A DNA stretch of 64,000 nt from Actinomycetota bacterium (GTDB taxonomy: Bacteria > Actinomycetota > Actinomycetes > JACCUZ01). Positions within the stretch are counted from its first letter, which is position 1, and each line of letters starts with the position of its first letter. The notes under the pieces are model-generated. The model searched no databases and had not been told where the DNA came from. It saw only the letters and a program-made list of their open reading frames with translations. Below are positions 1 through 64,000 of this stretch, piece after piece. The stretch covers positions 1 to 64,000 of the forward strand of contig JAVEDI010000038.1 of the NCBI GenBank assembly GCA_030841035.1, in the 5' to 3' direction. Made by a program: the position numbers and the translations under genes.

Positions 1-53
1 CGACCCACGACGCGACTACCAACCCACCGGCCGACCACCCGGGCCCACAAAGA

Positions 54-90
54 AGTAGGCCGAACCTGCAGATTGCAGGTCCGGCCTACT
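54..90 (-). terminator. Hairpin downstream of tRNA-Arg
   Basis: Two stacked perfect arms are seen: AGTAGGCC (54-61) pairs with GGCCTACT (83-90), and ACCTGCA (64-70) pairs with TGCAGGT (74-80) around a three-base loop. It lies just past the 3' end of the minus-strand tRNA gene, so a role as its transcription terminator or 3' processing structure is inferred. There is no long T tract. Confidence 0.7.
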
Positions 91-115
91 CCGATGTCCT
101 GAGACATCACACGGG

Positions 116-187
116 TGCCCCCGGCAGGATTCGAACCTGCGCCACCGCCTCCGGAGGGCGGTGCTCTATCCCCTGAGCTACGGGGGC
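116..187 (-). tRNA. tRNA-Arg (anticodon CCG)
   Basis: The minus strand folds into a full cloverleaf of 72 nt. It has a 7-bp acceptor stem (GCCCCCG with CGGGGGC, discriminator A), a GCTC/GAGC D stem, a 5-bp anticodon stem (CCGCC/GGCGG) around loop CTCCGGA, a 4-nt variable loop, and a GCAGG-TTCGAAT-CCTGC T arm. Anticodon CCG reads codon CGG, one of the commonest Arg codons in a genome of this composition. The CCA tail is not encoded, because the bases after the discriminator are CCC. Confidence 0.97.
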
Positions 188-247
188 TCGGGCAGGGGGA
201 AGATTACCAGCCTGTCGCATTCGCCCACGCCGGTCGTCGTGCCGGTC

Positions 248-253
248 TAGCCT
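248..253 (+). promoter_or_regulatory. -10 box of a leaderless promoter
   Basis: TAGCCT fits the actinobacterial TANNNT -10 consensus and ends six bases before the ATG at 260, so transcription would start at or next to the start codon. No Shine-Dalgarno sequence precedes the ATG, which agrees with a leaderless mRNA. No convincing -35 box is visible. Confidence 0.5.
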
Positions 254-259
254 CGCGCC

Positions 260-646
260 ATGGGTGAGCGGCAGGTGCGGGTGCTTGTCGTCGACGACAG
301 TCCCGTGATCCGTCGCCTGATCACGGTGAACCTGGAGCTGGAGGGTTTCGAGGTCCACCAGGCGGTCGACGGCCAGGACGCCCTCGACAAGATCTACGAC
401 ATCGCGCCGGACGTCATGACGATCGACGTCGTGATGCCGCGCCTCGACGGCTTCGACACCGTGGCCCGGCTGCGGGCCGACCCGCGCACCTGCCACCTCA
501 AGATCGCGGTGGTCAGCGCGAGCGCACAGGAGACCGACTTGCGCAAGGGCCGCCAGGTGGGCGTCGACGCCTACGTCACGAAGCCCTTCGATCCCGACAC
601 CCTGGTGCGCACGGTCCGCGAACTGGTCGAGCCCGAAGTGAGTTGA
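260..646 (+). CDS. Single-domain (CheY-like) response regulator
   Basis: This 128-residue protein is a bare receiver domain with no output domain. The phosphorylation site is complete: acidic pair D12-D13, phospho-acceptor D56 within IDVVMPRLDG, switch residue S86 and invariant K108 in VTKPF. It would take phosphate from a histidine kinase and act by protein contact rather than DNA binding. No kinase gene is next to it; neighbours are a tRNA and argS, so it is an orphan here. The target is unknown. The start is supported by the leaderless promoter geometry. Confidence 0.92.
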   Translation: MGERQVRVLVVDDSPVIRRLITVNLELEGFEVHQAVDGQDALDKIYDIAPDVMTIDVVMPRLDGFDTVARLRADPRTCHLKIAVVSASAQETDLRKGRQVGVDAYVTKPFDPDTLVRTVRELVEPEVS

Positions 647-656
647 ACGCCACCGA

Positions 657-662
657 TAGCCT
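657..662 (+). promoter_or_regulatory. -10 box before argS (leaderless)
   Basis: TAGCCT again ends exactly six bases before the start codon (GTG 669), the same sequence and spacing as at the upstream response-regulator gene. This supports the GTG start of argS and a separate promoter for it. Confidence 0.5.
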
Positions 663-668
663 GGAGCC

Positions 669-2330
669 GTGACCCCCGCCGATCTCGCCGACGCCGTCCT
701 CGCCGCCGTACGCGCGGCGGTCGACTCGGGTGACCTCGATGTCGCCGTGCCCGGGGACGTCAAGGTGGAGCGGCCGAAGAACAGGGAGCACGGCGACTAC
801 GCCACCAGTCTTCCGCTGCAGCTGGCCAAGCCTGCCCGTCGGCCTCCGCGCGAGGTGGCCGAGACGATCGCCAAGCCGTTGCGGGAGACTCCCGGCGTCG
901 CCAGCGTCGACATCGCGGGCCCCGGGTTCCTCAACATCACCCTCGAACCGGGCGCCCAGGGCGAGCTCGCGCGCACGGTCGTGGCCGCCGACGAGGACTA
1001 CGGCCGTACGTCGACGATGGCCGGTCAGCGGATCAACCTCGAGTTCGTCAGTGCGAACCCCACGGGGCCCGTGCACATCGGTGCCGTCCGCTGGGCCGCG
1101 GTCGGAGACGCCCTCGCACGGGTGCTCACTGCCTCGGGCGCGGAGGTCACCCGGGAGTACTACTTCAACGACGCCGGGTCGCAGATCGACCGGTTCGGCC
1201 GGTCGCTGATGGCCGCAGCCCAGGACAAGCCCACGCCCGAGGACGGCTACGCGGGCGCATACATCGACGACATCGCGAAGCAGATCGTGGCCAGCCGGCC
1301 GGACATCTTCGATCGGGGTGACGAGGCAGCCCAGCAGCAGTTCCGCGCTGCCGGTGTCGACCTGATGTTCGCGGAGATCCGCGACAGCCTCGCGGACTTC
1401 GGCGTGACGTTCGACGTCTACTTCAACGAGAAAGAGCTCCATGAGAAGGGCGAGCTCGATGCGGCCCTGGAGAGGTTGCGGTCACACGGTCACGTCTTCG
1501 AGGAGGACGGCGCGGTCTGGCTGCGCACCACCACCTTCGGCGACGACCGTGACCGTGTCCTGGTGCGCACCGGAGGTGAACCGACCTACTTCCTCGCTGA
1601 CTGCGCCTACTACCTCGACAAGCGTGAGCGGGGCTTCGATCGCTGCATCTACCTGCTCGGCGCCGACCACCACGGCTACGTCGGGCGCCTGCGCGCCGTC
1701 GCGGCGTGCTTCGGCGACGACCCCGACCGGACGCTGGAAGTGCTGATCGGCCAGCTGGTCAACCTCGTGCGGGACGGCGAGCCCGTACGCATGAGCAAGC
1801 GTGCGGGCGACTACGTCGCGCTCGTGGACATGGTCGACGCCATCGGAGCCGACGCTGCCCGGTACGCGCTGGCTCGCTACTCCTCCGACTCACCGATCGA
1901 TCTCGACCTGGACCTCTGGACGCGGCACACCAACGACAACCCGGTCTACTACGTGCAGTACGCGCACGCCCGGGTCGCGAGCCTGCTGCGCAACGCCTCA
2001 GAGCTGGCCATCCCGCTCGGCGATCCCGATGCGTTCCGGCCCGAGCTGCTCGGTCACGACCGCGAAGGAGACCTGCTCGGCGCCCTGGGCGAGTTCCCCC
2101 GCGTCGTCGCGACCGCCGCCGAGCTGCGGGAGCCGCACCGCGTCGCCCGCTACCTCGAGGAGCTGGCGGGCACCTACCACCGCTTCTACGACGTCTGCCG
2201 GGTGCTGCCACGCGGCGACGAAGAGACCACCGACCTGCACCGCGCGCGGCTCTGGCTGGTCGAGGCCACGCGGGTCGTGCTGCGCAACGGTCTGGCGCTG
2301 CTCGGCGTCAGCGCCCCCGAGCGGATGTAG
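669..2330 (+). CDS. argS: Arginyl-tRNA synthetase
   Basis: Charges tRNA-Arg with arginine in the cytoplasm. The 553-residue class I synthetase has the N-terminal Arg-specific additional domain (about 1-110), the HIGH motif as HIGA at H136, the KMSKS loop as RMSKR around 374-378, and a C-terminal helical anticodon-binding domain ending at the stop. Length is normal for the family. The GTG start follows a leaderless -10 box. It lies beside a tRNA-Arg gene on the other strand and six bases before lysA, an arrangement (argS-lysA) common in actinobacteria, so the two are probably co-transcribed. Confidence 0.97.
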
Positions 2331-2336
2331 CGGCCG

Positions 2337-3719
2337 GTGCGCGCACATCCCGCCGGGCCGCGGTCCGGGGAACTGACGCACGAGGCGTCGCTCGGCGTCC
2401 CGGCCGCGGACCTCGACGTACTCGACCCCGCCGTCTGGCCCTTCGGTGTGGACCGCAGCCCAGCAGGGCACCTCACGATGCGCGGCCACGACGTACGCGA
2501 CCTCGTCGCCGAGCACGGCACGCCGGCGCTGTTCGTGGACGAGGCCGACTTCCGCACCCGCTGCCGCCAGTACCGAGAGGCCTTCGGTGGCGCGCTGGTC
2601 TTCTACGCCGCCAAGGCCTTTCTGTGCACGGCTGTCGCACGCTGGATCGAGGAGGAGGGGCTGGGGCTCGACGTCTGCACCGGCGGCGAGCTCGCCGTCG
2701 CACTGCGTGCGGGCTTCCCCGGTGAACGACTGCTGATGCACGGCAACAACAAGTCGCGGGCCGAGCTCGCAGCCGCCCTCGACGCCGGTGTCGGGCGCAT
2801 CGTGGTCGACTCGTTCGACGAGATCGACCGGCTCGCCGCGCTGGTCGCCCAGCGGGGTACGTCGGTGCGGGTGCTGGTGCGCGCGACGGTGGGCGTCGAG
2901 GCGCATACCCACGAGTTCATCGCGACCGCGCACGAGGACCAGAAGTTCGGCTTCTCGCTGACCGACGGCGACGTGCACGAGGCCGTACGCCGCGTGCTGG
3001 GCGCGCCCGGTCTCGACCTGATCGGTGTCCACTCCCACATCGGCTCGCAGATCTTCGACACGTCGGGGTTCGAGGTGGCGGCGCACCGCGTCGTGGGCGT
3101 GCTGACCGACATCCGCGACGAGCACGGCCTCGAGCTTCCCGAGCTCAACCTCGGCGGCGGCCTGGGCATCGTCTACACGAGTGACGACGACCCGGTCGAC
3201 GTCGCCGAGACGGCACGGTCGCTGCGCGACATCGTGACCCGCGAGTGCACCTCGTCCGGACTGGCGATCCCGCGGCTGGCCATCGAGCCGGGACGTGGCA
3301 TCGCCGGTCCGGGCACCATCACGGTCTACGAGGTCGGAACCGTCAAGCCGGTGCGCGGCCTGCGCACCTTCGTGTCGGTCGACGGCGGCATGAGTGACAA
3401 CATCCGCACTGCGCTCTACGGCGCCGACTACACCGCGGTCCTCGCGTCCCGATCTTCGGAGGCGCCGCCGATGCTCTCGCGGGTGGTCGGCAAGCACTGC
3501 GAGAGCGGCGACGTGGTGGTGAGCGACACCTGGCTGCCCACGGACGTCGCGCCGGGCGACCTGCTCGCTGTGGCGGCCACCGGGGCCTACTGCCGTTCGA
3601 TGGCCTCCTCCTACAACCACGTCCCACGCCCCCCGGTCGTCGCCGTGACCGAGGAAGGCGCTCGTGTCCTGCTGCGTCGCGAGACGGTGGACGACCTGCT
3701 CGCGCTGGAGATGGGCTAG
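2337..3719 (+). CDS. lysA: Diaminopimelate decarboxylase
   Basis: Decarboxylates meso-diaminopimelate to L-lysine, the last step of lysine synthesis. This is a fold-type III PLP enzyme of 460 residues: the PLP lysine is K93 in YAAKAF, the [10 protein letters not shown] and GGGLGI segments bind phosphate, and EPGR with a later Gly-rich GGMSDNIR segment contribute to the active site. It starts six bases after argS, with a GTG chosen by spacing and by the family's N-terminal extension. The following threonine genes (hom, thrC, thrB) belong to the same aspartate family, so amino-acid genes are grouped here. Confidence 0.95.
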
Positions 3720-3741
3720 CACCTGGACGGCCACCGCCCTC

Positions 3742-3762
3742 ATACCTAGGATCGCTAGGTAT
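3742..3762 (+). promoter_or_regulatory. Palindromic operator overlapping -10 and start codon of padR
   Basis: ATACCTAG and CTAGGTAT form a perfect 8-bp inverted repeat with a 5-bp spacer. The right arm includes the first two bases of the ATG at 3761, and a TAGGAT -10 hexamer (3747-3752) sits across the left arm. Binding here would block a leaderless promoter. PadR proteins often repress their own gene through such dyads, so autoregulation is inferred. Confidence 0.7.
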
Positions 3763-4129
3763 GGCGGGTGCGGACGACCGTGAACGGCTCAAGGGGCACC
3801 TCGACCTGCTGCTGCTCTCCGTGCTGGCCCGCGGGCCGGCGCACGGCTACGCGGTCATCGCTGCACTGCGCAGCACGAGCGAGGGAACCTTCGACCTGCC
3901 CGAGGGAACCGTCTACCCGGCGCTGCACCGGCTGGAACGGGGCGGCCTGCTCTCGGGGCACTGGGACCGGGCGACGGACGCGCCGCCGGCAGCCCGCGGC
4001 GCCGGACGGCGGCGCAAGGTCTATGCCTTGACCTCTTCCGGCGAGGCCGCGCTGGCCGCCGAGCGGACGCACTGGCGGCGGTTCCGGCGCGGGGTGGGCG
4101 CCGTCGTCCAGGCGGAGGGCCGGGCATGA
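3761..4129 (+). CDS. PadR-family transcriptional regulator
   Basis: This 122-residue winged-helix repressor shows typical PadR features: an LLLLSVLARGPAHGYAV helix-turn-helix start, then EGTVYPALHRLERGGLL, and a basic wing (RRRKVYALTSSG). The C-terminal dimerisation part is short, as in the small PadR-s1 class. The stop overlaps the start of the downstream membrane protein by four bases (ATGA), so the two are translationally coupled. A perfect palindrome covering its promoter and start codon is the likely operator. The inducer is not predictable. Confidence 0.9.
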   Translation: MAGADDRERLKGHLDLLLLSVLARGPAHGYAVIAALRSTSEGTFDLPEGTVYPALHRLERGGLLSGHWDRATDAPPAARGAGRRRKVYALTSSGEAALAAERTHWRRFRRGVGAVVQAEGRA

Positions 4130-4908
4130 CCATCGAGGCCTACCTCGATGAGCTCGCCGACCGGCTGCGGGGGAGGGGCCGCGTCGTGCGCCGGGTGCTC
4201 GCGGAGGCCGAGGACCACCTCCTGTCCGCCGCCGCGGCGCACCGGGAGCAGGGCCTGGCCGACGACGCGGCGGAGCAGGCGGCCGTGGCGGACTTCGGCG
4301 AGCCGGAACTGGTGGCGCGCCGCCTGTCCCACCGCGGCTCGCCGCTGACCAGGGCGCTGCTCGGCCAGGCGGTCACGTCGCTGGTCCTCGTCGCCGGCAT
4401 CGGGCTTGTCTCGGTCGGGCTGAGCGGTCTCCTGGCGCTCGCGGCGGCATCGGCATTCGGCAAGCCGTTCGTCTCCGGCGACGCCCCGGGAGTGGTCTAC
4501 ACCGCCGAGCGGTGCGCGGAGTTCCGCGAGTACGCGCCCTCGGCCCACGGCTGCGCCGCGGCGGCCGTCGCGCACCACTTCGAGGAGGTGGTCGGCTACC
4601 GCGAGGACCTGGGGGTGCTGGGGCTGCTGGTCCTGCTCGGCTGGTGGGTCGCGGTCCGGGCGCGTGCGCGGCGGCGCCCGCCGGAGCCGGCGTACGACGT
4701 CCTGCCTGCCGGCTTCGGCGCCACGGTCGGCGCCGCGCTCTTCGGCCTGGCGGCGGTGGTCGCCCTGCCCGTCGGGCTGCTCCAGCTCGCCGTCACCGGT
4801 CGCGACGCCGGCGCCGGTGCACTGCTGAGCGCGGGGGTGGTCGCCGCCGTGACCTTCGCCGGCTTCGCCGTGGCCCTCTGGCGCGCTGTCACGGTCCGCC
4901 TCGGCTAG
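4126..4908 (+). CDS. HAAS-domain (DUF1700-like) membrane protein, PadR partner
   Basis: This 260-residue protein begins with a roughly 65-residue helical domain (YLDELADRLRG, then AEAEDHLL and ADFGEPELVARRL), which resembles the HAAS/DUF1700 domain found next to PadR regulators. At least four hydrophobic segments follow at about 72-104, 158-176, 200-225 and 233-255. Genes of this type are usually paired with padR and thought to work with it in envelope responses; that role here is inference from the neighbour and the 4-bp overlap. No enzymatic motif is visible. Confidence 0.8.
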   Translation: MTIEAYLDELADRLRGRGRVVRRVLAEAEDHLLSAAAAHREQGLADDAAEQAAVADFGEPELVARRLSHRGSPLTRALLGQAVTSLVLVAGIGLVSVGLSGLLALAAASAFGKPFVSGDAPGVVYTAERCAEFREYAPSAHGCAAAAVAHHFEEVVGYREDLGVLGLLVLLGWWVAVRARARRRPPEPAYDVLPAGFGATVGAALFGLAAVVALPVGLLQLAVTGRDAGAGALLSAGVVAAVTFAGFAVALWRAVTVRLG

Positions 4909-5025
4909 ATCGGGAACGTGTCCCGGCCGCCCGCGAGAGGCCCACGGCGCGAGCCTGCGCCCGGCCAGCCGACCCGGAGTCGTTCATATTGCGACCATCG
5001 GGCGCCCCGCTGCCCCGTGGTCTGA

Positions 5026-5031
5026 CAGGCT
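5026..5031 (+). promoter_or_regulatory. Possible -10 box before hom
   Basis: CAGGCT ends seven bases before the ATG at 5039, matching the spacing of the other leaderless promoters in this window with one mismatch to TANNNT. No Shine-Dalgarno sequence precedes the ATG. The 130 bases upstream (4909-5038) hold no gene. Confidence 0.35.
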
Positions 5032-5038
5032 GGCCGGC

Positions 5039-6328
5039 ATGGACACGCTCAAGGTGGCCATGCTCGGCTGCGGTGTCGTGGGCAGCGAGGTGGCGCGGCT
5101 GCTCATCGAGCAGGCCGACGACCTCGCCGCGCGCGTGGGGCGCCCGCTCGAGCTGGTCGGCATCGCGGTGCGGCGCCCGTCGCGCCCGCGTGGCGACCTG
5201 CCCCTCGACCTGTTCACCGACGACGCCCAGGCGCTGGTCAGCCGGCCCGACGTCGACATCGTCGTCGAGGTCATCGGCGGTATCGAGCCGGCGCGCTCGC
5301 TGATCCTCAGCGCGCTCGAGTCCGGATCGTCGGTCGTGTCCGCCAACAAGGCGCTGCTCGCCGAGGACGGCGCGACGCTGTTCACCGCGGCCGAGAAGTA
5401 CGGCAGCGACCTGTACTACGAGGCCTCCGTCGCCGGCGCGATCCCGCTGTTGCGGCCGTTGCGCGAGTCGCTCGCGGGCGACCGGGTGCGCCGCGTTCTC
5501 GGCATCGTGAACGGCACCACCAACTACATCCTGACGCGGATGACCGAGAGCGGCGCCGGATTCGCCGAGGCCCTCGAGGAGGCACAGGCGCTCGGCTACG
5601 CCGAGGCCGATCCGACCGCCGACATCGAGGGCTTCGACGCCGCCGCCAAGGCGGCGATCCTTGCCGCACTGGCCTTCCACACCCGGGTGACGGCAGCCGA
5701 CGTCCACCGCGAGGGCATCACGGACGTCACCAGCGCCGACGTCGCCAGCGCACGCGAGATGGGCTGTGTCGTCAAGCTGTTGGCCATCGCCGAGGTGTCG
5801 CCCGACGGCACCGGGATCGGGGTCCGGGCGCACCCCGCGATGATCCCTCTCACGCACCCGCTGGCCAGTGTGAGCGGGGCGTTCAACGCCGTGTTCGTCG
5901 AGTGTGAGGCCGCCGGCGAGCTGATGTTCTACGGCCGTGGTGCGGGTGGCGCGCCCACGGCCAGTGCCGTGCTCGGTGACATCGTCGCGGTCGCGCGCAA
6001 CCGGGTGTCCGGTGGTCGCGGGCCGGGGGAGTCGGCCTACGCCGACCTGGGGCTGCGGCCGATGGGTGACACGCAGACGCGCTACCACGTCAGCCTCGAC
6101 GTCGCCGACCGCGCGGGTGTGCTGGCTCAGGTCGCGACCGCGTTCGCGGAGCACGGCGTGTCGATCGAAAGCGTCCGACAGCAGATGCACGGCACGGCCG
6201 ACGCGGAGCTGGTCATCGTCACGCACCGGGCGAGCGACGCCTCGCTGTCGGCGACGGTGTCGGCGCTGCGCGACCTCGACATCGTGCGCGACGTGCGTAG
6301 CGTGATGCGCGTGGAGGGGACAGCATGA
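5039..6328 (+). CDS. hom: Homoserine dehydrogenase
   Basis: Reduces aspartate semialdehyde to homoserine with NAD(P)H, the branch point to threonine and methionine. The 429-residue protein has a Rossmann motif GCGVVGSEV near the N-terminus, the catalytic core with ANKALL and NGTTNYIL, the [18 protein letters not shown] segment that carries substrate-binding acidic residues and the catalytic lysine, and a C-terminal ACT domain (about 345-429) expected to give feedback inhibition by threonine. Its stop overlaps thrC by four bases, so hom-thrC-thrB form one operon. Confidence 0.97.
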
Positions 6329-7380
6329 GTGCGCTGTGGCTCGGCGTGATCGCGGAGTACGCCGACCGGCTGCCGGTCAGCGACCGGACACCGGTCGTGA
6401 CCCTGGGCGAGGGCGGCACCCCGCTCGTGCGGGCCGGCCACCTCTCCTCGGTGACCGGCTGCGACGTACGGCTGAAGGTGGAGGGCGCCAACCCCACCGG
6501 GTCCTTCAAGGACCGCGGCATGACGGTGGCCATCTCGAAGGCTCTCGAGCAGGGTGCGACGGCGGTCATCTGCGCGTCGACCGGCAACACGAGCGCGTCG
6601 GCCGCTGCCTACGCCGCCAAGGCCGGCATCGAGTGCGTCGTGCTGGTGCCGCACGGTCGCATCGCGGCCGGCAAGCTCGCCCAGGCCGTGGTCCACGGCG
6701 CACGGCTGCTGCAGATCGAGGGCGGCTTCGACGACTGCCTGCGCGTGGCCCGTGAGCTCGCGGACGGCTTCCCTGTATCGCTGGTCAACTCCGTCAACGC
6801 GTTCCGCATCGAGGGACAGAAGACCGCGTCGTTCGAGGTGGTCGATGCACTCGGTCGCGCACCCGACATCCACTGCTTGCCCGTCGGCAACGCCGGCAAC
6901 ATCACGGCGTACTGGAAGGGCTATGTGGAGTACGCCGACGAGGGCCGCGCGGAGCGGCCGCTGATGTGGGGTTTCCAGGCAGCAGGTGCGGCGCCCCTCG
7001 TCCTGGGTCACCGGGTCGACAACCCCGACACGGTCGCTTCCGCGATCCGCATCGGAAGCCCCGCGTCGTGGGACGGCGCGGTCTCGGCGCGCGACGACTC
7101 GAAGGGCCTCATCGACAGCGTCACGGACGAGGAGATCCTCGCTGCCCAGCGGTTGCTGTCGGCACGCGAGGGCGTCTTCGTCGAGCCGGCGAGCGCCGCG
7201 TCCGTCGCCGGACTGCTCAAGCACCATGCCGCGGGCGCGCTGGACAGCGGGCAGCTGGTCGTCTGCACCGTGACCGGCAACGGCCTCAAGGACGTCGAGA
7301 CCGCGCTGCGCGACGTGCCCGTGGTCACGACCACGGTCGGTGCCGACGTCGCCTCCGCCGCCGCGGCGCTCGGCCTGTGA
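6325..7380 (+). CDS. thrC: Threonine synthase
   Basis: Converts O-phosphohomoserine to L-threonine using PLP. The 351-residue fold-type II enzyme has the PLP lysine K62 in [11 protein letters not shown], the ASTGNTSAS phosphate/substrate loop, and the PVGNAGNI glycine-rich PLP-phosphate site. This is the short class I form typical of actinobacteria. The ATG overlaps the hom stop, and thrB follows after ten bases, so all three threonine-branch enzymes are made together. Confidence 0.97.
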
Positions 7381-7390
7381 CGGAGCTGCC

Positions 7391-8320
7391 GTGAACCAGC
7401 TGGTCTCCTCGGCGTCGGTGCGCGTTCCGGCGACGAGCGCGAACCTCGGCCCGGGCTTCGACGCACTGGGGCTGGCGCTGGGCTGGCACGATGACGTCAC
7501 CGCCGCACTGGTCGACGCCGACCGCCTGGACGTGGAGGTCGAGGGCGTGGGCTCCGGTGTCGTCCCGCTCGACGAGCGGCACCTCGTGGTGCGCGCGATG
7601 GTCGACACGTTCGCCGAGCTCGACCTGCCGAGGCCGGGGCTCGAGGTGCGCTGCGTCAACCGCATACCGCACGGGCGGGGCCTCGGCTCCTCGGCAGCCG
7701 CCGTCATCGCCGGCGTACTGCTGGCGCGTGCTCTCGTCGACGACGGCGCGCGCCGGCTGCCCGACGACGCGGCGCTCGGCGTGGCCAGCCGCATCGAGGG
7801 ACACCCCGACAACGTGGCAGCCGCGCTGCTGGGCGGGCTCACCATCGCCTGGGGCGAGCGCGGTGGTGTCCGTGCGGTACGGGTGGATCCCGCCCCCACC
7901 CTGGCCGCCACCGTGCTGGTTCCCGAAACGACGCTGGCGACCGAGAAGGCGCGCACCTTGCTGCCGGCCTCCGTGCCGCACGTCGACGCCGCGCACGCGG
8001 CAGGTCGCGCCGCGTTGCTGGTGCAGGCCGTGTCGCAGGACCTGTCGCTGTTGCTGCCCGCGACGGAGGACCGGCTGCACCAGGCCTACCGGGCGGGGGC
8101 GATGCCGCGCAGCCTCCTGCTCGTCGAGCGGCTGCGCGCGGTCGGGCTCGCGGCCGTGGTCTCCGGTGCCGGTCCCAGCGTCCTGGTGCTCTCGGACGGA
8201 CCCCTCGACGTCGACGCCGTGGCCCAGCGCGCGGGCGAGGGATGGGAGGTCCGGACGGTGCCGGTCGACCGCTGCGGCTCCCGGGTCACCGGAGGGCGCG
8301 TGCGCGTGCCGACGGAGTAG
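7391..8320 (+). CDS. thrB: Homoserine kinase
   Basis: Phosphorylates homoserine with ATP to feed ThrC. The protein is 309 residues counted from GTG 7391, whose N-terminus VRVPATSANLGPGFD matches the family start; an upstream in-frame ATG inside thrC is less likely because it would overlap thrC by 41 bases. The GHMP-kinase ATP loop is PHGRGLGSSAAA and the C-terminal GHMP motif is SGAGPSVLVL. It is the last gene of the hom-thrC-thrB operon. Confidence 0.95.
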   Translation: MNQLVSSASVRVPATSANLGPGFDALGLALGWHDDVTAALVDADRLDVEVEGVGSGVVPLDERHLVVRAMVDTFAELDLPRPGLEVRCVNRIPHGRGLGSSAAAVIAGVLLARALVDDGARRLPDDAALGVASRIEGHPDNVAAALLGGLTIAWGERGGVRAVRVDPAPTLAATVLVPETTLATEKARTLLPASVPHVDAAHAAGRAALLVQAVSQDLSLLLPATEDRLHQAYRAGAMPRSLLLVERLRAVGLAAVVSGAGPSVLVLSDGPLDVDAVAQRAGEGWEVRTVPVDRCGSRVTGGRVRVPTE

Positions 8321-8708
8321 GGTTCTCCCGACTCTCGAGTTCGGTAACGTTCCGGACCGGGACAGTGTTAGGCTTCACATCGCACCAGGTGCCACCCACG
8401 TGGCCGGGTGCTCCGCCACGACTCCCCGGGAGCCCTGCTCCCGGCGTCACCTGTGACGACGTGGCCCCCCGCTGACAACCGTCCTGCCACCCACCATGGC
8501 GAGACGACAGCGGAGCCTCGGGGACCAGGGCTCGAGCCCGGCAACGCCGCTGTGCGCCTCGTGTCAGCGATCTCCCCGCACACGAAGGCCGCCCGTCTCC
8601 GGGAGAGACGGACCCCGCTCAGCGAGCAACACCGGTGCGGGAGGAACACCAGGTACGACCGGTCACCGCCGGGTCACCCGCCGGGACCGCGATAAGGAAG
8701 GACCAAGA
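8321..8708 (+). promoter_or_regulatory. Long rho leader with hairpins
   Basis: These 388 bases contain no convincing gene. A TAGGCT -10-like hexamer lies at 8369-8374, which would give a leader of over 300 nt before rho. Two hairpins are visible: a perfect 8-bp stem CCGGGAGC/GCTCCCGG with a 3-base loop (8426-8444), and a 7-bp stem CCGTCTC/GAGACGG (8593-8611). The first could end the thr operon, or both could belong to an attenuating rho leader. Rho is known to autoregulate through its leader in other bacteria; that it does so here is inference. Confidence 0.45.
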
Positions 8709-10664
8709 GTGTCCGACACCACCACCGTCCTCGATGCCCCCACACAGGGGGAGTCCGGGGACAGCACCACCACTGTCAGGACGCGTAAGCGCGCCGCCGG
8801 CCTGTCGGGCATGGTGCTCGCCGAGCTGCAGAGCCTCGCCGGCGAGCTGGGCATCAGCGGCACCGCCCGGATGCGCAAGGGACAGCTGATCGACGCGATC
8901 AAGGAACGGCAGAGCGGGGGCGGCCCTGCCGCGGCGACCGCCGGCCGCCCGGCCGCCGAGGCGTCCGCAGCCGTCGCGCCCGCCGCCCGACGCAGGACCG
9001 CATCCCATTCCGAGCGGGCCGCCTCCGGCGCCGACGTCGAGGCCGGTGAGCCCGCCGTGCGCGAGTCGGAGCCCACCGAGGAGTCGGGGCGCCAGGAGCC
9101 CGACTCCGGCCGACCGGCGCGCGAGCAGGCCCGCCGCCCACGCCGCGAACGCGAGAGCACCCGCGAGCAGACCGACGGGGACGCCCCGCGGGACCGCGAG
9201 GGCTCCCGGGACGGCCAGCAGCACGACGGCGGCCAGCGCGACGGCGGCCAGCGTGACGGCGGCCAGCGTGACGGCGGCCAGCGCGACCGTCAGCAGGGGC
9301 GCACCGGGAACCAGCCGGGCCAGGGCGCCCCGCAGGGCCAGGGCAGCCAGCAGGGCAGCCCGCAGGGCCAGGCCGGCGGCAACCGCGACGAGGAGGACGA
9401 CTTCGAGGGCGGCGGTCGCGGTCGCCGGCGTCGCGGGCGCTACCGCGACCGCAACCGCAACCGCCGCGGTCGCGAGGGCTTCACCCCCGGCGAGCCCGAG
9501 CCCGAGATCAGCGAGGACGACGTCCTCGTGCCGGTCGCCGGCATCCTGGACATCCTGGACAACTACGCATTCGTCCGTACGTCGGGTTACCTCCCCGGGC
9601 ACAACGACGTCTACGTCTCGCTTGCGCAGGTGCGCAAGAGCGGCCTACGCAAGGGCGACGCCATCACCGGCGCCGTCCGGCAGCCGCGCGACGGCGAGCG
9701 CAAGGAGAAGTTCAACGCGCTCATCCGGCTGGACACCGTCAACGGGGCCGACCCCGAGAAGTCCCGCAACCGGGTCGAGTTCGGCAAGCTCACGCCGCTC
9801 TACCCGCAGGACCGGCTGCGCCTCGAGTCCGAGGCGAGCCTGTTGACGACGCGCGTGATCGACCTGGTGGCGCCGATCGGCAAGGGCCAGCGCGGCCTGA
9901 TCGTCTCGCCGCCCAAGGCCGGCAAGACGATGGTGCTGCAGTCGATCGCCAACGCCATCACCACCAACAACCCCGAGGTCCACCTCATGGTCGTGCTCGT
10001 CGACGAGCGCCCGGAGGAGGTCACCGACATGCAGCGCTCGGTCAAGGGAGAGGTCATCGCCTCGACCTTCGACCGCCCGGCGGAGGACCACACGATCGTC
10101 GCGGAACTCGCCATCGAGCGGGCCAAGCGGCTGGTCGAGCTCGGTCACGACGTCGTCGTGCTGCTGGACTCCATCACCCGACTGGGCCGCGCCTACAACC
10201 TGGCGGCGCCCGCCAGCGGGCGGATCCTCTCGGGCGGCGTCGACTCGACCGCGCTCTACCCGCCGAAGCGGTTCTTCGGCGCTGCGCGCAACATCGAGCA
10301 CGGCGGCTCGCTGACCATCCTGGCCACCGCTCTCGTCGAGACCGGCTCGCGCATGGACGAGGTGATCTTCGAGGAGTTCAAGGGCACCGGCAACATGGAG
10401 CTCAAGCTCGACCGGAAGCTCGCGGACAAGCGCATCTTCCCGGCTGTCGACGTCGACGCGTCTGGCACCCGCAAGGAAGAGATCCTGATGGCGCGTGACG
10501 AGCTGCAGATCACCTGGAAGCTGCGCCGCGTCCTGCACGCATTGGAGATGCAGCAGGCACTGGAGCTGTTGCTGGACCGGATGAAGAAGACCAAGAGCAA
10601 CGCCGAGTTCCTCATGCAGGTGCAGCAGACCATGCCGATGCCGGGCAGCAGCGAGGACGACTGA
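8709..10664 (+). CDS. rho: Transcription termination factor Rho
   Basis: Hexameric RNA helicase that ends transcription. The start is GTG 8709 behind a strong AAGGAAGG ribosome site, giving 651 residues. A Rho_N domain (about 35-72) is followed by a roughly 190-residue disordered insertion rich in Arg, Gly, Gln and Asp with four perfect DGGQR repeats. Then come the cold-shock RNA-binding domain (about 275-350) and the ATPase core, with Walker A PPKAGKT (K406), Walker [14 protein letters not shown] and the [13 protein letters not shown] segment. Such large basic insertions are typical of high-GC actinobacterial Rho and increase RNA binding. Confidence 0.97.
9225..9284 (+). repeat. 15-bp tandem repeat x4 inside rho
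   Basis: Four head-to-tail copies of GACGGCGGCCAGCGY, differing only at the last base, encode DGGQR four times in the disordered RNA-binding insertion. Perfect in-frame tandem copies suggest slippage, so copy number may vary between strains. Confidence 0.92.
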
Positions 10665-10688
10665 TCGCCGAGGATCACCCAGGAGGGT

Positions 10689-10721
10689 CGGCCCCGCAGG
10701 GGTCCGGCCCTGCTGGGGCCG
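10689..10721 (+). terminator. GC-rich hairpin after rho
   Basis: The arm at 10689-10701 (CGGCCCCGCAGGG) pairs with 10708-10721 (CCCTGCTGGGGCCG) with one bulged T. It lies 24 bases after the rho stop. There is no T tract, so it may act as a stem-only or Rho-dependent terminator. Confidence 0.55.
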
Positions 10722-10881
10722 GTCAGGCCTCCGGACGGGGAACAGCGCAGCCCCACCTTCGGTTGTGTGAGGCGGACCTGCCTCTGGCACACTGGTCCGC
10801 TGGTTCCGGTTCACGCTGTCTCACGGGCTCCTGACGCCCGCCTGGCGACCCGGCGACCGTTCCGACACGAGGAGAGCCACC

Positions 10882-11097
10882 ATGAAGCCCGAGATCCACC
10901 CCGACTACGTGCAGACGCAGGCGACCTGCACCTGCGGCAACACGTTCACCACGCGGAGCACTGCGAAGAGCGGCGCGATCCACGCCGAGGTCTGCTCCCA
11001 GTGCCACCCCTTCTACACCGGCAAGCAGAAGATCCTCGACACCGGCGGCCGGGTGGCCAGGTTCGAGAAGCGCTTCGGCAAGACCCCCGCCAAGTAG
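10882..11097 (+). CDS. rpmE: Ribosomal protein L31 (zinc-binding form)
   Basis: A 71-residue large-subunit protein that helps bridge the two ribosomal subunits. It has the four zinc ligands of the C+ type (C16, C18, C38, C41) and the HPFYTGKQ segment of L31. Zinc-free paralogues usually replace it under zinc starvation; none is seen here. GAGGAG lies just upstream of the ATG. It stands alone between rho and a strong intrinsic terminator. Confidence 0.97.
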
Positions 11098-11104
11098 CAG
11101 TCCC

Positions 11105-11155
11105 ACGGCGCCGGCCGCGGACCCCTGCGGTCTGCGGCCGGCGCCGTCGGTTTTT
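11105..11155 (+). terminator. Intrinsic terminator after rpmE
   Basis: A perfect 14-bp stem (11105-11118 with 11134-11147) encloses a 15-base loop and is followed within three bases by TTTTT (11151-11155). This is the clearest Rho-independent terminator in the window and it starts eight bases after the rpmE stop. Confidence 0.95.
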
Positions 11156-11188
11156 GTTGCCCGACTACCGATGCATGAAGGGGCCGCC

Positions 11189-12259
11189 GTGATCGACGCA
11201 CCGGTCGAGCTGCTCGACGAGCACGCCCGGCTCGAGCGCGAGCTCGCCGACCCGGCCGTGCACGCCGACCAGGCGCGGGCGCGTCAGCTTGGCAAGCGCT
11301 ACGCGGAGCTCACTCCGGTCGTCGAGGTGCACCGCGCACTGCAGAGCCTCGACGGCGACCTGGCGACGGCGCGCGAGCTCGGTGCCGAGGACGACTCGTT
11401 CAAGGCCGAGGTTCCGGGGCTGGAGGCCCGTCGTTCGGAGCTCGAGGACAAGCTGCGCCTGCTGCTGCTGCCGCGCGACCCCAACGACGACAAGGACGTC
11501 ATCGTCGAGATCAAGGCCGGTGAAGGCGGCGAGGAGTCGGCGCTGTTCGCCGGCGACCTGTTGCGCATGTACCTGCGCTACGCCGAGCGGGTCGGCTGGA
11601 AGACCGAGCTGCTGGAGGCCACCGAGTCCGACCTGGGTGGCTTCAAGGACGTCCAGCTCGCCGTGAAGTCTCGTGGGGCGGCGCCGGGGGAGGGTGTCTG
11701 GTCGCGGCTGAAGTACGAGGGCGGCGTCCACCGGGTGCAACGGGTCCCCGTCACCGAGTCGCAGGGCCGCATCCACACCTCGGCCGCCGGTGTGCTGGTG
11801 CTGCCCGAGGCGGAGGAGGTCGAGGTGCAGATCGACGCCAATGACCTGCGCATCGACGTCTACCGCTCGGGCGGCCCTGGCGGGCAGAGCGTGAACACCA
11901 CCGACTCGGCGGTGCGCATCACGCACGTGCCCACCGGCATCGTGGCCTCGTGCCAGAACGAGAAGAGCCAGCTGCAGAACAAGGAGTCGGCCATGCGCAT
12001 CCTGCGTGCCCGGCTGCTGTCCGCGGCCCAGGAGGAGGCCGACCGCGAGGCCTCCGACGCCCGCCGCTCCCAGGTCCGCACGGTCGACCGCTCCGAGCGC
12101 ATCCGCACCTACAACTACCCGGAGAACCGCATCTCCGACCACCGCGTCAACTTCAAGGCACACAACCTCGACGCGGTCCTCGACGGCGAGCTCGACGCGG
12201 TGATTGCGGCACTCGTGCACGCGGACACCGAGGCCAAGCTCGGGGCCGCCGCGCAGTGA
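11189..12259 (+). CDS. prfA: Peptide chain release factor 1
   Basis: Recognises UAA and UAG stop codons and triggers peptide release. The start is set at GTG 11189, with GAAGGGG five bases upstream, which gives 356 residues and an N-terminus like other RF1 proteins; an in-frame ATG at 11171 would add six residues. The catalytic GGQ is at 231-233 in [10 protein letters not shown]. The stop overlaps the start of prmC, whose product methylates this glutamine, so enzyme and substrate are translated together. Confidence 0.95.
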
Positions 12260-13095
12260 GCGAGCTGCGTGCGGCGCTCGCAGCCGCGACGGAGCGGCTC
12301 GCCGCCGCCGGCGTACCCGCCCCTCGGTTCGACGCCGAGGAGCTCGCGGCCTTCGCCATGGGGACGGAGCGCCGTGACCTGTGGCGGGCGGCGACGTTGG
12401 GCGCTGCGGCCGAGACCTTTGCGGCGTACGTCGACCGGCGTGCCGCCCGCGAGCCGCTGCAGCACATCACCGGGCGCGCGTTCTTCCGGCACGTGACGCT
12501 CCTCGTCGGACCGGGCGTGTTCGTGCCGCGACCGGAGACCGAGCTGGTGGCGGAGGCCGCGATCGAGGAGGCGCGCAGGGTGAGGGGACGGACCCCCGTC
12601 GTCGTGGACCTGTGCACCGGCTCCGGCGCGATCGCCCTGTCTGTCGCCGACGAGGTCAGCGGGGCACGGGTGCTGGCCGTGGAGGCCGATCCGGACGCCG
12701 TCGCGTGGGCGGAGCGCAACCTGGCCGGGTCCGGCGTGGAGCTGCGCGCCGGCGACATGGCCGAGGCGTTCCCCGACCTCGACGCCACGGTCGACGTCGT
12801 GGTCAGCAACCCGCCGTACATCCCGGAGGGTGCCGTCGTGCGCGATCCCGAGGTCGCGAGCTACGACCCGGCGCCCGCGCTGTGGTCCGGGGCCGACGGG
12901 CTCGACGCGATGCGGGTGGTCGAGAGGGTGGCCTGGCGCCTGCTGCGTCCGGGCGGTCTCGTCGTGGCCGAGCACGCGGATCTGCAGGGCGAGTCGGCAC
13001 CGGGGCAGTTCCGGGCGGCAGGTCGCTGGGCCGACGTACGCGACCACCGCGACCTGGCGGGCCGCGACCGCTACCTCACCGCCCGCCGCCGCTGA
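12256..13095 (+). CDS. prmC: Release factor glutamine methyltransferase
   Basis: Transfers a methyl group from S-adenosylmethionine to the GGQ glutamine of release factors. The protein is 279 residues from GTG 12256, which overlaps the prfA stop as GTGA. The N-terminal helical domain is followed by the Rossmann methyltransferase core, with SAM motif [13 protein letters not shown] and the catalytic NPPY at N185. The neighbouring prfA supports the assignment. Confidence 0.95.
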
Positions 13096-13192
13096 CCCCG
13101 GTGCGCCCGAGAGGGGCTGGTGCGCGACGATGGCGTCACCGCCTGGCGCGTGCTCGTCCGGCGGACGATGGACGAGAGGAGGACGGGCAGCT

Positions 13193-13846
13193 GTGGCCTG
13201 GATCAGGCGCTACGACATGAGCGACCGCACCGACCGCGCGACCGGCCTGGAGTACGCCGTCTCGGCGATCCAGCGCGGTGACCTGGTGGTGCTGCCCACC
13301 GACACGGTCTACGGCCTGGGGGCCGACGCCTTCAACGCGGAGGCGGTCAGCAAGCTGCTGCGGGCCAAGGGACGTGGCCGCGACATGCCCGTCCCCGTGC
13401 TGGTGGGCTCGCCGCGGGTGCTCGAGGGCATCGCGAGCAACCTGTCCGACGTGGCCCGCCTGCTGGTCGAGGGTTTCTGGCCCGGCGGCCTGACCCTGGT
13501 GGCTCGGGTGCAACCGTCGCTGCAGTGGGACCTGGGCGAGACGCACGGCACCGTCGCGGTCCGCATGCCGCTGCATCCGGTCGCGATCGAGCTCCTGCAG
13601 CAGACCGGCCCGCTGGCCGTCAGCAGCGCCAACCGCAGCGGCTCGCCACCCGCGACGACTGTCGACGAGGCGATCGAGTCACTGGGCGAGTCCGTGGTGG
13701 CCTATCTCGACGGCGGCCCGTCGGGCGATCCCGTCCCGTCCACCATCGTCGACGTCACCGGCCCGGTCCCTCGCGTGCTGCGCACCGGCGACATCCCTCT
13801 CGACGTCCTTCGTGGGGTCGCGGCCGACCTCGAGGTCGCGCCATAG
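13193..13846 (+). CDS. tsaC: L-threonylcarbamoyladenylate synthase (YrdC/Sua5 family)
   Basis: Makes threonylcarbamoyl-AMP from threonine, bicarbonate and ATP for the t6A37 modification of ANN-decoding tRNAs. The start is GTG 13193, ten bases after AGAGGAGG, giving 217 residues; ATG 13217 is an alternative eight codons in. The YrdC fold is clear from [38 protein letters not shown] and SSANRSGSP. There is no C-terminal Sua5 domain, so this is the short TsaC form. Confidence 0.93.
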
Positions 13847-13901
13847 TGGTCCGCCGAGCGAGCATCAGCCCGCCGGCCCCGGGAGCCCCGAGGAGTGCCG
13901 C

Positions 13902-15212
13902 ATGACCAGCGTCGACTCACCCTTCTGGGGACCCGACTTCCGGGAGCTGCAGAGCACGGACCCGCAGATCGCCGAGGTGCTGCTGGGGGAGCTGGATCGG
14001 CTGCGCGGGGGCCTCCAGCTGATCGCGAGCGAGAACTTCACCTCACCCGCGGTGCTGGCCGCGCTGGGCTCGACGCTGTCGAACAAGTACGCCGAGGGGT
14101 ACCCGGGGCGCCGCTACTACGGCGGCTGCCAGCAGGTGGACCGGGCCGAGGAGATCGGCCAGGAAAGGGCCCGTCAGCTGTTCGCCCAGCCCGGCACCGA
14201 CATCCACGTGAACCTGCAGCCCCATTCGGGCGCCAGCGCCAACCTGGCCGCCTACGCAGCGCTGCTCAAGCCGGGCGACACGGTGCTCGCCATGTCGCTG
14301 CCGCACGGCGGCCACCTGACCCACGGTGCGAAGGTCAGCTTCTCCGGCACGTGGTTCCAGCCGGTGCCCTACACGGTCCGCCGTGACACCGAGCTGATCG
14401 ACTACGACGAGGTGCGTGACCTCGCGCTGACCCACCGGCCGACGATGATCATCACCGGTGCGACCGCCTATCCGCGCCTGATCGACTTCGCCCGCTTCCG
14501 TGAGATCGCCGACGAGGTGGGTGCCTGGCTGGTGGTCGACGCGGCCCACTTCATCGGCCTGGTCGCCGGCCAGGCGATCCCGTCGCCGGTCCCCTACGCC
14601 GACGTCGTGACCTTCACGACGCACAAGGTGCTGCGGGGACCCCGCGGTGGCATGATCGTGTGCAAGCCAGAGCTGGCCAAGCGCATCGACAAGGCGGTGT
14701 TCCCGTTCCTGCAGGGCGGTCCGCTGATGCACGCGGTCGCTGCCAAGGCCGTGGCGCTGCAGGAGTGCCTGCAACCGGCGTACCGGGACTACGCCCGGCA
14801 GGTCATCGCGAACGCCCAGGCGCTGGCCGAGGCGCTCGCCGCCGAGGGGATGCGCCCCGTCTCGGGCGGTACGGACACCCATCTGGCGCTGCTGGACCTG
14901 CGCGAGCTCGGGGTCACGGGCAGCCAGGCCGAGACCCGCTGTGACCGTGCCCGCATCACGTTGAACAAGAACGCCATCCCCTACGACCCGCAACCGCCCA
15001 TGACCGCCTCGGGCATCCGGGTCGGCACTCCCGCGGTGACGACGCAGGGGATGACGGAGGGCGACATGAAGGAGGTCGCGTCGCTGATCGGCCGTGCCGT
15101 GCGCGACGCTGACGGCAGTGCGACCAACGACGTCGGTACGGCGGTGGGCGCGCTCGTCGCGCGACACCCTGCCTACGCGCGGCCGGGACAGGCGACCGGC
15201 CTTCGTGCGTGA
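13902..15212 (+). CDS. glyA: Serine hydroxymethyltransferase
   Basis: Interconverts serine and glycine with tetrahydrofolate, supplying one-carbon units. The 436-residue fold-type I PLP enzyme has its Schiff-base lysine at K242 in [12 protein letters not shown], preceded by [10 protein letters not shown] for cofactor stacking. The N-terminal LIASENFTS and [10 protein letters not shown] motifs are intact. The ATG at 13902 follows GAGGAG by six bases. The stop codon overlaps the GTG start of wecA, so the two are probably on one transcript. Confidence 0.96.
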
Positions 15213-16359
15213 GTACCTGCTCGTCTTCGTCGTCGCCGCGTCGGTCACCTACCTGATGACCCCGGCCGCCCGGCGCATCGCGCTGCGCTGGGGCGCCATG
15301 ACACCCGTGCGCGACCGCGACGTCCATGCGATCCCCACGCCCCGGCTGGGCGGCGTCGCGATGCTCACCGGCTTCCTCGCTGCGCTGCTGGTCGCGACCA
15401 ACCTGCCGTTCCTGGGACCCACGTTCAGCGACAGGAATGCCCGCGCGCTCCTGTCCGGCGCCGTGCTCATCTGCCTGCTCGGCATCGCCGACGACAAGTG
15501 GGGGCTCGACCCGATCACCAAGCTGGCCGGCCAGGTCCTGGCGTCCGGCGTCATGGTGCTGCAGGGCGTGCAGATGCTGTTCCTGCCGATCGGCGGGCTG
15601 GGCTCCGTGGGCCCCGGCAGCCCACCGGGTGCGTTCATCCTCGGCCCGGTCGAGGGCTCGGTGCTGACCATCATCGTGATCGTCGCCACGATCAACGCGG
15701 TCAACTTCGTCGACGGCCTCGACGGGCTCGCGGCCGGGATCGTCGCCATCGCGGCCTCGGCGTTCTTCGTGTTCTCCTACCTGCTGGCCATCGACCACAA
15801 CCTCGACCGGGCCACGACGTCCAGCCTGGTGGCCGCAGCGCTGATGGGCCTGTGCATCGGCTTCCTGCCCCACAACTTCAGCCCTGCCCGCATCTTCATG
15901 GGCGACTCCGGGTCGATGCTGATCGGCCTGCTCCTCGCGACGACCACCATCACCCTGACCGGCACGGTCAACCCCAACGACGTCAGTGGCGACATCGCTC
16001 CAGCGCTGCTGCCGGTGATCCTGCCCTTCGCCGTCCTGATCGTGCCCTTCGTCGACCTGCTGCTCGCGATCATCCGTCGCACCCGGGCCGGCCGCTCGCC
16101 GTTCGCGCCGGACAAGCAGCACCTGCACCACCGGCTCCTGGAGCTCGGCCACTCCCACGCCCGAGCGGTGCTCGTCATGTACGTCTGGTCGGCGGTGATC
16201 TCCTACGGCGCGATCGCCGCGGTGCGCCTCCATACCGTCGCTCTGCTCGTGAGCCTGGTCGCCGTGGTCCTCGTCGCCCTCGTGCTCACCATGAAGCTGC
16301 CTCGCCTGCACCGCGACGACGACACCTTCACGGGCCTCGGCCGGAGCAGGTCACGATGA
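15205..16359 (+). CDS. wecA: Polyprenyl-phosphate GlcNAc-1-phosphate transferase (WecA/Rfe)
   Basis: Integral membrane enzyme that transfers GlcNAc-1-phosphate from UDP-GlcNAc to the polyprenyl-phosphate carrier, starting synthesis of a cell-wall-linked glycan. The 384-residue protein has about 11 hydrophobic segments. The catalytic loops are [12 protein letters not shown] and FMGDSGSM, and the His-rich loop [13 protein letters not shown] is typical of WecA rather than MraY. GTG 15205 overlaps the glyA stop. The position just before the atp genes is usual in actinobacteria. Confidence 0.92.
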
Positions 16360-16811
16360 AGCTGGAGCGCGAGCTGCTGGGACGGGCCTTCCTGTTCGCC
16401 GTGGCGGCCGGGGTCGGGTGCGTCGTCGTCGCGGCCGTGGTCGCAGACGGGCGCACGGCCGGTTCGGCCGTGGTCGGCACCGGCCTCGTCGTCGGCTTCC
16501 TGGCGCTGGGTCAGGTCCCGGTCGCGGCGGCCGCCCGGTGGCACCGATCGATCGGCGCCGTGCTGTTGCTGCTCGGCTACGTGAGCCGGGTCATGGTCCT
16601 GCTGCTGGCGCTGCTTTTGCTGCGCGGCAACGACGCCCTGGACCGCGCGTCCCTCGGACTCACCGTTCTGGTCACCGCCCTCGCGTGGACGGCCGGGACG
16701 GTCTGGTCGATGGTGCGCTGGAAGCCGATGCTGATCGACCCGGAGGCACTGGTGCAGAGCGGTTCGTCGCCGGCGGAGCGGTCGACGGGCCGACCACCAC
16801 CGCGTCGCTGA
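16356..16811 (+). CDS. atpI: Small membrane protein, ATP synthase I-like
   Basis: This 151-residue protein has four hydrophobic segments (about 10-30, 36-55, 66-86 and 99-118) and a polar C-terminus. Size, topology and place just before atpB suggest the AtpI family, which helps assemble the c-ring. Sequence similarity is low, so the name rests mainly on context. The ATG overlaps the wecA stop by four bases. Confidence 0.65.
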   Translation: MKLERELLGRAFLFAVAAGVGCVVVAAVVADGRTAGSAVVGTGLVVGFLALGQVPVAAAARWHRSIGAVLLLLGYVSRVMVLLLALLLLRGNDALDRASLGLTVLVTALAWTAGTVWSMVRWKPMLIDPEALVQSGSSPAERSTGRPPPRR

Positions 16812-16817
16812 TAGGGT
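16812..16817 (+). promoter_or_regulatory. Possible -10 box before the AtpZ-like gene
   Basis: TAGGGT fits TANNNT and lies nine bases before the ATG at 16827, so it could give a nearly leaderless transcript running into the atp operon. No -35 box is evident. Confidence 0.35.
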
Positions 16818-16826
16818 TCGCCGGGC

Positions 16827-17060
16827 ATGGCCAAGGACCTCTCGGACGACCGCTCCGGCGCCCCGCCGCCCGGTGCCGGCTTCCGCGAGGTCGACGGTTG
16901 GGCCGTTCTCAGCTACATCATCACCGGCGTGCTGTTCTACGGGGCGATCGGGTGGTTGGTCGACGCCTGGTTGGGTACCCGCGGCTTCGTCGCCGCAGGC
17001 ATCGTCCTGGGGGCAGCCGCCGGAATCTGGCTCGTGTGGCTCCGCTACAGTAAGCCTTGA
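16827..17060 (+). CDS. AtpZ/AtpI-family small membrane protein
   Basis: A 77-residue protein with two transmembrane helices (about 27-46 and 53-72) joined by the short loop DAWLGTRGF, the pattern of the AtpZ/AtpI family found at the head of F-ATPase operons. It may assist assembly or ion uptake for the enzyme. The gap to atpB is 51 bases. Confidence 0.8.
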   Translation: MAKDLSDDRSGAPPPGAGFREVDGWAVLSYIITGVLFYGAIGWLVDAWLGTRGFVAAGIVLGAAAGIWLVWLRYSKP

Positions 17061-17111
17061 TCTTTCAGCCTTTTTCATAGTGCCGATGCACCGCGCCGGA
17101 ATGGAGACGCC

Positions 17112-17906
17112 TTGCACCTGGTCAATGTCGCCCAGGCAGCACAGGGCACGCAGTTCGAGGCACCCGGCCCGGGTGACTTCGAGTTCGCGCCGTTCCTCGG
17201 CGGCAGCGCGTTCCTCACCAAGCCGACGCTCATCATCGTGCTGGGCTCGCTGGCGATCGCGGTGCTCTTCTGGCTCGCCGCTCGTCGGGCGTCGTTGGTG
17301 CCGGACAAGGGCCAGTTCATCGGCGAGAGCGTCTACGGGTTCGTGCGCGACACCATCGTCGGCGACACCATCGGCCGTGAGGGACGCGCGTTCGTCCCGT
17401 ACCTGACCACCCTGTTCTGCTTCATCGCGGTGCTCAACCTGTCAGGGATCATCCCTGTGCTCCAGTTCCCGGCGACGTCCAAGATCGGCGTCCCGCTGTT
17501 CCTGGCGCTGGTCTCCTGGGTGATCTTCAACTACGTGGGCATCAGGCGCCACGGCTTCCTCGGCTACTTCAAGGCCATGATGTTCCCGCCCGGCCTGCCC
17601 AAGCTGATCTATGTCCTGCTGGCGCCTCTCGAGTTCTTCTCGACGGTCATCATCCGGCCCATCACGCTGACGCTGCGACTCACCCTCAACATGTTCGCCG
17701 GGCACCTCGTGCTGCTGGTGTGCATCCTCGGTGGCGAGTTCCTGCTCGTGGAGAAGGGTGGGGTGCTGGCCGCGCTCAGCATCGTGCCCTTCGGCTTCAG
17801 CATCGTCCTGACGTTCTTCGAGGCGTTCGTCCAGGTGCTGCAGGCCTACGTCTTCGTCCTGCTCTCCGCCTTGTACATCGCCGGCGCCCTCGCCGACGAG
17901 CACTGA
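17112..17906 (+). CDS. atpB: ATP synthase F0 subunit a
   Basis: Forms the two proton half-channels against the c-ring. The 264-residue protein has five to six membrane helices; the essential arginine lies in the helix segment [16 protein letters not shown], and [13 protein letters not shown] matches the last conserved helix. No in-frame ATG or GTG precedes the conserved N-terminus, so the start is TTG 17112, five bases after GGAG. A T-rich stretch (17063-17076) lies between the AtpZ-like gene and this start. Confidence 0.95.
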
Positions 17907-17943
17907 TCACCTCTGCCAGCGAACACCGAGAAGGGAACCAGAA

Positions 17944-18165
17944 GTGACCGGCAACATCGAGAACCTTGGCAATCTCAACATGATCGGCTACGGCCTCGCG
18001 GCCATCGGCCCAGGCATCGGCATCGGCCTGATCTTCGCCGCCTACATCAACGGCGTCGCCCGCCAGCCCGAGGCCCGCGGCGTCCTGCAGGGCATCGCCA
18101 TCCTGGGCTTCGCCCTCGCCGAGGCACTCGCCATCATCGGCATCGGCCTCGCCTTCGTCCTTTAA
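17944..18165 (+). CDS. atpE: ATP synthase F0 subunit c
   Basis: Proteolipid of the rotating ring, 73 residues in a two-helix hairpin. The polar loop is ARQPEA (39-44), and the proton-carrying acidic residue is E60 in [11 protein letters not shown]. The first helix has the GPGIGIGL glycine pattern of proton-type rings, with no sodium-binding Gln/Ser set evident. It starts with GTG after AGAAGGGA. Confidence 0.97.
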
Positions 18166-18184
18166 CGATCCGAGAGGCTGACTC

Positions 18185-18814
18185 ATGCAGACGCTCGCCA
18201 CGGTGCTGGCGGCCGAGGGGGCACCCAACCCCCTGCTGCCGCACGTCTCCGAGATCATCGTCGGCGCGGTCGCGTTCACGCTGCTTCTGCTCTTCCTCAA
18301 GAGCAAGGTCTTCCCGGTCTTCGAGCGTGTCTACGCGGAGCGTCACGACGCGATCGAGGGCGGCATGGAGCGCGCCAAGCGCCTCGAGGAGGAAGCGAAG
18401 CAGACCCTCGAGCAGTACCGCGAACAGCTCGCCGAGGCGCGCCACGAGGCGGCGCGGCTGCGGGAGGAGGCGCGCGAGCAGGGCGCGGTGATCATCGCCG
18501 AGATGCGCGAGCAGGCCCAGGCCGAGGCCAGGCGCCTCACCGCGGCGGCCCACCAGCAGATCGAGGCCGACAAGGCGGCAGCGCTCGCGCAGCTGCGCAT
18601 CCACGTCGGCACCCTGGCCACCGAGCTGGCGAGTCGCATCGTCGGCGAGGTGCTCCAGGACGACGAGCGCCAGCGCGCCGTCGTCGACCGGTTCCTCGAC
18701 GGGCTCGAGGCGGAGGCCACTGCGGCAGCGGCCGCCGGCTCGGCCACCGTGGGAGCCGCGGGCGAGGCCTCCACGAGCCGGGGCGGCGCCGGGCGCGGAG
18801 CCGGCGGCTCATGA
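18185..18814 (+). CDS. atpF: ATP synthase F0 subunit b
   Basis: Peripheral stalk subunit. One N-terminal membrane helix (about 24-44) is followed by a long charged coiled coil (about 48-150). The 209-residue length exceeds the usual 160-185 because of an Ala/Gly/Ser-rich C-terminal tail after about residue 180. The stop overlaps atpH by four bases (ATGA). Confidence 0.95.
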   Translation: MQTLATVLAAEGAPNPLLPHVSEIIVGAVAFTLLLLFLKSKVFPVFERVYAERHDAIEGGMERAKRLEEEAKQTLEQYREQLAEARHEAARLREEAREQGAVIIAEMREQAQAEARRLTAAAHQQIEADKAAALAQLRIHVGTLATELASRIVGEVLQDDERQRAVVDRFLDGLEAEATAAAAAGSATVGAAGEASTSRGGAGRGAGGS

Positions 18815-19641
18815 GTCGTCTCCTCCTGCAAGGTGCCAGCCGCGACTCCTACGCCGCGGCGCGCGAGACGCTGGCCACGCTGGTGCAGGCGGCCAGCACC
18901 GACCTGCTCGAGCTGGCCGACCAGCTGTTCGCGGTCACCGAGGTGCTCGACCGCGAGGGCGCTCTGCGCCGGGCGCTCACCAACCCGGCGCGCTCGGGAG
19001 ACGCCCGGGCCGAGCTGGCTCGTGCCGTCTTCGGCGAGCGGTTCGCCGGGGCGGCTCAGGATCTGGTCGTATGGGCGGTGCGAGCCCGCTGGTCCGCTCC
19101 CCGCGACCTGCCGAACGCGCTCGAGCTGCTGGCGGTCGAGGCCGTGGTCGCGGCCGCCGAGAAGGCCGGGCGTCTGGACGCCCTCGAGGACGAGCTGTTC
19201 CGCGTCGGGCGCATCGTCGCGGGCAATCCCGACCTGCGCACGGCGCTGGCTGACCGGTCCGCACCGGTCGAGCAGCGGACGGCACTCCTGCAGGACCTGC
19301 TCGCCGGCAAGGTCACCGACGAGACCCTGCGCCTGGTCCGCCAGGCTGTCGCCGCTCCCCGGGGCAGGCACTTCGACCGTACGATCGACATGTACGGCGA
19401 GGTCGCCGCGGAGCGCCGTTCGCGCCGGGTCGCCCTCGTCGCCGCGGCCGTGCCGCTGACCGAGGAGCAGCGGGAGCGGCTCACCGCGGCCTTGCAGCAG
19501 CTTTACGGTCACGAGGTCCACCTCAACGTGGAGATCGACCCCGACCTGATCGGCGGCGTCCGCGTCGAGCTGGGCGACGAGGTGATCGACGGCTCGATCC
19601 TGACCAGGCTTCACGAGGCGCGCCGCCGGCTGATCCGTTAG
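18811..19641 (+). CDS. atpH: ATP synthase F1 subunit delta
   Basis: Joins the peripheral stalk to the top of F1. The protein has 276 residues, longer than the roughly 180 of most bacteria, as in other actinobacteria. The C-terminal conserved part is recognisable in VPLTEEQRERL, VDPDLIGG-like EIDPDLIGGVRVELGD and DGSILTRL. The N-terminal half is helical and less conserved. Confidence 0.94.
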   Translation: MSRLLLQGASRDSYAAARETLATLVQAASTDLLELADQLFAVTEVLDREGALRRALTNPARSGDARAELARAVFGERFAGAAQDLVVWAVRARWSAPRDLPNALELLAVEAVVAAAEKAGRLDALEDELFRVGRIVAGNPDLRTALADRSAPVEQRTALLQDLLAGKVTDETLRLVRQAVAAPRGRHFDRTIDMYGEVAAERRSRRVALVAAAVPLTEEQRERLTAALQQLYGHEVHLNVEIDPDLIGGVRVELGDEVIDGSILTRLHEARRRLIR

Positions 19642-19701
19642 AACGCACGACCGCACCACCGACACGAACAACGATCGCGACAGAGAGCAGGGAAACCGAG
19701 A

Positions 19702-21354
19702 ATGTCCGAGCTCACGATCCGGCCGGAGGAGATCCGGGACGCGCTGGAGCGCTTCGTCTCGTCCTACGAGCCGGAGGCCGCCGGACGCGAGGAGATCGGG
19801 CACGTCACCGAGGCTGGTGACGGCATCGCCCGCATCGAGGGCCTCCCGTCGACCATGACCAACGAGCTGCTGGAGTTCGAGGACGGCACGCTCGGCCTCG
19901 CCCTCAACCTCGACGTCCGCGAGATCGGCGCCGTCGTCCTCGGCGAGTTCCGGCACATCGAGGAGGGCCAGACGGTGCGCCGCACCGGCGAGATCCTCTC
20001 GGTGCCGGTCGGCGACGGCTACCTCGGTCGTGTGGTCGACCCGCTGGGCAAGCCGCTCGACGGCAAGGGCGAGATCGAGTCGACCGAGCGCCGGGCGCTC
20101 GAGCTGCAGGCGCCCTCGGTGGTCCAGCGGCAGGGTGTCAAGGAACCGCTGCAGACGGGCATCAAGGCGATCGACGCCATGACGGCCATCGGCCGCGGTC
20201 AGCGCCAGCTGATCATCGGCGACCGGCAGACCGGCAAGACCGCGGTGTGCCTCGACACGATCATCAACCAGAGGGCCAACTGGGAGTCCGGGGACCCCAA
20301 GCTGCAGGTCAAGTGCATCTACGTCGCGATCGGACAGAAGGGTTCGACCATCGCGTCGGTGCGCCAGGCGCTCGAGGAGAACGGCGCGTTGGCCTACACC
20401 ACCATCGTCGCGTCTCCGGCCTCGGACCCGGCCGGCTTCAAGTACCTCGCGCCCTACACCGGCTCGGCCATCGGGCAGCACTGGATGTACCAGGGCCAGC
20501 ACGTGCTCATCGTGTTCGACGACCTGTCCAAGCAGGCCGACGCCTATCGCGCCGTGTCGCTGCTGCTGCGTCGCCCGCCGGGACGCGAGGCCTACCCCGG
20601 TGACGTCTTCTACCTGCACTCCCGGCTGCTCGAGCGCTGCGCCAAGCTCTCCGACGAGCTGGGCGCCGGCTCCATGACCGGCCTGCCTATCATCGAGACC
20701 AAGGGCAACGACGTCTCGGCGTTCATCCCGACCAACTGCATCTCGATCACCGACGGCCAGTGCTTCCTCGAGACCGACCTGTTCAACTCCGGTGTGCGCC
20801 CTGCCATCAACGTCGGCATCTCGGTGTCACGCGTCGGCGGCTCGGCGCAGGCCAGGGGCATGAAGAAGGTCGCGGGGCGGCTGCGCCTCGACCTGGCCCA
20901 GTACCGCGAGCTCGAGGCGTTCGCGGCGTTCGGCTCCGACCTGGACGCCGCGTCCAAGGCCCAGCTGGCTCGCGGTGCACGCCTGGTGGAGCTGCTCAAG
21001 CAGCCGCAGTACACCCCGTTCTCCGTCGAGCACGAGATCGTCTCGATCTGGGCCGGCACCACCGGCCAGCTCGACGACGTACCCGTGGAGGACATCCGCC
21101 GCTTCGAGTCGGAGCTGCTCGACTACCTGCACCGCGAGCACAAGGGTCTGGTCGACAGCATCGCGGAGACCAAGGACCTCAGCGACGACACCGTGACGGC
21201 GCTGACCGACGCCGTGACGGAGTTCAAGAAGCAGTTCGAGACCAGCTCCGGCGAGCTGCTCGTCAACGACGAGCCGGTCGAGGCGATGGACAAGGACGAG
21301 GTCGAGCAAGAGAAGATCACCAAGCACGTCCGCAAGCCCCCGAGTCAGAAGTAG
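19702..21354 (+). CDS. atpA: ATP synthase F1 subunit alpha
   Basis: Regulatory nucleotide-binding subunit of the alpha3-beta3 head. The 550-residue protein has P-loop GDRQTGKT with K179 and Walker B-like [11 protein letters not shown]; the [17 protein letters not shown] segment includes the arginine finger region. The C-terminal tail (about 515-550) is charged and slightly extended, a feature of actinobacterial alpha subunits; in mycobacteria an extension here restrains ATP hydrolysis. Confidence 0.98.
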
Positions 21355-21357
21355 CCC

Positions 21358-22287
21358 ATGGGCGCGCAGCTACGGGTCTACCGCCGACGCATCCGGTCGG
21401 TGAACGCGACCAAGAAGATCACCAAGGCGATGGAGCTCATCGCAGCGTCGCGCATCGTCAAGGCGCAGCAGCGGGTGGCCGACTCGACGCCGTACGCCGA
21501 GGCGATCACCCGAGCGGTGTCGGCGGTGGCGTCGTTCTCCGACGTCGACCACCCGCTCACGCACTCGCCGGGCGACGCGGAACGGGAGTCGGACGGACCC
21601 CGGCGCGCAGCCAAGCTGCTGCTCACCAGTGACCGCGGGCTGGCCGGCGCCTACTCCTCCAACGCGATCCGCGAAGGCGAGCGGCTCACCGAGCTGTTGC
21701 GTTCGGAGGGCAAGGAGATCGTGCCGTTCGTCGTCGGCCGCAAGGGCGTCGGCTTCTACCGCTTCCGCGGTCGCGAGCTGGCCGGCGAGTGGACGGGCTT
21801 CTCCGAGAGCCCCAGCTACCAGGACGCCAAGGAGGTCGCCGACGCGGTCATCGAGGCGTTCCTGAAGCCGAACGAGGAGGGGGGCGTGGACGAGATCCAC
21901 ATCGTCTACACCCAGTTCGTCAGCATGGTGAGCCAGCGGACCGTCACGCGCCGGCTGCTGCCGCTGGAGATCGAGGAGACCGAGGAGGAGCCCGAGGGTG
22001 GTGCCTTACCGCTCTACGAGTTCGAGCCCTCGGCCGAGGACGTCCTCGACGCGTTGCTACCGCGCTACATCGAGAGTCGCGTCTACAACGCGCTGCTGCA
22101 GTCGGCGGCCTCCGAGCTCGCCGCCCGCCGGCGCGCGATGAAGTCGGCCACCGACAACGCCACCGAGCTCATCAAGTCCTACACGATCAAGGCCAACGCG
22201 GCCCGTCAGGCTGAGATCACCCAGGAGATCAGCGAGATTGTCGGCGGCGCCAACGCGCTGGCCGATGCCACCGCCGGGAGTGAGTGA
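21358..22287 (+). CDS. atpG: ATP synthase F1 subunit gamma
   Basis: Central rotor shaft. The 309-residue protein has the N-terminal helix with [22 protein letters not shown] and the C-terminal helix with [15 protein letters not shown] and [15 protein letters not shown] polar acidic insertion near 205-222 (EETEEEPEG) resembles the actinobacterial gamma loop. It begins three bases after the atpA stop. Confidence 0.97.
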
Positions 22288-23748
<1,461 letters not shown>

Positions 23749-23923
23749 CAGCTGCGACGTCCCGCCGCGAGGCGGTCGAGGTGGTCCCGGCACGCCGGGG
23801 CCGCCTCCGTCGTAGGCCAGGTCCGGACCGTGACGACCTCGCTACCCCGTGCGCGATTCGTGCGGCGGCGACGGTAACCTGAGCGGCTCGGACCCCCACA
23901 CCTGTGCAATGGAGAGAGTCGCC

Positions 23924-24310
23924 GTGGCTGATCTGCTGGACGTCGAGCTCGTGGCGGCCGACCGCAAGGTCTGGTCGGGCGAGGCGGCCATGGTGGTCGC
24001 CCGCACGACCGACGGTGACATCGGGATCCTCCCGGGGCATGCCCCGATCCTCGGCATCCTGTTCAACGGTGCCGTGCAGATCCGCCAGGAGGGAGGCGAC
24101 CGGGTCGTGGCCGCCGTGCACGGTGGCTTCCTGTCGGTCGCCGACAATAAGGTCGGCATCCTGGCGGAGCTGGCCGAGCTGGCCGAGGAGATAGACGTCG
24201 AACGTGCCCAGCGGGCCCTCGACGCGGCCAGCAGCAGCGACGAGGAGTCCGCGCCGGCTGATGCCCAGCGCGCTGAGGCTCGGCTGCGCGCGCACAGCCT
24301 GGTCGGCTAG
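23924..24310 (+). CDS. atpC: ATP synthase F1 subunit epsilon
   Basis: Rotor subunit that can inhibit ATP hydrolysis, 128 residues from GTG 23924, which follows GGAGAG by seven bases and aligns with the family start (VELVAADRKVWSGEA). ATG 23909 would add five residues. The beta-sandwich domain is clear and the C-terminal helical part (after about 90) is present. The 175-bp gap after atpD (23749-23923) is unusually large for this operon and might hold an extra promoter, but no clear one was found. Confidence 0.92.
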   Translation: MADLLDVELVAADRKVWSGEAAMVVARTTDGDIGILPGHAPILGILFNGAVQIRQEGGDRVVAAVHGGFLSVADNKVGILAELAELAEEIDVERAQRALDAASSSDEESAPADAQRAEARLRAHSLVG

Positions 24311-24360
24311 GGCTCCGAGCAGCACGGAGTGGGCGGGGCGAGCGACGGGGACGGGCGTCG

Positions 24361-24792
24361 ATGAGCGTCGTGGTGTTGCTCGACGCCTTCGCCGCCACCG
24401 TGCTGCTCGTCCTGCTCGGCCTCGTGGGCCTCGCGCTGCGCAGGCGCTTCCTGACGCGGCAGGGCGGCACCTTCGATTGCAGCCTGCGACTGCGCCCGTC
24501 CAGCCACGGCAAGGGTTGGGCCCTCGGCATCGGGCGGTACGCCGGGGACTGCCTCGAGTGGTACCGCGTCTTCAGCTACGCGGCCCGACCGCGCCTGACC
24601 ATGCGCCGCGACGAGCTCGAGATCCTCGACCGGCGGCCGCCCGCGGGACCCGAGGTGTTCAGCCTGCTGGCCGGTGCGGTGGTGGTGCGCTGTCGTCACG
24701 CCGGCGGTCTGGTCGAGGTGGCGATGAGCCCCGACGCGCTGACCGGGTTCCTCGCCTGGGTCGAGTCGGGACCGCCGCGCAGTCGCGTCTGA
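24361..24792 (+). CDS. DUF2550 membrane-anchored protein
   Basis: A 143-residue protein with one N-terminal helix (about 4-26), a short basic stretch and a soluble beta-rich domain (WALGIGRYAGDCLEWYRVFS). Its sequence and place right after atpC identify the actinobacterial DUF2550 family, whose function is not established. It sits 50 bases after atpC and is convergent with the adenosyltransferase gene. Confidence 0.85.
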   Translation: MSVVVLLDAFAATVLLVLLGLVGLALRRRFLTRQGGTFDCSLRLRPSSHGKGWALGIGRYAGDCLEWYRVFSYAARPRLTMRRDELEILDRRPPAGPEVFSLLAGAVVVRCRHAGGLVEVAMSPDALTGFLAWVESGPPRSRV

Positions 24793-24840
24793 CGCGGTCG
24801 TCCGCCGGGCGTCGACCAGCCGGGGCTGCGGGGTGCCCGG

Positions 24841-25413
24841 TCAGCGGTTGGCGCCGGGCACCCAGAGCACGTCGCCGTCCCCGCGGTTGACGTAGCGCGC
24901 CAGCACGAACAGCAGGTCCGACGCCCGGTTGAGGTACTTGGCCGTGAGCGGGTTCATGGCGTCGGCGTGCTGCTCCAGCGCGGCCCACGTGGCGCGCTCC
25001 GCCCGGCGTACGACGGTGCGGGCCACGTGCAGGTGGGCCGCTGCCGGGGTGCCACCCGGCAGCACGAACGAGCGCAGCGTCCCGAGTGGCTCGTTGAACC
25101 GGTCGATCAGCGCCTCCACGGCCTCGATCTGCTCCTGGGTGACCCGCAACGGCGGGTAGGCGGGGTCGGGCTCGATCGGCGTGCACAGGTCCGCCCCGAC
25201 GTCGAAGAGGTCGTTCTGCAGCCTGTGCAGGGCGGCGAGCACCTCCTCGTCGAGACCGGACACCGCGATGGCTACCCCGAGGGCCGAGTTGGCCTCGTCG
25301 CAGTCGGCGTAGGCCACCAGGCGCACGTCGTTCTTGCTGATGCGCCCGCGGCCGCCGTGACCCGTGGTGCCGTCGTCGCCGGTGCGGGTGTAGATGCGGT
25401 TGAGGGTCACCAT
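24841..25413 (-). CDS. pduO: Cob(I)alamin adenosyltransferase, PduO type
   Basis: Transfers the adenosyl group of ATP to reduced cobalamin, giving adenosylcobalamin. The 190-residue four-helix-bundle protein has the ATP motif [11 protein letters not shown] at its N-terminus, then VRRAERA and [12 protein letters not shown] at the active site. It supplies the cofactor required by the ethylmalonyl-CoA and isobutyryl-CoA mutases encoded further on. It starts with ATG seven bases after a TAGGCT box, so its mRNA is probably leaderless. Confidence 0.95.
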
Positions 25414-25420
25414 GCCCGTC

Positions 25421-25426
25421 AGCCTA
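25421..25426 (-). promoter_or_regulatory. -10 box of the pduO gene (leaderless)
   Basis: On the minus strand TAGGCT ends seven bases before the ATG at 25413. No Shine-Dalgarno sequence lies between them. Confidence 0.5.
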
Positions 25427-25450
25427 GGCGGAGGCCGGCGCAGCTCCCCT

Positions 25451-25456
25451 TACGAT
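25451..25456 (+). promoter_or_regulatory. -10 box upstream of murA
   Basis: TACGAT fits TANNNT and would start transcription near 25463, giving a leader of about 30 nt before murA. It is divergent from the pduO promoter 25 bp away. Confidence 0.4.
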
Positions 25457-25492
25457 GCCGTCGAGAGGTCAGTCCACGGGAACGGCAGGTCG

Positions 25493-26788
25493 ATGCAGAG
25501 CAGTCAGGAGCGGTTCCGGGTCGTCGGGGGCGCGCGGCTGGCCGGCGAGGTCCGCGTGACCGGAGCCAAGAACAGCGTGCTCAAGACGATGGCGGCCGCC
25601 TTGCTGGCCGAGGGCCGCACGACGCTCACCGAGGTCCCGCGCATCTATGACACGGAGGTGATGTCCGAGCTGCTGCGCCGGCTCGGCTGCCAGGTGGAGT
25701 ACGACGTCGAGGCAGGCACGGTGGCCATCGACGTACCCGCCGTCATCGGACACCGTGCCGACTACGACCTCGTACGCCGCATCCGGGCCTCGATCTGCGT
25801 GCTGGGCCCGCTCATCGCCCGCTGCGGCGAGGCCGAGGTCGCGATGCCCGGCGGCGACCAGATCGGCTCGCGCCCGCTCGACTTCCACATGGCGGGCCTG
25901 ACCAAGCTCGGTGCCGAGCTCGAGAGCGAGCACGGGTTCATCGTCGCCCGGGCACCGCACGGGCTCACCGGCGCCACGGTGTGGCTGGACTTCCCGAGCG
26001 TGGGCGCGACCGAGAACGTCCTGATGGCGGCCGTGCTCGCCCGAGGCACCACGGTCATCGACAACGCGGCCCGGGAGCCCGAGATCGTCGACCTGGTGCA
26101 GATGCTGCAGCAGATGGGCGCCAAGGTCGACGGCGGCGGCAGCTCGACCCTCACCATCGAGGGAGTCGACCGGCTCTCGCCCACCACCCACGCGATCGTG
26201 CCCGACCGCATCGTGGCCGGCACCTGGGCGTTCGCGGCGGCCATGACCCGCGGCGACGTCACCGTGCGCAACGCGCGCCCGCAGCACCTGGAGATCGCGC
26301 TGGACAAGCTCGCCGGCACCGGTGCCGTCGTGCATGGCGTCGAGGACGGCTTCCGGGTCGTGATGGACCGCAGGCCGACGGCGGTCGACGCCGTCACGCT
26401 GCCCTATCCGGGACTGGCCACCGACCTGCAGCCGGTCGTCATGGCGCTCAACGCGATCGCCGACGGTGCCGCGATGATCACCGAGAACATCTTCGAGGGC
26501 CGCTTCGTCTTCGCCAGCGAGCTGACCCGCCTCGGCGCCCACGTCCGCACCGACGGTCATCACGCCGTCGTACGCGGACAGCCGCACCTGTCGGGGGCGC
26601 CGGTGCGCGCGAGCGACATCCGCGCCGGTGCGGCCCTGACGCTGGCCGGGCTCGTCGCCCAGGGCATCACGCACGTGCACGACATCTACCACGTCGACCG
26701 CGGCTACCCCGGGTTCGACCAGCAGCTGCGCGACCTGGGAGCCGAGGTCACGCGCGAGCTCGATCCCGACGCGGGCTTCGGTGGGTGA
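25493..26788 (+). CDS. murA: UDP-GlcNAc 1-carboxyvinyltransferase, Asp type
   Basis: First committed step of peptidoglycan synthesis: adds enolpyruvate from PEP to UDP-GlcNAc. The 431-residue protein starts at ATG 25493; upstream in-frame codons lack family similarity. KNSV near the N-terminus and the flexible loop [12 protein letters not shown] are clear. The loop residue that is the catalytic Cys in most bacteria is Asp here (D122, GAC 25856-25858). The same change is known in Mycobacterium and prevents covalent capture by fosfomycin, so natural resistance is expected. Confidence 0.95.
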
Positions 26789-26794
26789 CCGACG

Positions 26795-27127
26795 TCAGCT
26801 CGAGGCCAGCAGCCGCCGCGCCGCGGTCTCCTGCTCCTGGAACACCATCACCCGCGGCCCCTCGACGGTCGTGACCAGTGTGGCGCGGATGCCGGCGTCC
26901 TCGAGCCGGCGCCGGGAGATCTCACCGTCGATGTAGGTGGGTGGTGCGGCGATCGCGACCAGCAGGCCGTACTCGTCGCTGCGCCCGACGGCGGGACGGC
27001 GCTGCACCAGCGACGAGGACCGCCGCCCCGTGCCGTAGGTCCAGCGCAACAGCAGGACCAGGACGCCGAGGGCGAGGGCAGTCATGAGCAGGCGCTGCCA
27101 GTCGACCACGCCTCGATTGTGGCCCAC
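26795..27127 (-). CDS. Membrane-anchored DUF2007-like protein
   Basis: A 110-residue protein with one N-terminal helix (about 14-30) and a small soluble domain whose end, AGIRATLVTTVEGPRVMVF, resembles the DUF2007 putative signal-transducing fold. Function is not known. GTG 27127 is preferred because a TAGCCG hexamer lies exactly six bases before it; GTG 27109 is the alternative. Its promoter overlaps that of the divergent dehydrogenase gene. Confidence 0.65.
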   Translation of the reverse strand: MGHNRGVVDWQRLLMTALALGVLVLLLRWTYGTGRRSSSLVQRRPAVGRSDEYGLLVAIAAPPTYIDGEISRRRLEDAGIRATLVTTVEGPRVMVFQEQETAARRLLASS

Positions 27128-27133
27128 GCGCGG

Positions 27134-27143
27134 CGGCTAGGCT
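27134..27143. promoter_or_regulatory. Overlapping divergent -10 boxes
   Basis: On the plus strand TAGGCT (27138-27143) could serve the dehydrogenase gene at 27204. On the minus strand TAGCCG (27139-27134) lies six bases from the GTG of the DUF2007-like gene. The two hexamers share two base pairs, so polymerase could occupy only one direction at a time. Confidence 0.4.
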
Positions 27144-27203
27144 CCCGCCGGTCGGCCTCCGCCGGCCGCCGTACCGCCTGCACCGTCGAGGAGTGACGCG
27201 AAG

Positions 27204-28070
27204 ATGACCGCACCGCAGATGACCAAGCTCGTCGTCGTCGGAGCCGGTCTGATGGGCGCGGGCATCGCCCAGGTGGCGGCCGTCGCCGGGTACGACGTCG
27301 TGCTGCGGGACGTGACCGACGAGGCGCTCGAGCGGGGCCTCGCCGGCATCCAGACGTCGCTCGACCGTTTCGTGGCCAAGCAGACGCTGTCCTCCACCGA
27401 CGCGCAGGCGGCTCTCGGGCGCATCACGACGACGACGAACCTGGAAGCGGCCGCCGACGCCGACATCGTCGTCGAGGCGGTGTTCGAGAACCTGGAGGTC
27501 AAGCACGAGGTGTTCCGCCAGCTCGACGAGGTGTGCAAGGCCGGAGCGGTCCTGGCCAGCAACACCAGCGCCCTGCCGATCACCGCGATCGCGGCGGTGA
27601 CCGAGCGACCCGAGGCGGTGGTCGGCACGCACTTCTTCTCGCCCGTGCCGATGATGGCGCTCTGTGAGCTGGTGCGCGGCTACAAGACGAGCGACGCGAC
27701 GCTGGACCTCGCGCGGGCCTTCGCCGAGTCGCTGGGCAAGACGTGCGTGGCCGTCAACCGCGACGTGGCCGGCTTCGTGACGACCCGGCTGATCTGCGCG
27801 CTGGCCATGGAGGCCATCCGGCTGGTGGAGAACGGCGTGGCGAGCCCCGAGGACGTCGACCTGGCCTGCCGGTTGGGCTTCGGTCACCCGATGGGGCCGC
27901 TCGCAACCATCGACATGACCGGCGCCGACATCCTGCGCAACGCGAGCCTGAACATCTACCAGGAGACCGCCGACGAGAAGTTCTTCCCGCCCGAGACGCT
28001 GACCCGGATGATCGCGGCGGGTGACCTGGGCCGCAAGTCCGGCCGCGGCTTCTACTCCTACGACAGTTGA
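27204..28070 (+). CDS. hbd: 3-hydroxybutyryl-CoA dehydrogenase
   Basis: Interconverts acetoacetyl-CoA and 3-hydroxybutyryl-CoA. The 288-residue single-domain enzyme has the NAD(P) motif GAGLMGAG (13-20) and the catalytic H143 in GTHFFSPVP, and ends with GRKSGRGFYSYD. With the thiolase and crotonyl-CoA carboxylase/reductase encoded in this window it would form the acetyl-CoA to butyryl/ethylmalonyl-CoA route; phenylacetate or fatty-acid breakdown is the alternative role. A TAGGCT -10 box and GAGGAG site precede it. Confidence 0.92.
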   Translation: MTAPQMTKLVVVGAGLMGAGIAQVAAVAGYDVVLRDVTDEALERGLAGIQTSLDRFVAKQTLSSTDAQAALGRITTTTNLEAAADADIVVEAVFENLEVKHEVFRQLDEVCKAGAVLASNTSALPITAIAAVTERPEAVVGTHFFSPVPMMALCELVRGYKTSDATLDLARAFAESLGKTCVAVNRDVAGFVTTRLICALAMEAIRLVENGVASPEDVDLACRLGFGHPMGPLATIDMTGADILRNASLNIYQETADEKFFPPETLTRMIAAGDLGRKSGRGFYSYDS

Positions 28071-28244
28071 CCGCTGTCCGCTCGTGGCGGGCGGACGCCC
28101 CACAGGTCACATTCGTCACAGCCGCCACAGCGTGGCGGCGCCGGATCGGGGACCGGGCGGCGTACGGTCGGCGACGTAGATCGTTCGAACGGGGACACTC
28201 GCGCGGCGGTCACGCGTCGGCAGCCGTGACGAAAGGGTGACTCC

Positions 28245-28553
28245 ATGGGCGTCAGCATCGCCTCGGGGCACGAGTTGGTGCTTTCCGGACCGCTGGACGT
28301 GCGCAACGCGGCGGAGGTCCGCGACGCGCTGCACGCAGCGTTGAGCGCGGGTTCGGGTGACCTGTACGTCGACGTGTCCGAGGTCGACCTGGTCGACGCC
28401 ACGGGCCTGGGCGTGCTGGTCGGCGCGCACCGCCGCGCCGGACAGCTGGAGCGGCGCGTCGTGCTGCGCGAGGCGAGCCCCCGGTTCCTGCGCATCCTGC
28501 GGATCACCCGGCTGCACCGGGTCCTCTCGCTCGAGTCGCCGGTCCACGTCTGA
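28245..28553 (+). CDS. Single-domain STAS protein (anti-sigma antagonist-like)
   Basis: A 102-residue STAS domain with the standard core (LSGPLDVRNA, LYVDVSEVDLVDATGLGVL). At the position where SpoIIAA-type antagonists carry the phosphorylated Ser (DSSGLG) it has Thr (DATGLG), which could still be phosphorylated. It would act in a partner-switching pathway with an anti-sigma kinase, none of which is encoded nearby. A GAAAGG site precedes the ATG. It lies 82 bases before ecm. Confidence 0.88.
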   Translation: MGVSIASGHELVLSGPLDVRNAAEVRDALHAALSAGSGDLYVDVSEVDLVDATGLGVLVGAHRRAGQLERRVVLREASPRFLRILRITRLHRVLSLESPVHV

Positions 28554-28587
28554 GCGGGCCGCCGGCCGGTCCGGCGAGCCTCGTTAG

Positions 28588-28604
28588 TTACCCGCCAGTA
28601 GACT
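28588..28604 (+). promoter_or_regulatory. ecm promoter with ccr-like operator half-sites
   Basis: TTACCCGCCAGTAG (28588-28601) matches the perfect palindrome upstream of ccr (TTACTGGCCAGTAA) at 11 of 14 positions, and its last three bases begin the -10 hexamer TAGACT (28599-28604). The ccr motif overlaps its own -10 (TAATGT) in exactly the same way. The predicted start near 28611 leaves a leader of about 24 nt with GGAGG before ATG 28635. Confidence 0.6.
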
Positions 28605-28634
28605 CGGTGCACCGTCGGTGCCCCGGAGGTCCGC

Positions 28635-30698
28635 ATGGCCCAGTCCCCGCCCGCTCCTGACGAGCCCGCGCGCCCGCCGCGCGACGACCCCTGGGTGATG
28701 CGGACCTACGCCGGGCACTCCTCGGCCACCGAGTCCAACGCGCTCTACCGCCGCAACCTGGCCAAGGGCCAGACGGGTCTGTCCGTCGCGTTCGACCTGC
28801 CGACCCAGACCGGCTACGACCCCGACGACGAGCTGTCGCGCGGCGAGGTCGGCAAGGTCGGCGTGCCCGTGAGCCACGTCGGTGACATGCGCGCGCTCTT
28901 CGACGGCCTCCCGCTCGTCGAGATGAACACCTCCATGACGATCAACGCGACGGCGATGTGGCTGCTCGCGCTCTACGAGGTCGTGGCGCTCGAGCAGGCC
29001 GGGGTCGAGCCGGACAGCCCCGAGGCCGAGGGCGTGCGTCAGCGGCTGGGGGGCACGACGCAGAACGACATCATCAAGGAGTACCTCTCCCGCGGCACCT
29101 ACGCGTTCCCTCCGTCGGCATCCATGCGCCTGACGACCGACCTGATCGCCTACACCCTGGCCCACGTCCCGCGGTGGAACCCGATCAATATCTGCAGCTA
29201 TCACCTGCAGGAGGCCGGCGCGACGCCGGTGCAGGAGCTTGCCTTCGCCATGTGCACGGCCATCGCGGTGCTCGACGCGGTGCGCGACTCGGGGCAGGTG
29301 CGGCCGGACGCCTTCGCCGACGTGGTGGCGCGGACGTCGTTCTTCGTCAACGCCGGTGTGCGCTTCGTAGAGGAGCTGTGCAAGATGCGAGCCTTCGTGC
29401 GGCTGTGGGACGAGCTGACCCGCGAACGCTACGGCGTGCAGGAGCCGAAGGCGCGTCGGTTCCGCTACGGCGTGCAGGTCAACTCGCTCGGTCTCACCGA
29501 GGCGCAGCCGGAGAACAACGTGCAGCGCATCGTTCTCGAGATGCTCGCGGTCACGCTGTCGAAGGATGCGCGCGCCCGGGCCGTGCAGCTGCCGGCCTGG
29601 AACGAGGCGCTCGGCCTTCCCCGGCCGTGGGACCAGCAGTGGTCGCTGCGCATCCAGCAGGTGCTGGCCTATGAGTCCGACCTGTTGGAGTACGACGACA
29701 TCTTCGCCGGCTCCCATGTCATCGAGGCGCGCGTCGAGCAGCTGTGCGCCGACGCCCGCGCCGAGATCGACCGCGTGCAGGCGATGGGCGGGGCGGTCGC
29801 GGCTGTCGAGACCGGCTACCTCAAGTCGGCGCTGGTCGCCTCGCACTCGCGGCGTCGGGCGCGCGTCGAGGCGGGCGAGGACGTCGTCGTCGGCGTCAAC
29901 CGGTTCACCGAGACGGAGCCCAGCCCGCTGACCGCCGACCTGGACGGCGCGATCCAGTCGGTCGACCACGCGGTCGAGGCGCAAGCGCTGGCGGCCCTTG
30001 ACGCTTGGCGCGCGCGACGCGACGACGCGGCGGTCGACTCGTGCCTGGCCGCGCTGCGCGGCGCGGCGAAGACCGAAGAGAACCTGATGGCCGCCACGCT
30101 GTCCTGCGCACGGGCCGGGGTGACCACGGGCGAGTGGGCCGCAGCGCTGCGAGAGGTCTTCGGCTCCTACCGGGCGCCGACCGGGGTCGGCGGCGGGACG
30201 GGGGTGTCCGGGGTCGACGGCGCGGCAGGTGAGGACCTGGCGCGCGTGCGCGACGACGTACGACGCACAGGGGCGCAGCTCGGCACGCGGCTGCGCCTGC
30301 TCGTCGGCAAGCCCGGTCTCGACGGGCACAGCAACGGCGCGGAGCAGATCGCGGTGCGCGCCCGCGACGCCGGGTTCGAGGTCGCCTACCAGGGCATCCG
30401 CCTGACCCCGGCGCAGATCGCGAGCGCAGCCGTGCAGGAGGACGTGCACTGCGTGGGCCTCTCGATCCTGTCCGGCTCCCACCGCGAGCTGGTGCCCGAG
30501 GTCATCCGGCTGCTGCGCGAGGCCGGCATGAGCGACGTGCCGGTGGTCGTGGGCGGCATCATCCCGGAGGCCGACGTGCGGTGGCTGCACGAGCAAGGCG
30601 TCGCGGACGTCTTCACCCCCAAGGACTTCGGCATCACCGAGATCATGGGTCGCATCCTGGGCCGGATCCGCGTCGCCCACGGCCTCGAGCCGCTGTGA
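28635..30698 (+). CDS. ecm: Ethylmalonyl-CoA mutase (MeaA type)
   Basis: Adenosylcobalamin enzyme converting (2R)-ethylmalonyl-CoA to methylsuccinyl-CoA. The 687-residue chain carries both the substrate barrel (about 15-510) and a C-terminal B12 domain (about 550-687) with the lower-ligand motif D563-G-H565-S-N-G568, then SILSGSH and GGIIPEAD. Active-site Y25 (MRTYAGHS) and R153 (EYLSRGTY) align with the residues that hold the carboxylate in methylmalonyl-CoA mutase, so a dicarboxylic acyl-CoA substrate is expected. The one-chain layout with a short N-terminus is that of MeaA/Ecm rather than MutAB. The co-occurring ccr supports it. Confidence 0.9.
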   Translation: MAQSPPAPDEPARPPRDDPWVMRTYAGHSSATESNALYRRNLAKGQTGLSVAFDLPTQTGYDPDDELSRGEVGKVGVPVSHVGDMRALFDGLPLVEMNTSMTINATAMWLLALYEVVALEQAGVEPDSPEAEGVRQRLGGTTQNDIIKEYLSRGTYAFPPSASMRLTTDLIAYTLAHVPRWNPINICSYHLQEAGATPVQELAFAMCTAIAVLDAVRDSGQVRPDAFADVVARTSFFVNAGVRFVEELCKMRAFVRLWDELTRERYGVQEPKARRFRYGVQVNSLGLTEAQPENNVQRIVLEMLAVTLSKDARARAVQLPAWNEALGLPRPWDQQWSLRIQQVLAYESDLLEYDDIFAGSHVIEARVEQLCADARAEIDRVQAMGGAVAAVETGYLKSALVASHSRRRARVEAGEDVVVGVNRFTETEPSPLTADLDGAIQSVDHAVEAQALAALDAWRARRDDAAVDSCLAALRGAAKTEENLMAATLSCARAGVTTGEWAAALREVFGSYRAPTGVGGGTGVSGVDGAAGEDLARVRDDVRRTGAQLGTRLRLLVGKPGLDGHSNGAEQIAVRARDAGFEVAYQGIRLTPAQIASAAVQEDVHCVGLSILSGSHRELVPEVIRLLREAGMSDVPVVVGGIIPEADVRWLHEQGVADVFTPKDFGITEIMGRILGRIRVAHGLEPL

Positions 30699-30725
30699 GC
30701 AGGGCGTGCGTCGCGCTCGGCGTCG

Positions 30726-32057
30726 TCAGTGGCAGTCGAGCGCCGGGCAGTCCAGCACCACGACGAGCCGGTCGCTGCCGAAGGCGCCGTTCCCGCGGAA
30801 CTCGTTGAGCGTCCACAGCTGGCCGCTCGCCGGCCAGTAGCTCACGTTCTGGATGTTCGACGGGGCCGTCGTCCAGTACCGCAGCGACAGCGTCGCCGCG
30901 GGCCGCAGGCTGGACAGCGTGGCGTGGAAGAGGCAGGCCTTCGCCTGCTTCCCGTGGATCGCCGCGCCCCCTCCCGGCATGTAGCTCACCGGCGGTGCGC
31001 CCCGCGGGCACAGCCCGGTCACGACACCGTGCCGCGCCGCGAACGCCGCGCCCTGCATGCGACGTACGGGCGACTTCCACCCGGCGAAGGGGCGCACCCG
31101 ACCGTCACGCCCCGCGGCGAGCCGGCCGGTGCGTGCGTCGAGCGGCCAGCGCAGCACGCGACCGCCCGCGGAGGTGGAGTACTCGGTGGTCACCAGCGAG
31201 TCGGGCGTGGAGGACCGGTCCAGCGACACGCTCGTGAAGCACGGACGCGTCCCGACGCGGTTGGCGCATCGGCCACCTCCCACGTAGCGGTAGTAACCGA
31301 TGCGGGGCAACGCGTAGGAACCTCCCGCTGCCGAGCACGCACCGGTCGCCGGGGCGCAGCCGACCGCGCCCGACGTGGTGTCGCTCATCGCCCAGATGTG
31401 CCGCAGGTCGAAGACGTGCACCAGCTGCGGGCCCGAGGTGAAGAGGAACAACAGGTGGCCGTACCACGCGATGCCGTCGGCGTGGCTGGCGATCCGGCGG
31501 AAGCCGGCGCCCTTGCTGTCGGGGGCGACGAGCAGGACGTGGTCGTAGGGTGCGCCCGCCTCGCCCTGCGAGACGTCGACGAAGCTGACGCGGGCCAGCG
31601 TGTCGCTGCGGTTGTGCCAGCTGACCGCGACCACGGTGTGGGCGGGGCAACCGGGGCAGCGGACGTAGCGCTGCGACCCGTTGGCGGCGTCGCCGCTGCC
31701 GGTGATGCCCTGGGGGTACCAGCCGGCGGTCAGGTCGTCGGTCTCCGACCAGCAGAAGGCCCGCCACGTCGTCGCGACGCGCAGGTCGGCGTCGTGGCAG
31801 GCCGGCCGGGTGCGCTGGCCGGTCGCGAACACCTCGTCGAGGGCGGTGACCCGCAGGCCCGGCCGGCTCCTCTCGACGGCAGCCCGCTCCGCGACGCCGC
31901 GGGTGAAGCTGCCGGCATCGGTGAGGCGGACCTGCGCGAGGCGCGCGGCGGACATCGCGTCGGGGCCCGGCGCGGCTGCCGAGGCGCTGGTCAGCCCCGC
32001 CGGGACCAGCAGTACGGCGGACGTGGCGGCGGCAAGCAGTCGCCGGGTGGTTCTCAT
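30726..32057 (-). CDS. Secreted protein of unknown function
   Basis: This 443-residue protein starts at ATG 32057 behind GGAGG and has a Sec signal peptide (MRTTRRLL, hydrophobic stretch, cleavage probably after SASA near residue 27). The mature part is rich in Trp, Tyr and Gly and has paired cysteines (for example RCPGCPAH, and a C-terminal CPALDC), suggesting an extracellular disulfide-stabilised beta-rich fold. No known catalytic motif was recognised. It ends 27 bases from the convergent ecm stop. Confidence 0.75.
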   Translation of the reverse strand: MRTTRRLLAAATSAVLLVPAGLTSASAAAPGPDAMSAARLAQVRLTDAGSFTRGVAERAAVERSRPGLRVTALDEVFATGQRTRPACHDADLRVATTWRAFCWSETDDLTAGWYPQGITGSGDAANGSQRYVRCPGCPAHTVVAVSWHNRSDTLARVSFVDVSQGEAGAPYDHVLLVAPDSKGAGFRRIASHADGIAWYGHLLFLFTSGPQLVHVFDLRHIWAMSDTTSGAVGCAPATGACSAAGGSYALPRIGYYRYVGGGRCANRVGTRPCFTSVSLDRSSTPDSLVTTEYSTSAGGRVLRWPLDARTGRLAAGRDGRVRPFAGWKSPVRRMQGAAFAARHGVVTGLCPRGAPPVSYMPGGGAAIHGKQAKACLFHATLSSLRPAATLSLRYWTTAPSNIQNVSYWPASGQLWTLNEFRGNGAFGSDRLVVVLDCPALDCH

Positions 32058-32202
32058 CTGCCTCCGTCGAAGTCCTCGCCCTCGGTCGACGCGGGGCTTC
32101 GTGCTGGAGCCCCGGTCAGCCTGCACACCGTAGCCAGCGCCGCAGCGGGCCCGATGGCCGCGCCCGCGCGCAGCCGGGAGCCGGGAGCCGGGAGCGCACC
32201 CT

Positions 32203-33165
32203 TCAGCGCGATGCGGCGTCGCTGACCGAGCCGACGCGGTCGACCTCCGCGGCGACGTCCGCGGCACACCCCCACGACAGCGTCACGCCCGCGCCGCCGT
32301 GCCCGTAGCAGTGCACGACGGTGCCCTCTGCGACCCGCTCGGCCTCGAGCCGCACCGCGGGCCGCGCAGGTCGCAGCCCGACGCGGTGACCCACCACGCG
32401 GGCCCGGCGCAGCTCCGGCACGAGGCGGCGGGCCCGGGCGAGGATCGCCTGGGCGGTGGCGGGCTCGGGGCGCGGGTCGTAGGCGCCCTCGACGGCGGTG
32501 CCGCCGACCACGATCACCCCCTGATGCGGTACGACGTAGGTCAGGGCTGTCTCCTCACCCTGGTCGAGCAGCCACTCGTGCAGGCCTACCTGCTCGACCA
32601 GCACGACCTGCCCGCGGACGGGGGACAGCGTCTGGTCACCGACCAGGGCCCGCGAGGCGAGCCCCGTGGCGTTGACGACCGTGAGGTGGGGACCGGGCAC
32701 CGGCAGGCTCGCCAGCCAGGCGCGGGTCACGGTGCCGCCGAGGGACTCGAGGCGCTCGACCAGCCACGACAGGTAGACCGGCATGTCCACGATCGGCACG
32801 GGCATCCGCCAGCCGCCGTCGTAGCCTGCGGGCACGTCGGCCAGCGGCTCCAGCCCGGGTACGGCGTCGCGCCACCAGGGGGTGGTGAGCGGTCCTCGCA
32901 CCAGCTCGGTGCCCCATCGGGTGGCGACCCCGCTCTCGGGGGCCAGCTCTGCCAGCCGGGTCAGCTCGGTGAACGTCGCGGCCGACCAGCCGAGGACCGC
33001 GTCATGCGGGAAGGCACGGTAGGGGTACCAGAGCGCCCCCGCCACCGCCGAGGTCGTCTCCAGCGGCAGGTCGCGGGCCAGCACCGCGACGTCGTACCCC
33101 CGTTCGGCCAGCCGGACGGCGCAGCTGAGCCCCACCACACCCGCCCCGACCACGATCACCCGCAC
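32203..33165 (-). CDS. D-amino-acid oxidase-like FAD enzyme
   Basis: Predicted to oxidise D-amino acids to 2-oxo acids using FAD and oxygen. The 320-residue protein opens with the FAD motif VVGAGVVGLSCAVRL (DAO superfamily) and ends with HGGAGVTLSWG, the second flavin-binding motif of D-amino-acid oxidases. The GLRPARP segment corresponds to the arginine that holds the substrate carboxylate. A peroxisomal signal is absent, as expected. Substrate preference cannot be read. It starts with GTG; no strong ribosome site is visible. Confidence 0.88.
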   Translation of the reverse strand: MRVIVVGAGVVGLSCAVRLAERGYDVAVLARDLPLETTSAVAGALWYPYRAFPHDAVLGWSAATFTELTRLAELAPESGVATRWGTELVRGPLTTPWWRDAVPGLEPLADVPAGYDGGWRMPVPIVDMPVYLSWLVERLESLGGTVTRAWLASLPVPGPHLTVVNATGLASRALVGDQTLSPVRGQVVLVEQVGLHEWLLDQGEETALTYVVPHQGVIVVGGTAVEGAYDPRPEPATAQAILARARRLVPELRRARVVGHRVGLRPARPAVRLEAERVAEGTVVHCYGHGGAGVTLSWGCAADVAAEVDRVGSVSDAASR

Positions 33166-33252
33166 GCCGGCCAGCCTGCCCGGTGGCAGGTGGCGAAGGG
33201 AAGTGGGCAGGCGAGCTCCGGCCTGCCAGAGGTGCTCGATGGGGAGGCAGGG

Positions 33253-33924
33253 TCAGAACAGGCGGGCATCGACGTCGTCGAAGCCACGCAACGACTCGTA
33301 GTCGAGGGTCACGCAGTCGATGCCACGGTCGATGGCCAGCACCCGGGCCTGCGGCTTGATCTCCTGGGCGGCGAACAGGCCGCGGACCGGCGCGAGCCGG
33401 GGGTCCCGGTTGAGCAGCTCCAGGTAGCGGGTCAGCTGCTCCACCCCGTCGATCTCGCCGCGCCGCTTGATCTCGACCGCGACGGTGGCTCCGGCGGCGT
33501 CGCGGCAGAGGATGTCGACCGGGCCGATCGCGGTGGGGTATTCCCGCCGCACCAGCCGCCAGCCCGGCCCCAGCGTCTCGATCTGGTCGGCGAGCAGCGC
33601 CTGCAGGTGCGCCTCGACGCCGTCCTTGACCAGCCCGGGGTCGACGCCCAGCTCGTGCGACGAGTCGTGCAGCGTCTCCTCGAGGGTGATGACCAGCCGT
33701 TCACCTGCCTTGTTCAGGACGGTCCAGGTCCCGGCGTCCTCACCCGTGCCTTCCCGCACGGTGCACGGCGGGCTCATCCAGTTCAGCGGCTTGTAGGCAC
33801 GGTCGTCGGCGTGGACCGAGACCGAGCCGTCGGCCTTGACCAGGATCAGCCGCAGGGCGCTGGGCAGGTGGGCGGTCAGTCGTCCGACGTAGTCCACGGT
33901 GCAACGGGCGATGACGAGGCGCAC
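33253..33924 (-). CDS. nucS: Mismatch-specific endonuclease NucS/EndoMS
   Basis: Cuts both strands at mismatches and provides the non-canonical mismatch repair of actinobacteria, which lack MutS and MutL. The 223-residue protein has an N-terminal DNA-binding and dimer domain and a C-terminal RecB-like nuclease domain with the catalytic Asp in [10 protein letters not shown] and Glu-x-Lys in VAVEIKRRG. It starts with GTG 33924. The C-terminus ends in DDVDARLF, in keeping with a short beta-clamp-binding tail. Confidence 0.95.
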
Positions 33925-33985
33925 GGGCGGTCACGCTAGCCGACGTAGGACGCCCCGGTGCTGCGGGCACCGCTCAGCACGCCGC

Positions 33986-34333
33986 TCAGCCTGCCTCGGC
34001 GAGCAGCCCGTCCAGGTCAAGGATCCGCAGCAGGCGCAGCACCGGCCGCTGACAGTGCCGCAGCTCCACCCGTCCGCCACGGCGCGAGATCAGCGCCCGG
34101 GCCAGCAGGATCGGGGAGATGCCCGACGCGTCGGCGAAGGACACCCCCGACATGTCCAGCACCAGCACGGTGCAGGCCCTGTCCCGCCGACCGGTGAGGA
34201 TCTGGTCCACGACGGTCTGCAGCAGGGGTGCCGTCGTCACATCGAGCTCACCCTCGAGCCGCACGACGACCGTCGCGGGCTCAGCCGGGTTCCGGTGCAC
34301 CTCGACAGCGATGGTGCCCTGCGCGGTGCGCAA
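33986..34333 (-). CDS. Second single-domain STAS protein
   Basis: A 115-residue STAS domain. No ATG or GTG fits the start; TTG 34333 follows GGAGGAGG by six bases and is preferred. The core is RLEGELDVTTAPL and VLDMSGVSFADASGIS, with the phosphorylatable S70 in the standard place, unlike the Thr of the other STAS gene at 28245. It would act as an anti-sigma antagonist in partner switching. It is divergent from the fused dehydrogenase gene, with 136 bases between them. Confidence 0.82.
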   Translation of the reverse strand: MRTAQGTIAVEVHRNPAEPATVVVRLEGELDVTTAPLLQTVVDQILTGRRDRACTVLVLDMSGVSFADASGISPILLARALISRRGGRVELRHCQRPVLRLLRILDLDGLLAEAG

Positions 34334-34469
34334 CCCGTACCTCCTCCTTCGAGGCCGGCGTCCGTACGCCTGGCATCGGAAACGATCTACCCCGCGCGGG
34401 CCGCCCCACGCCCGGCCGGACGACCTGGGAGACTGGCGCCGAGCGGACCTCGACCCGGGACAGGTGCAC

Positions 34470-36251
34470 ATGGCGCGCGAGTTCAGCACGGTGGGTGTCG
34501 TCGGCCTGGGGACCATGGGCGCGGGCATCGCCGAGGTGTTCGCCCGGGAGGGTCTGCAGGTCGTCGGCGTGGAGCCGACCGAGCAGGCCCTCGAACGCGG
34601 TCGCGGGCACCTGCGGCACTCCACCGACCGGGCGGTCACGCGGGGCAAGCTGAGCGAGGCCGACCGCGACGCCCTGGTCGCTCGGGTCACCTTCACCACC
34701 TCGATGGACGACCTGGCTGAGGCCGACCTCGTGGTCGAGGCGGTGCCCGAGCGACTCGACCTCAAGCAGGAGGTCTTTGCTGCCCTCGACAAGATCTGCA
34801 AGCCCGACGCGGTCCTGGCGACCAACACCTCGTCCCTCTCGGTCACCGAGATCTCGGTGGCGACCGGGCGGCCGTCCAAGGTCCTCGGCATGCACTTCTT
34901 CAACCCCGCGCCGGTGCTCAAGCTGGTCGAGGTCGTGCGGACGGTGGTGACCGAGCCGGAGGTCGTCGAGGACGTCAAGGCGCTGGCCGCCCGGCTCGGC
35001 AAGGTGCCGGTGGTCATCGGTGACAAGGCCGGGTTCATCGCCAACGCGCTGCTCTTCGGATACCTCAACCACGCCGTGTCGATGTACGAGTCGCGCTACG
35101 CCAGCCGTGAGGACATCGACGCCGCCATGCGGATGGGCTGCGGCTACCCGATGGGCCCGCTCGCACTGCTCGACCTGATCGGGCTCGACACGGCCTACGA
35201 GATCCTCGACACGATGTATCGCCAGTCCCGCGACCGGCTGCACGCGCCGACGCCGATCCTCAAGCAGATGGTGACCGCGGGGCAGCGGGGCCGTAAGACA
35301 GGCCGCGGCTTCTACACCTACGAGGCCGCCGACTCGCCGGTCGTGGTGGGCGACGAGCTCACGCCCGCGTCCGGCCACCACGGAGCCGGCGCCCGCGCGC
35401 TGGAGACGATCGGCGTGGTGGGCTCCGGCACGATGGCCGCGGGCATCGTCGAGGTGCTCGCCAAGGCGGGGTACGACGTGCTGTGCGTCACCCGGGGCGA
35501 GGAGAAGCTCGCGCGGGTCCGTGCCACTGTCGAGCGGTCCCTGGAGAAGGCGGTGCTGCGCGGCAAGCTCGAGGAGGACGACCGCGACGCGGCCCTGGGC
35601 CGGGTGCACGGCTCGTCCAGGCTCGACGACCTCGCCGACCGGGACCTCGTCATCGAGGCAGTCGTCGAGGAGCTCTCGGTCAAGCAGGCGCTGTTCTCGA
35701 CCTTCGATGAGATCTGCAAGCCGGGGGCCATTCTCGCGACGACCACCTCGTCGCTGCCGGTCATCGATATGGCGGCCGCGACGGGTCGCGCGTCGCAGGT
35801 GGTCGGGCTGCACTTCTTCAACCCGGCGCCGGTCATGACGCTGGTCGAGGTCGTGCGCACGGTGTCGACGTCCGACGACGTGGTGGCCACGGTCAAGGCC
35901 GTGGTCACGCGGGCCGGCAAGCATGCCGTGGAGTGCGGGGACCGCGCCGGGTTCATCGTCAACGCGCTGTTGTTCCCCTACCTCAACGACGCCGTCAAGA
36001 TGCTGCAGGCCCACTACGCCGGTGTCGAGGACATCGACAGCGCGATGATCGTGGGCTGCGGGTACCCGATGGGGCCCTTCGACCTGCTCGACGTGGTCGG
36101 CCTCGACGTCGCTCACGCCATCCAGCGCAGCCTCTACCTCGAGTTCCGCGAGCCGGGCTTCGCCCCTGCGCCGCTGCTCGAGCAGCTGGTCACCGCCGGG
36201 TACCTGGGGCGCAAGACCGGGCGCGGCTTCCGCGACTACTCGGCCACCTGA
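34470..36251 (+). CDS. Tandem 3-hydroxyacyl-CoA dehydrogenase (two complete copies)
   Basis: The 593-residue protein consists of two full 3-hydroxybutyryl-CoA dehydrogenase units in a row, about 1-290 and 312-593. Each has its own NAD motif (GLGTMGAG and GSGTMAAG), catalytic histidine (H142 and H448, both in HFFNPAPV), GCGYPMGP segment and terminal GRKTGRGF. Both sites look intact. It probably oxidises or reduces short 3-hydroxyacyl-CoA esters; the reason for two units is unknown. ATG 34470 is used; GTG 34464 is in frame. Confidence 0.9.
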   Translation: MAREFSTVGVVGLGTMGAGIAEVFAREGLQVVGVEPTEQALERGRGHLRHSTDRAVTRGKLSEADRDALVARVTFTTSMDDLAEADLVVEAVPERLDLKQEVFAALDKICKPDAVLATNTSSLSVTEISVATGRPSKVLGMHFFNPAPVLKLVEVVRTVVTEPEVVEDVKALAARLGKVPVVIGDKAGFIANALLFGYLNHAVSMYESRYASREDIDAAMRMGCGYPMGPLALLDLIGLDTAYEILDTMYRQSRDRLHAPTPILKQMVTAGQRGRKTGRGFYTYEAADSPVVVGDELTPASGHHGAGARALETIGVVGSGTMAAGIVEVLAKAGYDVLCVTRGEEKLARVRATVERSLEKAVLRGKLEEDDRDAALGRVHGSSRLDDLADRDLVIEAVVEELSVKQALFSTFDEICKPGAILATTTSSLPVIDMAAATGRASQVVGLHFFNPAPVMTLVEVVRTVSTSDDVVATVKAVVTRAGKHAVECGDRAGFIVNALLFPYLNDAVKMLQAHYAGVEDIDSAMIVGCGYPMGPFDLLDVVGLDVAHAIQRSLYLEFREPGFAPAPLLEQLVTAGYLGRKTGRGFRDYSAT

Positions 36252-36256
36252 CCCTC

Positions 36257-36589
36257 GTGCCCCGCCAGAACCGTCGCCGCCGTGACGACCCTCCCGACGG
36301 GGGCGTACCGGGCCGGGCGGCGACGCGGCGGGAGAGCGGTCCGGACGGCGACTGGCTGGTGCGCGCCGTGACGGGGGCGGCGGCCACCAAGGCCTACCGC
36401 TGTCCCGGCTGTGACCAGAAGGTGCCGCCAGGCGTGCCGCACGTCGTCGCGTGGCCCGACGACGGACCGTACGTCGGCACCGACGGCCGCGGGCTGGCCG
36501 ATCGCAGGCACTGGCACACCGCCTGCTGGCAGGCGCGCGGCCGGCGCAGCCCACGGGTCCAGCGCGGGCGCGACGCTCCTCGGTACTGA
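36257..36589 (+). CDS. Small zinc-ribbon-like protein
   Basis: This 110-residue basic protein starts at GTG 36257 with PRQNRRRRDD, a start like that of a conserved actinobacterial family sometimes labelled ATP/GTP-binding. It has CPGC in the middle and HWHTACW near the end; together these could form a zinc site. No nucleotide-binding motif is visible, so that label is not supported. Function is unknown. It lies five bases after the tandem dehydrogenase gene and is probably co-transcribed. Confidence 0.75.
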   Translation: MPRQNRRRRDDPPDGGVPGRAATRRESGPDGDWLVRAVTGAAATKAYRCPGCDQKVPPGVPHVVAWPDDGPYVGTDGRGLADRRHWHTACWQARGRRSPRVQRGRDAPRY

Positions 36590-36641
36590 GCCGGGCCCGC
36601 GGGTACGGGACAGGCCGCATGCGACGTACCCGCAGCGGACA

Positions 36642-36647
36642 TACTTG
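36642..36647 (+). promoter_or_regulatory. Possible -10 box before the hydrolase gene
   Basis: TACTTG lies six bases before ATG 36654, the same spacing as other leaderless starts here, with one mismatch to TANNNT. Confidence 0.3.
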
Positions 36648-36653
36648 CCCGCG

Positions 36654-37448
36654 ATGACTGCCGACCACGCCGAACACATCTGGCGCGGCGAGCACCAGGT
36701 GCGCGCCGCGACCGTGCTGCCCGCCCGCCGTAGCCCCATGGAGCTGCACACCGCCGACGGGCTACGGCTGGTGGGAGAGCTGGCCGTGCCCGAGGACCGA
36801 GCGCCGTCGGCCACCCTCGTGACGCTGCACCCGCTGCCCACCCATGGCGGCTTCATGGACAGCCATGTCTACCGCAAGGCGGCCTACCGCCTGCCGGCGA
36901 TGGCGGGGCTCGGCGTGCTGCGCTTCAACACCCGCGGCACGTCGTCACCGCGCGGCACGAGCGAGGGGTCGTTCGACAACGGGATCAGCGAGCGCTTCGA
37001 CGTCGCGGCGGCCATCGAGTACGCCGAGTTCCACGAGGACCCGCCGTTGCCCCGGCGCTGGCTGGTGGGCTGGTCGTTCGGCACCGACCTGGCGCTCATG
37101 CACGGGCTCGACCCGTCGATCGAGGGACTGATCCTGCTCTCGCCGCCGCTGCGCTTCTCCCGACCGGAGCACCTCGACGCATGGGCGGAGTCGGGCAAGC
37201 CGGTGCTGGCGCTGGTGCCGGAGCACGACGACTACCTGCAGCCGCCTGAGGCCCGGCAGCGGTTCGCCCGCATCCCGCAGGCCGAGGTGGTGGGTGTCGA
37301 GGGGGCGAAGCACCTGTGGGTGGGGGAGCCGTCCGTACGCCGGGTCCTCGACGAGATCGTGAGACGTGTGGCGCCCGAGGCCTACCCGCTGCCCACGCAG
37401 TGGCCGCCGCCGGCCGAGCCGCAGACCGCAGCGGGCGCACGTTCGTGA
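36654..37448 (+). CDS. Alpha/beta hydrolase
   Basis: A 264-residue serine hydrolase with nucleophile elbow GWSFGTDLAL, an upstream HPLPTHGGFMDSH segment expected to form the oxyanion hole, a probable catalytic Asp in EHDDYLQPP and the catalytic His in GAKHLW. The LRFNTRGTSSPRG stretch resembles the CocE/YfhR-like group of small esterases. The substrate is unknown. No signal peptide is seen, so it is cytoplasmic. It is convergent with the permease gene, 18 bases away. Confidence 0.85.
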   Translation: MTADHAEHIWRGEHQVRAATVLPARRSPMELHTADGLRLVGELAVPEDRAPSATLVTLHPLPTHGGFMDSHVYRKAAYRLPAMAGLGVLRFNTRGTSSPRGTSEGSFDNGISERFDVAAAIEYAEFHEDPPLPRRWLVGWSFGTDLALMHGLDPSIEGLILLSPPLRFSRPEHLDAWAESGKPVLALVPEHDDYLQPPEARQRFARIPQAEVVGVEGAKHLWVGEPSVRRVLDEIVRRVAPEAYPLPTQWPPPAEPQTAAGARS

Positions 37449-37466
37449 CGCCGCTGGGCCGGGCCG

Positions 37467-38726
37467 TCAGACGCGGTCCATGCGGGGGATGGTGACCTGC
37501 CGGATCACCAACAGCGCCGCCGCCGCGACGGGGATGGCCAACAGGGCACCGGTGACCCCGAGCAGGGCGCCTCCGATCAGTACGGCGACCACCGTGACGG
37601 GGGCGGGTACGTCGACCGCCCGGCGCATCACCCGCGGATAGATCAGGTAGTTCTCGACCTGCTGGTAGGCCACGTAGAAGAGGATGCAGGCGATGCCGGT
37701 CCCGGGCGACTGGATGAACCCCAGCGCCGAGACGGCCACGGCGGCGATCGACGCGCCCACGAGGGGGACCAGGTCCAGCAGGCCGACGAACACCGCCAGT
37801 GCGAGGGCGAACGGCATGTGGACGATCAGCAGGAAGATCCAGGAGCACGTCGCCGCGATGAACGCCACAGTCAGCGCGCCGCTCACGAACCCACCGATGC
37901 GCACCAGGATCTCGTCGGTCAGCAACGTGACGCGGTGGCGCCGCGTGGCAGGAACGAGACGGTAGGCCTGACGCTTCATGCTGGGCAGTGCGGCCAGGAA
38001 GTACAGCGTCATGATGAGCATCGAGAAGGCGCTGAAGACCGCGTTGACCACGATGCGGCCCACCCCGAGCAGGCCCCCGAACACCCGCTGGCCGAGGTCG
38101 GGCCCGGTGACGTAGTCCTGGGCCTTCTGGATGACGTGGTAGTCGTTGTCGAACTGACGGATGGTCCGGTTGCCTCGCAGGTCCTCGAGGTAGCTGGGCA
38201 GCTCCTTGATGAACGCGTTGGTCTGCTCCACCACCGGCGGCACCACCGCGAAGCCGAACCCGACGAACGCGCCGATGACCGCGGCGAACACGATCCCGAT
38301 GGCCACGCCGCGGCGCATGCCGCGCTGGCACAACCCGTCGACGATCGGGTTGAGCCCGACGGCGAGGAAGAGCGCCACGGCGATCAGGATGAGGACCGAG
38401 CGGGCCTGTGAGATGGCGTGCACGATGCCGAGCGCCAGCAGGACGCCCAGTGCCCCGAGGAAGCCGATCATGAAAGGTGAGTCGCGTCGCAACGGGCGAC
38501 CCGGCCGGCCGAACTGCTGGTCGGCGGGCTCCGGCTGGTCCTGCGAGGCGTCCTGGGCCTCCCGGGCCGCCTGCCGCGCGGCCTCGGCCGACTCCCGTGC
38601 GGTCTCGACCTGTTCGCGGGCCGCCTCGACCTGCTCCCGGGCGGTCTCGGCGCGCTCGCGGGCGGTCTCGGCGCGCTCGCGCGCGGTCTCGCCGCTCGGA
38701 CCGGCGGCCCGTGACTGATCGCTCAC
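37467..38726 (-). CDS. AI-2E-family permease with N-terminal coiled coil
   Basis: The 419-residue protein starts at GTG 38726 behind AGGAG. Residues about 12-65 are a heptad-repeat helix (units such as ARERAET), followed by about eight membrane helices. VPLVGASIAAV and YQQVENYLIYPRVM mark the AI-2E/PerM family, which includes putative autoinducer exporters and sodium-proton antiporters; the substrate here is unknown. The cytoplasmic coiled coil is an addition to the family's usual layout and lies next to genes for other coiled-coil proteins. Confidence 0.88.
   Translation of the reverse strand: MSDQSRAAGPSGETARERAETARERAETAREQVEAAREQVETARESAEAARQAAREAQDASQDQPEPADQQFGRPGRPLRRDSPFMIGFLGALGVLLALGIVHAISQARSVLILIAVALFLAVGLNPIVDGLCQRGMRRGVAIGIVFAAVIGAFVGFGFAVVPPVVEQTNAFIKELPSYLEDLRGNRTIRQFDNDYHVIQKAQDYVTGPDLGQRVFGGLLGVGRIVVNAVFSAFSMLIMTLYFLAALPSMKRQAYRLVPATRRHRVTLLTDEILVRIGGFVSGALTVAFIAATCSWIFLLIVHMPFALALAVFVGLLDLVPLVGASIAAVAVSALGFIQSPGTGIACILFYVAYQQVENYLIYPRVMRRAVDVPAPVTVVAVLIGGALLGVTGALLAIPVAAAALLVIRQVTIPRMDRV
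38641..38682 (-). repeat. 21-bp tandem repeat in the permease N-terminus
   Basis: Two copies of a 21-bp unit (38641-38661 and 38662-38682) differ only at the last base. A truncated third copy follows and decayed copies lie at 38590-38640. Each unit encodes one heptad, so the coiled coil grew by duplication. Confidence 0.85.
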
Positions 38727-38796
38727 TCCACCAGGCTCCTGTTCCGCTCGCGGCCGCTGTGGCGGGAGCGTATCGGCCACCCGTGGGCCGAGCGGG

Positions 38797-40053
38797 TCAG
38801 CGCCGCGCGGGATCGCCGTTCGCCGCACCGGCCTTCGGCGCGGTCGCGGTCGTGTCGACCTGCTCCTGCGCCTCCTCGGGGGCTGCGGACCCTGCGGTGC
38901 CGGTCGTGGTCGGGGTGACGTGGGAGCCCGGCACCGGTGAGGCCGCGGGCGTGGTCTGCTCGGGAGCCGTGGCGTCGTCGGCCTCGACCCTCTCGTGCTT
39001 CGCCCCCTCCGCCGTCGCCCCGTCCGTCGCCCCGTCCGCCGTCCCGTCCGCCGTCGCCCCGTCCGCCGTCGCGTCGTCGTCGGCACCGTCGCCGGCCTCC
39101 GCCTCCTCGGTGCTGGGGACCTCGGCCTTCGCGCTGCCCGCAGGGGCTGCCTCGGTCTCCGGTCCGTCGTCGGCGAACGGGTTCGCCACGGAGGCACCGG
39201 TCAGCGTGGCGAGCATCTGGCGCACGTTGGTCAACTGGGCGTTGATGCTGTCCCGGCGTTGGGTGGCCGCAGCCAGCTCGCGCAGGGACTCGCCCCGGAT
39301 GCGCTCCGCGGTCGCCTTGGCCTCGGCCACCCTGTCGTCGGCCTGCTGCTGGGTCTCCTCGAGCATCCGCTTGGACTTGCGCTCGGCGTCCGCGCGCAGC
39401 TTCTCCGCCTCCAGGCGCAGCTGTTCGGCACGCTGGGCCACCGCCGCGAGGCGATGCTCGTTGGCGCTCATCTGCTCGGTGAAGTCGTGCTCGGCCTGGT
39501 CGCGACGCTGGGCAAGCGTCGTCTCGAAGTCGGCAGCAGCCTTGGCCGCCTTGGCCCGGTTGTGCTCGAAGAGGGCCTCGGCCTCCTCGCGGCGCGACTT
39601 GGCGGTGCGCTCGGTGTCGTCGCGCAGCTGGTCGCTCTGCCGCCGGGCGTCCTCGAGCACCCGTGCGGCCTCGCTCTCGGCCTCGCTGCGGCGCTCCTGC
39701 GCGTAGCGGTCCGCGTCGCTACGGATCTGCTGCGCGGCCTGCTCGGCCAGGGCGCGGTGCTGGTCGGCCTCCTCGGCGGCCTGTGCGAGGAGGCTGCGGG
39801 ACTCCTGGTCGGCCAGGCCGAGGATCTGCTCGATGTGCGCTCCCAGACCGGAGTAGCGAGCCGCCGGTTCCCTCGTCGCCTCCTGCAGCTGCCTCTCCAG
39901 CTCCCCGACGCCCTGCTCGAGCTCCCTGACCCGCTGCCGGGCGGCCTGCAGGTCGCGCGCGAGCGAGTGCACGCGTCGATCGACCTGCTGCGGCTCGTAG
40001 CCGCGTCGCACGATCTCGAACTGCTCGCGAGGAGTCTCAGCAGGGGTCGTCAT
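38797..40053 (-). CDS. filP: FilP-like coiled-coil cytoskeletal protein
   Basis: Homologue of Streptomyces FilP, an intermediate-filament-like protein that stiffens the hyphal tip and works with DivIVA and Scy. The 418-residue protein starts with a short DivIVA-type head (EIVRRGYEPQQVDRRV), then a long coiled coil (about 30-290) with the FilP signatures YSGLGAHIEQIL, AAADFETTLAQRR and RRDSINAQLTNVRQML. After about residue 290 comes a 125-residue acidic Ala/Asp/Thr/Gly tail that Streptomyces FilP lacks. It is paired with the Scy-like gene upstream, as in Streptomyces. Confidence 0.87.
   Translation of the reverse strand: MTTPAETPREQFEIVRRGYEPQQVDRRVHSLARDLQAARQRVRELEQGVGELERQLQEATREPAARYSGLGAHIEQILGLADQESRSLLAQAAEEADQHRALAEQAAQQIRSDADRYAQERRSEAESEAARVLEDARRQSDQLRDDTERTAKSRREEAEALFEHNRAKAAKAAADFETTLAQRRDQAEHDFTEQMSANEHRLAAVAQRAEQLRLEAEKLRADAERKSKRMLEETQQQADDRVAEAKATAERIRGESLRELAAATQRRDSINAQLTNVRQMLATLTGASVANPFADDGPETEAAPAGSAKAEVPSTEEAEAGDGADDDATADGATADGTADGATDGATAEGAKHERVEADDATAPEQTTPAASPVPGSHVTPTTTGTAGSAAPEEAQEQVDTTATAPKAGAANGDPARR
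39009..39080 (-). repeat. Degenerate tandem repeat in the filP tail
   Basis: A roughly 72-bp stretch built from GTCCGCC and GCCCCGTCC units encodes the Ala-Asp-Gly-Thr-rich tail (repeated ADGAT). The copies are imperfect but clearly related, a sign of slippage and rapid length change. Confidence 0.75.
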
Positions 40054-40103
40054 CGTTGTCCATCCTGTGGGTTCGATGCGGGAAGGTCATGTTCGCACGA
40101 CTC

Positions 40104-41636
40104 TCAGCCCGGCTCCACGCCATGGTCGCCGGCGTCGGCGGGCCGGCCGGCAGCGACGCTCGACGGCACGTTCAGGGCCTCGATCACACCCGAGAGCCGC
40201 ATCAGCTCCTCGGCGATCTCGTCACGGCGGGTGCTCAGGGCAGCAACCTCCGCGCGGGCGTCGTCGAGCAGCTGGTGGGCCGAGCGACGCAGCTCGTCGG
40301 CCTCCGCGCGGGCCTCGCTGACCATCGCGACCGACTCGGCGCGCGCCTGCCGGCGAGCGTGCTCGGCCTCGCGCTGGGCCTGTGACACCTGGGCGGCGAC
40401 GCGCTCGCGCAGCTCTCGGGCACCGGACTGCGCCTCCTCCTCACGGCGGGCGGCACGGTCCTGCACGGCCGTGGCCTTCTCCGTCGCCTCGGCGACGGTG
40501 CGCGAGGCGCGGTGGCTCGCATCCCTCAGCCGGCGCTGCGCCTCGGCCGTTGCGTCTGCCAGCAGCTGCTGAGCGCGCTGCTGCACCGGGGCGACCTGGG
40601 CCTCGGCCTCGCGCATGCGGGTCTCGGCGGTCTCATGGGTGGCCGCGATCAGTGCCTCCGCCTGGCTGCGTACCTCCGCTACGGTCGTGCGAGCCGCGGA
40701 GTGCGCCTCCCTGCGGATGCGCTCGGCGTCGACGTTCGCCGCGTCGATCACCTTCTCGACCGTGCGCTTGGCCCACGCCGTGTGCTCCGCTGCCGCGGCG
40801 AGAACCTCGTCGGCCTCGCCCCGTGCTGCCGTGCGGAGGCGCTCGGCGTCGGCACCCGCGGCGGCGAGCATCGCGGCGACGCCGTCCCGCGCCTGCTCGG
40901 CGTCACGCTCGATGCTCCCGCGGATGGCGGCGACCGCTTCCTGCGCCTCACGGCGGGCGATCGCGGCGTTCTCGGCGGCCTGGGCGACGATCTCGTCGGC
41001 GTGCTGCTGGGCCTGCGCCAGCCGGACGTCGACCTCGTCATCGGCCTCGCGGCGGTGGCGCTCGGCCTCCTCGCGTGCGGCCGCGACGATCGCGTCGGCC
41101 TCCTGCTGAGCCCTCTCCCGGACGTCATGCGCCTGTGCGCGTATCGACTCGGCGTCGGCCGTGGCCACGTCGCGCGCGGTCTCGGCCTCGCGCCGGGCGT
41201 CGGCCAACAGGTCGTCGGCGCTCGCCGACGCCCCCGCGACGAGCATCGCCGCCTGGTCCGCGGCGTCGGCAAGCAGCTGGCGGGTCTCCTGCGCCGCCTC
41301 GGCCCACTGCTGCTGCGTCGTCTGCGCGGCATGCTCGACGCGCCGCGCGGCCTCCTCCAACGCGTCCGCGCGCCGTCGGGCGGCCTCCTCCTCCAGGCGC
41401 ACGGCGCCGGCATGCCGCTCGGTGATGTCGGCGTGCAGCCGCTCCGTCCTCGCGCGCAGCTGCGCAGTCTCGGCGCGCGCCGCGGCGACCTCCTCCTCGG
41501 TCTGGGCGCGAAGCCGGTCGGCCTGTGCCTGCGCGGCGTACAGCAGCCGGCTGGCGCGCTCGGCGACCGGGGCGTCGGCGTCACCGGCGCCGGCGGTGGT
41601 GACGGAGTCGGCGGTGGTGACGGAGTCGGACTCCAT
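40104..41636 (-). CDS. Scy-like coiled-coil protein
   Basis: This 510-residue protein is almost entirely coiled coil (about 20-480), rich in Ala, Glu, Arg and Gln with hendecad-like spacing (EAER, EADE, AREEAE). It has no enzymatic motif and no signal peptide. Its place directly upstream of filP matches scy in Streptomyces, the scaffold that organises the tip polarity centre, but Scy there is about 1,300 residues. Composition alone makes homology uncertain; position is the main support. The first 16 residues contain a duplicated DSVTTA unit. Confidence 0.65.
   Translation of the reverse strand: MESDSVTTADSVTTAGAGDADAPVAERASRLLYAAQAQADRLRAQTEEEVAAARAETAQLRARTERLHADITERHAGAVRLEEEAARRRADALEEAARRVEHAAQTTQQQWAEAAQETRQLLADAADQAAMLVAGASASADDLLADARREAETARDVATADAESIRAQAHDVRERAQQEADAIVAAAREEAERHRREADDEVDVRLAQAQQHADEIVAQAAENAAIARREAQEAVAAIRGSIERDAEQARDGVAAMLAAAGADAERLRTAARGEADEVLAAAAEHTAWAKRTVEKVIDAANVDAERIRREAHSAARTTVAEVRSQAEALIAATHETAETRMREAEAQVAPVQQRAQQLLADATAEAQRRLRDASHRASRTVAEATEKATAVQDRAARREEEAQSGARELRERVAAQVSQAQREAEHARRQARAESVAMVSEARAEADELRRSAHQLLDDARAEVAALSTRRDEIAEELMRLSGVIEALNVPSSVAAGRPADAGDHGVEPG
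41593..41628 (-). repeat. 18-bp perfect direct repeat at the start of the Scy-like gene
   Basis: GCGGTGGTGACGGAGTCG occurs twice in a row (41593-41610, 41611-41628), duplicating six codons at the N-terminus. Confidence 0.9.
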
Positions 41637-41715
41637 GGGTAGGCATCGTGTCAGAACTGCCGCGTCGTGTCAGACCCGTCTTCGGGGCCCGACCGGGCCG
41701 GGCCCCGCAGGCAGG

Positions 41716-43065
41716 TCACACCTCGCGGAAGCGGTTGATCGCGGTCTCGTGGCGGGCGCGCAGCTCATGGTCGCGCACGCCGAGGCCCTCCCGGGGGGAC
41801 AGGCACAGGACGCCGACCTTGCCCTGGTGGGCGTTGCGATGTACGTCGTGCGCGGCTTGCCCCACCTCGTCGAGGCAGTAGGTGCGCGAGAGCGTCGGGT
41901 GGATCTTGCCGCGGGCGATCAGCCGGTTGGCCTCCCAGGCCTCGCGGTAGTTCGCGAAGTGCGAGCCGATGATGCGCTTGAGGTGCATCCACAGGTAGCG
42001 GTTGTCGTACTCGTGCAGGAAACCGCTCGTCGATGCGCAGGTGACGATCGTCCCCCCGCGGCGGGCGACGAACACGCTGGCGCCGAAGGTCTCGCGTCCA
42101 GGGTGCTCGAAGACGATGTCGGGGTCCTCGCCACCGGTCAGCTCACGGATGCGCTTGCCGAGCCGCTGCCACTCGCGGGGGTCCTGCGTCGTCTCGTCCT
42201 TCCAGAACCGGTAGTCCTCGCTACGGCGGTCGATGATCAGCTCGGCGCCCATCGAGCGCGCGATCTCCGCCTTGTCCGGGCTCGAGACGACGCACACCGG
42301 GGTGGCCCCCCCGCCGATCGCCATCTGGGTCGCGTAGGAGCCCAGGCCGCCGCTGGCGCCCCAGATGAGCACCACGTCGCCCTGCTTCATGCCGGCGCCG
42401 TTGCGGGAGACCAGCTGGCGGTAGGCCGTGGAGTTCACCAGGCCGGGGCAGGCGGCCTCCTCCCAGCTCAGGTGCGCAGGCTTGGGCATCAGCTGGTTGG
42501 TCTTGACGAGGGCCAGCTGCGCGAGACCGCCGAAGTTCGTCTCGAACCCCCAGATGCGCTGCTCGGGGTCGAGCATCGTGTCGTTGTGCCCGTCGGGGCT
42601 CTCCAGCTCGACGCTCAAACAGTGCGCCACCACCTCGTCGCCGGGGCGCCACTTCTGCACGCCGGCTCCGGTGCGCAGGACGACGCCGGACAGGTCCGAG
42701 CCGACGACGTGGTAGGGCAGGTCGTGGCGCGCCCCCATCGGGCCGGAGCGCCCGTAGCGTTCGAGGAAGGCGAATGTGGACACCGGCTCGAACATCGCCG
42801 ACCAGACGGTGTTGTAGTTGATCGCACTGGCCATGACGGCGACGAGTGCCTCCCCGGGGGCCAGCTCGGGGGTGGCCACGTCCTCGACGTGCAGGCTCGT
42901 GCGTGGGTCCTTCTCGCTGCTGGCGAGCCCCTCGAACATGTCCTGCTCGTCCGCGTGCACGGTGACCGCGCGGTAGTGCTCGGGCACGGGCAGCCGGGCG
43001 AACGCCTCGGCGGGCAGCTCATCGCCGCCCTCGCGGGCCTGGATGGCATCGAGGATGTCCTGCAC
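41716..43065 (-). CDS. ccrA: Crotonyl-CoA carboxylase/reductase
   Basis: Reductively carboxylates crotonyl-CoA with NADPH and CO2 to (2S)-ethylmalonyl-CoA, the key step of the ethylmalonyl-CoA pathway. GTG 43065 follows GGAGGG by four bases and gives 449 residues, the family's normal length. The MDR fold has the NADPH motif WGASGGLGSYA. The residues reported to bind CO2 in this family are all present: N85 (INYNTVW), F174-E175 (WGFETN) and H369 (GSHFANY), so a carboxylating enzyme rather than a plain enoyl reductase is expected. The epimerase and ecm genes are nearby. Confidence 0.96.
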   Translation of the reverse strand: MQDILDAIQAREGGDELPAEAFARLPVPEHYRAVTVHADEQDMFEGLASSEKDPRTSLHVEDVATPELAPGEALVAVMASAINYNTVWSAMFEPVSTFAFLERYGRSGPMGARHDLPYHVVGSDLSGVVLRTGAGVQKWRPGDEVVAHCLSVELESPDGHNDTMLDPEQRIWGFETNFGGLAQLALVKTNQLMPKPAHLSWEEAACPGLVNSTAYRQLVSRNGAGMKQGDVVLIWGASGGLGSYATQMAIGGGATPVCVVSSPDKAEIARSMGAELIIDRRSEDYRFWKDETTQDPREWQRLGKRIRELTGGEDPDIVFEHPGRETFGASVFVARRGGTIVTCASTSGFLHEYDNRYLWMHLKRIIGSHFANYREAWEANRLIARGKIHPTLSRTYCLDEVGQAAHDVHRNAHQGKVGVLCLSPREGLGVRDHELRARHETAINRFREV

Positions 43066-43117
43066 GGGTCCCTCCGGCGGTCCGGGCGGTAACGGGCGCA
43101 CTCGCGCGTTCGGCCGA

Positions 43118-43134
43118 ACATTACTGGCCAGTAA
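43118..43134 (-). promoter_or_regulatory. ccr promoter with perfect 14-bp palindrome
   Basis: TTACTGGCCAGTAA (43121-43134) is a perfect inverted repeat. On the minus strand its last three bases open a TAATGT -10 hexamer (43123-43118), so a protein bound here would cover the ccr promoter. The predicted start near 43111 leaves a 46-nt leader with the ribosome site. The rest of the 295-bp region between ccr and the phosphatase gene (43135-43360) shows no gene; a TAACCT hexamer (43132-43137) points the other way. Confidence 0.75.
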
Positions 43135-43360
43135 CCTCGGGGCGGAAGAGGGGCCGGGCCCGGGATGCACGAAGGGCCGCCGCGACGGGCCGCGTCGCCG
43201 GCGGCGAGCGGCACCGCCGCCGGTCACCTGCGGGTGTGGTGGGCGACGCATGTGCCGCCGGCCGTCGTGCGGCGTTCATGTGCTCGTTCGCCGGTGCTCA
43301 TCTGCGCCCACAAGAGTCGCGCTCGACCGCCCCGGACGAGCTTCGAGGAGCCAGAGACAC

Positions 43361-44851
43361 ATGACTGAGACCGCGCGCGAGGGCCACGAGGGCTTGTCCC
43401 GCCGTCGCCTGCTGGGCCGAGGTGCGGCCGTCGGGGCCGGCATCACCCTGACCGGCACCCTGGCCTCGATCTTCGGCTCCGACACCTCGGTGGCCGACAC
43501 CCCCGCACGCGTCGGGCGCGCGAAGACGCCGCCCGGATACGGCCCCCTCGTGAGCGACCCGGCCGGTCGGCTCGCGCTGCCGGAAGGCTTCTCCTACACG
43601 CTGATCGCGAAGTCCGGTGAGACCGTCCTGGAGACCGGGGAGCCGACACCGGACCGTCCCGACGGCACGGCCAGCTTCGAGGGTCGCCAGAACGCCAGCA
43701 TCCTGGTCACCAACCACGAGATCAGCTCGCCCGGCGGCAACCCGGTGCCCCACCACGACGGCATGGTCTACGACGCGGGAGCGTTCGGCGGCACGACGAC
43801 CCTCGAGGTCGACCGTCATGGCAACCGGGTGCGCGAGTTCGTGAGTCTGGCCGGCACCCACAACAACTGCTCCGGCGGCAAGACGCCCTGGGGCACCTGG
43901 CTCAGCTGTGAGGAGACCGAGGCCGTCCCGACCGCGCAGAACGGCCTGACCCAGCGGCACGGCTACGTGTTCGAGGTCGATCCCTACGACAACAGCCGCA
44001 ACCTCGACCCGAGACCGATCAAGGCGCTCGGTCGCTACGCGCACGAGGCGGTGGTGGTCGACCCGGCGCGCTTCCAGCTCTACCTGACCGAGGACGCGGG
44101 CAGCCCGAACGGTCTGGTCTACCGCTACACGCCGCCGGAGTCCGCGCTTCCGCTGCGCCGCGGCTCGCTGGCCGCGCTGGGCCCGACCGACGGTCGGCTC
44201 GAGGCGATGCGGGCGTTCGACTACGGCAGGTTCGTGGCGGACCTGTCCGTCGCGCAGGTAGGCACGACGTACGACGTCGAGTGGGCCGACGTCCCCGAGC
44301 GGGACGCGAGCGCGGTGTCGACGCGCAAGCAGTTCAACCTCCCCGGCGGTTCCGGCGCCCCGGGCGGGGATGCGACCCGCAGCCGCAAGCTCGAGGGGGC
44401 CTGGTGGGGCCACGACGGCTTCTACTTCGTGTCGTCCTTCGCCCGCAACTCCGACGGCAGCGCCGCCCAGCACGACGGGCAGGTGTGGTTCCTGGACCCG
44501 GACGAGGACACCATCACCCTGGCGCTGGCCTTCGCCTACACACCGGGCGACCAGGACGACGACCCCGACGGCCCGGACAACATCACCGTGTCGCCCTTCG
44601 GCGGAGTCATCCTCGCCGAGGACGGCGAGGGCAGGCAGCACCTGGTGGGCGCTGACGACCGGGGAAAGGCGTTCTTCTTCGCCCGCAACGACCTGCCGGG
44701 CAGCGAGGAGTTCACCGGACCCAACTTCTCCGCCGACCGGCGCTTCCTCTTCGCCAACGTCCAGGTACCGGGTCACGTGTTCGCCATCACCGGGCCGTGG
44801 CGCAAGGCGCAGGGCCGCAACGGCGACGACGGGCGCTCCGCTCGCGGCTAG
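43361..44851 (+). CDS. PhoX-family (DUF839) phosphatase, Tat-exported
   Basis: A 496-residue exported protein. The twin-arginine motif is SRRRLL (13-18), followed by a hydrophobic stretch, so it is folded with its metal before export. The rest is the PhoX/DUF839 beta-propeller, with the conserved NHE in LVTNHEISSP, SCEETE and YAHEAVVVDP expected to bind iron and calcium, and AWWGHDGFYFVSSF. PhoX enzymes release phosphate from organic esters outside the cell. A GAGGAG site precedes the ATG. Regulation by phosphate is plausible, but no PHO box was recognised. Confidence 0.88.
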   Translation: MTETAREGHEGLSRRRLLGRGAAVGAGITLTGTLASIFGSDTSVADTPARVGRAKTPPGYGPLVSDPAGRLALPEGFSYTLIAKSGETVLETGEPTPDRPDGTASFEGRQNASILVTNHEISSPGGNPVPHHDGMVYDAGAFGGTTTLEVDRHGNRVREFVSLAGTHNNCSGGKTPWGTWLSCEETEAVPTAQNGLTQRHGYVFEVDPYDNSRNLDPRPIKALGRYAHEAVVVDPARFQLYLTEDAGSPNGLVYRYTPPESALPLRRGSLAALGPTDGRLEAMRAFDYGRFVADLSVAQVGTTYDVEWADVPERDASAVSTRKQFNLPGGSGAPGGDATRSRKLEGAWWGHDGFYFVSSFARNSDGSAAQHDGQVWFLDPDEDTITLALAFAYTPGDQDDDPDGPDNITVSPFGGVILAEDGEGRQHLVGADDRGKAFFFARNDLPGSEEFTGPNFSADRRFLFANVQVPGHVFAITGPWRKAQGRNGDDGRSARG

Positions 44852-44972
44852 CCAGCCGCGGGCGGGTGAGGGGGTCGCGGGCGGTCGGTGTGCACCCACC
44901 GGCCGCCCTCGACGTACGACGCCGGGTGCACGCGCACCCGGCCGGCCGCGTCGCCCTCCGGCCCACCCACGG

Positions 44973-45392
44973 TCAGTGCGGTCCGGGCGCCGCCTCGACC
45001 AGCTCGACAAGGACCCCGCCGGCGTCCTTGGGGTGCACGAAGTTGATGCGCGAGCCCGCCGTACCGCGGCGCGGCTCGTCGTAGAGCAGCCGCAGGCCGC
45101 GCGATCGCAGCTCGGCGGTCGCTGCGTCGATGTCGTCGACGCCGTAGGCCACCTGCTGGATGCCCTCCCCGTTGCGCTCGAGGAACGTCGCGATGGTCGA
45201 CTCCGGGGTCGCCGGGGCCAGCAGCTGGATGCACGACCCCGAGTCGCCCACGGCAAGCATCGCCTCGCGCACGCCCTGCTCCTCGTTGACCTCCTGGTGC
45301 ACCACGCGCATCCCGAAGGTGTTCTCGTAGAACGCGATCGCGGCGTCCAGGTCGCGTACGGCGAGGCCGACGTGGTCGATGCGGGTCAGCAT
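44973..45392 (-). CDS. mce: Methylmalonyl/ethylmalonyl-CoA epimerase
   Basis: Interconverts the 2S and 2R forms of methylmalonyl- or ethylmalonyl-CoA, linking Ccr product to the mutase. The 139-residue VOC-fold protein has two beta-alpha-beta units. Expected metal ligands are H7 (IDHVGLAV), Q56 (CIQLLAP) and E130 (VLVELVE), but the usual His of the second unit (HH before V/I-A) is replaced by Gln (Q79-Q80 in GIQQVAYGV). Whether metal binding is altered is unknown. It is divergent from the thiolase gene by 98 bases. Confidence 0.9.
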
Positions 45393-45490
45393 GCGGCTAT
45401 CGTGACAGCGCCGGGCAACCTCCCGGCAAGCAGCCCCGGTCCGGACCCCGACCGGGCCTGTTCACGACCGCTCACCGGCCGGAGGCACAG

Positions 45491-46705
<1,215 letters not shown>

Positions 46706-46707
46706 GC

Positions 46708-47688
46708 TTGGCCGCTCCCGACGTCCCGGTCCTCGTCCAGCGGGCACGCGAGGGCGACGCGCGGTCGGTCGCGCGCCTGATCTCCCTCGTCGAGGACGCG
46801 TCCCCGCTGCTGCGCGAGGCGATGGCGGCCCTGCTGCCGTACGGCGCTCGGGCGAGCGTCATCGGCGTCACCGGTGCGCCCGGCGTGGGCAAGTCCACCT
46901 CGACCAGCGCGCTGGTGAGCGCGTTGCGCGCCCAGGACAAGCGCATCGGCGTGCTCGCCGTCGACCCCTCCTCGCCGTTCTCCGGCGGCGCGCTGCTCGG
47001 CGACCGCGTCCGCATGCAGGACCACGCGCTGGATCCCAAGGTCTACATCCGCTCGATGGCCTCGCGGGGGCACCTGGGCGGGCTGTCGTGGTCGACCCCG
47101 CAGGCGCTGCGCGTCCTGGAGGCCGCGGGCTGTGACGTCGTGCTCGTCGAGACCGTGGGAGTCGGGCAGAGCGAGGTCGAGGTCGCCGGGCTCGCCGACA
47201 CGACGGTCGTGCTGCTCGCGCCGGGCATGGGTGACGCGATCCAGGCCGCCAAGGCGGGCATCCTCGAGGTCGGCGACGTCTACGTCGTGAACAAGGCCGA
47301 CCGCGACGGCGCCGACGCGACCGTCCGCGAGCTGCGTCACATGCTCGGTCTCGGGGAGCGGCGGGCGGCCCACGACTGGCGCCCGCCGATCATCAAGACC
47401 GTGGCCTCGCGCGGGGAGGGGCTCGACGAGCTGGTCGAGGCGCTGGAGAAGCACCGCGGGTGGCTGGAGGAGACCGGCGAGCTGCGTCGGCGTCGCCGGC
47501 GGCGCGCGGCCGAGGAGATCGAGGCGATCGCGGTGACGTCGCTGCGGCGCCAGATGGGCGACCCGCGCCGCGGCCCGGCACTGGAGGAGCTGGCCGAGCG
47601 GGTCGTGTCGGCCCAGCTCGATCCCTACGCCGCTGCCGACCAGCTGGTCGAGGGCCTCACGGCCACCGGCACGGTGCCGCCAGGCTGA
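46708..47688 (+). CDS. meaB: MeaB-type GTPase chaperone of B12 mutases
   Basis: G3E-family GTPase that gates cofactor loading and protects adenosylcobalamin-dependent mutases from inactivation. The 326-residue protein has a P-loop GAPGVGKST (K62), VDPSSPFSGGALLGDR in the switch/base region, VETVGVGQSE and NKADRDG for guanine binding. It starts with TTG 46708, seven bases after AGGG, because no ATG or GTG fits. Likely clients are the ecm and icmA products of this window. Confidence 0.95.
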   Translation: MAAPDVPVLVQRAREGDARSVARLISLVEDASPLLREAMAALLPYGARASVIGVTGAPGVGKSTSTSALVSALRAQDKRIGVLAVDPSSPFSGGALLGDRVRMQDHALDPKVYIRSMASRGHLGGLSWSTPQALRVLEAAGCDVVLVETVGVGQSEVEVAGLADTTVVLLAPGMGDAIQAAKAGILEVGDVYVVNKADRDGADATVRELRHMLGLGERRAAHDWRPPIIKTVASRGEGLDELVEALEKHRGWLEETGELRRRRRRRAAEEIEAIAVTSLRRQMGDPRRGPALEELAERVVSAQLDPYAAADQLVEGLTATGTVPPG

Positions 47689-47689
47689 G

Positions 47690-48772
47690 TCAGCCCGAGC
47701 GACGGGCACCCGACGGGGCCGTGGGCAACGACCCGCTCGGCGCGGGCGCCGGGTCGGTGGCCGACGTCGTGGACGGCGAGGGGTCGGCGCTCGGCGTGAC
47801 CGGAGACGTGGCGGTCGAGGCACCCGGGTCCGGTACGCAGGTGAACGTCACGTCCTGGGTCACCACGTCGCCCTGGGTGAGCTCCAGCGCCGTGGTCGCA
47901 CCCCCTGCCGCCAGTGTGTGGCTGCCGGCGGGCAGGCCCGCGACGGTGAAGGTCTCGCCGGCACGCAGGCCGGCGAGGCGCACCGACTGCTCCCGGTTGT
48001 TGTCAAGCCAGACCTGGACCGCGAAGCTGTCGTCCGGGGCGCAGGGTCCGACGGTCTGCACGACGCCGCTCACCGTGGCACCGCGCGCCACCACCGTCGT
48101 CGTACGCCGCTTGCCGCACGCCGGCACGACCGGGTGGGGCGCGTCCTCGGGGCCGAGGAAGGTCGCCGCCCAGCCGGCTCCGACGGACGGCGGCGGTGCG
48201 TCATGGTCCAGCTGCCAGGTCGCCAGCAGCACCGGCGCCCGCGGGCACGGGATGTCGAAGTTGCCCTGCGCGTCGGTGACCGCCGCGATGCGCCCGTCGG
48301 ACCGGTAGACCACCCGGTTGCGGGCGCCCGGCTGGACGAGCAGCCCCACGACCGGTGCTCCGTCGGCGTCCACGACGTGCCCCCGCAGCGCGATGATCGG
48401 CGGCGCGCTGCTGGTGGCGTCGGTGGGGGTCCCGGACCCGGTCGGGGCCGGGACCGCCGCCGGGGGCTTGCTGGTCGCGGGACCCGCGGCGTCCTGCTGG
48501 GTAGCCGTGCCGTTCCCGGCCGTCTCCGTTGTCGTGATCGTCGTCGTACCGACGCCGGCGCTGCCGCCGGCCTGCGCGAACGTCTGGGTGTCGTTGACGG
48601 AGCTGCCGAGGGCGAACGCGCCGCTGGCCACCAGGACGAGCGCAGCCACCGAGGAGAGCACGGCCAGTCCCTGACGGCGGCGCCGGGCTCGGGCGCTGTG
48701 CATCATCCGGTCGAAGGATCCGGGCGGCGGAGGAAGGGGGTCGATGTCGCGGTGGTGGGGCAGCTTGGTCAT
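47690..48772 (-). CDS. Membrane-anchored carboxypeptidase-regulatory-like protein, sigma-factor partner
   Basis: This 360-residue protein has a basic cytoplasmic N-terminus (1-36), one helix (about 37-57), a Thr/Pro/Ser-rich linker and an exported beta-sandwich region with LRGHVVDADGAPVVGL and TDAQGNFDIPC, typical of CarboxypepD_reg domains, then a second such unit and a Pro/Ser/Thr tail. The ATG overlaps the sigma-factor stop by four bases. By position it may be the sigma factor's regulator, but the N-terminal His-Cys zinc motif of classic anti-sigma factors is absent. Confidence 0.75.
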   Translation of the reverse strand: MTKLPHHRDIDPLPPPPGSFDRMMHSARARRRRQGLAVLSSVAALVLVASGAFALGSSVNDTQTFAQAGGSAGVGTTTITTTETAGNGTATQQDAAGPATSKPPAAVPAPTGSGTPTDATSSAPPIIALRGHVVDADGAPVVGLLVQPGARNRVVYRSDGRIAAVTDAQGNFDIPCPRAPVLLATWQLDHDAPPPSVGAGWAATFLGPEDAPHPVVPACGKRRTTTVVARGATVSGVVQTVGPCAPDDSFAVQVWLDNNREQSVRLAGLRAGETFTVAGLPAGSHTLAAGGATTALELTQGDVVTQDVTFTCVPDPGASTATSPVTPSADPSPSTTSATDPAPAPSGSLPTAPSGARRSG

Positions 48773-49305
48773 GCCTCGTGCTCCAGCCAGGCAAGCAGCA
48801 CACGCCGCGCGTCGGACAGGCTTCGCTTGATGGTCCCCTCGGGGCGGTGCAAGGCGCGCGCGACGTCGCTGATGGACATGTCGGCGTAGTAGTGCAGCAG
48901 CACCGGGGTGCGCATCCGTTCGTCCAGCTGGTCGACGAGGTCGCGAAGGCTGCCGTCGGAAGGGGGGCTCGACATCGGCGTGACCAGCTGCAGCCGGGCG
49001 TTGAGCCGCCGGTCCCGCTGCTGGCGTCGCCAGCAGTCGCGGGCCAGGTTCGTGGCCGTGACGTAGAGGAAGCCCCGGGGGTCCTTGACCCGGCTCCACC
49101 GCGACATCATCCGCGTGAACGCCTCGGACGCGATGTCGTGCGCGGTGTCGCGGTCGCCCACCAGGTGCCCGGCCCAGCCGGCGAGCGGCGCGTAGTGCGC
49201 GTCCCACAGCGCTCGGGCCGCCTCGTCGCGGGCGGACCGGGACAGGGCGCTGGGCAGCACCTCCGCGGCGCTGTCCGGGCGCGCCTCGGCGGCCGCCTGG
49301 GCCAT
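48769..49305 (-). CDS. ECF-type RNA polymerase sigma factor
   Basis: A 178-residue sigma-70 family protein with region 2 (about 25-95; WAGHLVGDRDTAHDIASEAFTRM, then DPRGFLYVTATNLARD) and region 4 (about 115-170; DMSISDVARALHRPEGTIKRSLSDAR). It would direct polymerase to a small set of promoters. ATG 49305 is chosen; GTG 49323 is in frame six codons upstream. Its gene overlaps that of a membrane protein which may control it. The target promoters are unknown. Confidence 0.88.
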   Translation of the reverse strand: MAQAAAEARPDSAAEVLPSALSRSARDEAARALWDAHYAPLAGWAGHLVGDRDTAHDIASEAFTRMMSRWSRVKDPRGFLYVTATNLARDCWRRQQRDRRLNARLQLVTPMSSPPSDGSLRDLVDQLDERMRTPVLLHYYADMSISDVARALHRPEGTIKRSLSDARRVLLAWLEHEA

Positions 49306-49561
49306 CGGGGGGATGGTCCCCACGACGACGGTCGCAGCGTCCACGGGTCTTCCTGTCGCCGATGCGTCGCTTTCCGGCGCGCCCGCCGGATCCTGCCCTG
49401 GTCGCACCAAGGACGCAGGAACCGCCCGTCCGGTTCGGTGCTCCACCCGCCCGAGAGTAACGGCGCGCAGTTCGCCCGGGGGGCGCAGCGCCTCCGCGGC
49501 TACCCTTGTGTCAGTTCTGCCGCCCGCTGGGCGGTCGACCGTCACAGCTGTGAGGAGCCCC

Positions 49562-51247
49562 GTGGACGCTGAGCAGATCCGAGCCGGGCGTGATCGTTGG
49601 CAGGCGCGCTTCACCGCGGCGCAGCGGGCGGGGCGGGTGGCTGACCGGGACTTCACGACGCTCTCCGGTGAGGCGGTGGCGCCGGTCTACGGGCCGGCGG
49701 ACGGGGAGAGCGTCGCGGGGTTCGAGCGGATCGGGTGGCCGGGGGAGTTCCCGTTCACGCGCGGGCTGCATCCCACCGGCTACCGCGGGCGGACGTGGAC
49801 GATCCGGCAGTTCGCCGGGTTCGGCAGCGCGGCGCAGACCAACGCGCGCTACAAGATGATCCTGGGCGCCGGTGGCGGGGGGCTGTCCGTGGCGTTCGAC
49901 ATGCCGACCCTGATGGGCCGCGACTCCGATGACCCGCGGTCGCTGGGGGAGGTGGGTCACTGCGGGGTGGCGATCGACTCGGCGGCTGACATGCAGGTGC
50001 TCTTCGACGGGATCCCGCTCGGTGAGGTGACGACCTCGATGACGATCAGCGGCCCCGCCGTACCCGTGTTCTGCATGTATCTGGTGGCCGCCGAGCGGCA
50101 GGGCGTCGACCCGGGCGTGCTGAACGGGACGTTGCAGACCGACATCTTCAAGGAGTACATCGCGCAGAAGGAGTGGCTGTTCCCGCCGGCGCCGCACCTG
50201 CGGCTGATCGGTGACCTGATGCAGTACTGCGTGGAGGGGATCCCGGACTACAAGCCGTTGTCGGTGTCCGGCTACCACATCCGGGAGGCCGGTTCGACGG
50301 CCGCCCAGGAGCTGGCGTTCACGTTGGCCGACGGTTTCGGTTATGTGGAGCTGGGCTTGGCGCGGGGTCTGGACGTGGACGAGTTCGCGCCGGGCTTGTC
50401 GTTCTTCTTCGACGCGCACCTGGACTTCTTCGAGGAGATCGCGAAGTTCCGGGCGGCGCGGCGGATCTGGGCGCGGTGGATGCGTGACGTCTACGGGGCG
50501 CGTAGCGAGAAGGCGCAGTGGCTGCGGTTCCACACCCAGACCGCGGGGGTGTCGTTGACGGCGCAGCAGCCGGACAACAACATCGTGCGTACGGCGCTGG
50601 AGGCGCTCTCGGCGGTGCTGGGCGGGACGAACTCGTTGCACACCAACGCGCTGGACGAGGTGCTGGCGCTGCCGAGCGAGAAGGCGGCGGAGATCGCGGT
50701 GCGCACCCAGCAGGTGATCATGGAGGAGACCGGCGTGGCCAACGTCGCCGACCCGCTGGGCGGGTCGTGGTACGTCGAGGCGCTGACCGACCGGATCGAG
50801 GCCGAGGCGGAGGCGGTGTTCGCGCGGATCCTGGCGATGGGCTCCGACGGGTCGATGACCTCGGGGATCCTGCGCGGGATCGAGGACGGCTGGTTCATGT
50901 CCGAGATCGCCGAGGCGGCGTTCACCTACCAGACCGCGCTGGAGAAGGGCGAGAAGAAGATCGTCGGCGTCAACTGCCATACGAGCACCGTGGAGGAGCC
51001 GTTGGAGATCCTGCGGGTCTCCCACGAGGTGGAGCGCGAGCAGAGGCGGGTGCTCGCCCAGCGCCGGGCCGCCCGTGACGGGGCGGCGGTCGAGGCGGCC
51101 CTGCACCGGCTGGTCCAGGTTGCGCGGACCGAGGCCACCATGGTGCCCGCGATGCTCGACGCGGCCCGGGCCGAGGCCACCCTCGGCGAGATCTGCGGCG
51201 CCCTCAAGGCCGAATGGGGCGACTACCGGGAGCCCGCCCGGTTCTGA
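49562..51247 (+). CDS. icmA: Isobutyryl-CoA mutase large subunit
   Basis: Interconverts isobutyryl-CoA and n-butyryl-CoA with adenosylcobalamin. The 561-residue substrate barrel lacks a B12 domain, so a separate small subunit (IcmB) is needed; none is encoded in this window. Two residues set the substrate: F84 (TIRQFAGF) and Q202 (EYIAQKEW), where methylmalonyl-CoA mutase has Tyr and Arg. This pair is the known Icm signature and excludes a dicarboxylic substrate. GTG 49562 follows GAGGAG. Butyryl-CoA links it to the ccr pathway and to valine breakdown. Confidence 0.92.
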
Positions 51248-51302
51248 GCCGGCGGCGGGACCGTCGGGCCCTACCGGGGACGCAGGGGTTGCGCCGCTGG
51301 GC

Positions 51303-51308
51303 CAGAAT
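51303..51308 (+). promoter_or_regulatory. Possible -10 box before the thioredoxin-TPR gene
   Basis: CAGAAT lies six bases before ATG 51315, again the leaderless spacing, with one mismatch to TANNNT. No ribosome site is visible. Confidence 0.35.
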
Positions 51309-51314
51309 GGGCCC

Positions 51315-52259
51315 ATGAGCCAGCCGAGCTTCAACCCACACGGCGCCGTCGACCTCTCCACGTTCGCTCAGCGGTCCGCACCGGACGGCTCCCCAGCAGG
51401 GACGCGAGCCGGCGGAGCCGGGGGGACCGCGACGCTGCCCGGCGTGGTGATCGACGTGACCGAGGCCGACTTCCAGAGCGCGGTGATCCAGACCTCGATG
51501 ACCGTGCCGGTGGTCATCGACTTCTGGGCCGACTGGTGCGGCCCTTGCAAGGCGCTGAGCCCCGTCCTCGAGCGCCTCGCCGAGGCCGACGCCGGCCGCT
51601 GGGTCCTTGCCAAGGTCGACGTCGATGCCAACCCGAGGCTGGGCCAGGCGTTCCAGGTCCAGTCGATCCCATCGGTCTTCGCCGTCATCAAGGGCCAGCC
51701 GGTGCCGTTGTTCCAGGGCGCCTACCCCGAGCAGGAGGTGCGGGCCTACCTCGACGAGCTGCTGCGGGTGGCCGAGGCCAACGGCGTCAACGGTCGCGTG
51801 CAGGTCGGCGACGCCCCTGCCGAGGGGCCGGCCGAGGAGCCCGGCCCGGATCCGCGCTACGACGAGGCCTACGACGCCATCGAGCGCGGCGACCTGGACG
51901 CGGCCGCGGCTGCCTACCGCTCGTTGCTCGACCAGGCACCGGCCGACGTGGAGGCGAAGGCCGGCCTCGGCCAGGTCGAGCTGTTGCGACGTACCCAGGA
52001 CCTTGACCCCACGACGGTCCATGCGCAGGCGGCCCGGTCACCCGACGACATCGCCGCGCAGCTGCAGGCGGCCGACCTCGAGCTGCTGGGCGGTCAGGTC
52101 CAGGAGGCGTTCAACCGGCTCATCGAGGTGGTGCGCCGCACGAACGGTGACGAGCGCAACCAGGCCCGCGAGCACCTCGTGCAGCTCTTCGAGCTGGTCG
52201 GCAACGAGGACCCCCACGTCATCAAGGCACGCACGGCGCTGGCCAACGCGCTCTTCTAG
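51315..52259 (+). CDS. Thioredoxin-domain co-chaperone (YbbN-like)
   Basis: The 314-residue protein has a roughly 40-residue flexible head, a thioredoxin domain (about 45-150) with the redox pair C75-C78 in WADWCGPCKAL, and a C-terminal TPR-like helical region (about 175-314) with paired helices such as AIERGDLDAAAAAYRSLL. E. coli YbbN, which has the same layout, carries a SxxC site and acts with chaperones; here both cysteines are present, so redox activity is likely. Cytoplasmic. Confidence 0.88.
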   Translation: MSQPSFNPHGAVDLSTFAQRSAPDGSPAGTRAGGAGGTATLPGVVIDVTEADFQSAVIQTSMTVPVVIDFWADWCGPCKALSPVLERLAEADAGRWVLAKVDVDANPRLGQAFQVQSIPSVFAVIKGQPVPLFQGAYPEQEVRAYLDELLRVAEANGVNGRVQVGDAPAEGPAEEPGPDPRYDEAYDAIERGDLDAAAAAYRSLLDQAPADVEAKAGLGQVELLRRTQDLDPTTVHAQAARSPDDIAAQLQAADLELLGGQVQEAFNRLIEVVRRTNGDERNQAREHLVQLFELVGNEDPHVIKARTALANALF

Positions 52260-52495
52260 CGCGCCACCGACGGCCGAGCGGCCGCGTCACGCGGCGGACG
52301 ACGCCGCGTCTCGCCGTCCCGGTGCGTGTCGCGCGCGTATAGCGCGCGTTGCCCGGATGTGGACGGCGTCGGGAGGCGCGGCGTCCGACGTTAACCGCAC
52401 GTGAAAAGTCCGTTGCGTTCGCCTACGACCCCTTGTGCCTGACTCGAGCCTGGGCGGAAATGGAGGTGCTCCCCACCCCCCTCCGAGGAGAGCCC

Positions 52496-53320
52496 GTGAA
52501 GCTCGACATCGTCATCCCGGCTCACAACGAACAACACCGCATCGACACCACCCTCGCCGACTACCGGGCCGCCTGCACCTCCGCGGACACCCGCTTCCTC
52601 GTTGCGCTCGACGACTGCACCGATGACACCGCAGCAGTGGTCGCCTGGCACGCCGACCAGGACGCGCGCGTCGTCGCGCGGCCGTATCCGCGGCTCGGGA
52701 AGGGCGGCGTGCTCCTCGAGACGTTCCGCTGGTCCAGGGCCGACCTGGTGGCGTTCGTCGACGCCGACTGCGCCACCCCACCCGCCGAGCTGCTGCGCCT
52801 CATCGAGGTGCTCGACCAGCTGGAGGCCGACATCGTGATCGCCTCCCGCTGGCACCCGACGTCGGTGCTGCCCGTGCAGCGCAGCATCGGCCGCCGGTTG
52901 GCGAGCGCCGGGTTCTCGCTCGCCGTACGTCGGATATTCCGGCTGCCGTTCCGCGACACCCAGTGCGGCGCCAAGGTCGTGCGACGCACGACCGCCGAAC
53001 GTGTCGTACCGCTGCTGTCCTCGCGCGACTTCGTCTTCGACGTCGACCTGCTGCTGACCGCGCGCAGCCTCGGGTTCCGCATCGCCGACGTCCCGACGAT
53101 CTGGATCGACCGGGCCGGCTCCCGGGTGCGCCCGCTCGCGGACTCCGGTCGGATGGCCGCCTCGCTCGCCCGGTTGTGGCTGCACCACCGGGTCGTGCCG
53201 GTGCGGATGCCGGCCAGCCCCATCTTCGCCGACGCGGGCGGTGCTCCGTCGCTGCAGCGCGTCATCGACCTCACCGGGCGCGAGCGCGTGACGGCTGCGG
53301 AGGGCACCTATGCGGCCTGA
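52496..53320 (+). CDS. Family 2 glycosyltransferase, polyprenyl-phosphate sugar synthase-like
   Basis: First gene of the exopolysaccharide operon. The 274-residue GT-A enzyme has VIPAHNEQHRI at the start, acidic DDCTDD (39-44) and the metal motif DAD (89-91). The layout resembles dolichyl-phosphate glucose/mannose synthases (RLGKGGVLLE matches their Gly-Lys loop), so it probably makes the lipid-linked sugar used by the GT-C enzyme of the operon; this is inference. No membrane helices are seen. GTG 52496 follows GAGGAG. The 236-bp region upstream (52260-52495) holds no gene. Confidence 0.85.
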   Translation: MKLDIVIPAHNEQHRIDTTLADYRAACTSADTRFLVALDDCTDDTAAVVAWHADQDARVVARPYPRLGKGGVLLETFRWSRADLVAFVDADCATPPAELLRLIEVLDQLEADIVIASRWHPTSVLPVQRSIGRRLASAGFSLAVRRIFRLPFRDTQCGAKVVRRTTAERVVPLLSSRDFVFDVDLLLTARSLGFRIADVPTIWIDRAGSRVRPLADSGRMAASLARLWLHHRVVPVRMPASPIFADAGGAPSLQRVIDLTGRERVTAAEGTYAA

Positions 53321-54515
53321 CGTCACCCTCGTCAGCCCTTATCCCGCAACAGGAACCCGGCACAGCGGCGTCAGCGGCGTCGCGTCGTACACCGCCAACC
53401 TCGCACACGGCCTGCACGACAACGGAGCAGCGGTGACGATCGTCGCACCGCACGAGACGGGGCAGCCACACGACTCGTGGGACGGCCCGGTCCGGGTGCT
53501 GCGGCGCTTCGGCCGCGGAGCGGCAGCGGTGCCTGCGGCCCTGGCCGCAGCTCGGCGGACGGGTGCCGGTGTCGTGCACCTGCAGCACGAGCTGTTCCTG
53601 TACGGCGGACCCGCGGGTCTGCCGCGCCAGCTGCTGGCGCTGCGCCGTCCCGGACCGCCGACGGTGCTCACGATGCACCAGGTCGTCGACCCCGTCACGG
53701 TCGACCGGCACTACACGCGGCTGCACCGGCTGCAGGTCCCACCGGTCGCGGCCCGTGCCGCGCTGGCTGTCCTGCAGCACACCCTGCCGCGGCTGGCCGA
53801 CGCGACCGTCGTCCACGAGGAGGCGTTCCGCCGGGTCGTCCCCGCGGCGGTCAGCCTCCCGCACGGCATCGAGACACCGGCGCTCGACCGGGGCGCGGCA
53901 GCGGCGGCCCGACGGACCCTGGGGTTGCCGCAGGACCGGCTCGTCGTGCTGTGCTTCGGGTTCCTGGCCCCGTACAAGGGCCTGGAGACCGCGCTCGAGG
54001 CGGCCGGTCTCGCCGGACCTCGGGTACTGCTGGTCGTCGCCGGAGGGGACCACCCGCGACTCGCGGAGCAGCGCGACACCTACGGTCTGATGCTGCGCCG
54101 GACCTACGGTGACATCGCGCGGTTCACCGGCTACGTCCCCGACCGCGATGTCTCCTCGTGGTTCCTCGCGGCCGACGTGGCGGCCTTCCCCTACCCCAGC
54201 CCGCACGCCGCGAGCGGCGCTCTGGCACTCGCACTCGCCCACCGCACCCCTGCCCTGCTGTCCCCGGAGCTGGCGCGCACCGCGGCGGCGCCGGCCGTGC
54301 TGGCCGTTCCCGGCGGCGCGGCCGGCCTGGCCGCCCGGCTGCTGCGGCTCGCGAGCGAGCCGGCGCAGCTCGACCGGCTCCGCAGCGCCACTGCAGCGAT
54401 GGCGGACGGCCGCTCCTGGCCCGCCGTGGCCCGCCGGCACCTCGACCTCTATGAAGGGCTCATCCGTGACCAGAATCCTGCTCGTCGGCGCCTTCGGTCA
54501 GCGCAACCCGGGTGA
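53310..54515 (+). CDS. Family 4-like glycosyltransferase (GT-B)
   Basis: The 401-residue GT-B enzyme starts 11 bases inside the preceding gene. The acceptor domain has SGVSGVASYTANLAHGL, a GT4-like start; the donor domain has VLCFGFLAPYKGLETALEA with the phosphate-binding Lys. The usual E-x7-E signature is degenerate (SPHAASGALALALA lacks both glutamates), so donor binding may differ or activity may be reduced. It is expected to add a sugar to a lipid-linked intermediate at the cytoplasmic face. Confidence 0.85.
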   Translation: MRPDVTLVSPYPATGTRHSGVSGVASYTANLAHGLHDNGAAVTIVAPHETGQPHDSWDGPVRVLRRFGRGAAAVPAALAAARRTGAGVVHLQHELFLYGGPAGLPRQLLALRRPGPPTVLTMHQVVDPVTVDRHYTRLHRLQVPPVAARAALAVLQHTLPRLADATVVHEEAFRRVVPAAVSLPHGIETPALDRGAAAAARRTLGLPQDRLVVLCFGFLAPYKGLETALEAAGLAGPRVLLVVAGGDHPRLAEQRDTYGLMLRRTYGDIARFTGYVPDRDVSSWFLAADVAAFPYPSPHAASGALALALAHRTPALLSPELARTAAAPAVLAVPGGAAGLAARLLRLASEPAQLDRLRSATAAMADGRSWPAVARRHLDLYEGLIRDQNPARRRLRSAQPG

Positions 54516-55596
54516 CGAAGCCCTGCTCGAAGCCTTCCTGCTTGCTCTGCACGGCTTCGAGGTGACGGTCGCGTCCAGCGATCCCGTCCTCACCAGCTCC
54601 CAGCACGGCGTGCGTGCGGTGCGCAGCACCGCAGCGGCCACCGGCCGTGCCCTGCTCGACGCCGACGCCCTCGTGTACGGCGGTGGCACGATCTTCAAGG
54701 CTCTCGATGCCGCCACCGGCCGGCCGCCGAGGGCGTTGCTGCGCAATGCGCTGCTGCTGGCGCGGGCCGCCCGGGCGCTGGGCCGGCCGGTCGCGATGGT
54801 GGGCGCGGGCGCGGCCCCGCTGCCCGACCGCGCCTCGATGGTGCTCGCCGGCCAGCTGGCCCGCGCGGCCGACCTGCTGGTGCTGCGCGACGACGAGTCC
54901 GCGACCATCCTGGCGGCCGCCGGCGCTCCGGTGCCGCTGCGGGTGGGCGCCGACCCGGTGTGGACGCTGCTCGACGAACCGCCGCAGCCCACCGCGCGCG
55001 GCGACGACCTGCTCGTCGCCCTCTCGACGTACGCCGTCGGCGGCGCCCGCTGCGCCGCAGACCTGGCCGACGTGCTCGCCGTTGCCGTCCGTTCGGTTCC
55101 CGACCTCGGGAAGATCCGGCTGCAGCCCTGGCAGACGGGGCAGCGCGGCTGCGATGACTTCGACCTGGCCCGGCTGGTCGCCGCGCGGCTCACCGATCTG
55201 GGGTCGCGGGTGGTCGTGGAGGTGCCACCGCCGTCGGTTCGCGTCGCTCGCGACGGGATGCGTTCGGCCGGCATGGTGCTCTCGATGCGGATGCACGGCC
55301 TGGTCGCGGCGGGCGCGGCCGGCAGCCCTGTCGTGGCCCTGGCCCACGAACCGAAGCTCGGTGCCCTCGCCCGACGACTCGGGCAGGAGGCGGTTCCTGG
55401 GGACGCCACGGGTGAGCAGATCGCGGCGGCCGCGCAACGGGCCCGCGCCGGTGGCGGCGTGAGTCCCGGTGCGGTGCGCGCCGAGATCGCCGCCGCGGCG
55501 GCCACCATGCGGCTGCTGCGCATGCTCCTGACGGGCGGCGAGGAGTCCGCCGGCGTCGACGGGCTGTCGCTGCAGCCCGCGGGGGTCCTGCGATGA
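54466..55596 (+). CDS. Polysaccharide pyruvyltransferase family protein (CsaB-like)
   Basis: Transfers pyruvate from PEP to a sugar as a ketal, adding negative charge to the glycan. The 376-residue protein has the family start VGAFGQRNPGDEALLEAF, YGGGTIFK and the C-terminal MRMHGLVAAGAAGSPVVAL. GTG 54466 follows AAGGG by seven bases; it lies 50 bases inside the preceding glycosyltransferase gene. ATG 54451 is in frame but lacks a site. Confidence 0.88.
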   Translation: MTRILLVGAFGQRNPGDEALLEAFLLALHGFEVTVASSDPVLTSSQHGVRAVRSTAAATGRALLDADALVYGGGTIFKALDAATGRPPRALLRNALLLARAARALGRPVAMVGAGAAPLPDRASMVLAGQLARAADLLVLRDDESATILAAAGAPVPLRVGADPVWTLLDEPPQPTARGDDLLVALSTYAVGGARCAADLADVLAVAVRSVPDLGKIRLQPWQTGQRGCDDFDLARLVAARLTDLGSRVVVEVPPPSVRVARDGMRSAGMVLSMRMHGLVAAGAAGSPVVALAHEPKLGALARRLGQEAVPGDATGEQIAAAAQRARAGGGVSPGAVRAEIAAAAATMRLLRMLLTGGEESAGVDGLSLQPAGVLR

Positions 55597-58370
55597 ACCA
55601 GACGCTCGCCAGCGGCGAGGCGGCCACCGGGACAGGGCCGTCGACACCCGACATCAGGGCGGTGCAGGGTCGAGGTCGCCAGGCCCTGCGCCAGGGCGGT
55701 GTCCTCGTCGCGCAGCTCAGCGCCGGCGTCGGCAACCTGGCCTTCCTCCTGGTGTCGGCGCACCTGCTCCCACCCGGACAGTTCGCCCAGCTCGCCGCGT
55801 TCCTGGCCGTGTACCTGCTCCTGCACACGGTGGCGGCCGCCGCGGCTCCCGCCGTGGCGCTCGATCCCGGCCTCGAGGCCCGGCTGCGCTCACAGGCGCT
55901 GGCCACGGGCCTCGGTCTCGGGACGGCTGTGGCCCTGACCGCGTCGTGGACGAGCGAGGTCACCGGGTTGTCGGTGACCACCCTGCTGGCGCTCGGCGCT
56001 GCCGCGCCGGGTGCCACGCTGCTCGCGCTCGCCCGTGGTCGGCTCTACGGAGAGGAGCGCGGGGCAGCCGTGGCGGTGACGCTGCTCACCGAGCCGCTCG
56101 CAAGGGTGCTGTTCGGCATCGGGCTGGCTGTGCTGCTGCGGCCGCAGACCGCCGTGTGGGGTGTCGTCGCGGCCGGTTACGCGGCCCTCGCGGTCGCCGT
56201 CCTCACCGCTCGTGCACCGGCGCCGCCCGGCTCCGGTGCACGACCGCAGCTGTCCCCGGGCCTGCCGGCCCTCACCGCCGCCACGCTGCTCGGCGTCGCG
56301 GTCGTCGGCAGCCAGGACGTGATCTTCGCCAACCGGCTGCTGCCCGATGCGTCGGGCGCGCTGTTCGCGGCCGTCTCGACGTTGGGCGCCATGGTGTTCT
56401 TCGCCACCTCGACCGTGCCGCTGGTGATGCTGCCGCAGGCGGTACGGCGCGATCCCGGTGCGCTGTTGACCGCCACGTCGTTGACCGGCGGGCTCAGCGC
56501 GCTCGCGGTGGCGGCCCTGTCGTTCGCCCCCGCCTCGCTCTACGGGCTGCTGCTCGGCGAGCGCTACATCGCGGCGCACGAGCTGGCCGTCCCCTACCTG
56601 TGCGCGATGGCGGCGCTCGGCCTCAGCCGGGTGCTACTGGCCCACCTGTGCGCTACGGGGTCGGGCCGGCGGGCGTTCGCCATCACGCTGCTGGCGGTGG
56701 CCCTCCAGGCGGTCCTCGTGGTGATGGCAGGGTCGGCGGCCGAGGTGGTCACCGCCACCACGGTTGCGTCCTGCGCCCTGCTGGTGTCGGCCGTGGCCGC
56801 CGTCATGCTTCGTACGCCGGTGGTGCTGCCCGAAACGGTGGCTGCGCCTGTCGACATACCCGGGATCGGGGGCGGAGCGCACAGGGCGGCACGTCTCCTG
56901 TCGTGGCGGCGGAGGCTGGGCGCCGCGCTGCCGCTGGCGACGATCATCCTCGTGGCTGTCGCGCTGCGCGCCTACGTCACCCGCAGCGTGTGGATCGACG
57001 AGGCGATCAGCATCCGGCAGGCGAGCCAGCCCTACGGCGCGATGCTCTCCCAGCTGGCGGCCAACGACGTGCATCCGCCGCTCTACCACTCGCTGCTGTG
57101 GGCGGTCGTGCACCTGAGCGGCAGCGACGGTGAGGCTGTTGTCCGGCTGCCGTCCATGGTCGTCGGGACGCTTCTCGTGCCGGTCTTCTTCGTCGTCGCC
57201 CGAGACCTGTGGGACCGGCGCACGGGGCTCGTCGCGGCGGTGGTGGTTGCGGTGGCACCGGTGGCGGTGTGGTACTCCCAGGAGGCGCGGATGTACGCGC
57301 TGTGGATGCTCTTGGCGACGCTGCTGATCTGGCTGCAGGCGAAGCTGTGGCGCGGAGACCGCGGCTGGCGGCTGTGGGCCGGTCTCGCGCTCGCCGGAGC
57401 CGCCAGTCTGTGGACCCAGTGGTTCGCGGTGCTCCCGCTCGCCGTCGGCTACCTGGTGCTGCTCGGGCACGCTCTCGCCCGGTGGCGGGCGGGAGACGGT
57501 CCGCGCCGGCTGCTGGCCCTGCTCACCAGCGCGAGCGCCACCGTGGCGCTGGTGCTGCCGATCGTTCCTATCGGCCTCGCGCAGGCGGAGCGGGTGCTGG
57601 GTGGGGCCAGCGCAGGGTCCGGGGCGGCGGGGCAGACGGGGTCGGCAGCGTCGCAGGCGGTAGCCGGTGCACCCGACGTCTACGCCGCGCTCGCGAACGT
57701 GATCTGGGCGGTGTGGGGCTACCACTCAGACGAGCAGATGGTGCTGCTGTCGGCCCTGTGGCCGGTCATCGCGCTGCTGGCGCTGGCGCTGCTCGGCCGC
57801 GGCCGCTCACGGGAGGTGACGTTGCTCGTCGCGGTCGCCGGGGTGCCGTTCCTGGTGATGTTCGCGCTCGGGTTCGTGCAGCGCAACTTCTTCGAGCTGC
57901 GTTACTTCACGGCCACCGTGCCGGCCCTGCTGCTGCTCCTCGCCCGGCTCTCGGCGACATGGGGGCGCAGTCGGCTGACCGCGGCGGCCTTGCCCGCGCT
58001 GCTCGTGGTGTCGATGGCGGCGGGTCTGGTCGACCAGCAGGTCAACCGCTCCAATCCGCGCATCTACGACTTCCGCGGAGCCATTACGTGGGCCGCGGAC
58101 CGCGGCGAGGGCGACGACCTGCTGTTGTTCGCGCCGTCGTGGCTGTCCGACGAGCTCCACTACTACTCACCGGGGATGCGTACCCGAGCGATCCATGGAC
58201 CCGTCGCGCCACCGTCGGACGGCACCCGCGTGTTCGTCCTCGGCAGCTTCCTCGACGACCCGGCCACGAGCGGCGCCGTCGGCGACGTGCTGGCCCAGCT
58301 GAGGAACGCGGGCGCACGGCTGGTTGCGCGCCACAAGGTGGCCAACGTCGAGGTCTGGGAGTTCGCGTGA
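55593..58370 (+). CDS. Flippase-glycosyltransferase fusion (Wzx/MATE-like + GT-C)
   Basis: One uninterrupted 925-residue membrane protein. Residues about 30-415 have about 12 helices and resemble polysaccharide flippases (LVAQLSAGVGNLAFLLVSAHLL, then RLYGEERGAA). After a linker near 415-445 comes a GT39/PMT-like GT-C enzyme with the catalytic acidic pair in the first outer loop (WIDEAIS, D469-E470), VHPPLYHSLLW (from V493) and a periplasmic tail. It could move a lipid-linked sugar outward and use it at once. ATGA overlaps the upstream stop. Other flippases and GT-C enzymes are normally separate. Confidence 0.88.
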   Translation: MNQTLASGEAATGTGPSTPDIRAVQGRGRQALRQGGVLVAQLSAGVGNLAFLLVSAHLLPPGQFAQLAAFLAVYLLLHTVAAAAAPAVALDPGLEARLRSQALATGLGLGTAVALTASWTSEVTGLSVTTLLALGAAAPGATLLALARGRLYGEERGAAVAVTLLTEPLARVLFGIGLAVLLRPQTAVWGVVAAGYAALAVAVLTARAPAPPGSGARPQLSPGLPALTAATLLGVAVVGSQDVIFANRLLPDASGALFAAVSTLGAMVFFATSTVPLVMLPQAVRRDPGALLTATSLTGGLSALAVAALSFAPASLYGLLLGERYIAAHELAVPYLCAMAALGLSRVLLAHLCATGSGRRAFAITLLAVALQAVLVVMAGSAAEVVTATTVASCALLVSAVAAVMLRTPVVLPETVAAPVDIPGIGGGAHRAARLLSWRRRLGAALPLATIILVAVALRAYVTRSVWIDEAISIRQASQPYGAMLSQLAANDVHPPLYHSLLWAVVHLSGSDGEAVVRLPSMVVGTLLVPVFFVVARDLWDRRTGLVAAVVVAVAPVAVWYSQEARMYALWMLLATLLIWLQAKLWRGDRGWRLWAGLALAGAASLWTQWFAVLPLAVGYLVLLGHALARWRAGDGPRRLLALLTSASATVALVLPIVPIGLAQAERVLGGASAGSGAAGQTGSAASQAVAGAPDVYAALANVIWAVWGYHSDEQMVLLSALWPVIALLALALLGRGRSREVTLLVAVAGVPFLVMFALGFVQRNFFELRYFTATVPALLLLLARLSATWGRSRLTAAALPALLVVSMAAGLVDQQVNRSNPRIYDFRGAITWAADRGEGDDLLLFAPSWLSDELHYYSPGMRTRAIHGPVAPPSDGTRVFVLGSFLDDPATSGAVGDVLAQLRNAGARLVARHKVANVEVWEFA

Positions 58371-59959
58371 CCATGACCCGCACGGTCCTCGACCCCAGAG
58401 TCGCCGACCCGGCATGGGGCACCGCTCCGCTGGGAACTCGTACGCCACGGCACCTGCGGCTGCTGCTCACCCTGAACCTGCTCGCGACGTCGTGGTACTT
58501 CGGCTGGCTCCTGGACCCCGCGCGAGTGGGCAACCCGGGGCTGTACGCGGTCCTCGTGGTGGCCGAGGGCCTCAACCTGGTGCAGGCACTGGGCTTCTGG
58601 TGGACCCTGGCCGGGGAGCGCCGCTTCGCTCGTGGGCGGCCCGGCTCGTCGGCGGGCGGCCCGGCAGCGGTCGAGCGCCCGTCGGTGGACGTGCTCGTCC
58701 CTCGCTACTCCGAACCGGTCGAGATCGTCGAGCCGACTCTCGCGGCCGCTGTGCGGCTGCGCGGTGGCGACGTACGCGTGTGGTTGCTCGACGACGGTGA
58801 CAGCGACGAGATGGCCGCGCTGGCGAAGCGGGTCGGCGCGGGCTACCTGCGCCGCCACGAGCACACCGGCGCGAAGGCGGGCAACATCAACGCCGCACTG
58901 GCTCGCACGTCGGGCGAGTACGTGCTCGTGCTCGACTGCGACCACGTGCCGCACCCCGACTTCCTGGTGCGCACGCTGCCGGCGATGGCCGACCCGCACG
59001 TGGCGTTCGTGCAGACCCCCCAGCACTACGCCAACTCCACCGGCAACCCGGTGGCCGCGGCGGCGTGGAGTCAGCAGGCGCTGTTCTTCGGTTGCATCGC
59101 GCGGGGCAAGAACGTGCGCGGGGCGATGTTCTGCTGCGGGACCAACGTGGTGTTCCGGCGTGCGGCGCTCGACGACGTGGACGGCTTCCCGGAGGACTCG
59201 GTGACCGAGGACTTCCTGCTCTCCGTGCGGCTGCAGGAACGTGGCTGGCGCACCGAGTACGTCGCCGAGGTGCTGGCCCAGGGGCTCGGCCCGGAGGACA
59301 TGGCCAGCTACGCGAGCCAGCAGCTGCGCTGGGCGCGTGGCTGCCTGTCGGCGATCCCGACCACGTTGCGCTCGAACCTGTCCCCGAGGCTGAAGGCGCA
59401 GTACCTGCTCTCGAGCGCCTACTTCCTCTCGGGCTGGACCGTGGTGGTCTACATGATGCTGCCGGTCTCGCGGATCCTGCTGGGGGCTCAGCCGCTTGCG
59501 GTGTCCGGGGCCGACCAGTTCCTCGCTCACTTCGCGCCCTACTTCGCGCTGTCGCTGTTGACCGTCGCGGTGGCGGGCGCGGGTCGATACACCTTCGCGG
59601 CGTACTCCATGGCAGCGGCTGGTTTCTGGATCCACGTCTCGGCCTCGCTCGCCGTGCTGCTGCGCCGGCGCGGCCGCTTCGTCGTCACGCCCAAGAGCGG
59701 CTCGGTCGGCTGGCAGCCACGGGCCGTGTGGCCGGCGCTGGCGGCGATCGGGGTGCTGCTGGGGTCGTGCGCGGTCGGGCTGGCGCACGCCCGTGACGCC
59801 GCGATGCTCAACAACGTCACGTTCGCGTTGCTGCACGTCGTGGTGCTCACGAGCGGTGTGTCGGGCGCCCTGTCCCCGCAGTGGGCGAGGCGGTTGACCG
59901 CGCCGACCAGGACCGGGACGGCGGCCGAGCCGGCGGTCGAGCCGGTGGTGGTGCCCTAG
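58367..59959 (+). CDS. BcsA-like processive family 2 glycosyltransferase
   Basis: The 530-residue protein has two N-terminal helices (about 30-50, 58-80), a cytoplasmic GT-A domain and four to five C-terminal helices. The processive beta-glycan synthase motifs are complete: D142-D143, D190-x-D192, T280-E281-D282 and Q318-x-x-R-W (QQLRW). It would polymerise and export a beta-linked glucan or related glycan. There is no PilZ domain, so direct c-di-GMP control is not expected. GTG 58367 overlaps the upstream stop (GTGA); ATG 58373 is an alternative. Confidence 0.9.
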   Translation: MTMTRTVLDPRVADPAWGTAPLGTRTPRHLRLLLTLNLLATSWYFGWLLDPARVGNPGLYAVLVVAEGLNLVQALGFWWTLAGERRFARGRPGSSAGGPAAVERPSVDVLVPRYSEPVEIVEPTLAAAVRLRGGDVRVWLLDDGDSDEMAALAKRVGAGYLRRHEHTGAKAGNINAALARTSGEYVLVLDCDHVPHPDFLVRTLPAMADPHVAFVQTPQHYANSTGNPVAAAAWSQQALFFGCIARGKNVRGAMFCCGTNVVFRRAALDDVDGFPEDSVTEDFLLSVRLQERGWRTEYVAEVLAQGLGPEDMASYASQQLRWARGCLSAIPTTLRSNLSPRLKAQYLLSSAYFLSGWTVVVYMMLPVSRILLGAQPLAVSGADQFLAHFAPYFALSLLTVAVAGAGRYTFAAYSMAAAGFWIHVSASLAVLLRRRGRFVVTPKSGSVGWQPRAVWPALAAIGVLLGSCAVGLAHARDAAMLNNVTFALLHVVVLTSGVSGALSPQWARRLTAPTRTGTAAEPAVEPVVVP

Positions 59960-60945
59960 TGCCGGGCCATCGCCGGGGGGCCGGTCGGTCGGCGGTGCTG
60001 GCCCTGGCGGCCTCGGCAGCCCTGCTGCTGGTCGTCACGCCCCAGCCGTCGCAGGCCCCCGAGCGGGTCGCCTGGTCCAGCCCCTTGGCGCCCAGCCCGT
60101 TCGCCGGCGCACGGCTGTACGTCGACCCGGCGACCGCGGCCACCCGCGACCCGGTGCTCTCCAGGGTGACCGGCCGAGCGCAGGCCAGCTGGTTCGGTGA
60201 CTGGGTACCGACGGGCCGGCTCACCGCCGCGGTCTCCGACCTTGTCGGTCGCGCGGCGGCCGCAGGCGCGCTGCCGGTGCTGGTCGCCTACGACATTCCG
60301 CTTCGTGACTGCGGCTCCTACTCCCTCGGCGGCGCGAGCAGCTCGCGGGCCTACCGGGACTGGATCTCGGCGTTCGCGGCGGGCATCGGGCCGCAGCGCG
60401 CCGTCGTGGTGCTCGAGCCCGACGCGCTCGCGCAGATCGACTGCCTGTCGGCCGCGGACCGGGCGGCGCGTTACGACCTCCTGCGGTACGCGGTCAGGGT
60501 GCTGGACCGGCTGCCCGCGGTCGCGACGTACCTCGACGCCGGCCACAGCTCGTGGGTGCCCACCGCGGAGATGGCCGCTCGGCTGGTCCGCGCGGGTGTC
60601 GTGGCGACGCGTGGCTTCGCGCTGAACGTCTCGAACTTCCAGTGGACGACGGACGAGCTGCGCTACGGCCGGTCGCTGTCCTCGCTGCTGGGCTGGAAGC
60701 GTTTCGTCGTCGACACCAGCCGCAACGGGCTCGGCCCGGCGCTGGGCCCGGACGGCTGGTGCAACCCGTCCGGTCGCGCGCTCGGGGCGCCGCCGCTGAC
60801 ACCGGTGAACGACCGGCTCGTCGACGCGCTGCTGTGGGTCAAGCGACCGGGCGAGTCGGACGGCTCCTGCGGGCGGGGCGATCCACCGGCGGGCGTGTCA
60901 TGGGCCGCCTACGCGCGCGGTCTCGCGCAGCGGTCGCTGTGGTGA
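59959..60945 (+). CDS. Glycoside hydrolase family 6 (endoglucanase/cellobiohydrolase)
   Basis: The 328-residue protein has a signal or membrane-anchor helix (about 11-27). The GH6 catalytic core shows YDIPLRDCG with catalytic acid D117, VLEPDALAQIDC, DAGHSSWVP and VDTSRNGLGP. Such enzymes cut beta-1,4-glucan. No cellulose-binding module is attached. Its gene begins on the last base of the synthase stop codon (TAGTG), so synthase and hydrolase are coupled, as with cslA and the GH6 cslZ of Streptomyces. A glycan-trimming rather than feeding role is inferred. Confidence 0.92.
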   Translation: MPGHRRGAGRSAVLALAASAALLLVVTPQPSQAPERVAWSSPLAPSPFAGARLYVDPATAATRDPVLSRVTGRAQASWFGDWVPTGRLTAAVSDLVGRAAAAGALPVLVAYDIPLRDCGSYSLGGASSSRAYRDWISAFAAGIGPQRAVVVLEPDALAQIDCLSAADRAARYDLLRYAVRVLDRLPAVATYLDAGHSSWVPTAEMAARLVRAGVVATRGFALNVSNFQWTTDELRYGRSLSSLLGWKRFVVDTSRNGLGPALGPDGWCNPSGRALGAPPLTPVNDRLVDALLWVKRPGESDGSCGRGDPPAGVSWAAYARGLAQRSLW

Positions 60946-62138
60946 GCACTCCTGCCACGGAGCAGCCGCGCTTCGAGCTGTTGGACGCGATCCGCTTCGC
61001 GGCGGCCTCGATGGTCGTCGCCTTCCACTACCTGTTCAACGGCGTCGCGGGCGGGAAGGTCACGTCGCTGACGCTGGACGGTCCACCGCTGGACGTGGCG
61101 CCCGGCGTGGTGAAGTACGGCTATCTCGGGGTCCCGCTGTTCTTCCTCGTCAGCGGCTTCGTCATCACCCGGTCCACGCGCGGCCGGTCTGCCGACCGGT
61201 TCGTCGTCGGCCGAGCGCTGCGGCTGCTGCCGGCTTACTGGTGCGGCGTACTCATCACGTCGACGGTCGCCGTGTGGCTCGGCGGCCAGGTCGTCCACGT
61301 CGACGTACCGATGGTGCTCGCCAACCTCACCATGGTGCCGCCGCTGTTCGGACAGCCGTTCGTGGACGGGGTGTACTGGACGCTGCTGGTCGAGCTGCAG
61401 TTCTACCTGCTGGTGCTGGCGTTGTTGCAGGTCGGCAGGGGCAGGCTCGTCGAGCGGTTCGTGCCGTGGTGGGCCCTACTGATGCTCGGCGCGACGGCCG
61501 CGGGTGTCGGCCGGGTGCCCTATCTCGGTGGCTACATGGGTTTCTTCGCCGCCGGTGCTGTCCTCAGCACGCTGCAGCAACGGGGGGCGTACGCCGACGG
61601 GCGTGAGCGCCTCGTCCTGCTGGCGGGTCTGGCGGCGGCGTACTGCGTGGGCGTCCAGCACTGCGTCGTCGAGCTGCCGGCGCTGGAGGCGCAGCGGCAC
61701 ACGACGTATTCGGTGCCGGTGGTGGTCGCCCTCGTGACGGCGGGCCACCTGATGCTCGCGGCCTTCTGCGTGCCGCGCGTCGCGCGGCTGAGGGTGCCGG
61801 GAGCCCGGGCGCTCGGCTCCCTGACCTACCCGCTCTACCTGCTCCACGCGCACCTGGGCTACATGCTGCTCAACCGGTTCGCCCGCCCGGAGACCACGTG
61901 GTTCGTCTACCCGGCGTTGGTCGCGGGGATCCTTGCCCTGTCGGGTGCCGTGCACCTCGTCGTCGAGAAGCGGCTCGAGGCGGTCTGGCGTCGGCTCTTC
62001 GAGGCGACGCTGGGCGCCGGAATGCGAGCGGCGGCAGGTTCAGCGGCCACCTGTGTCCGCTCCTGGAGGTCGAGGCCCCACCCGTGGCTCTCCTCGAAGA
62101 CGCGCTCCTGCAGTCGCGCCGAGCCGAGCCGTCGGTAG
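60942..62138 (+). CDS. Membrane O-acyltransferase (acyltransferase 3 family)
   Basis: Adds acetyl or another acyl group to the glycan at the membrane. The 398-residue protein has about ten helices, the catalytic H29 in VVAFHYLF, and FFLVSGFVIT and RALRLLPAYW, as in OafA/YrhL proteins. The last 50 residues are a polar, Arg-rich tail. GTG 60942 overlaps the GH6 stop (GTGA). It is the last gene of the operon and ends 39 bases from the convergent glgB stop. Confidence 0.9.
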   Translation: MSTPATEQPRFELLDAIRFAAASMVVAFHYLFNGVAGGKVTSLTLDGPPLDVAPGVVKYGYLGVPLFFLVSGFVITRSTRGRSADRFVVGRALRLLPAYWCGVLITSTVAVWLGGQVVHVDVPMVLANLTMVPPLFGQPFVDGVYWTLLVELQFYLLVLALLQVGRGRLVERFVPWWALLMLGATAAGVGRVPYLGGYMGFFAAGAVLSTLQQRGAYADGRERLVLLAGLAAAYCVGVQHCVVELPALEAQRHTTYSVPVVVALVTAGHLMLAAFCVPRVARLRVPGARALGSLTYPLYLLHAHLGYMLLNRFARPETTWFVYPALVAGILALSGAVHLVVEKRLEAVWRRLFEATLGAGMRAAAGSAATCVRSWRSRPHPWLSSKTRSCSRAEPSRR

Positions 62139-62177
62139 CGCCGGGGCGCCGGTCGTGGGTCCGGCAGACGACACCTG

Positions 62178-64000
62178 CTAGCCGGCGGCCTGCCGGCGCA
62201 GCCACACCGTGCCGAGCGGCGGCACCCGCAACGCCGCCGACGCCGGTCGTCCGTGCCACGAGTCGGACGTCGCCGTGACGGTGCCGAGGTTGCCCACGCC
62301 GCTGCCGCTGTAGATCTCGGCGTCGGTGTTGAGCACCTCCTCCCAGTCGCCTGCGAACGGCAGGCCGACCCGGTACCCCTCGTGCGGGAGCGCCGAGAAG
62401 TTGGCGATGCACGCGAGCACCGAGCCGTCGGTGCCGTGGCGCAGGAAGGAGAACACGTTGTTCCCCGCGTCGTTGGCGTCGATCCACTCGAAGCCGGCGG
62501 GATCGGCGTCGCGGGTGAACAGTGCGGGACTCTCCGTGTAGACCCGGTTCAGGTCGGCGACCAGGCTCTGGACACCCTGGTGGTCGGGGTTCGCGGTGAG
62601 CCACCAGTCGAGCGACCGCGACTCGGCCCACTCCGACTCCTGGCCGAACTCCGACCCCATGAACAGCAACTGCTTGCCGGGGTGGGCCCACATGAACGCG
62701 AGGTAGGCGCGCAGGTTGGCGAGCTTCTGCCAGTGATCACCAGGCATCTTGCCCAGCAGCGACCCCTTGCCGTGCACGACCTCGTCGTGGCTGATCGGCA
62801 GCACGTAGTTCTCGGAGTAGGCGTACATCATCGAGAACGTCATCTGGTGGTGGTGGTACTGGCGGTAGATCGGCTCGTTGGCGACGTAGCCCAGCGAGTC
62901 GTGCATCCAGCCCATGTTCCACTTGAACCCGAAGCCGAGTCCGCCCAGGTGCGTGGGCCGGGTGACACCGGGCCACGCGGTCGACTCCTCGGCGATGGTG
63001 ACGATGCCGGGCACCCGCTTGTACGCCGTCGCGTTGACCTCCTGCAGGAACGACACCGCATCGAGGTTCTCGCGACCGCCGAACTGGTTGGGCAGCCACT
63101 CGCCTTCCTTGCGCGAGTAGTCGAGGTAGAGCATGGAGGCGACGGCGTCGACGCGTAGCCCGTCGATGTGGAACTCCTCGAGCCAGTAGAGCGCGTTGGC
63201 GACCAGGAAGTTGCGCACCTCTGTGCGACCGAAGTTGAACACCAGCGTGCCCCAGTCGGGCTGCTCGCCACGGCGGGGATCGGGATGCTCGTAGAGCGCG
63301 GTCCCGTCGAACCTGGCCAGCGCCCAGGCATCCTTGGGGAAGTGGGCAGGCACCCAGTCGACGATGACCCCGATCCCCGCCTGGTGCAGGCGGTCGACGA
63401 GGTAGCGGAAGTCGTCGGGGTCGCCGAAGCGGGAGGTCGGCGCGAAGTACGAGGACACCTGGTAGCCCCACGAGCCGCCGAAGGGGTGCTCCGCCACGGG
63501 CAGGAACTCGACGTGGGTGAAGCCCAGGTAGCTCACGTGCCCGACCAGCTCGTCGGCGAGCTCGCGGTAGGAGCGGCCCTGCCGCCACGAGCCGAGGTGC
63601 ACCTCGTAGGTGCTCATGGGGCTGGCCAGCGCGTCGGTCCTGGCCCGCCGTTCCAGCCACTCCTGGTCGCCCCACTCGTGCCGGGACGTGAACACCACCG
63701 ATGCGGTCGCCGGCGGCACCTCGGCCCGGAACGCGACCGGGTCGGCCTTCTGTCGCCACTCGCCGTCGTGCCCGAGGACGGCGTACTTGTAGTGGGTTCC
63801 GTCGCCGATGTCCGGCACGAACAGCTCCCACACGCCGGTCGAGCCCATGGCCCGCATAGGGTGCGCGCGGCCGTCCCAGTGGTTGAAGTCGCCGAGCAGC
63901 CGGACGCCCTGCGCGCTGGGCGCCCAGACGGCGAAGGACGTGCCCTGGACCGGACCCGAAGCACCCTCGTAGGTGTGGGTGTGGGCGCCGAGGACCTTCC
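62178..64000 (-). CDS. glgB: 1,4-alpha-glucan branching enzyme, 5' end beyond the window
   Basis: Makes alpha-1,6 branches in glycogen. The reading frame stays open to the window edge, so the start is missing; about 606 residues are seen. The CBM48 domain is visible at the edge ([20 protein letters not shown]), followed by the GH13 barrel with the four conserved regions: [17 protein letters not shown] (nucleophile Asp), [10 protein letters not shown] (acid Glu) and [11 protein letters not shown]. The C-terminal beta domain is complete. The methionine near 63857 lies inside the protein and is not the start. Confidence 0.96.

Follow-up and report, generated by a model that had tools for sequence, protein, structure and literature searches.

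The 64,000-nucleotide stretch of actinomycetotal DNA analyzed here (the window) raises the question of whether a transporter for lipid-linked sugars has been joined naturally to a glycosyltransferase that would use them, and, if so, what such a protein might do. The original prediction described a single 925-residue frame uniting a Wzx/MATE-type transporter with a PMT/GT39-type enzyme, and we find this frame to be one intact gene (Table 1). It begins with ATG, is translated without interruption by stop codons, and overlaps both neighbors by four nucleotides: its start shares ATGA with the stop of the upstream gene, and its own stop shares GTGA with the GTG start of the downstream gene. A scan of genome contigs together with genome searches recovered homologues of approximately 38-51% identity, and in 17 loci besides the window both halves reside in one ORF. 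A sequencing or assembly artefact is ruled out, because these independent records carry the two halves as a continuous frame, and many genomes share the fusion instead of having two separate genes.

Table 1. Positions in the window of the fusion gene, its parts and the neighboring genes.
Feature	Position	Strand	Basis or remark
GT2 resembling polyprenyl-phosphate-sugar synthases	52349..53320 (start may be 52460)	+	PDB relatives ArnC, DPM synthase
GT4 glycosyltransferase	53310..54515	+	PF13439/PF00534; conserved neighbor
CsaB-like polysaccharide pyruvyl transferase	54451..55596 (start uncertain)	+	PF04230, E 7e-21
Flippase-glycosyltransferase fusion gene	55593..58370	+	925 aa, single ORF; both halves in-frame in 17 other loci
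N-half, predicted 12-helix MOP/Wzx-type flippase domain, residues ~21-407	55653..56813	+	AlphaFold2; Foldseek WzxE; hhalign
Linker, residues ~411-430	56823..56882	+	Low confidence; variable length; predicted cytoplasmic
C-half, PMT_2-type GT-C domain and C-terminal alpha/beta domain, residues ~429-925	56877..58367	+	PF13231; Foldseek
W467-x-D469-E470, invariant acidic pair after first GT-C helix	56991..57002	+	18/18 aligned sequences
Cellulose-synthase-like GT2	58367..59959 (GTG start, or ATG at 58373)	+	PDB BcsA, E 6e-50
GH6 endoglucanase	59881..60945 (start may be 59995)	+	PF01341, E 7e-64; Cel6 cellulase structure 1uoz, E 5e-82
Acyltransferase family 3 membrane protein	60915..62138	+	PF01757, E 1.4e-29

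The fused loci are spread over Actinomycetes, Acidimicrobiia and Thermoleophilia. They include Microlunatus endophyticus (Propionibacteriales; L013), Desertimonas flava (Acidimicrobiia; L021), a Thermoleophilaceae MAG (L014), and several Acidimicrobiales and Actinomycetes MAGs. Another comes from a MAG assigned to Acidobacteria (L019); since its GT-C domain clusters with those of actinobacteria, this MAG is possibly misbinned. Three additional loci (L022, L026, L028) are cut by contig ends. The fusion is uncommon. It or a contig-cut part was found in 3 of the 297 genomes sampled from the class besides the window's own (G271, G149, G023) and in 2 of 396 sampled from the phylum (E 1e-30), and it is absent from the sampled genus and family relatives of the window genome. 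Plasmids gave partial matches to GT39 genes only. Long frames at other GT-C hits (L005, L006, L009, L096, L109) had been candidates for extra fusions, and were resolved by gene calling into ordinary GT-C genes and their neighbors. Genome G000 carries five more PMT_2 proteins (C70:1420, C3:57909, C84:7490, C61:33051, C62:92375), whose frames of 525-591 aa are too short to accommodate a flippase half.

Direct sequence searches with the N-half returned no match in Pfam, NCBIfam or the PDB, and a Polysacc_synt or MATE match from Pfam is absent from the N-half of all 18 fusion sequences. Fold and profile comparisons were therefore used, and the proposed flippase role rests on these similarities. 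AlphaFold2, given an 18-row alignment, modelled the full chain with a pLDDT of 83 and a pTM of 0.70, and the N-half alone with a pLDDT of 87 and a pTM of 0.85. The 12 helices of the latter fall within the 12-14 typical of the MOP fold. Among PDB structures, the best Foldseek match of the N-half is WzxE (9g9p, E 6.5e-7, TM 0.69), and MATE and MurJ are matched as well. Moreover, its profile aligns by hhalign with five stand-alone Polysacc_synt-type flippase relatives (prob 99.2, E 1.2e-19); of the three that were scanned with Pfam, one exceeds the Polysacc_synt cut-off and two match the family below it. The N-half shares the fold, but only 16-20% sequence identity, with WzxE, a member of the MOP family that flips lipid III as a stand-alone protein (PMC11706664). 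The predicted Wzx/MATE-type identity is thus upheld by fold and profile, neither of which led to a non-transport family, although the direct Polysacc_synt/MATE match that had been anticipated was not obtained. We consider the N-half to be a probable Wzx/MOP-type flippase domain, which would move a lipid-linked sugar.

The C-half is recognizable by Pfam, with PMT_2 (PF13231) spanning residues 494-632 of the window protein at E 3.8e-11, a match that passes the curated cut-off, and present in 18 of 18 fusion homologues. The full chain also matches yeast and archaeal OST/STT3, Pmt4 and ArnT in the PDB (Foldseek), and weaker NCBIfam matches of the fusions are to Agl23, archaeal STT3 and the mycobacterial mannosyltransferase MT1671, the last in 16 of the 18 members. 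The expectation of a PMT/GT39-type enzyme is therefore confirmed. Like ArnT, Pmt4 and STT3, this half carries acidic residues after the first helix of the fold; none of those enzymes is known to have a MOP domain. Both D469 and E470 are invariant, as are W467, D492, H494 and the stretch W560-Y561-S562-Q563-E564. The modelled chain comprises 12 N-half helices and about 11 C-half helices, the latter assigned by hand from the model, and the mean number of K+R alternates broadly as expected, being high in predicted inner loops and low in outer loops. The linker, whose pLDDT is below 50 and whose length differs among the aligned sequences, averages 7.1 K+R. Helix count and alternating charge together place the linker inside and D469-E470 outside, and the acidic pair is thus predicted to lie in the first outer loop of the GT-C domain, facing outward as originally proposed.

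What such a protein would act upon is suggested by its neighbors. In nearly all loci with enough flanking sequence, the order is GT2, GT4, CsaB-like gene, fusion and cellulose-synthase-like GT2, and the cellulose-synthase-like gene follows the fusion in every locus whose contig continues. The best NCBIfam match of the first GT2 is AglJ, below the cut-off, and a DTQCGAK motif is found in 13 of 13 of these proteins; judged by sequence only, this gene would encode a polyprenyl-phosphate-sugar GT-A enzyme. The CsaB-like assignment extends to 10 of 11 aligned neighbors. The cellulose-synthase-like GT2 retains the TED, QxxRW and FxVTxK motifs, and no PilZ domain was found in it by Pfam. It matches TIGR03030 at E 1.9e-78, with 264 bits against the 699 required, and so misses the CelA equivalog cut-off. 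Among the 297 class genomes, the four that bear the fusion, and no others, have close forms of this protein (at least 58% identity). The next position is occupied by GH6 in the window, L013 and L119, and by GH8 in most loci (checked by Pfam in L014, L024 and L028, and assigned by clustering in the rest), while L015 has its GH6 gene, and L027 its GH8 gene, upstream instead. Because these two glucanase families are unrelated and fill the same place, they point to a beta-1,4-glucan product.

The acyltransferase family 3 gene is the probable last gene of the operon in the window, and no conserved neighbor of this kind was found at the other fusion loci. In some lineages, sulfotransferase-family genes lie in or beside the operon (L024:13530-14468, L025:6002-6976, L022:2978-4765), and the product could be sulfated there. 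Two genes that follow GH6 genes (L119:7854-9044 and L013:14806-16134) have similar N-termini and are without a Pfam match. Upstream of the operon, positions 49637-51244 of the window resemble by eye the large subunit of methylmalonyl-CoA mutase.

The GT-C halves of the fusions form one clade in a tree (support 100/100), which is neighbored with moderate support (88/65) by the group of the nearest unfused GT-C genes (L031, L032, L033, L035). Only a few bases downstream of each of these, a cellulose-synthase-like gene begins. Separate Polysacc_synt genes lie near the unfused GT-C genes of L031 and L035, the second of which also has a further GT2. Directly 3' of the stand-alone GT-C gene of L031, a 952-aa frame (L031:9557-12415) fuses the cellulose-synthase-like GT2 to GH26. 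In genome G088, a cellulose-synthase-like GT2 and a PMT_2 GT-C domain share one 1015-aa frame (L138:8308-11355, minus strand), adjoining an ArnC-like GT2 and a few kilobases from a GH26/malectin protein, although the long branch of this GT-C domain makes its tree position unsure. Since GH26 replaces GH6 or GH8 in two unfused loci and in G088, the polymer may differ at these sites. Operon and unfused relatives alike tie the GT-C domain to a cellulose-synthase-like enzyme; this context, which the original prediction left aside, is more informative than the gene in isolation.

Comparable divisions of labor are known. In three-component glycosylation, a GT-A enzyme loads a sugar onto polyprenyl phosphate, a flippase moves it, and a GT-C enzyme attaches it, outside the cell, to a surface polymer, as in CsbB/GtcA/YfhO and the Gac system of Streptococcus pyogenes, whose flippase GacK is of the Wzx type (PMC8035078). 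Those systems have separate flippase and GT-C proteins and a wall-polymer acceptor, whereas in the window the two form one chain within a cellulose-synthase-like operon; they share one ORF in 18 loci and are separate near the unfused genes of L031 and L035. For lipid-monophosphate sugars, most three-component systems rely on small transporters of the GtrA/SMR type. WzxE instead carries a lipid-diphosphate oligosaccharide, and the GT4 and CsaB-like genes may thus point to a larger substrate here. The GT136 system that adds pentofuranose side chains to the O1/O2 antigens of Citrobacter youngae after polymerization likewise employs a lipid-phosphate sugar synthase, a transporter and a GT-C enzyme, but with a small four-helix transporter, separate genes, a PRPP-derived donor and an O-antigen acceptor (PMC11127046). 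The succession of a cellulose-synthase-like GT2 and a beta-1,4-glucanase is shared with bacterial cellulose operons (BcsA with BcsZ, a GH8) and with Streptomyces CslA/GlxA (PMC11022532). Unlike those operons, that of the window includes lipid-linked glycosylation genes and a synthase without PilZ. We found no described case of a flippase-GT-C fusion, or of a GT-C enzyme acting on cellulose, in open-licence PMC papers, although the wider literature may differ; the original statement, that no characterized protein with these two domains was known, is in line with this.

The conserved operon context suggests a machine that transports sugars across the membrane and links them to a secreted glucan. 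The fusion probably serves in a lipid-linked glycosylation system as a bifunctional protein that unites flippase and transferase, with the adjacent cellulose-like glucan as the likeliest acceptor. A lipid-linked donor is indicated because the conserved first gene is an ArnC/DPM-synthase-like GT2 with the invariant motif. This GT2 (at 52349) would load a sugar onto polyprenyl phosphate on the cytoplasmic side, the GT4 enzyme might extend the lipid-linked sugar and the CsaB-like enzyme might pyruvylate it. The Wzx-type N-half would then flip it, and the GT-C half, with D469 and E470 in an outer active site, would transfer it to a beta-glucan that the neighboring synthase would make and extrude and GH6 or GH8 would trim. 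The glucan is favored as acceptor because the synthase gene accompanies the fusion at every continuing locus and co-occurs with it in the class, because the four closest unfused GT-C genes precede such a gene and G088 fuses the two, and because unrelated glucanases take the next position in different lineages. The fusion might also keep the lipid intermediate from being lost. The fuller proposal, a dedicated lipid-linked pathway by which cellulose, or a beta-glucan resembling it, would be glycosylated outside the cell during extrusion, with the donor passed directly within one chain, we put forward tentatively, at a little under an even chance.

Alternatively, the fusion might handle a lipid-diphosphate oligosaccharide repeat, combining a true Wzx with a GT-C half that polymerizes or ligates a different, pyruvylated polysaccharide, while the cellulose-like synthase makes another polymer. 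The WzxE-like fold and the conserved GT4 and pyruvyltransferase neighbors would fit this arrangement, but neither a Wzy polymerase nor a priming phosphoglycosyltransferase was found by Pfam among the seven operon proteins scanned. Furthermore, the GT-C gene pairs with a cellulose-synthase-like gene even where the arrangement of flippase, GT4 and CsaB differs, and in G088 is fused to it, and we therefore regard this explanation as unlikely. It is quite improbable that the MOP half is a lipid-binding or scaffold domain that places the GT-C domain beside the glucan synthase while another transporter flips the donor: the N-half is divergent and lacks a direct family match, but the full 12-helix fold is kept at high confidence in the model, and the polar residues Q41, R148, E167, R171 and R346 are invariant in the alignment. 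We likewise give little credence to glycosylation of proteins or a lipoglycan, with mere co-regulation of the cellulose-synthase-like gene, since PMT_2 enzymes do include protein mannosyltransferases and MT1671 is weakly matched, but adjacency that persists over several classes, also among unfused relatives and even within a single frame, exceeds the usual effect of co-regulation.

Direct hand-over from a flippase to an outer transferase is hard to study, as the parts are usually separate proteins. A conserved natural fusion therefore makes this hand-over testable in one polypeptide. Known modifications of cellulose include the addition of acetyl and phosphoethanolamine groups. If the acceptor is indeed the glucan of the neighboring enzyme, glycosylation by the fusion would represent a new way to modify a cellulose-type polymer.
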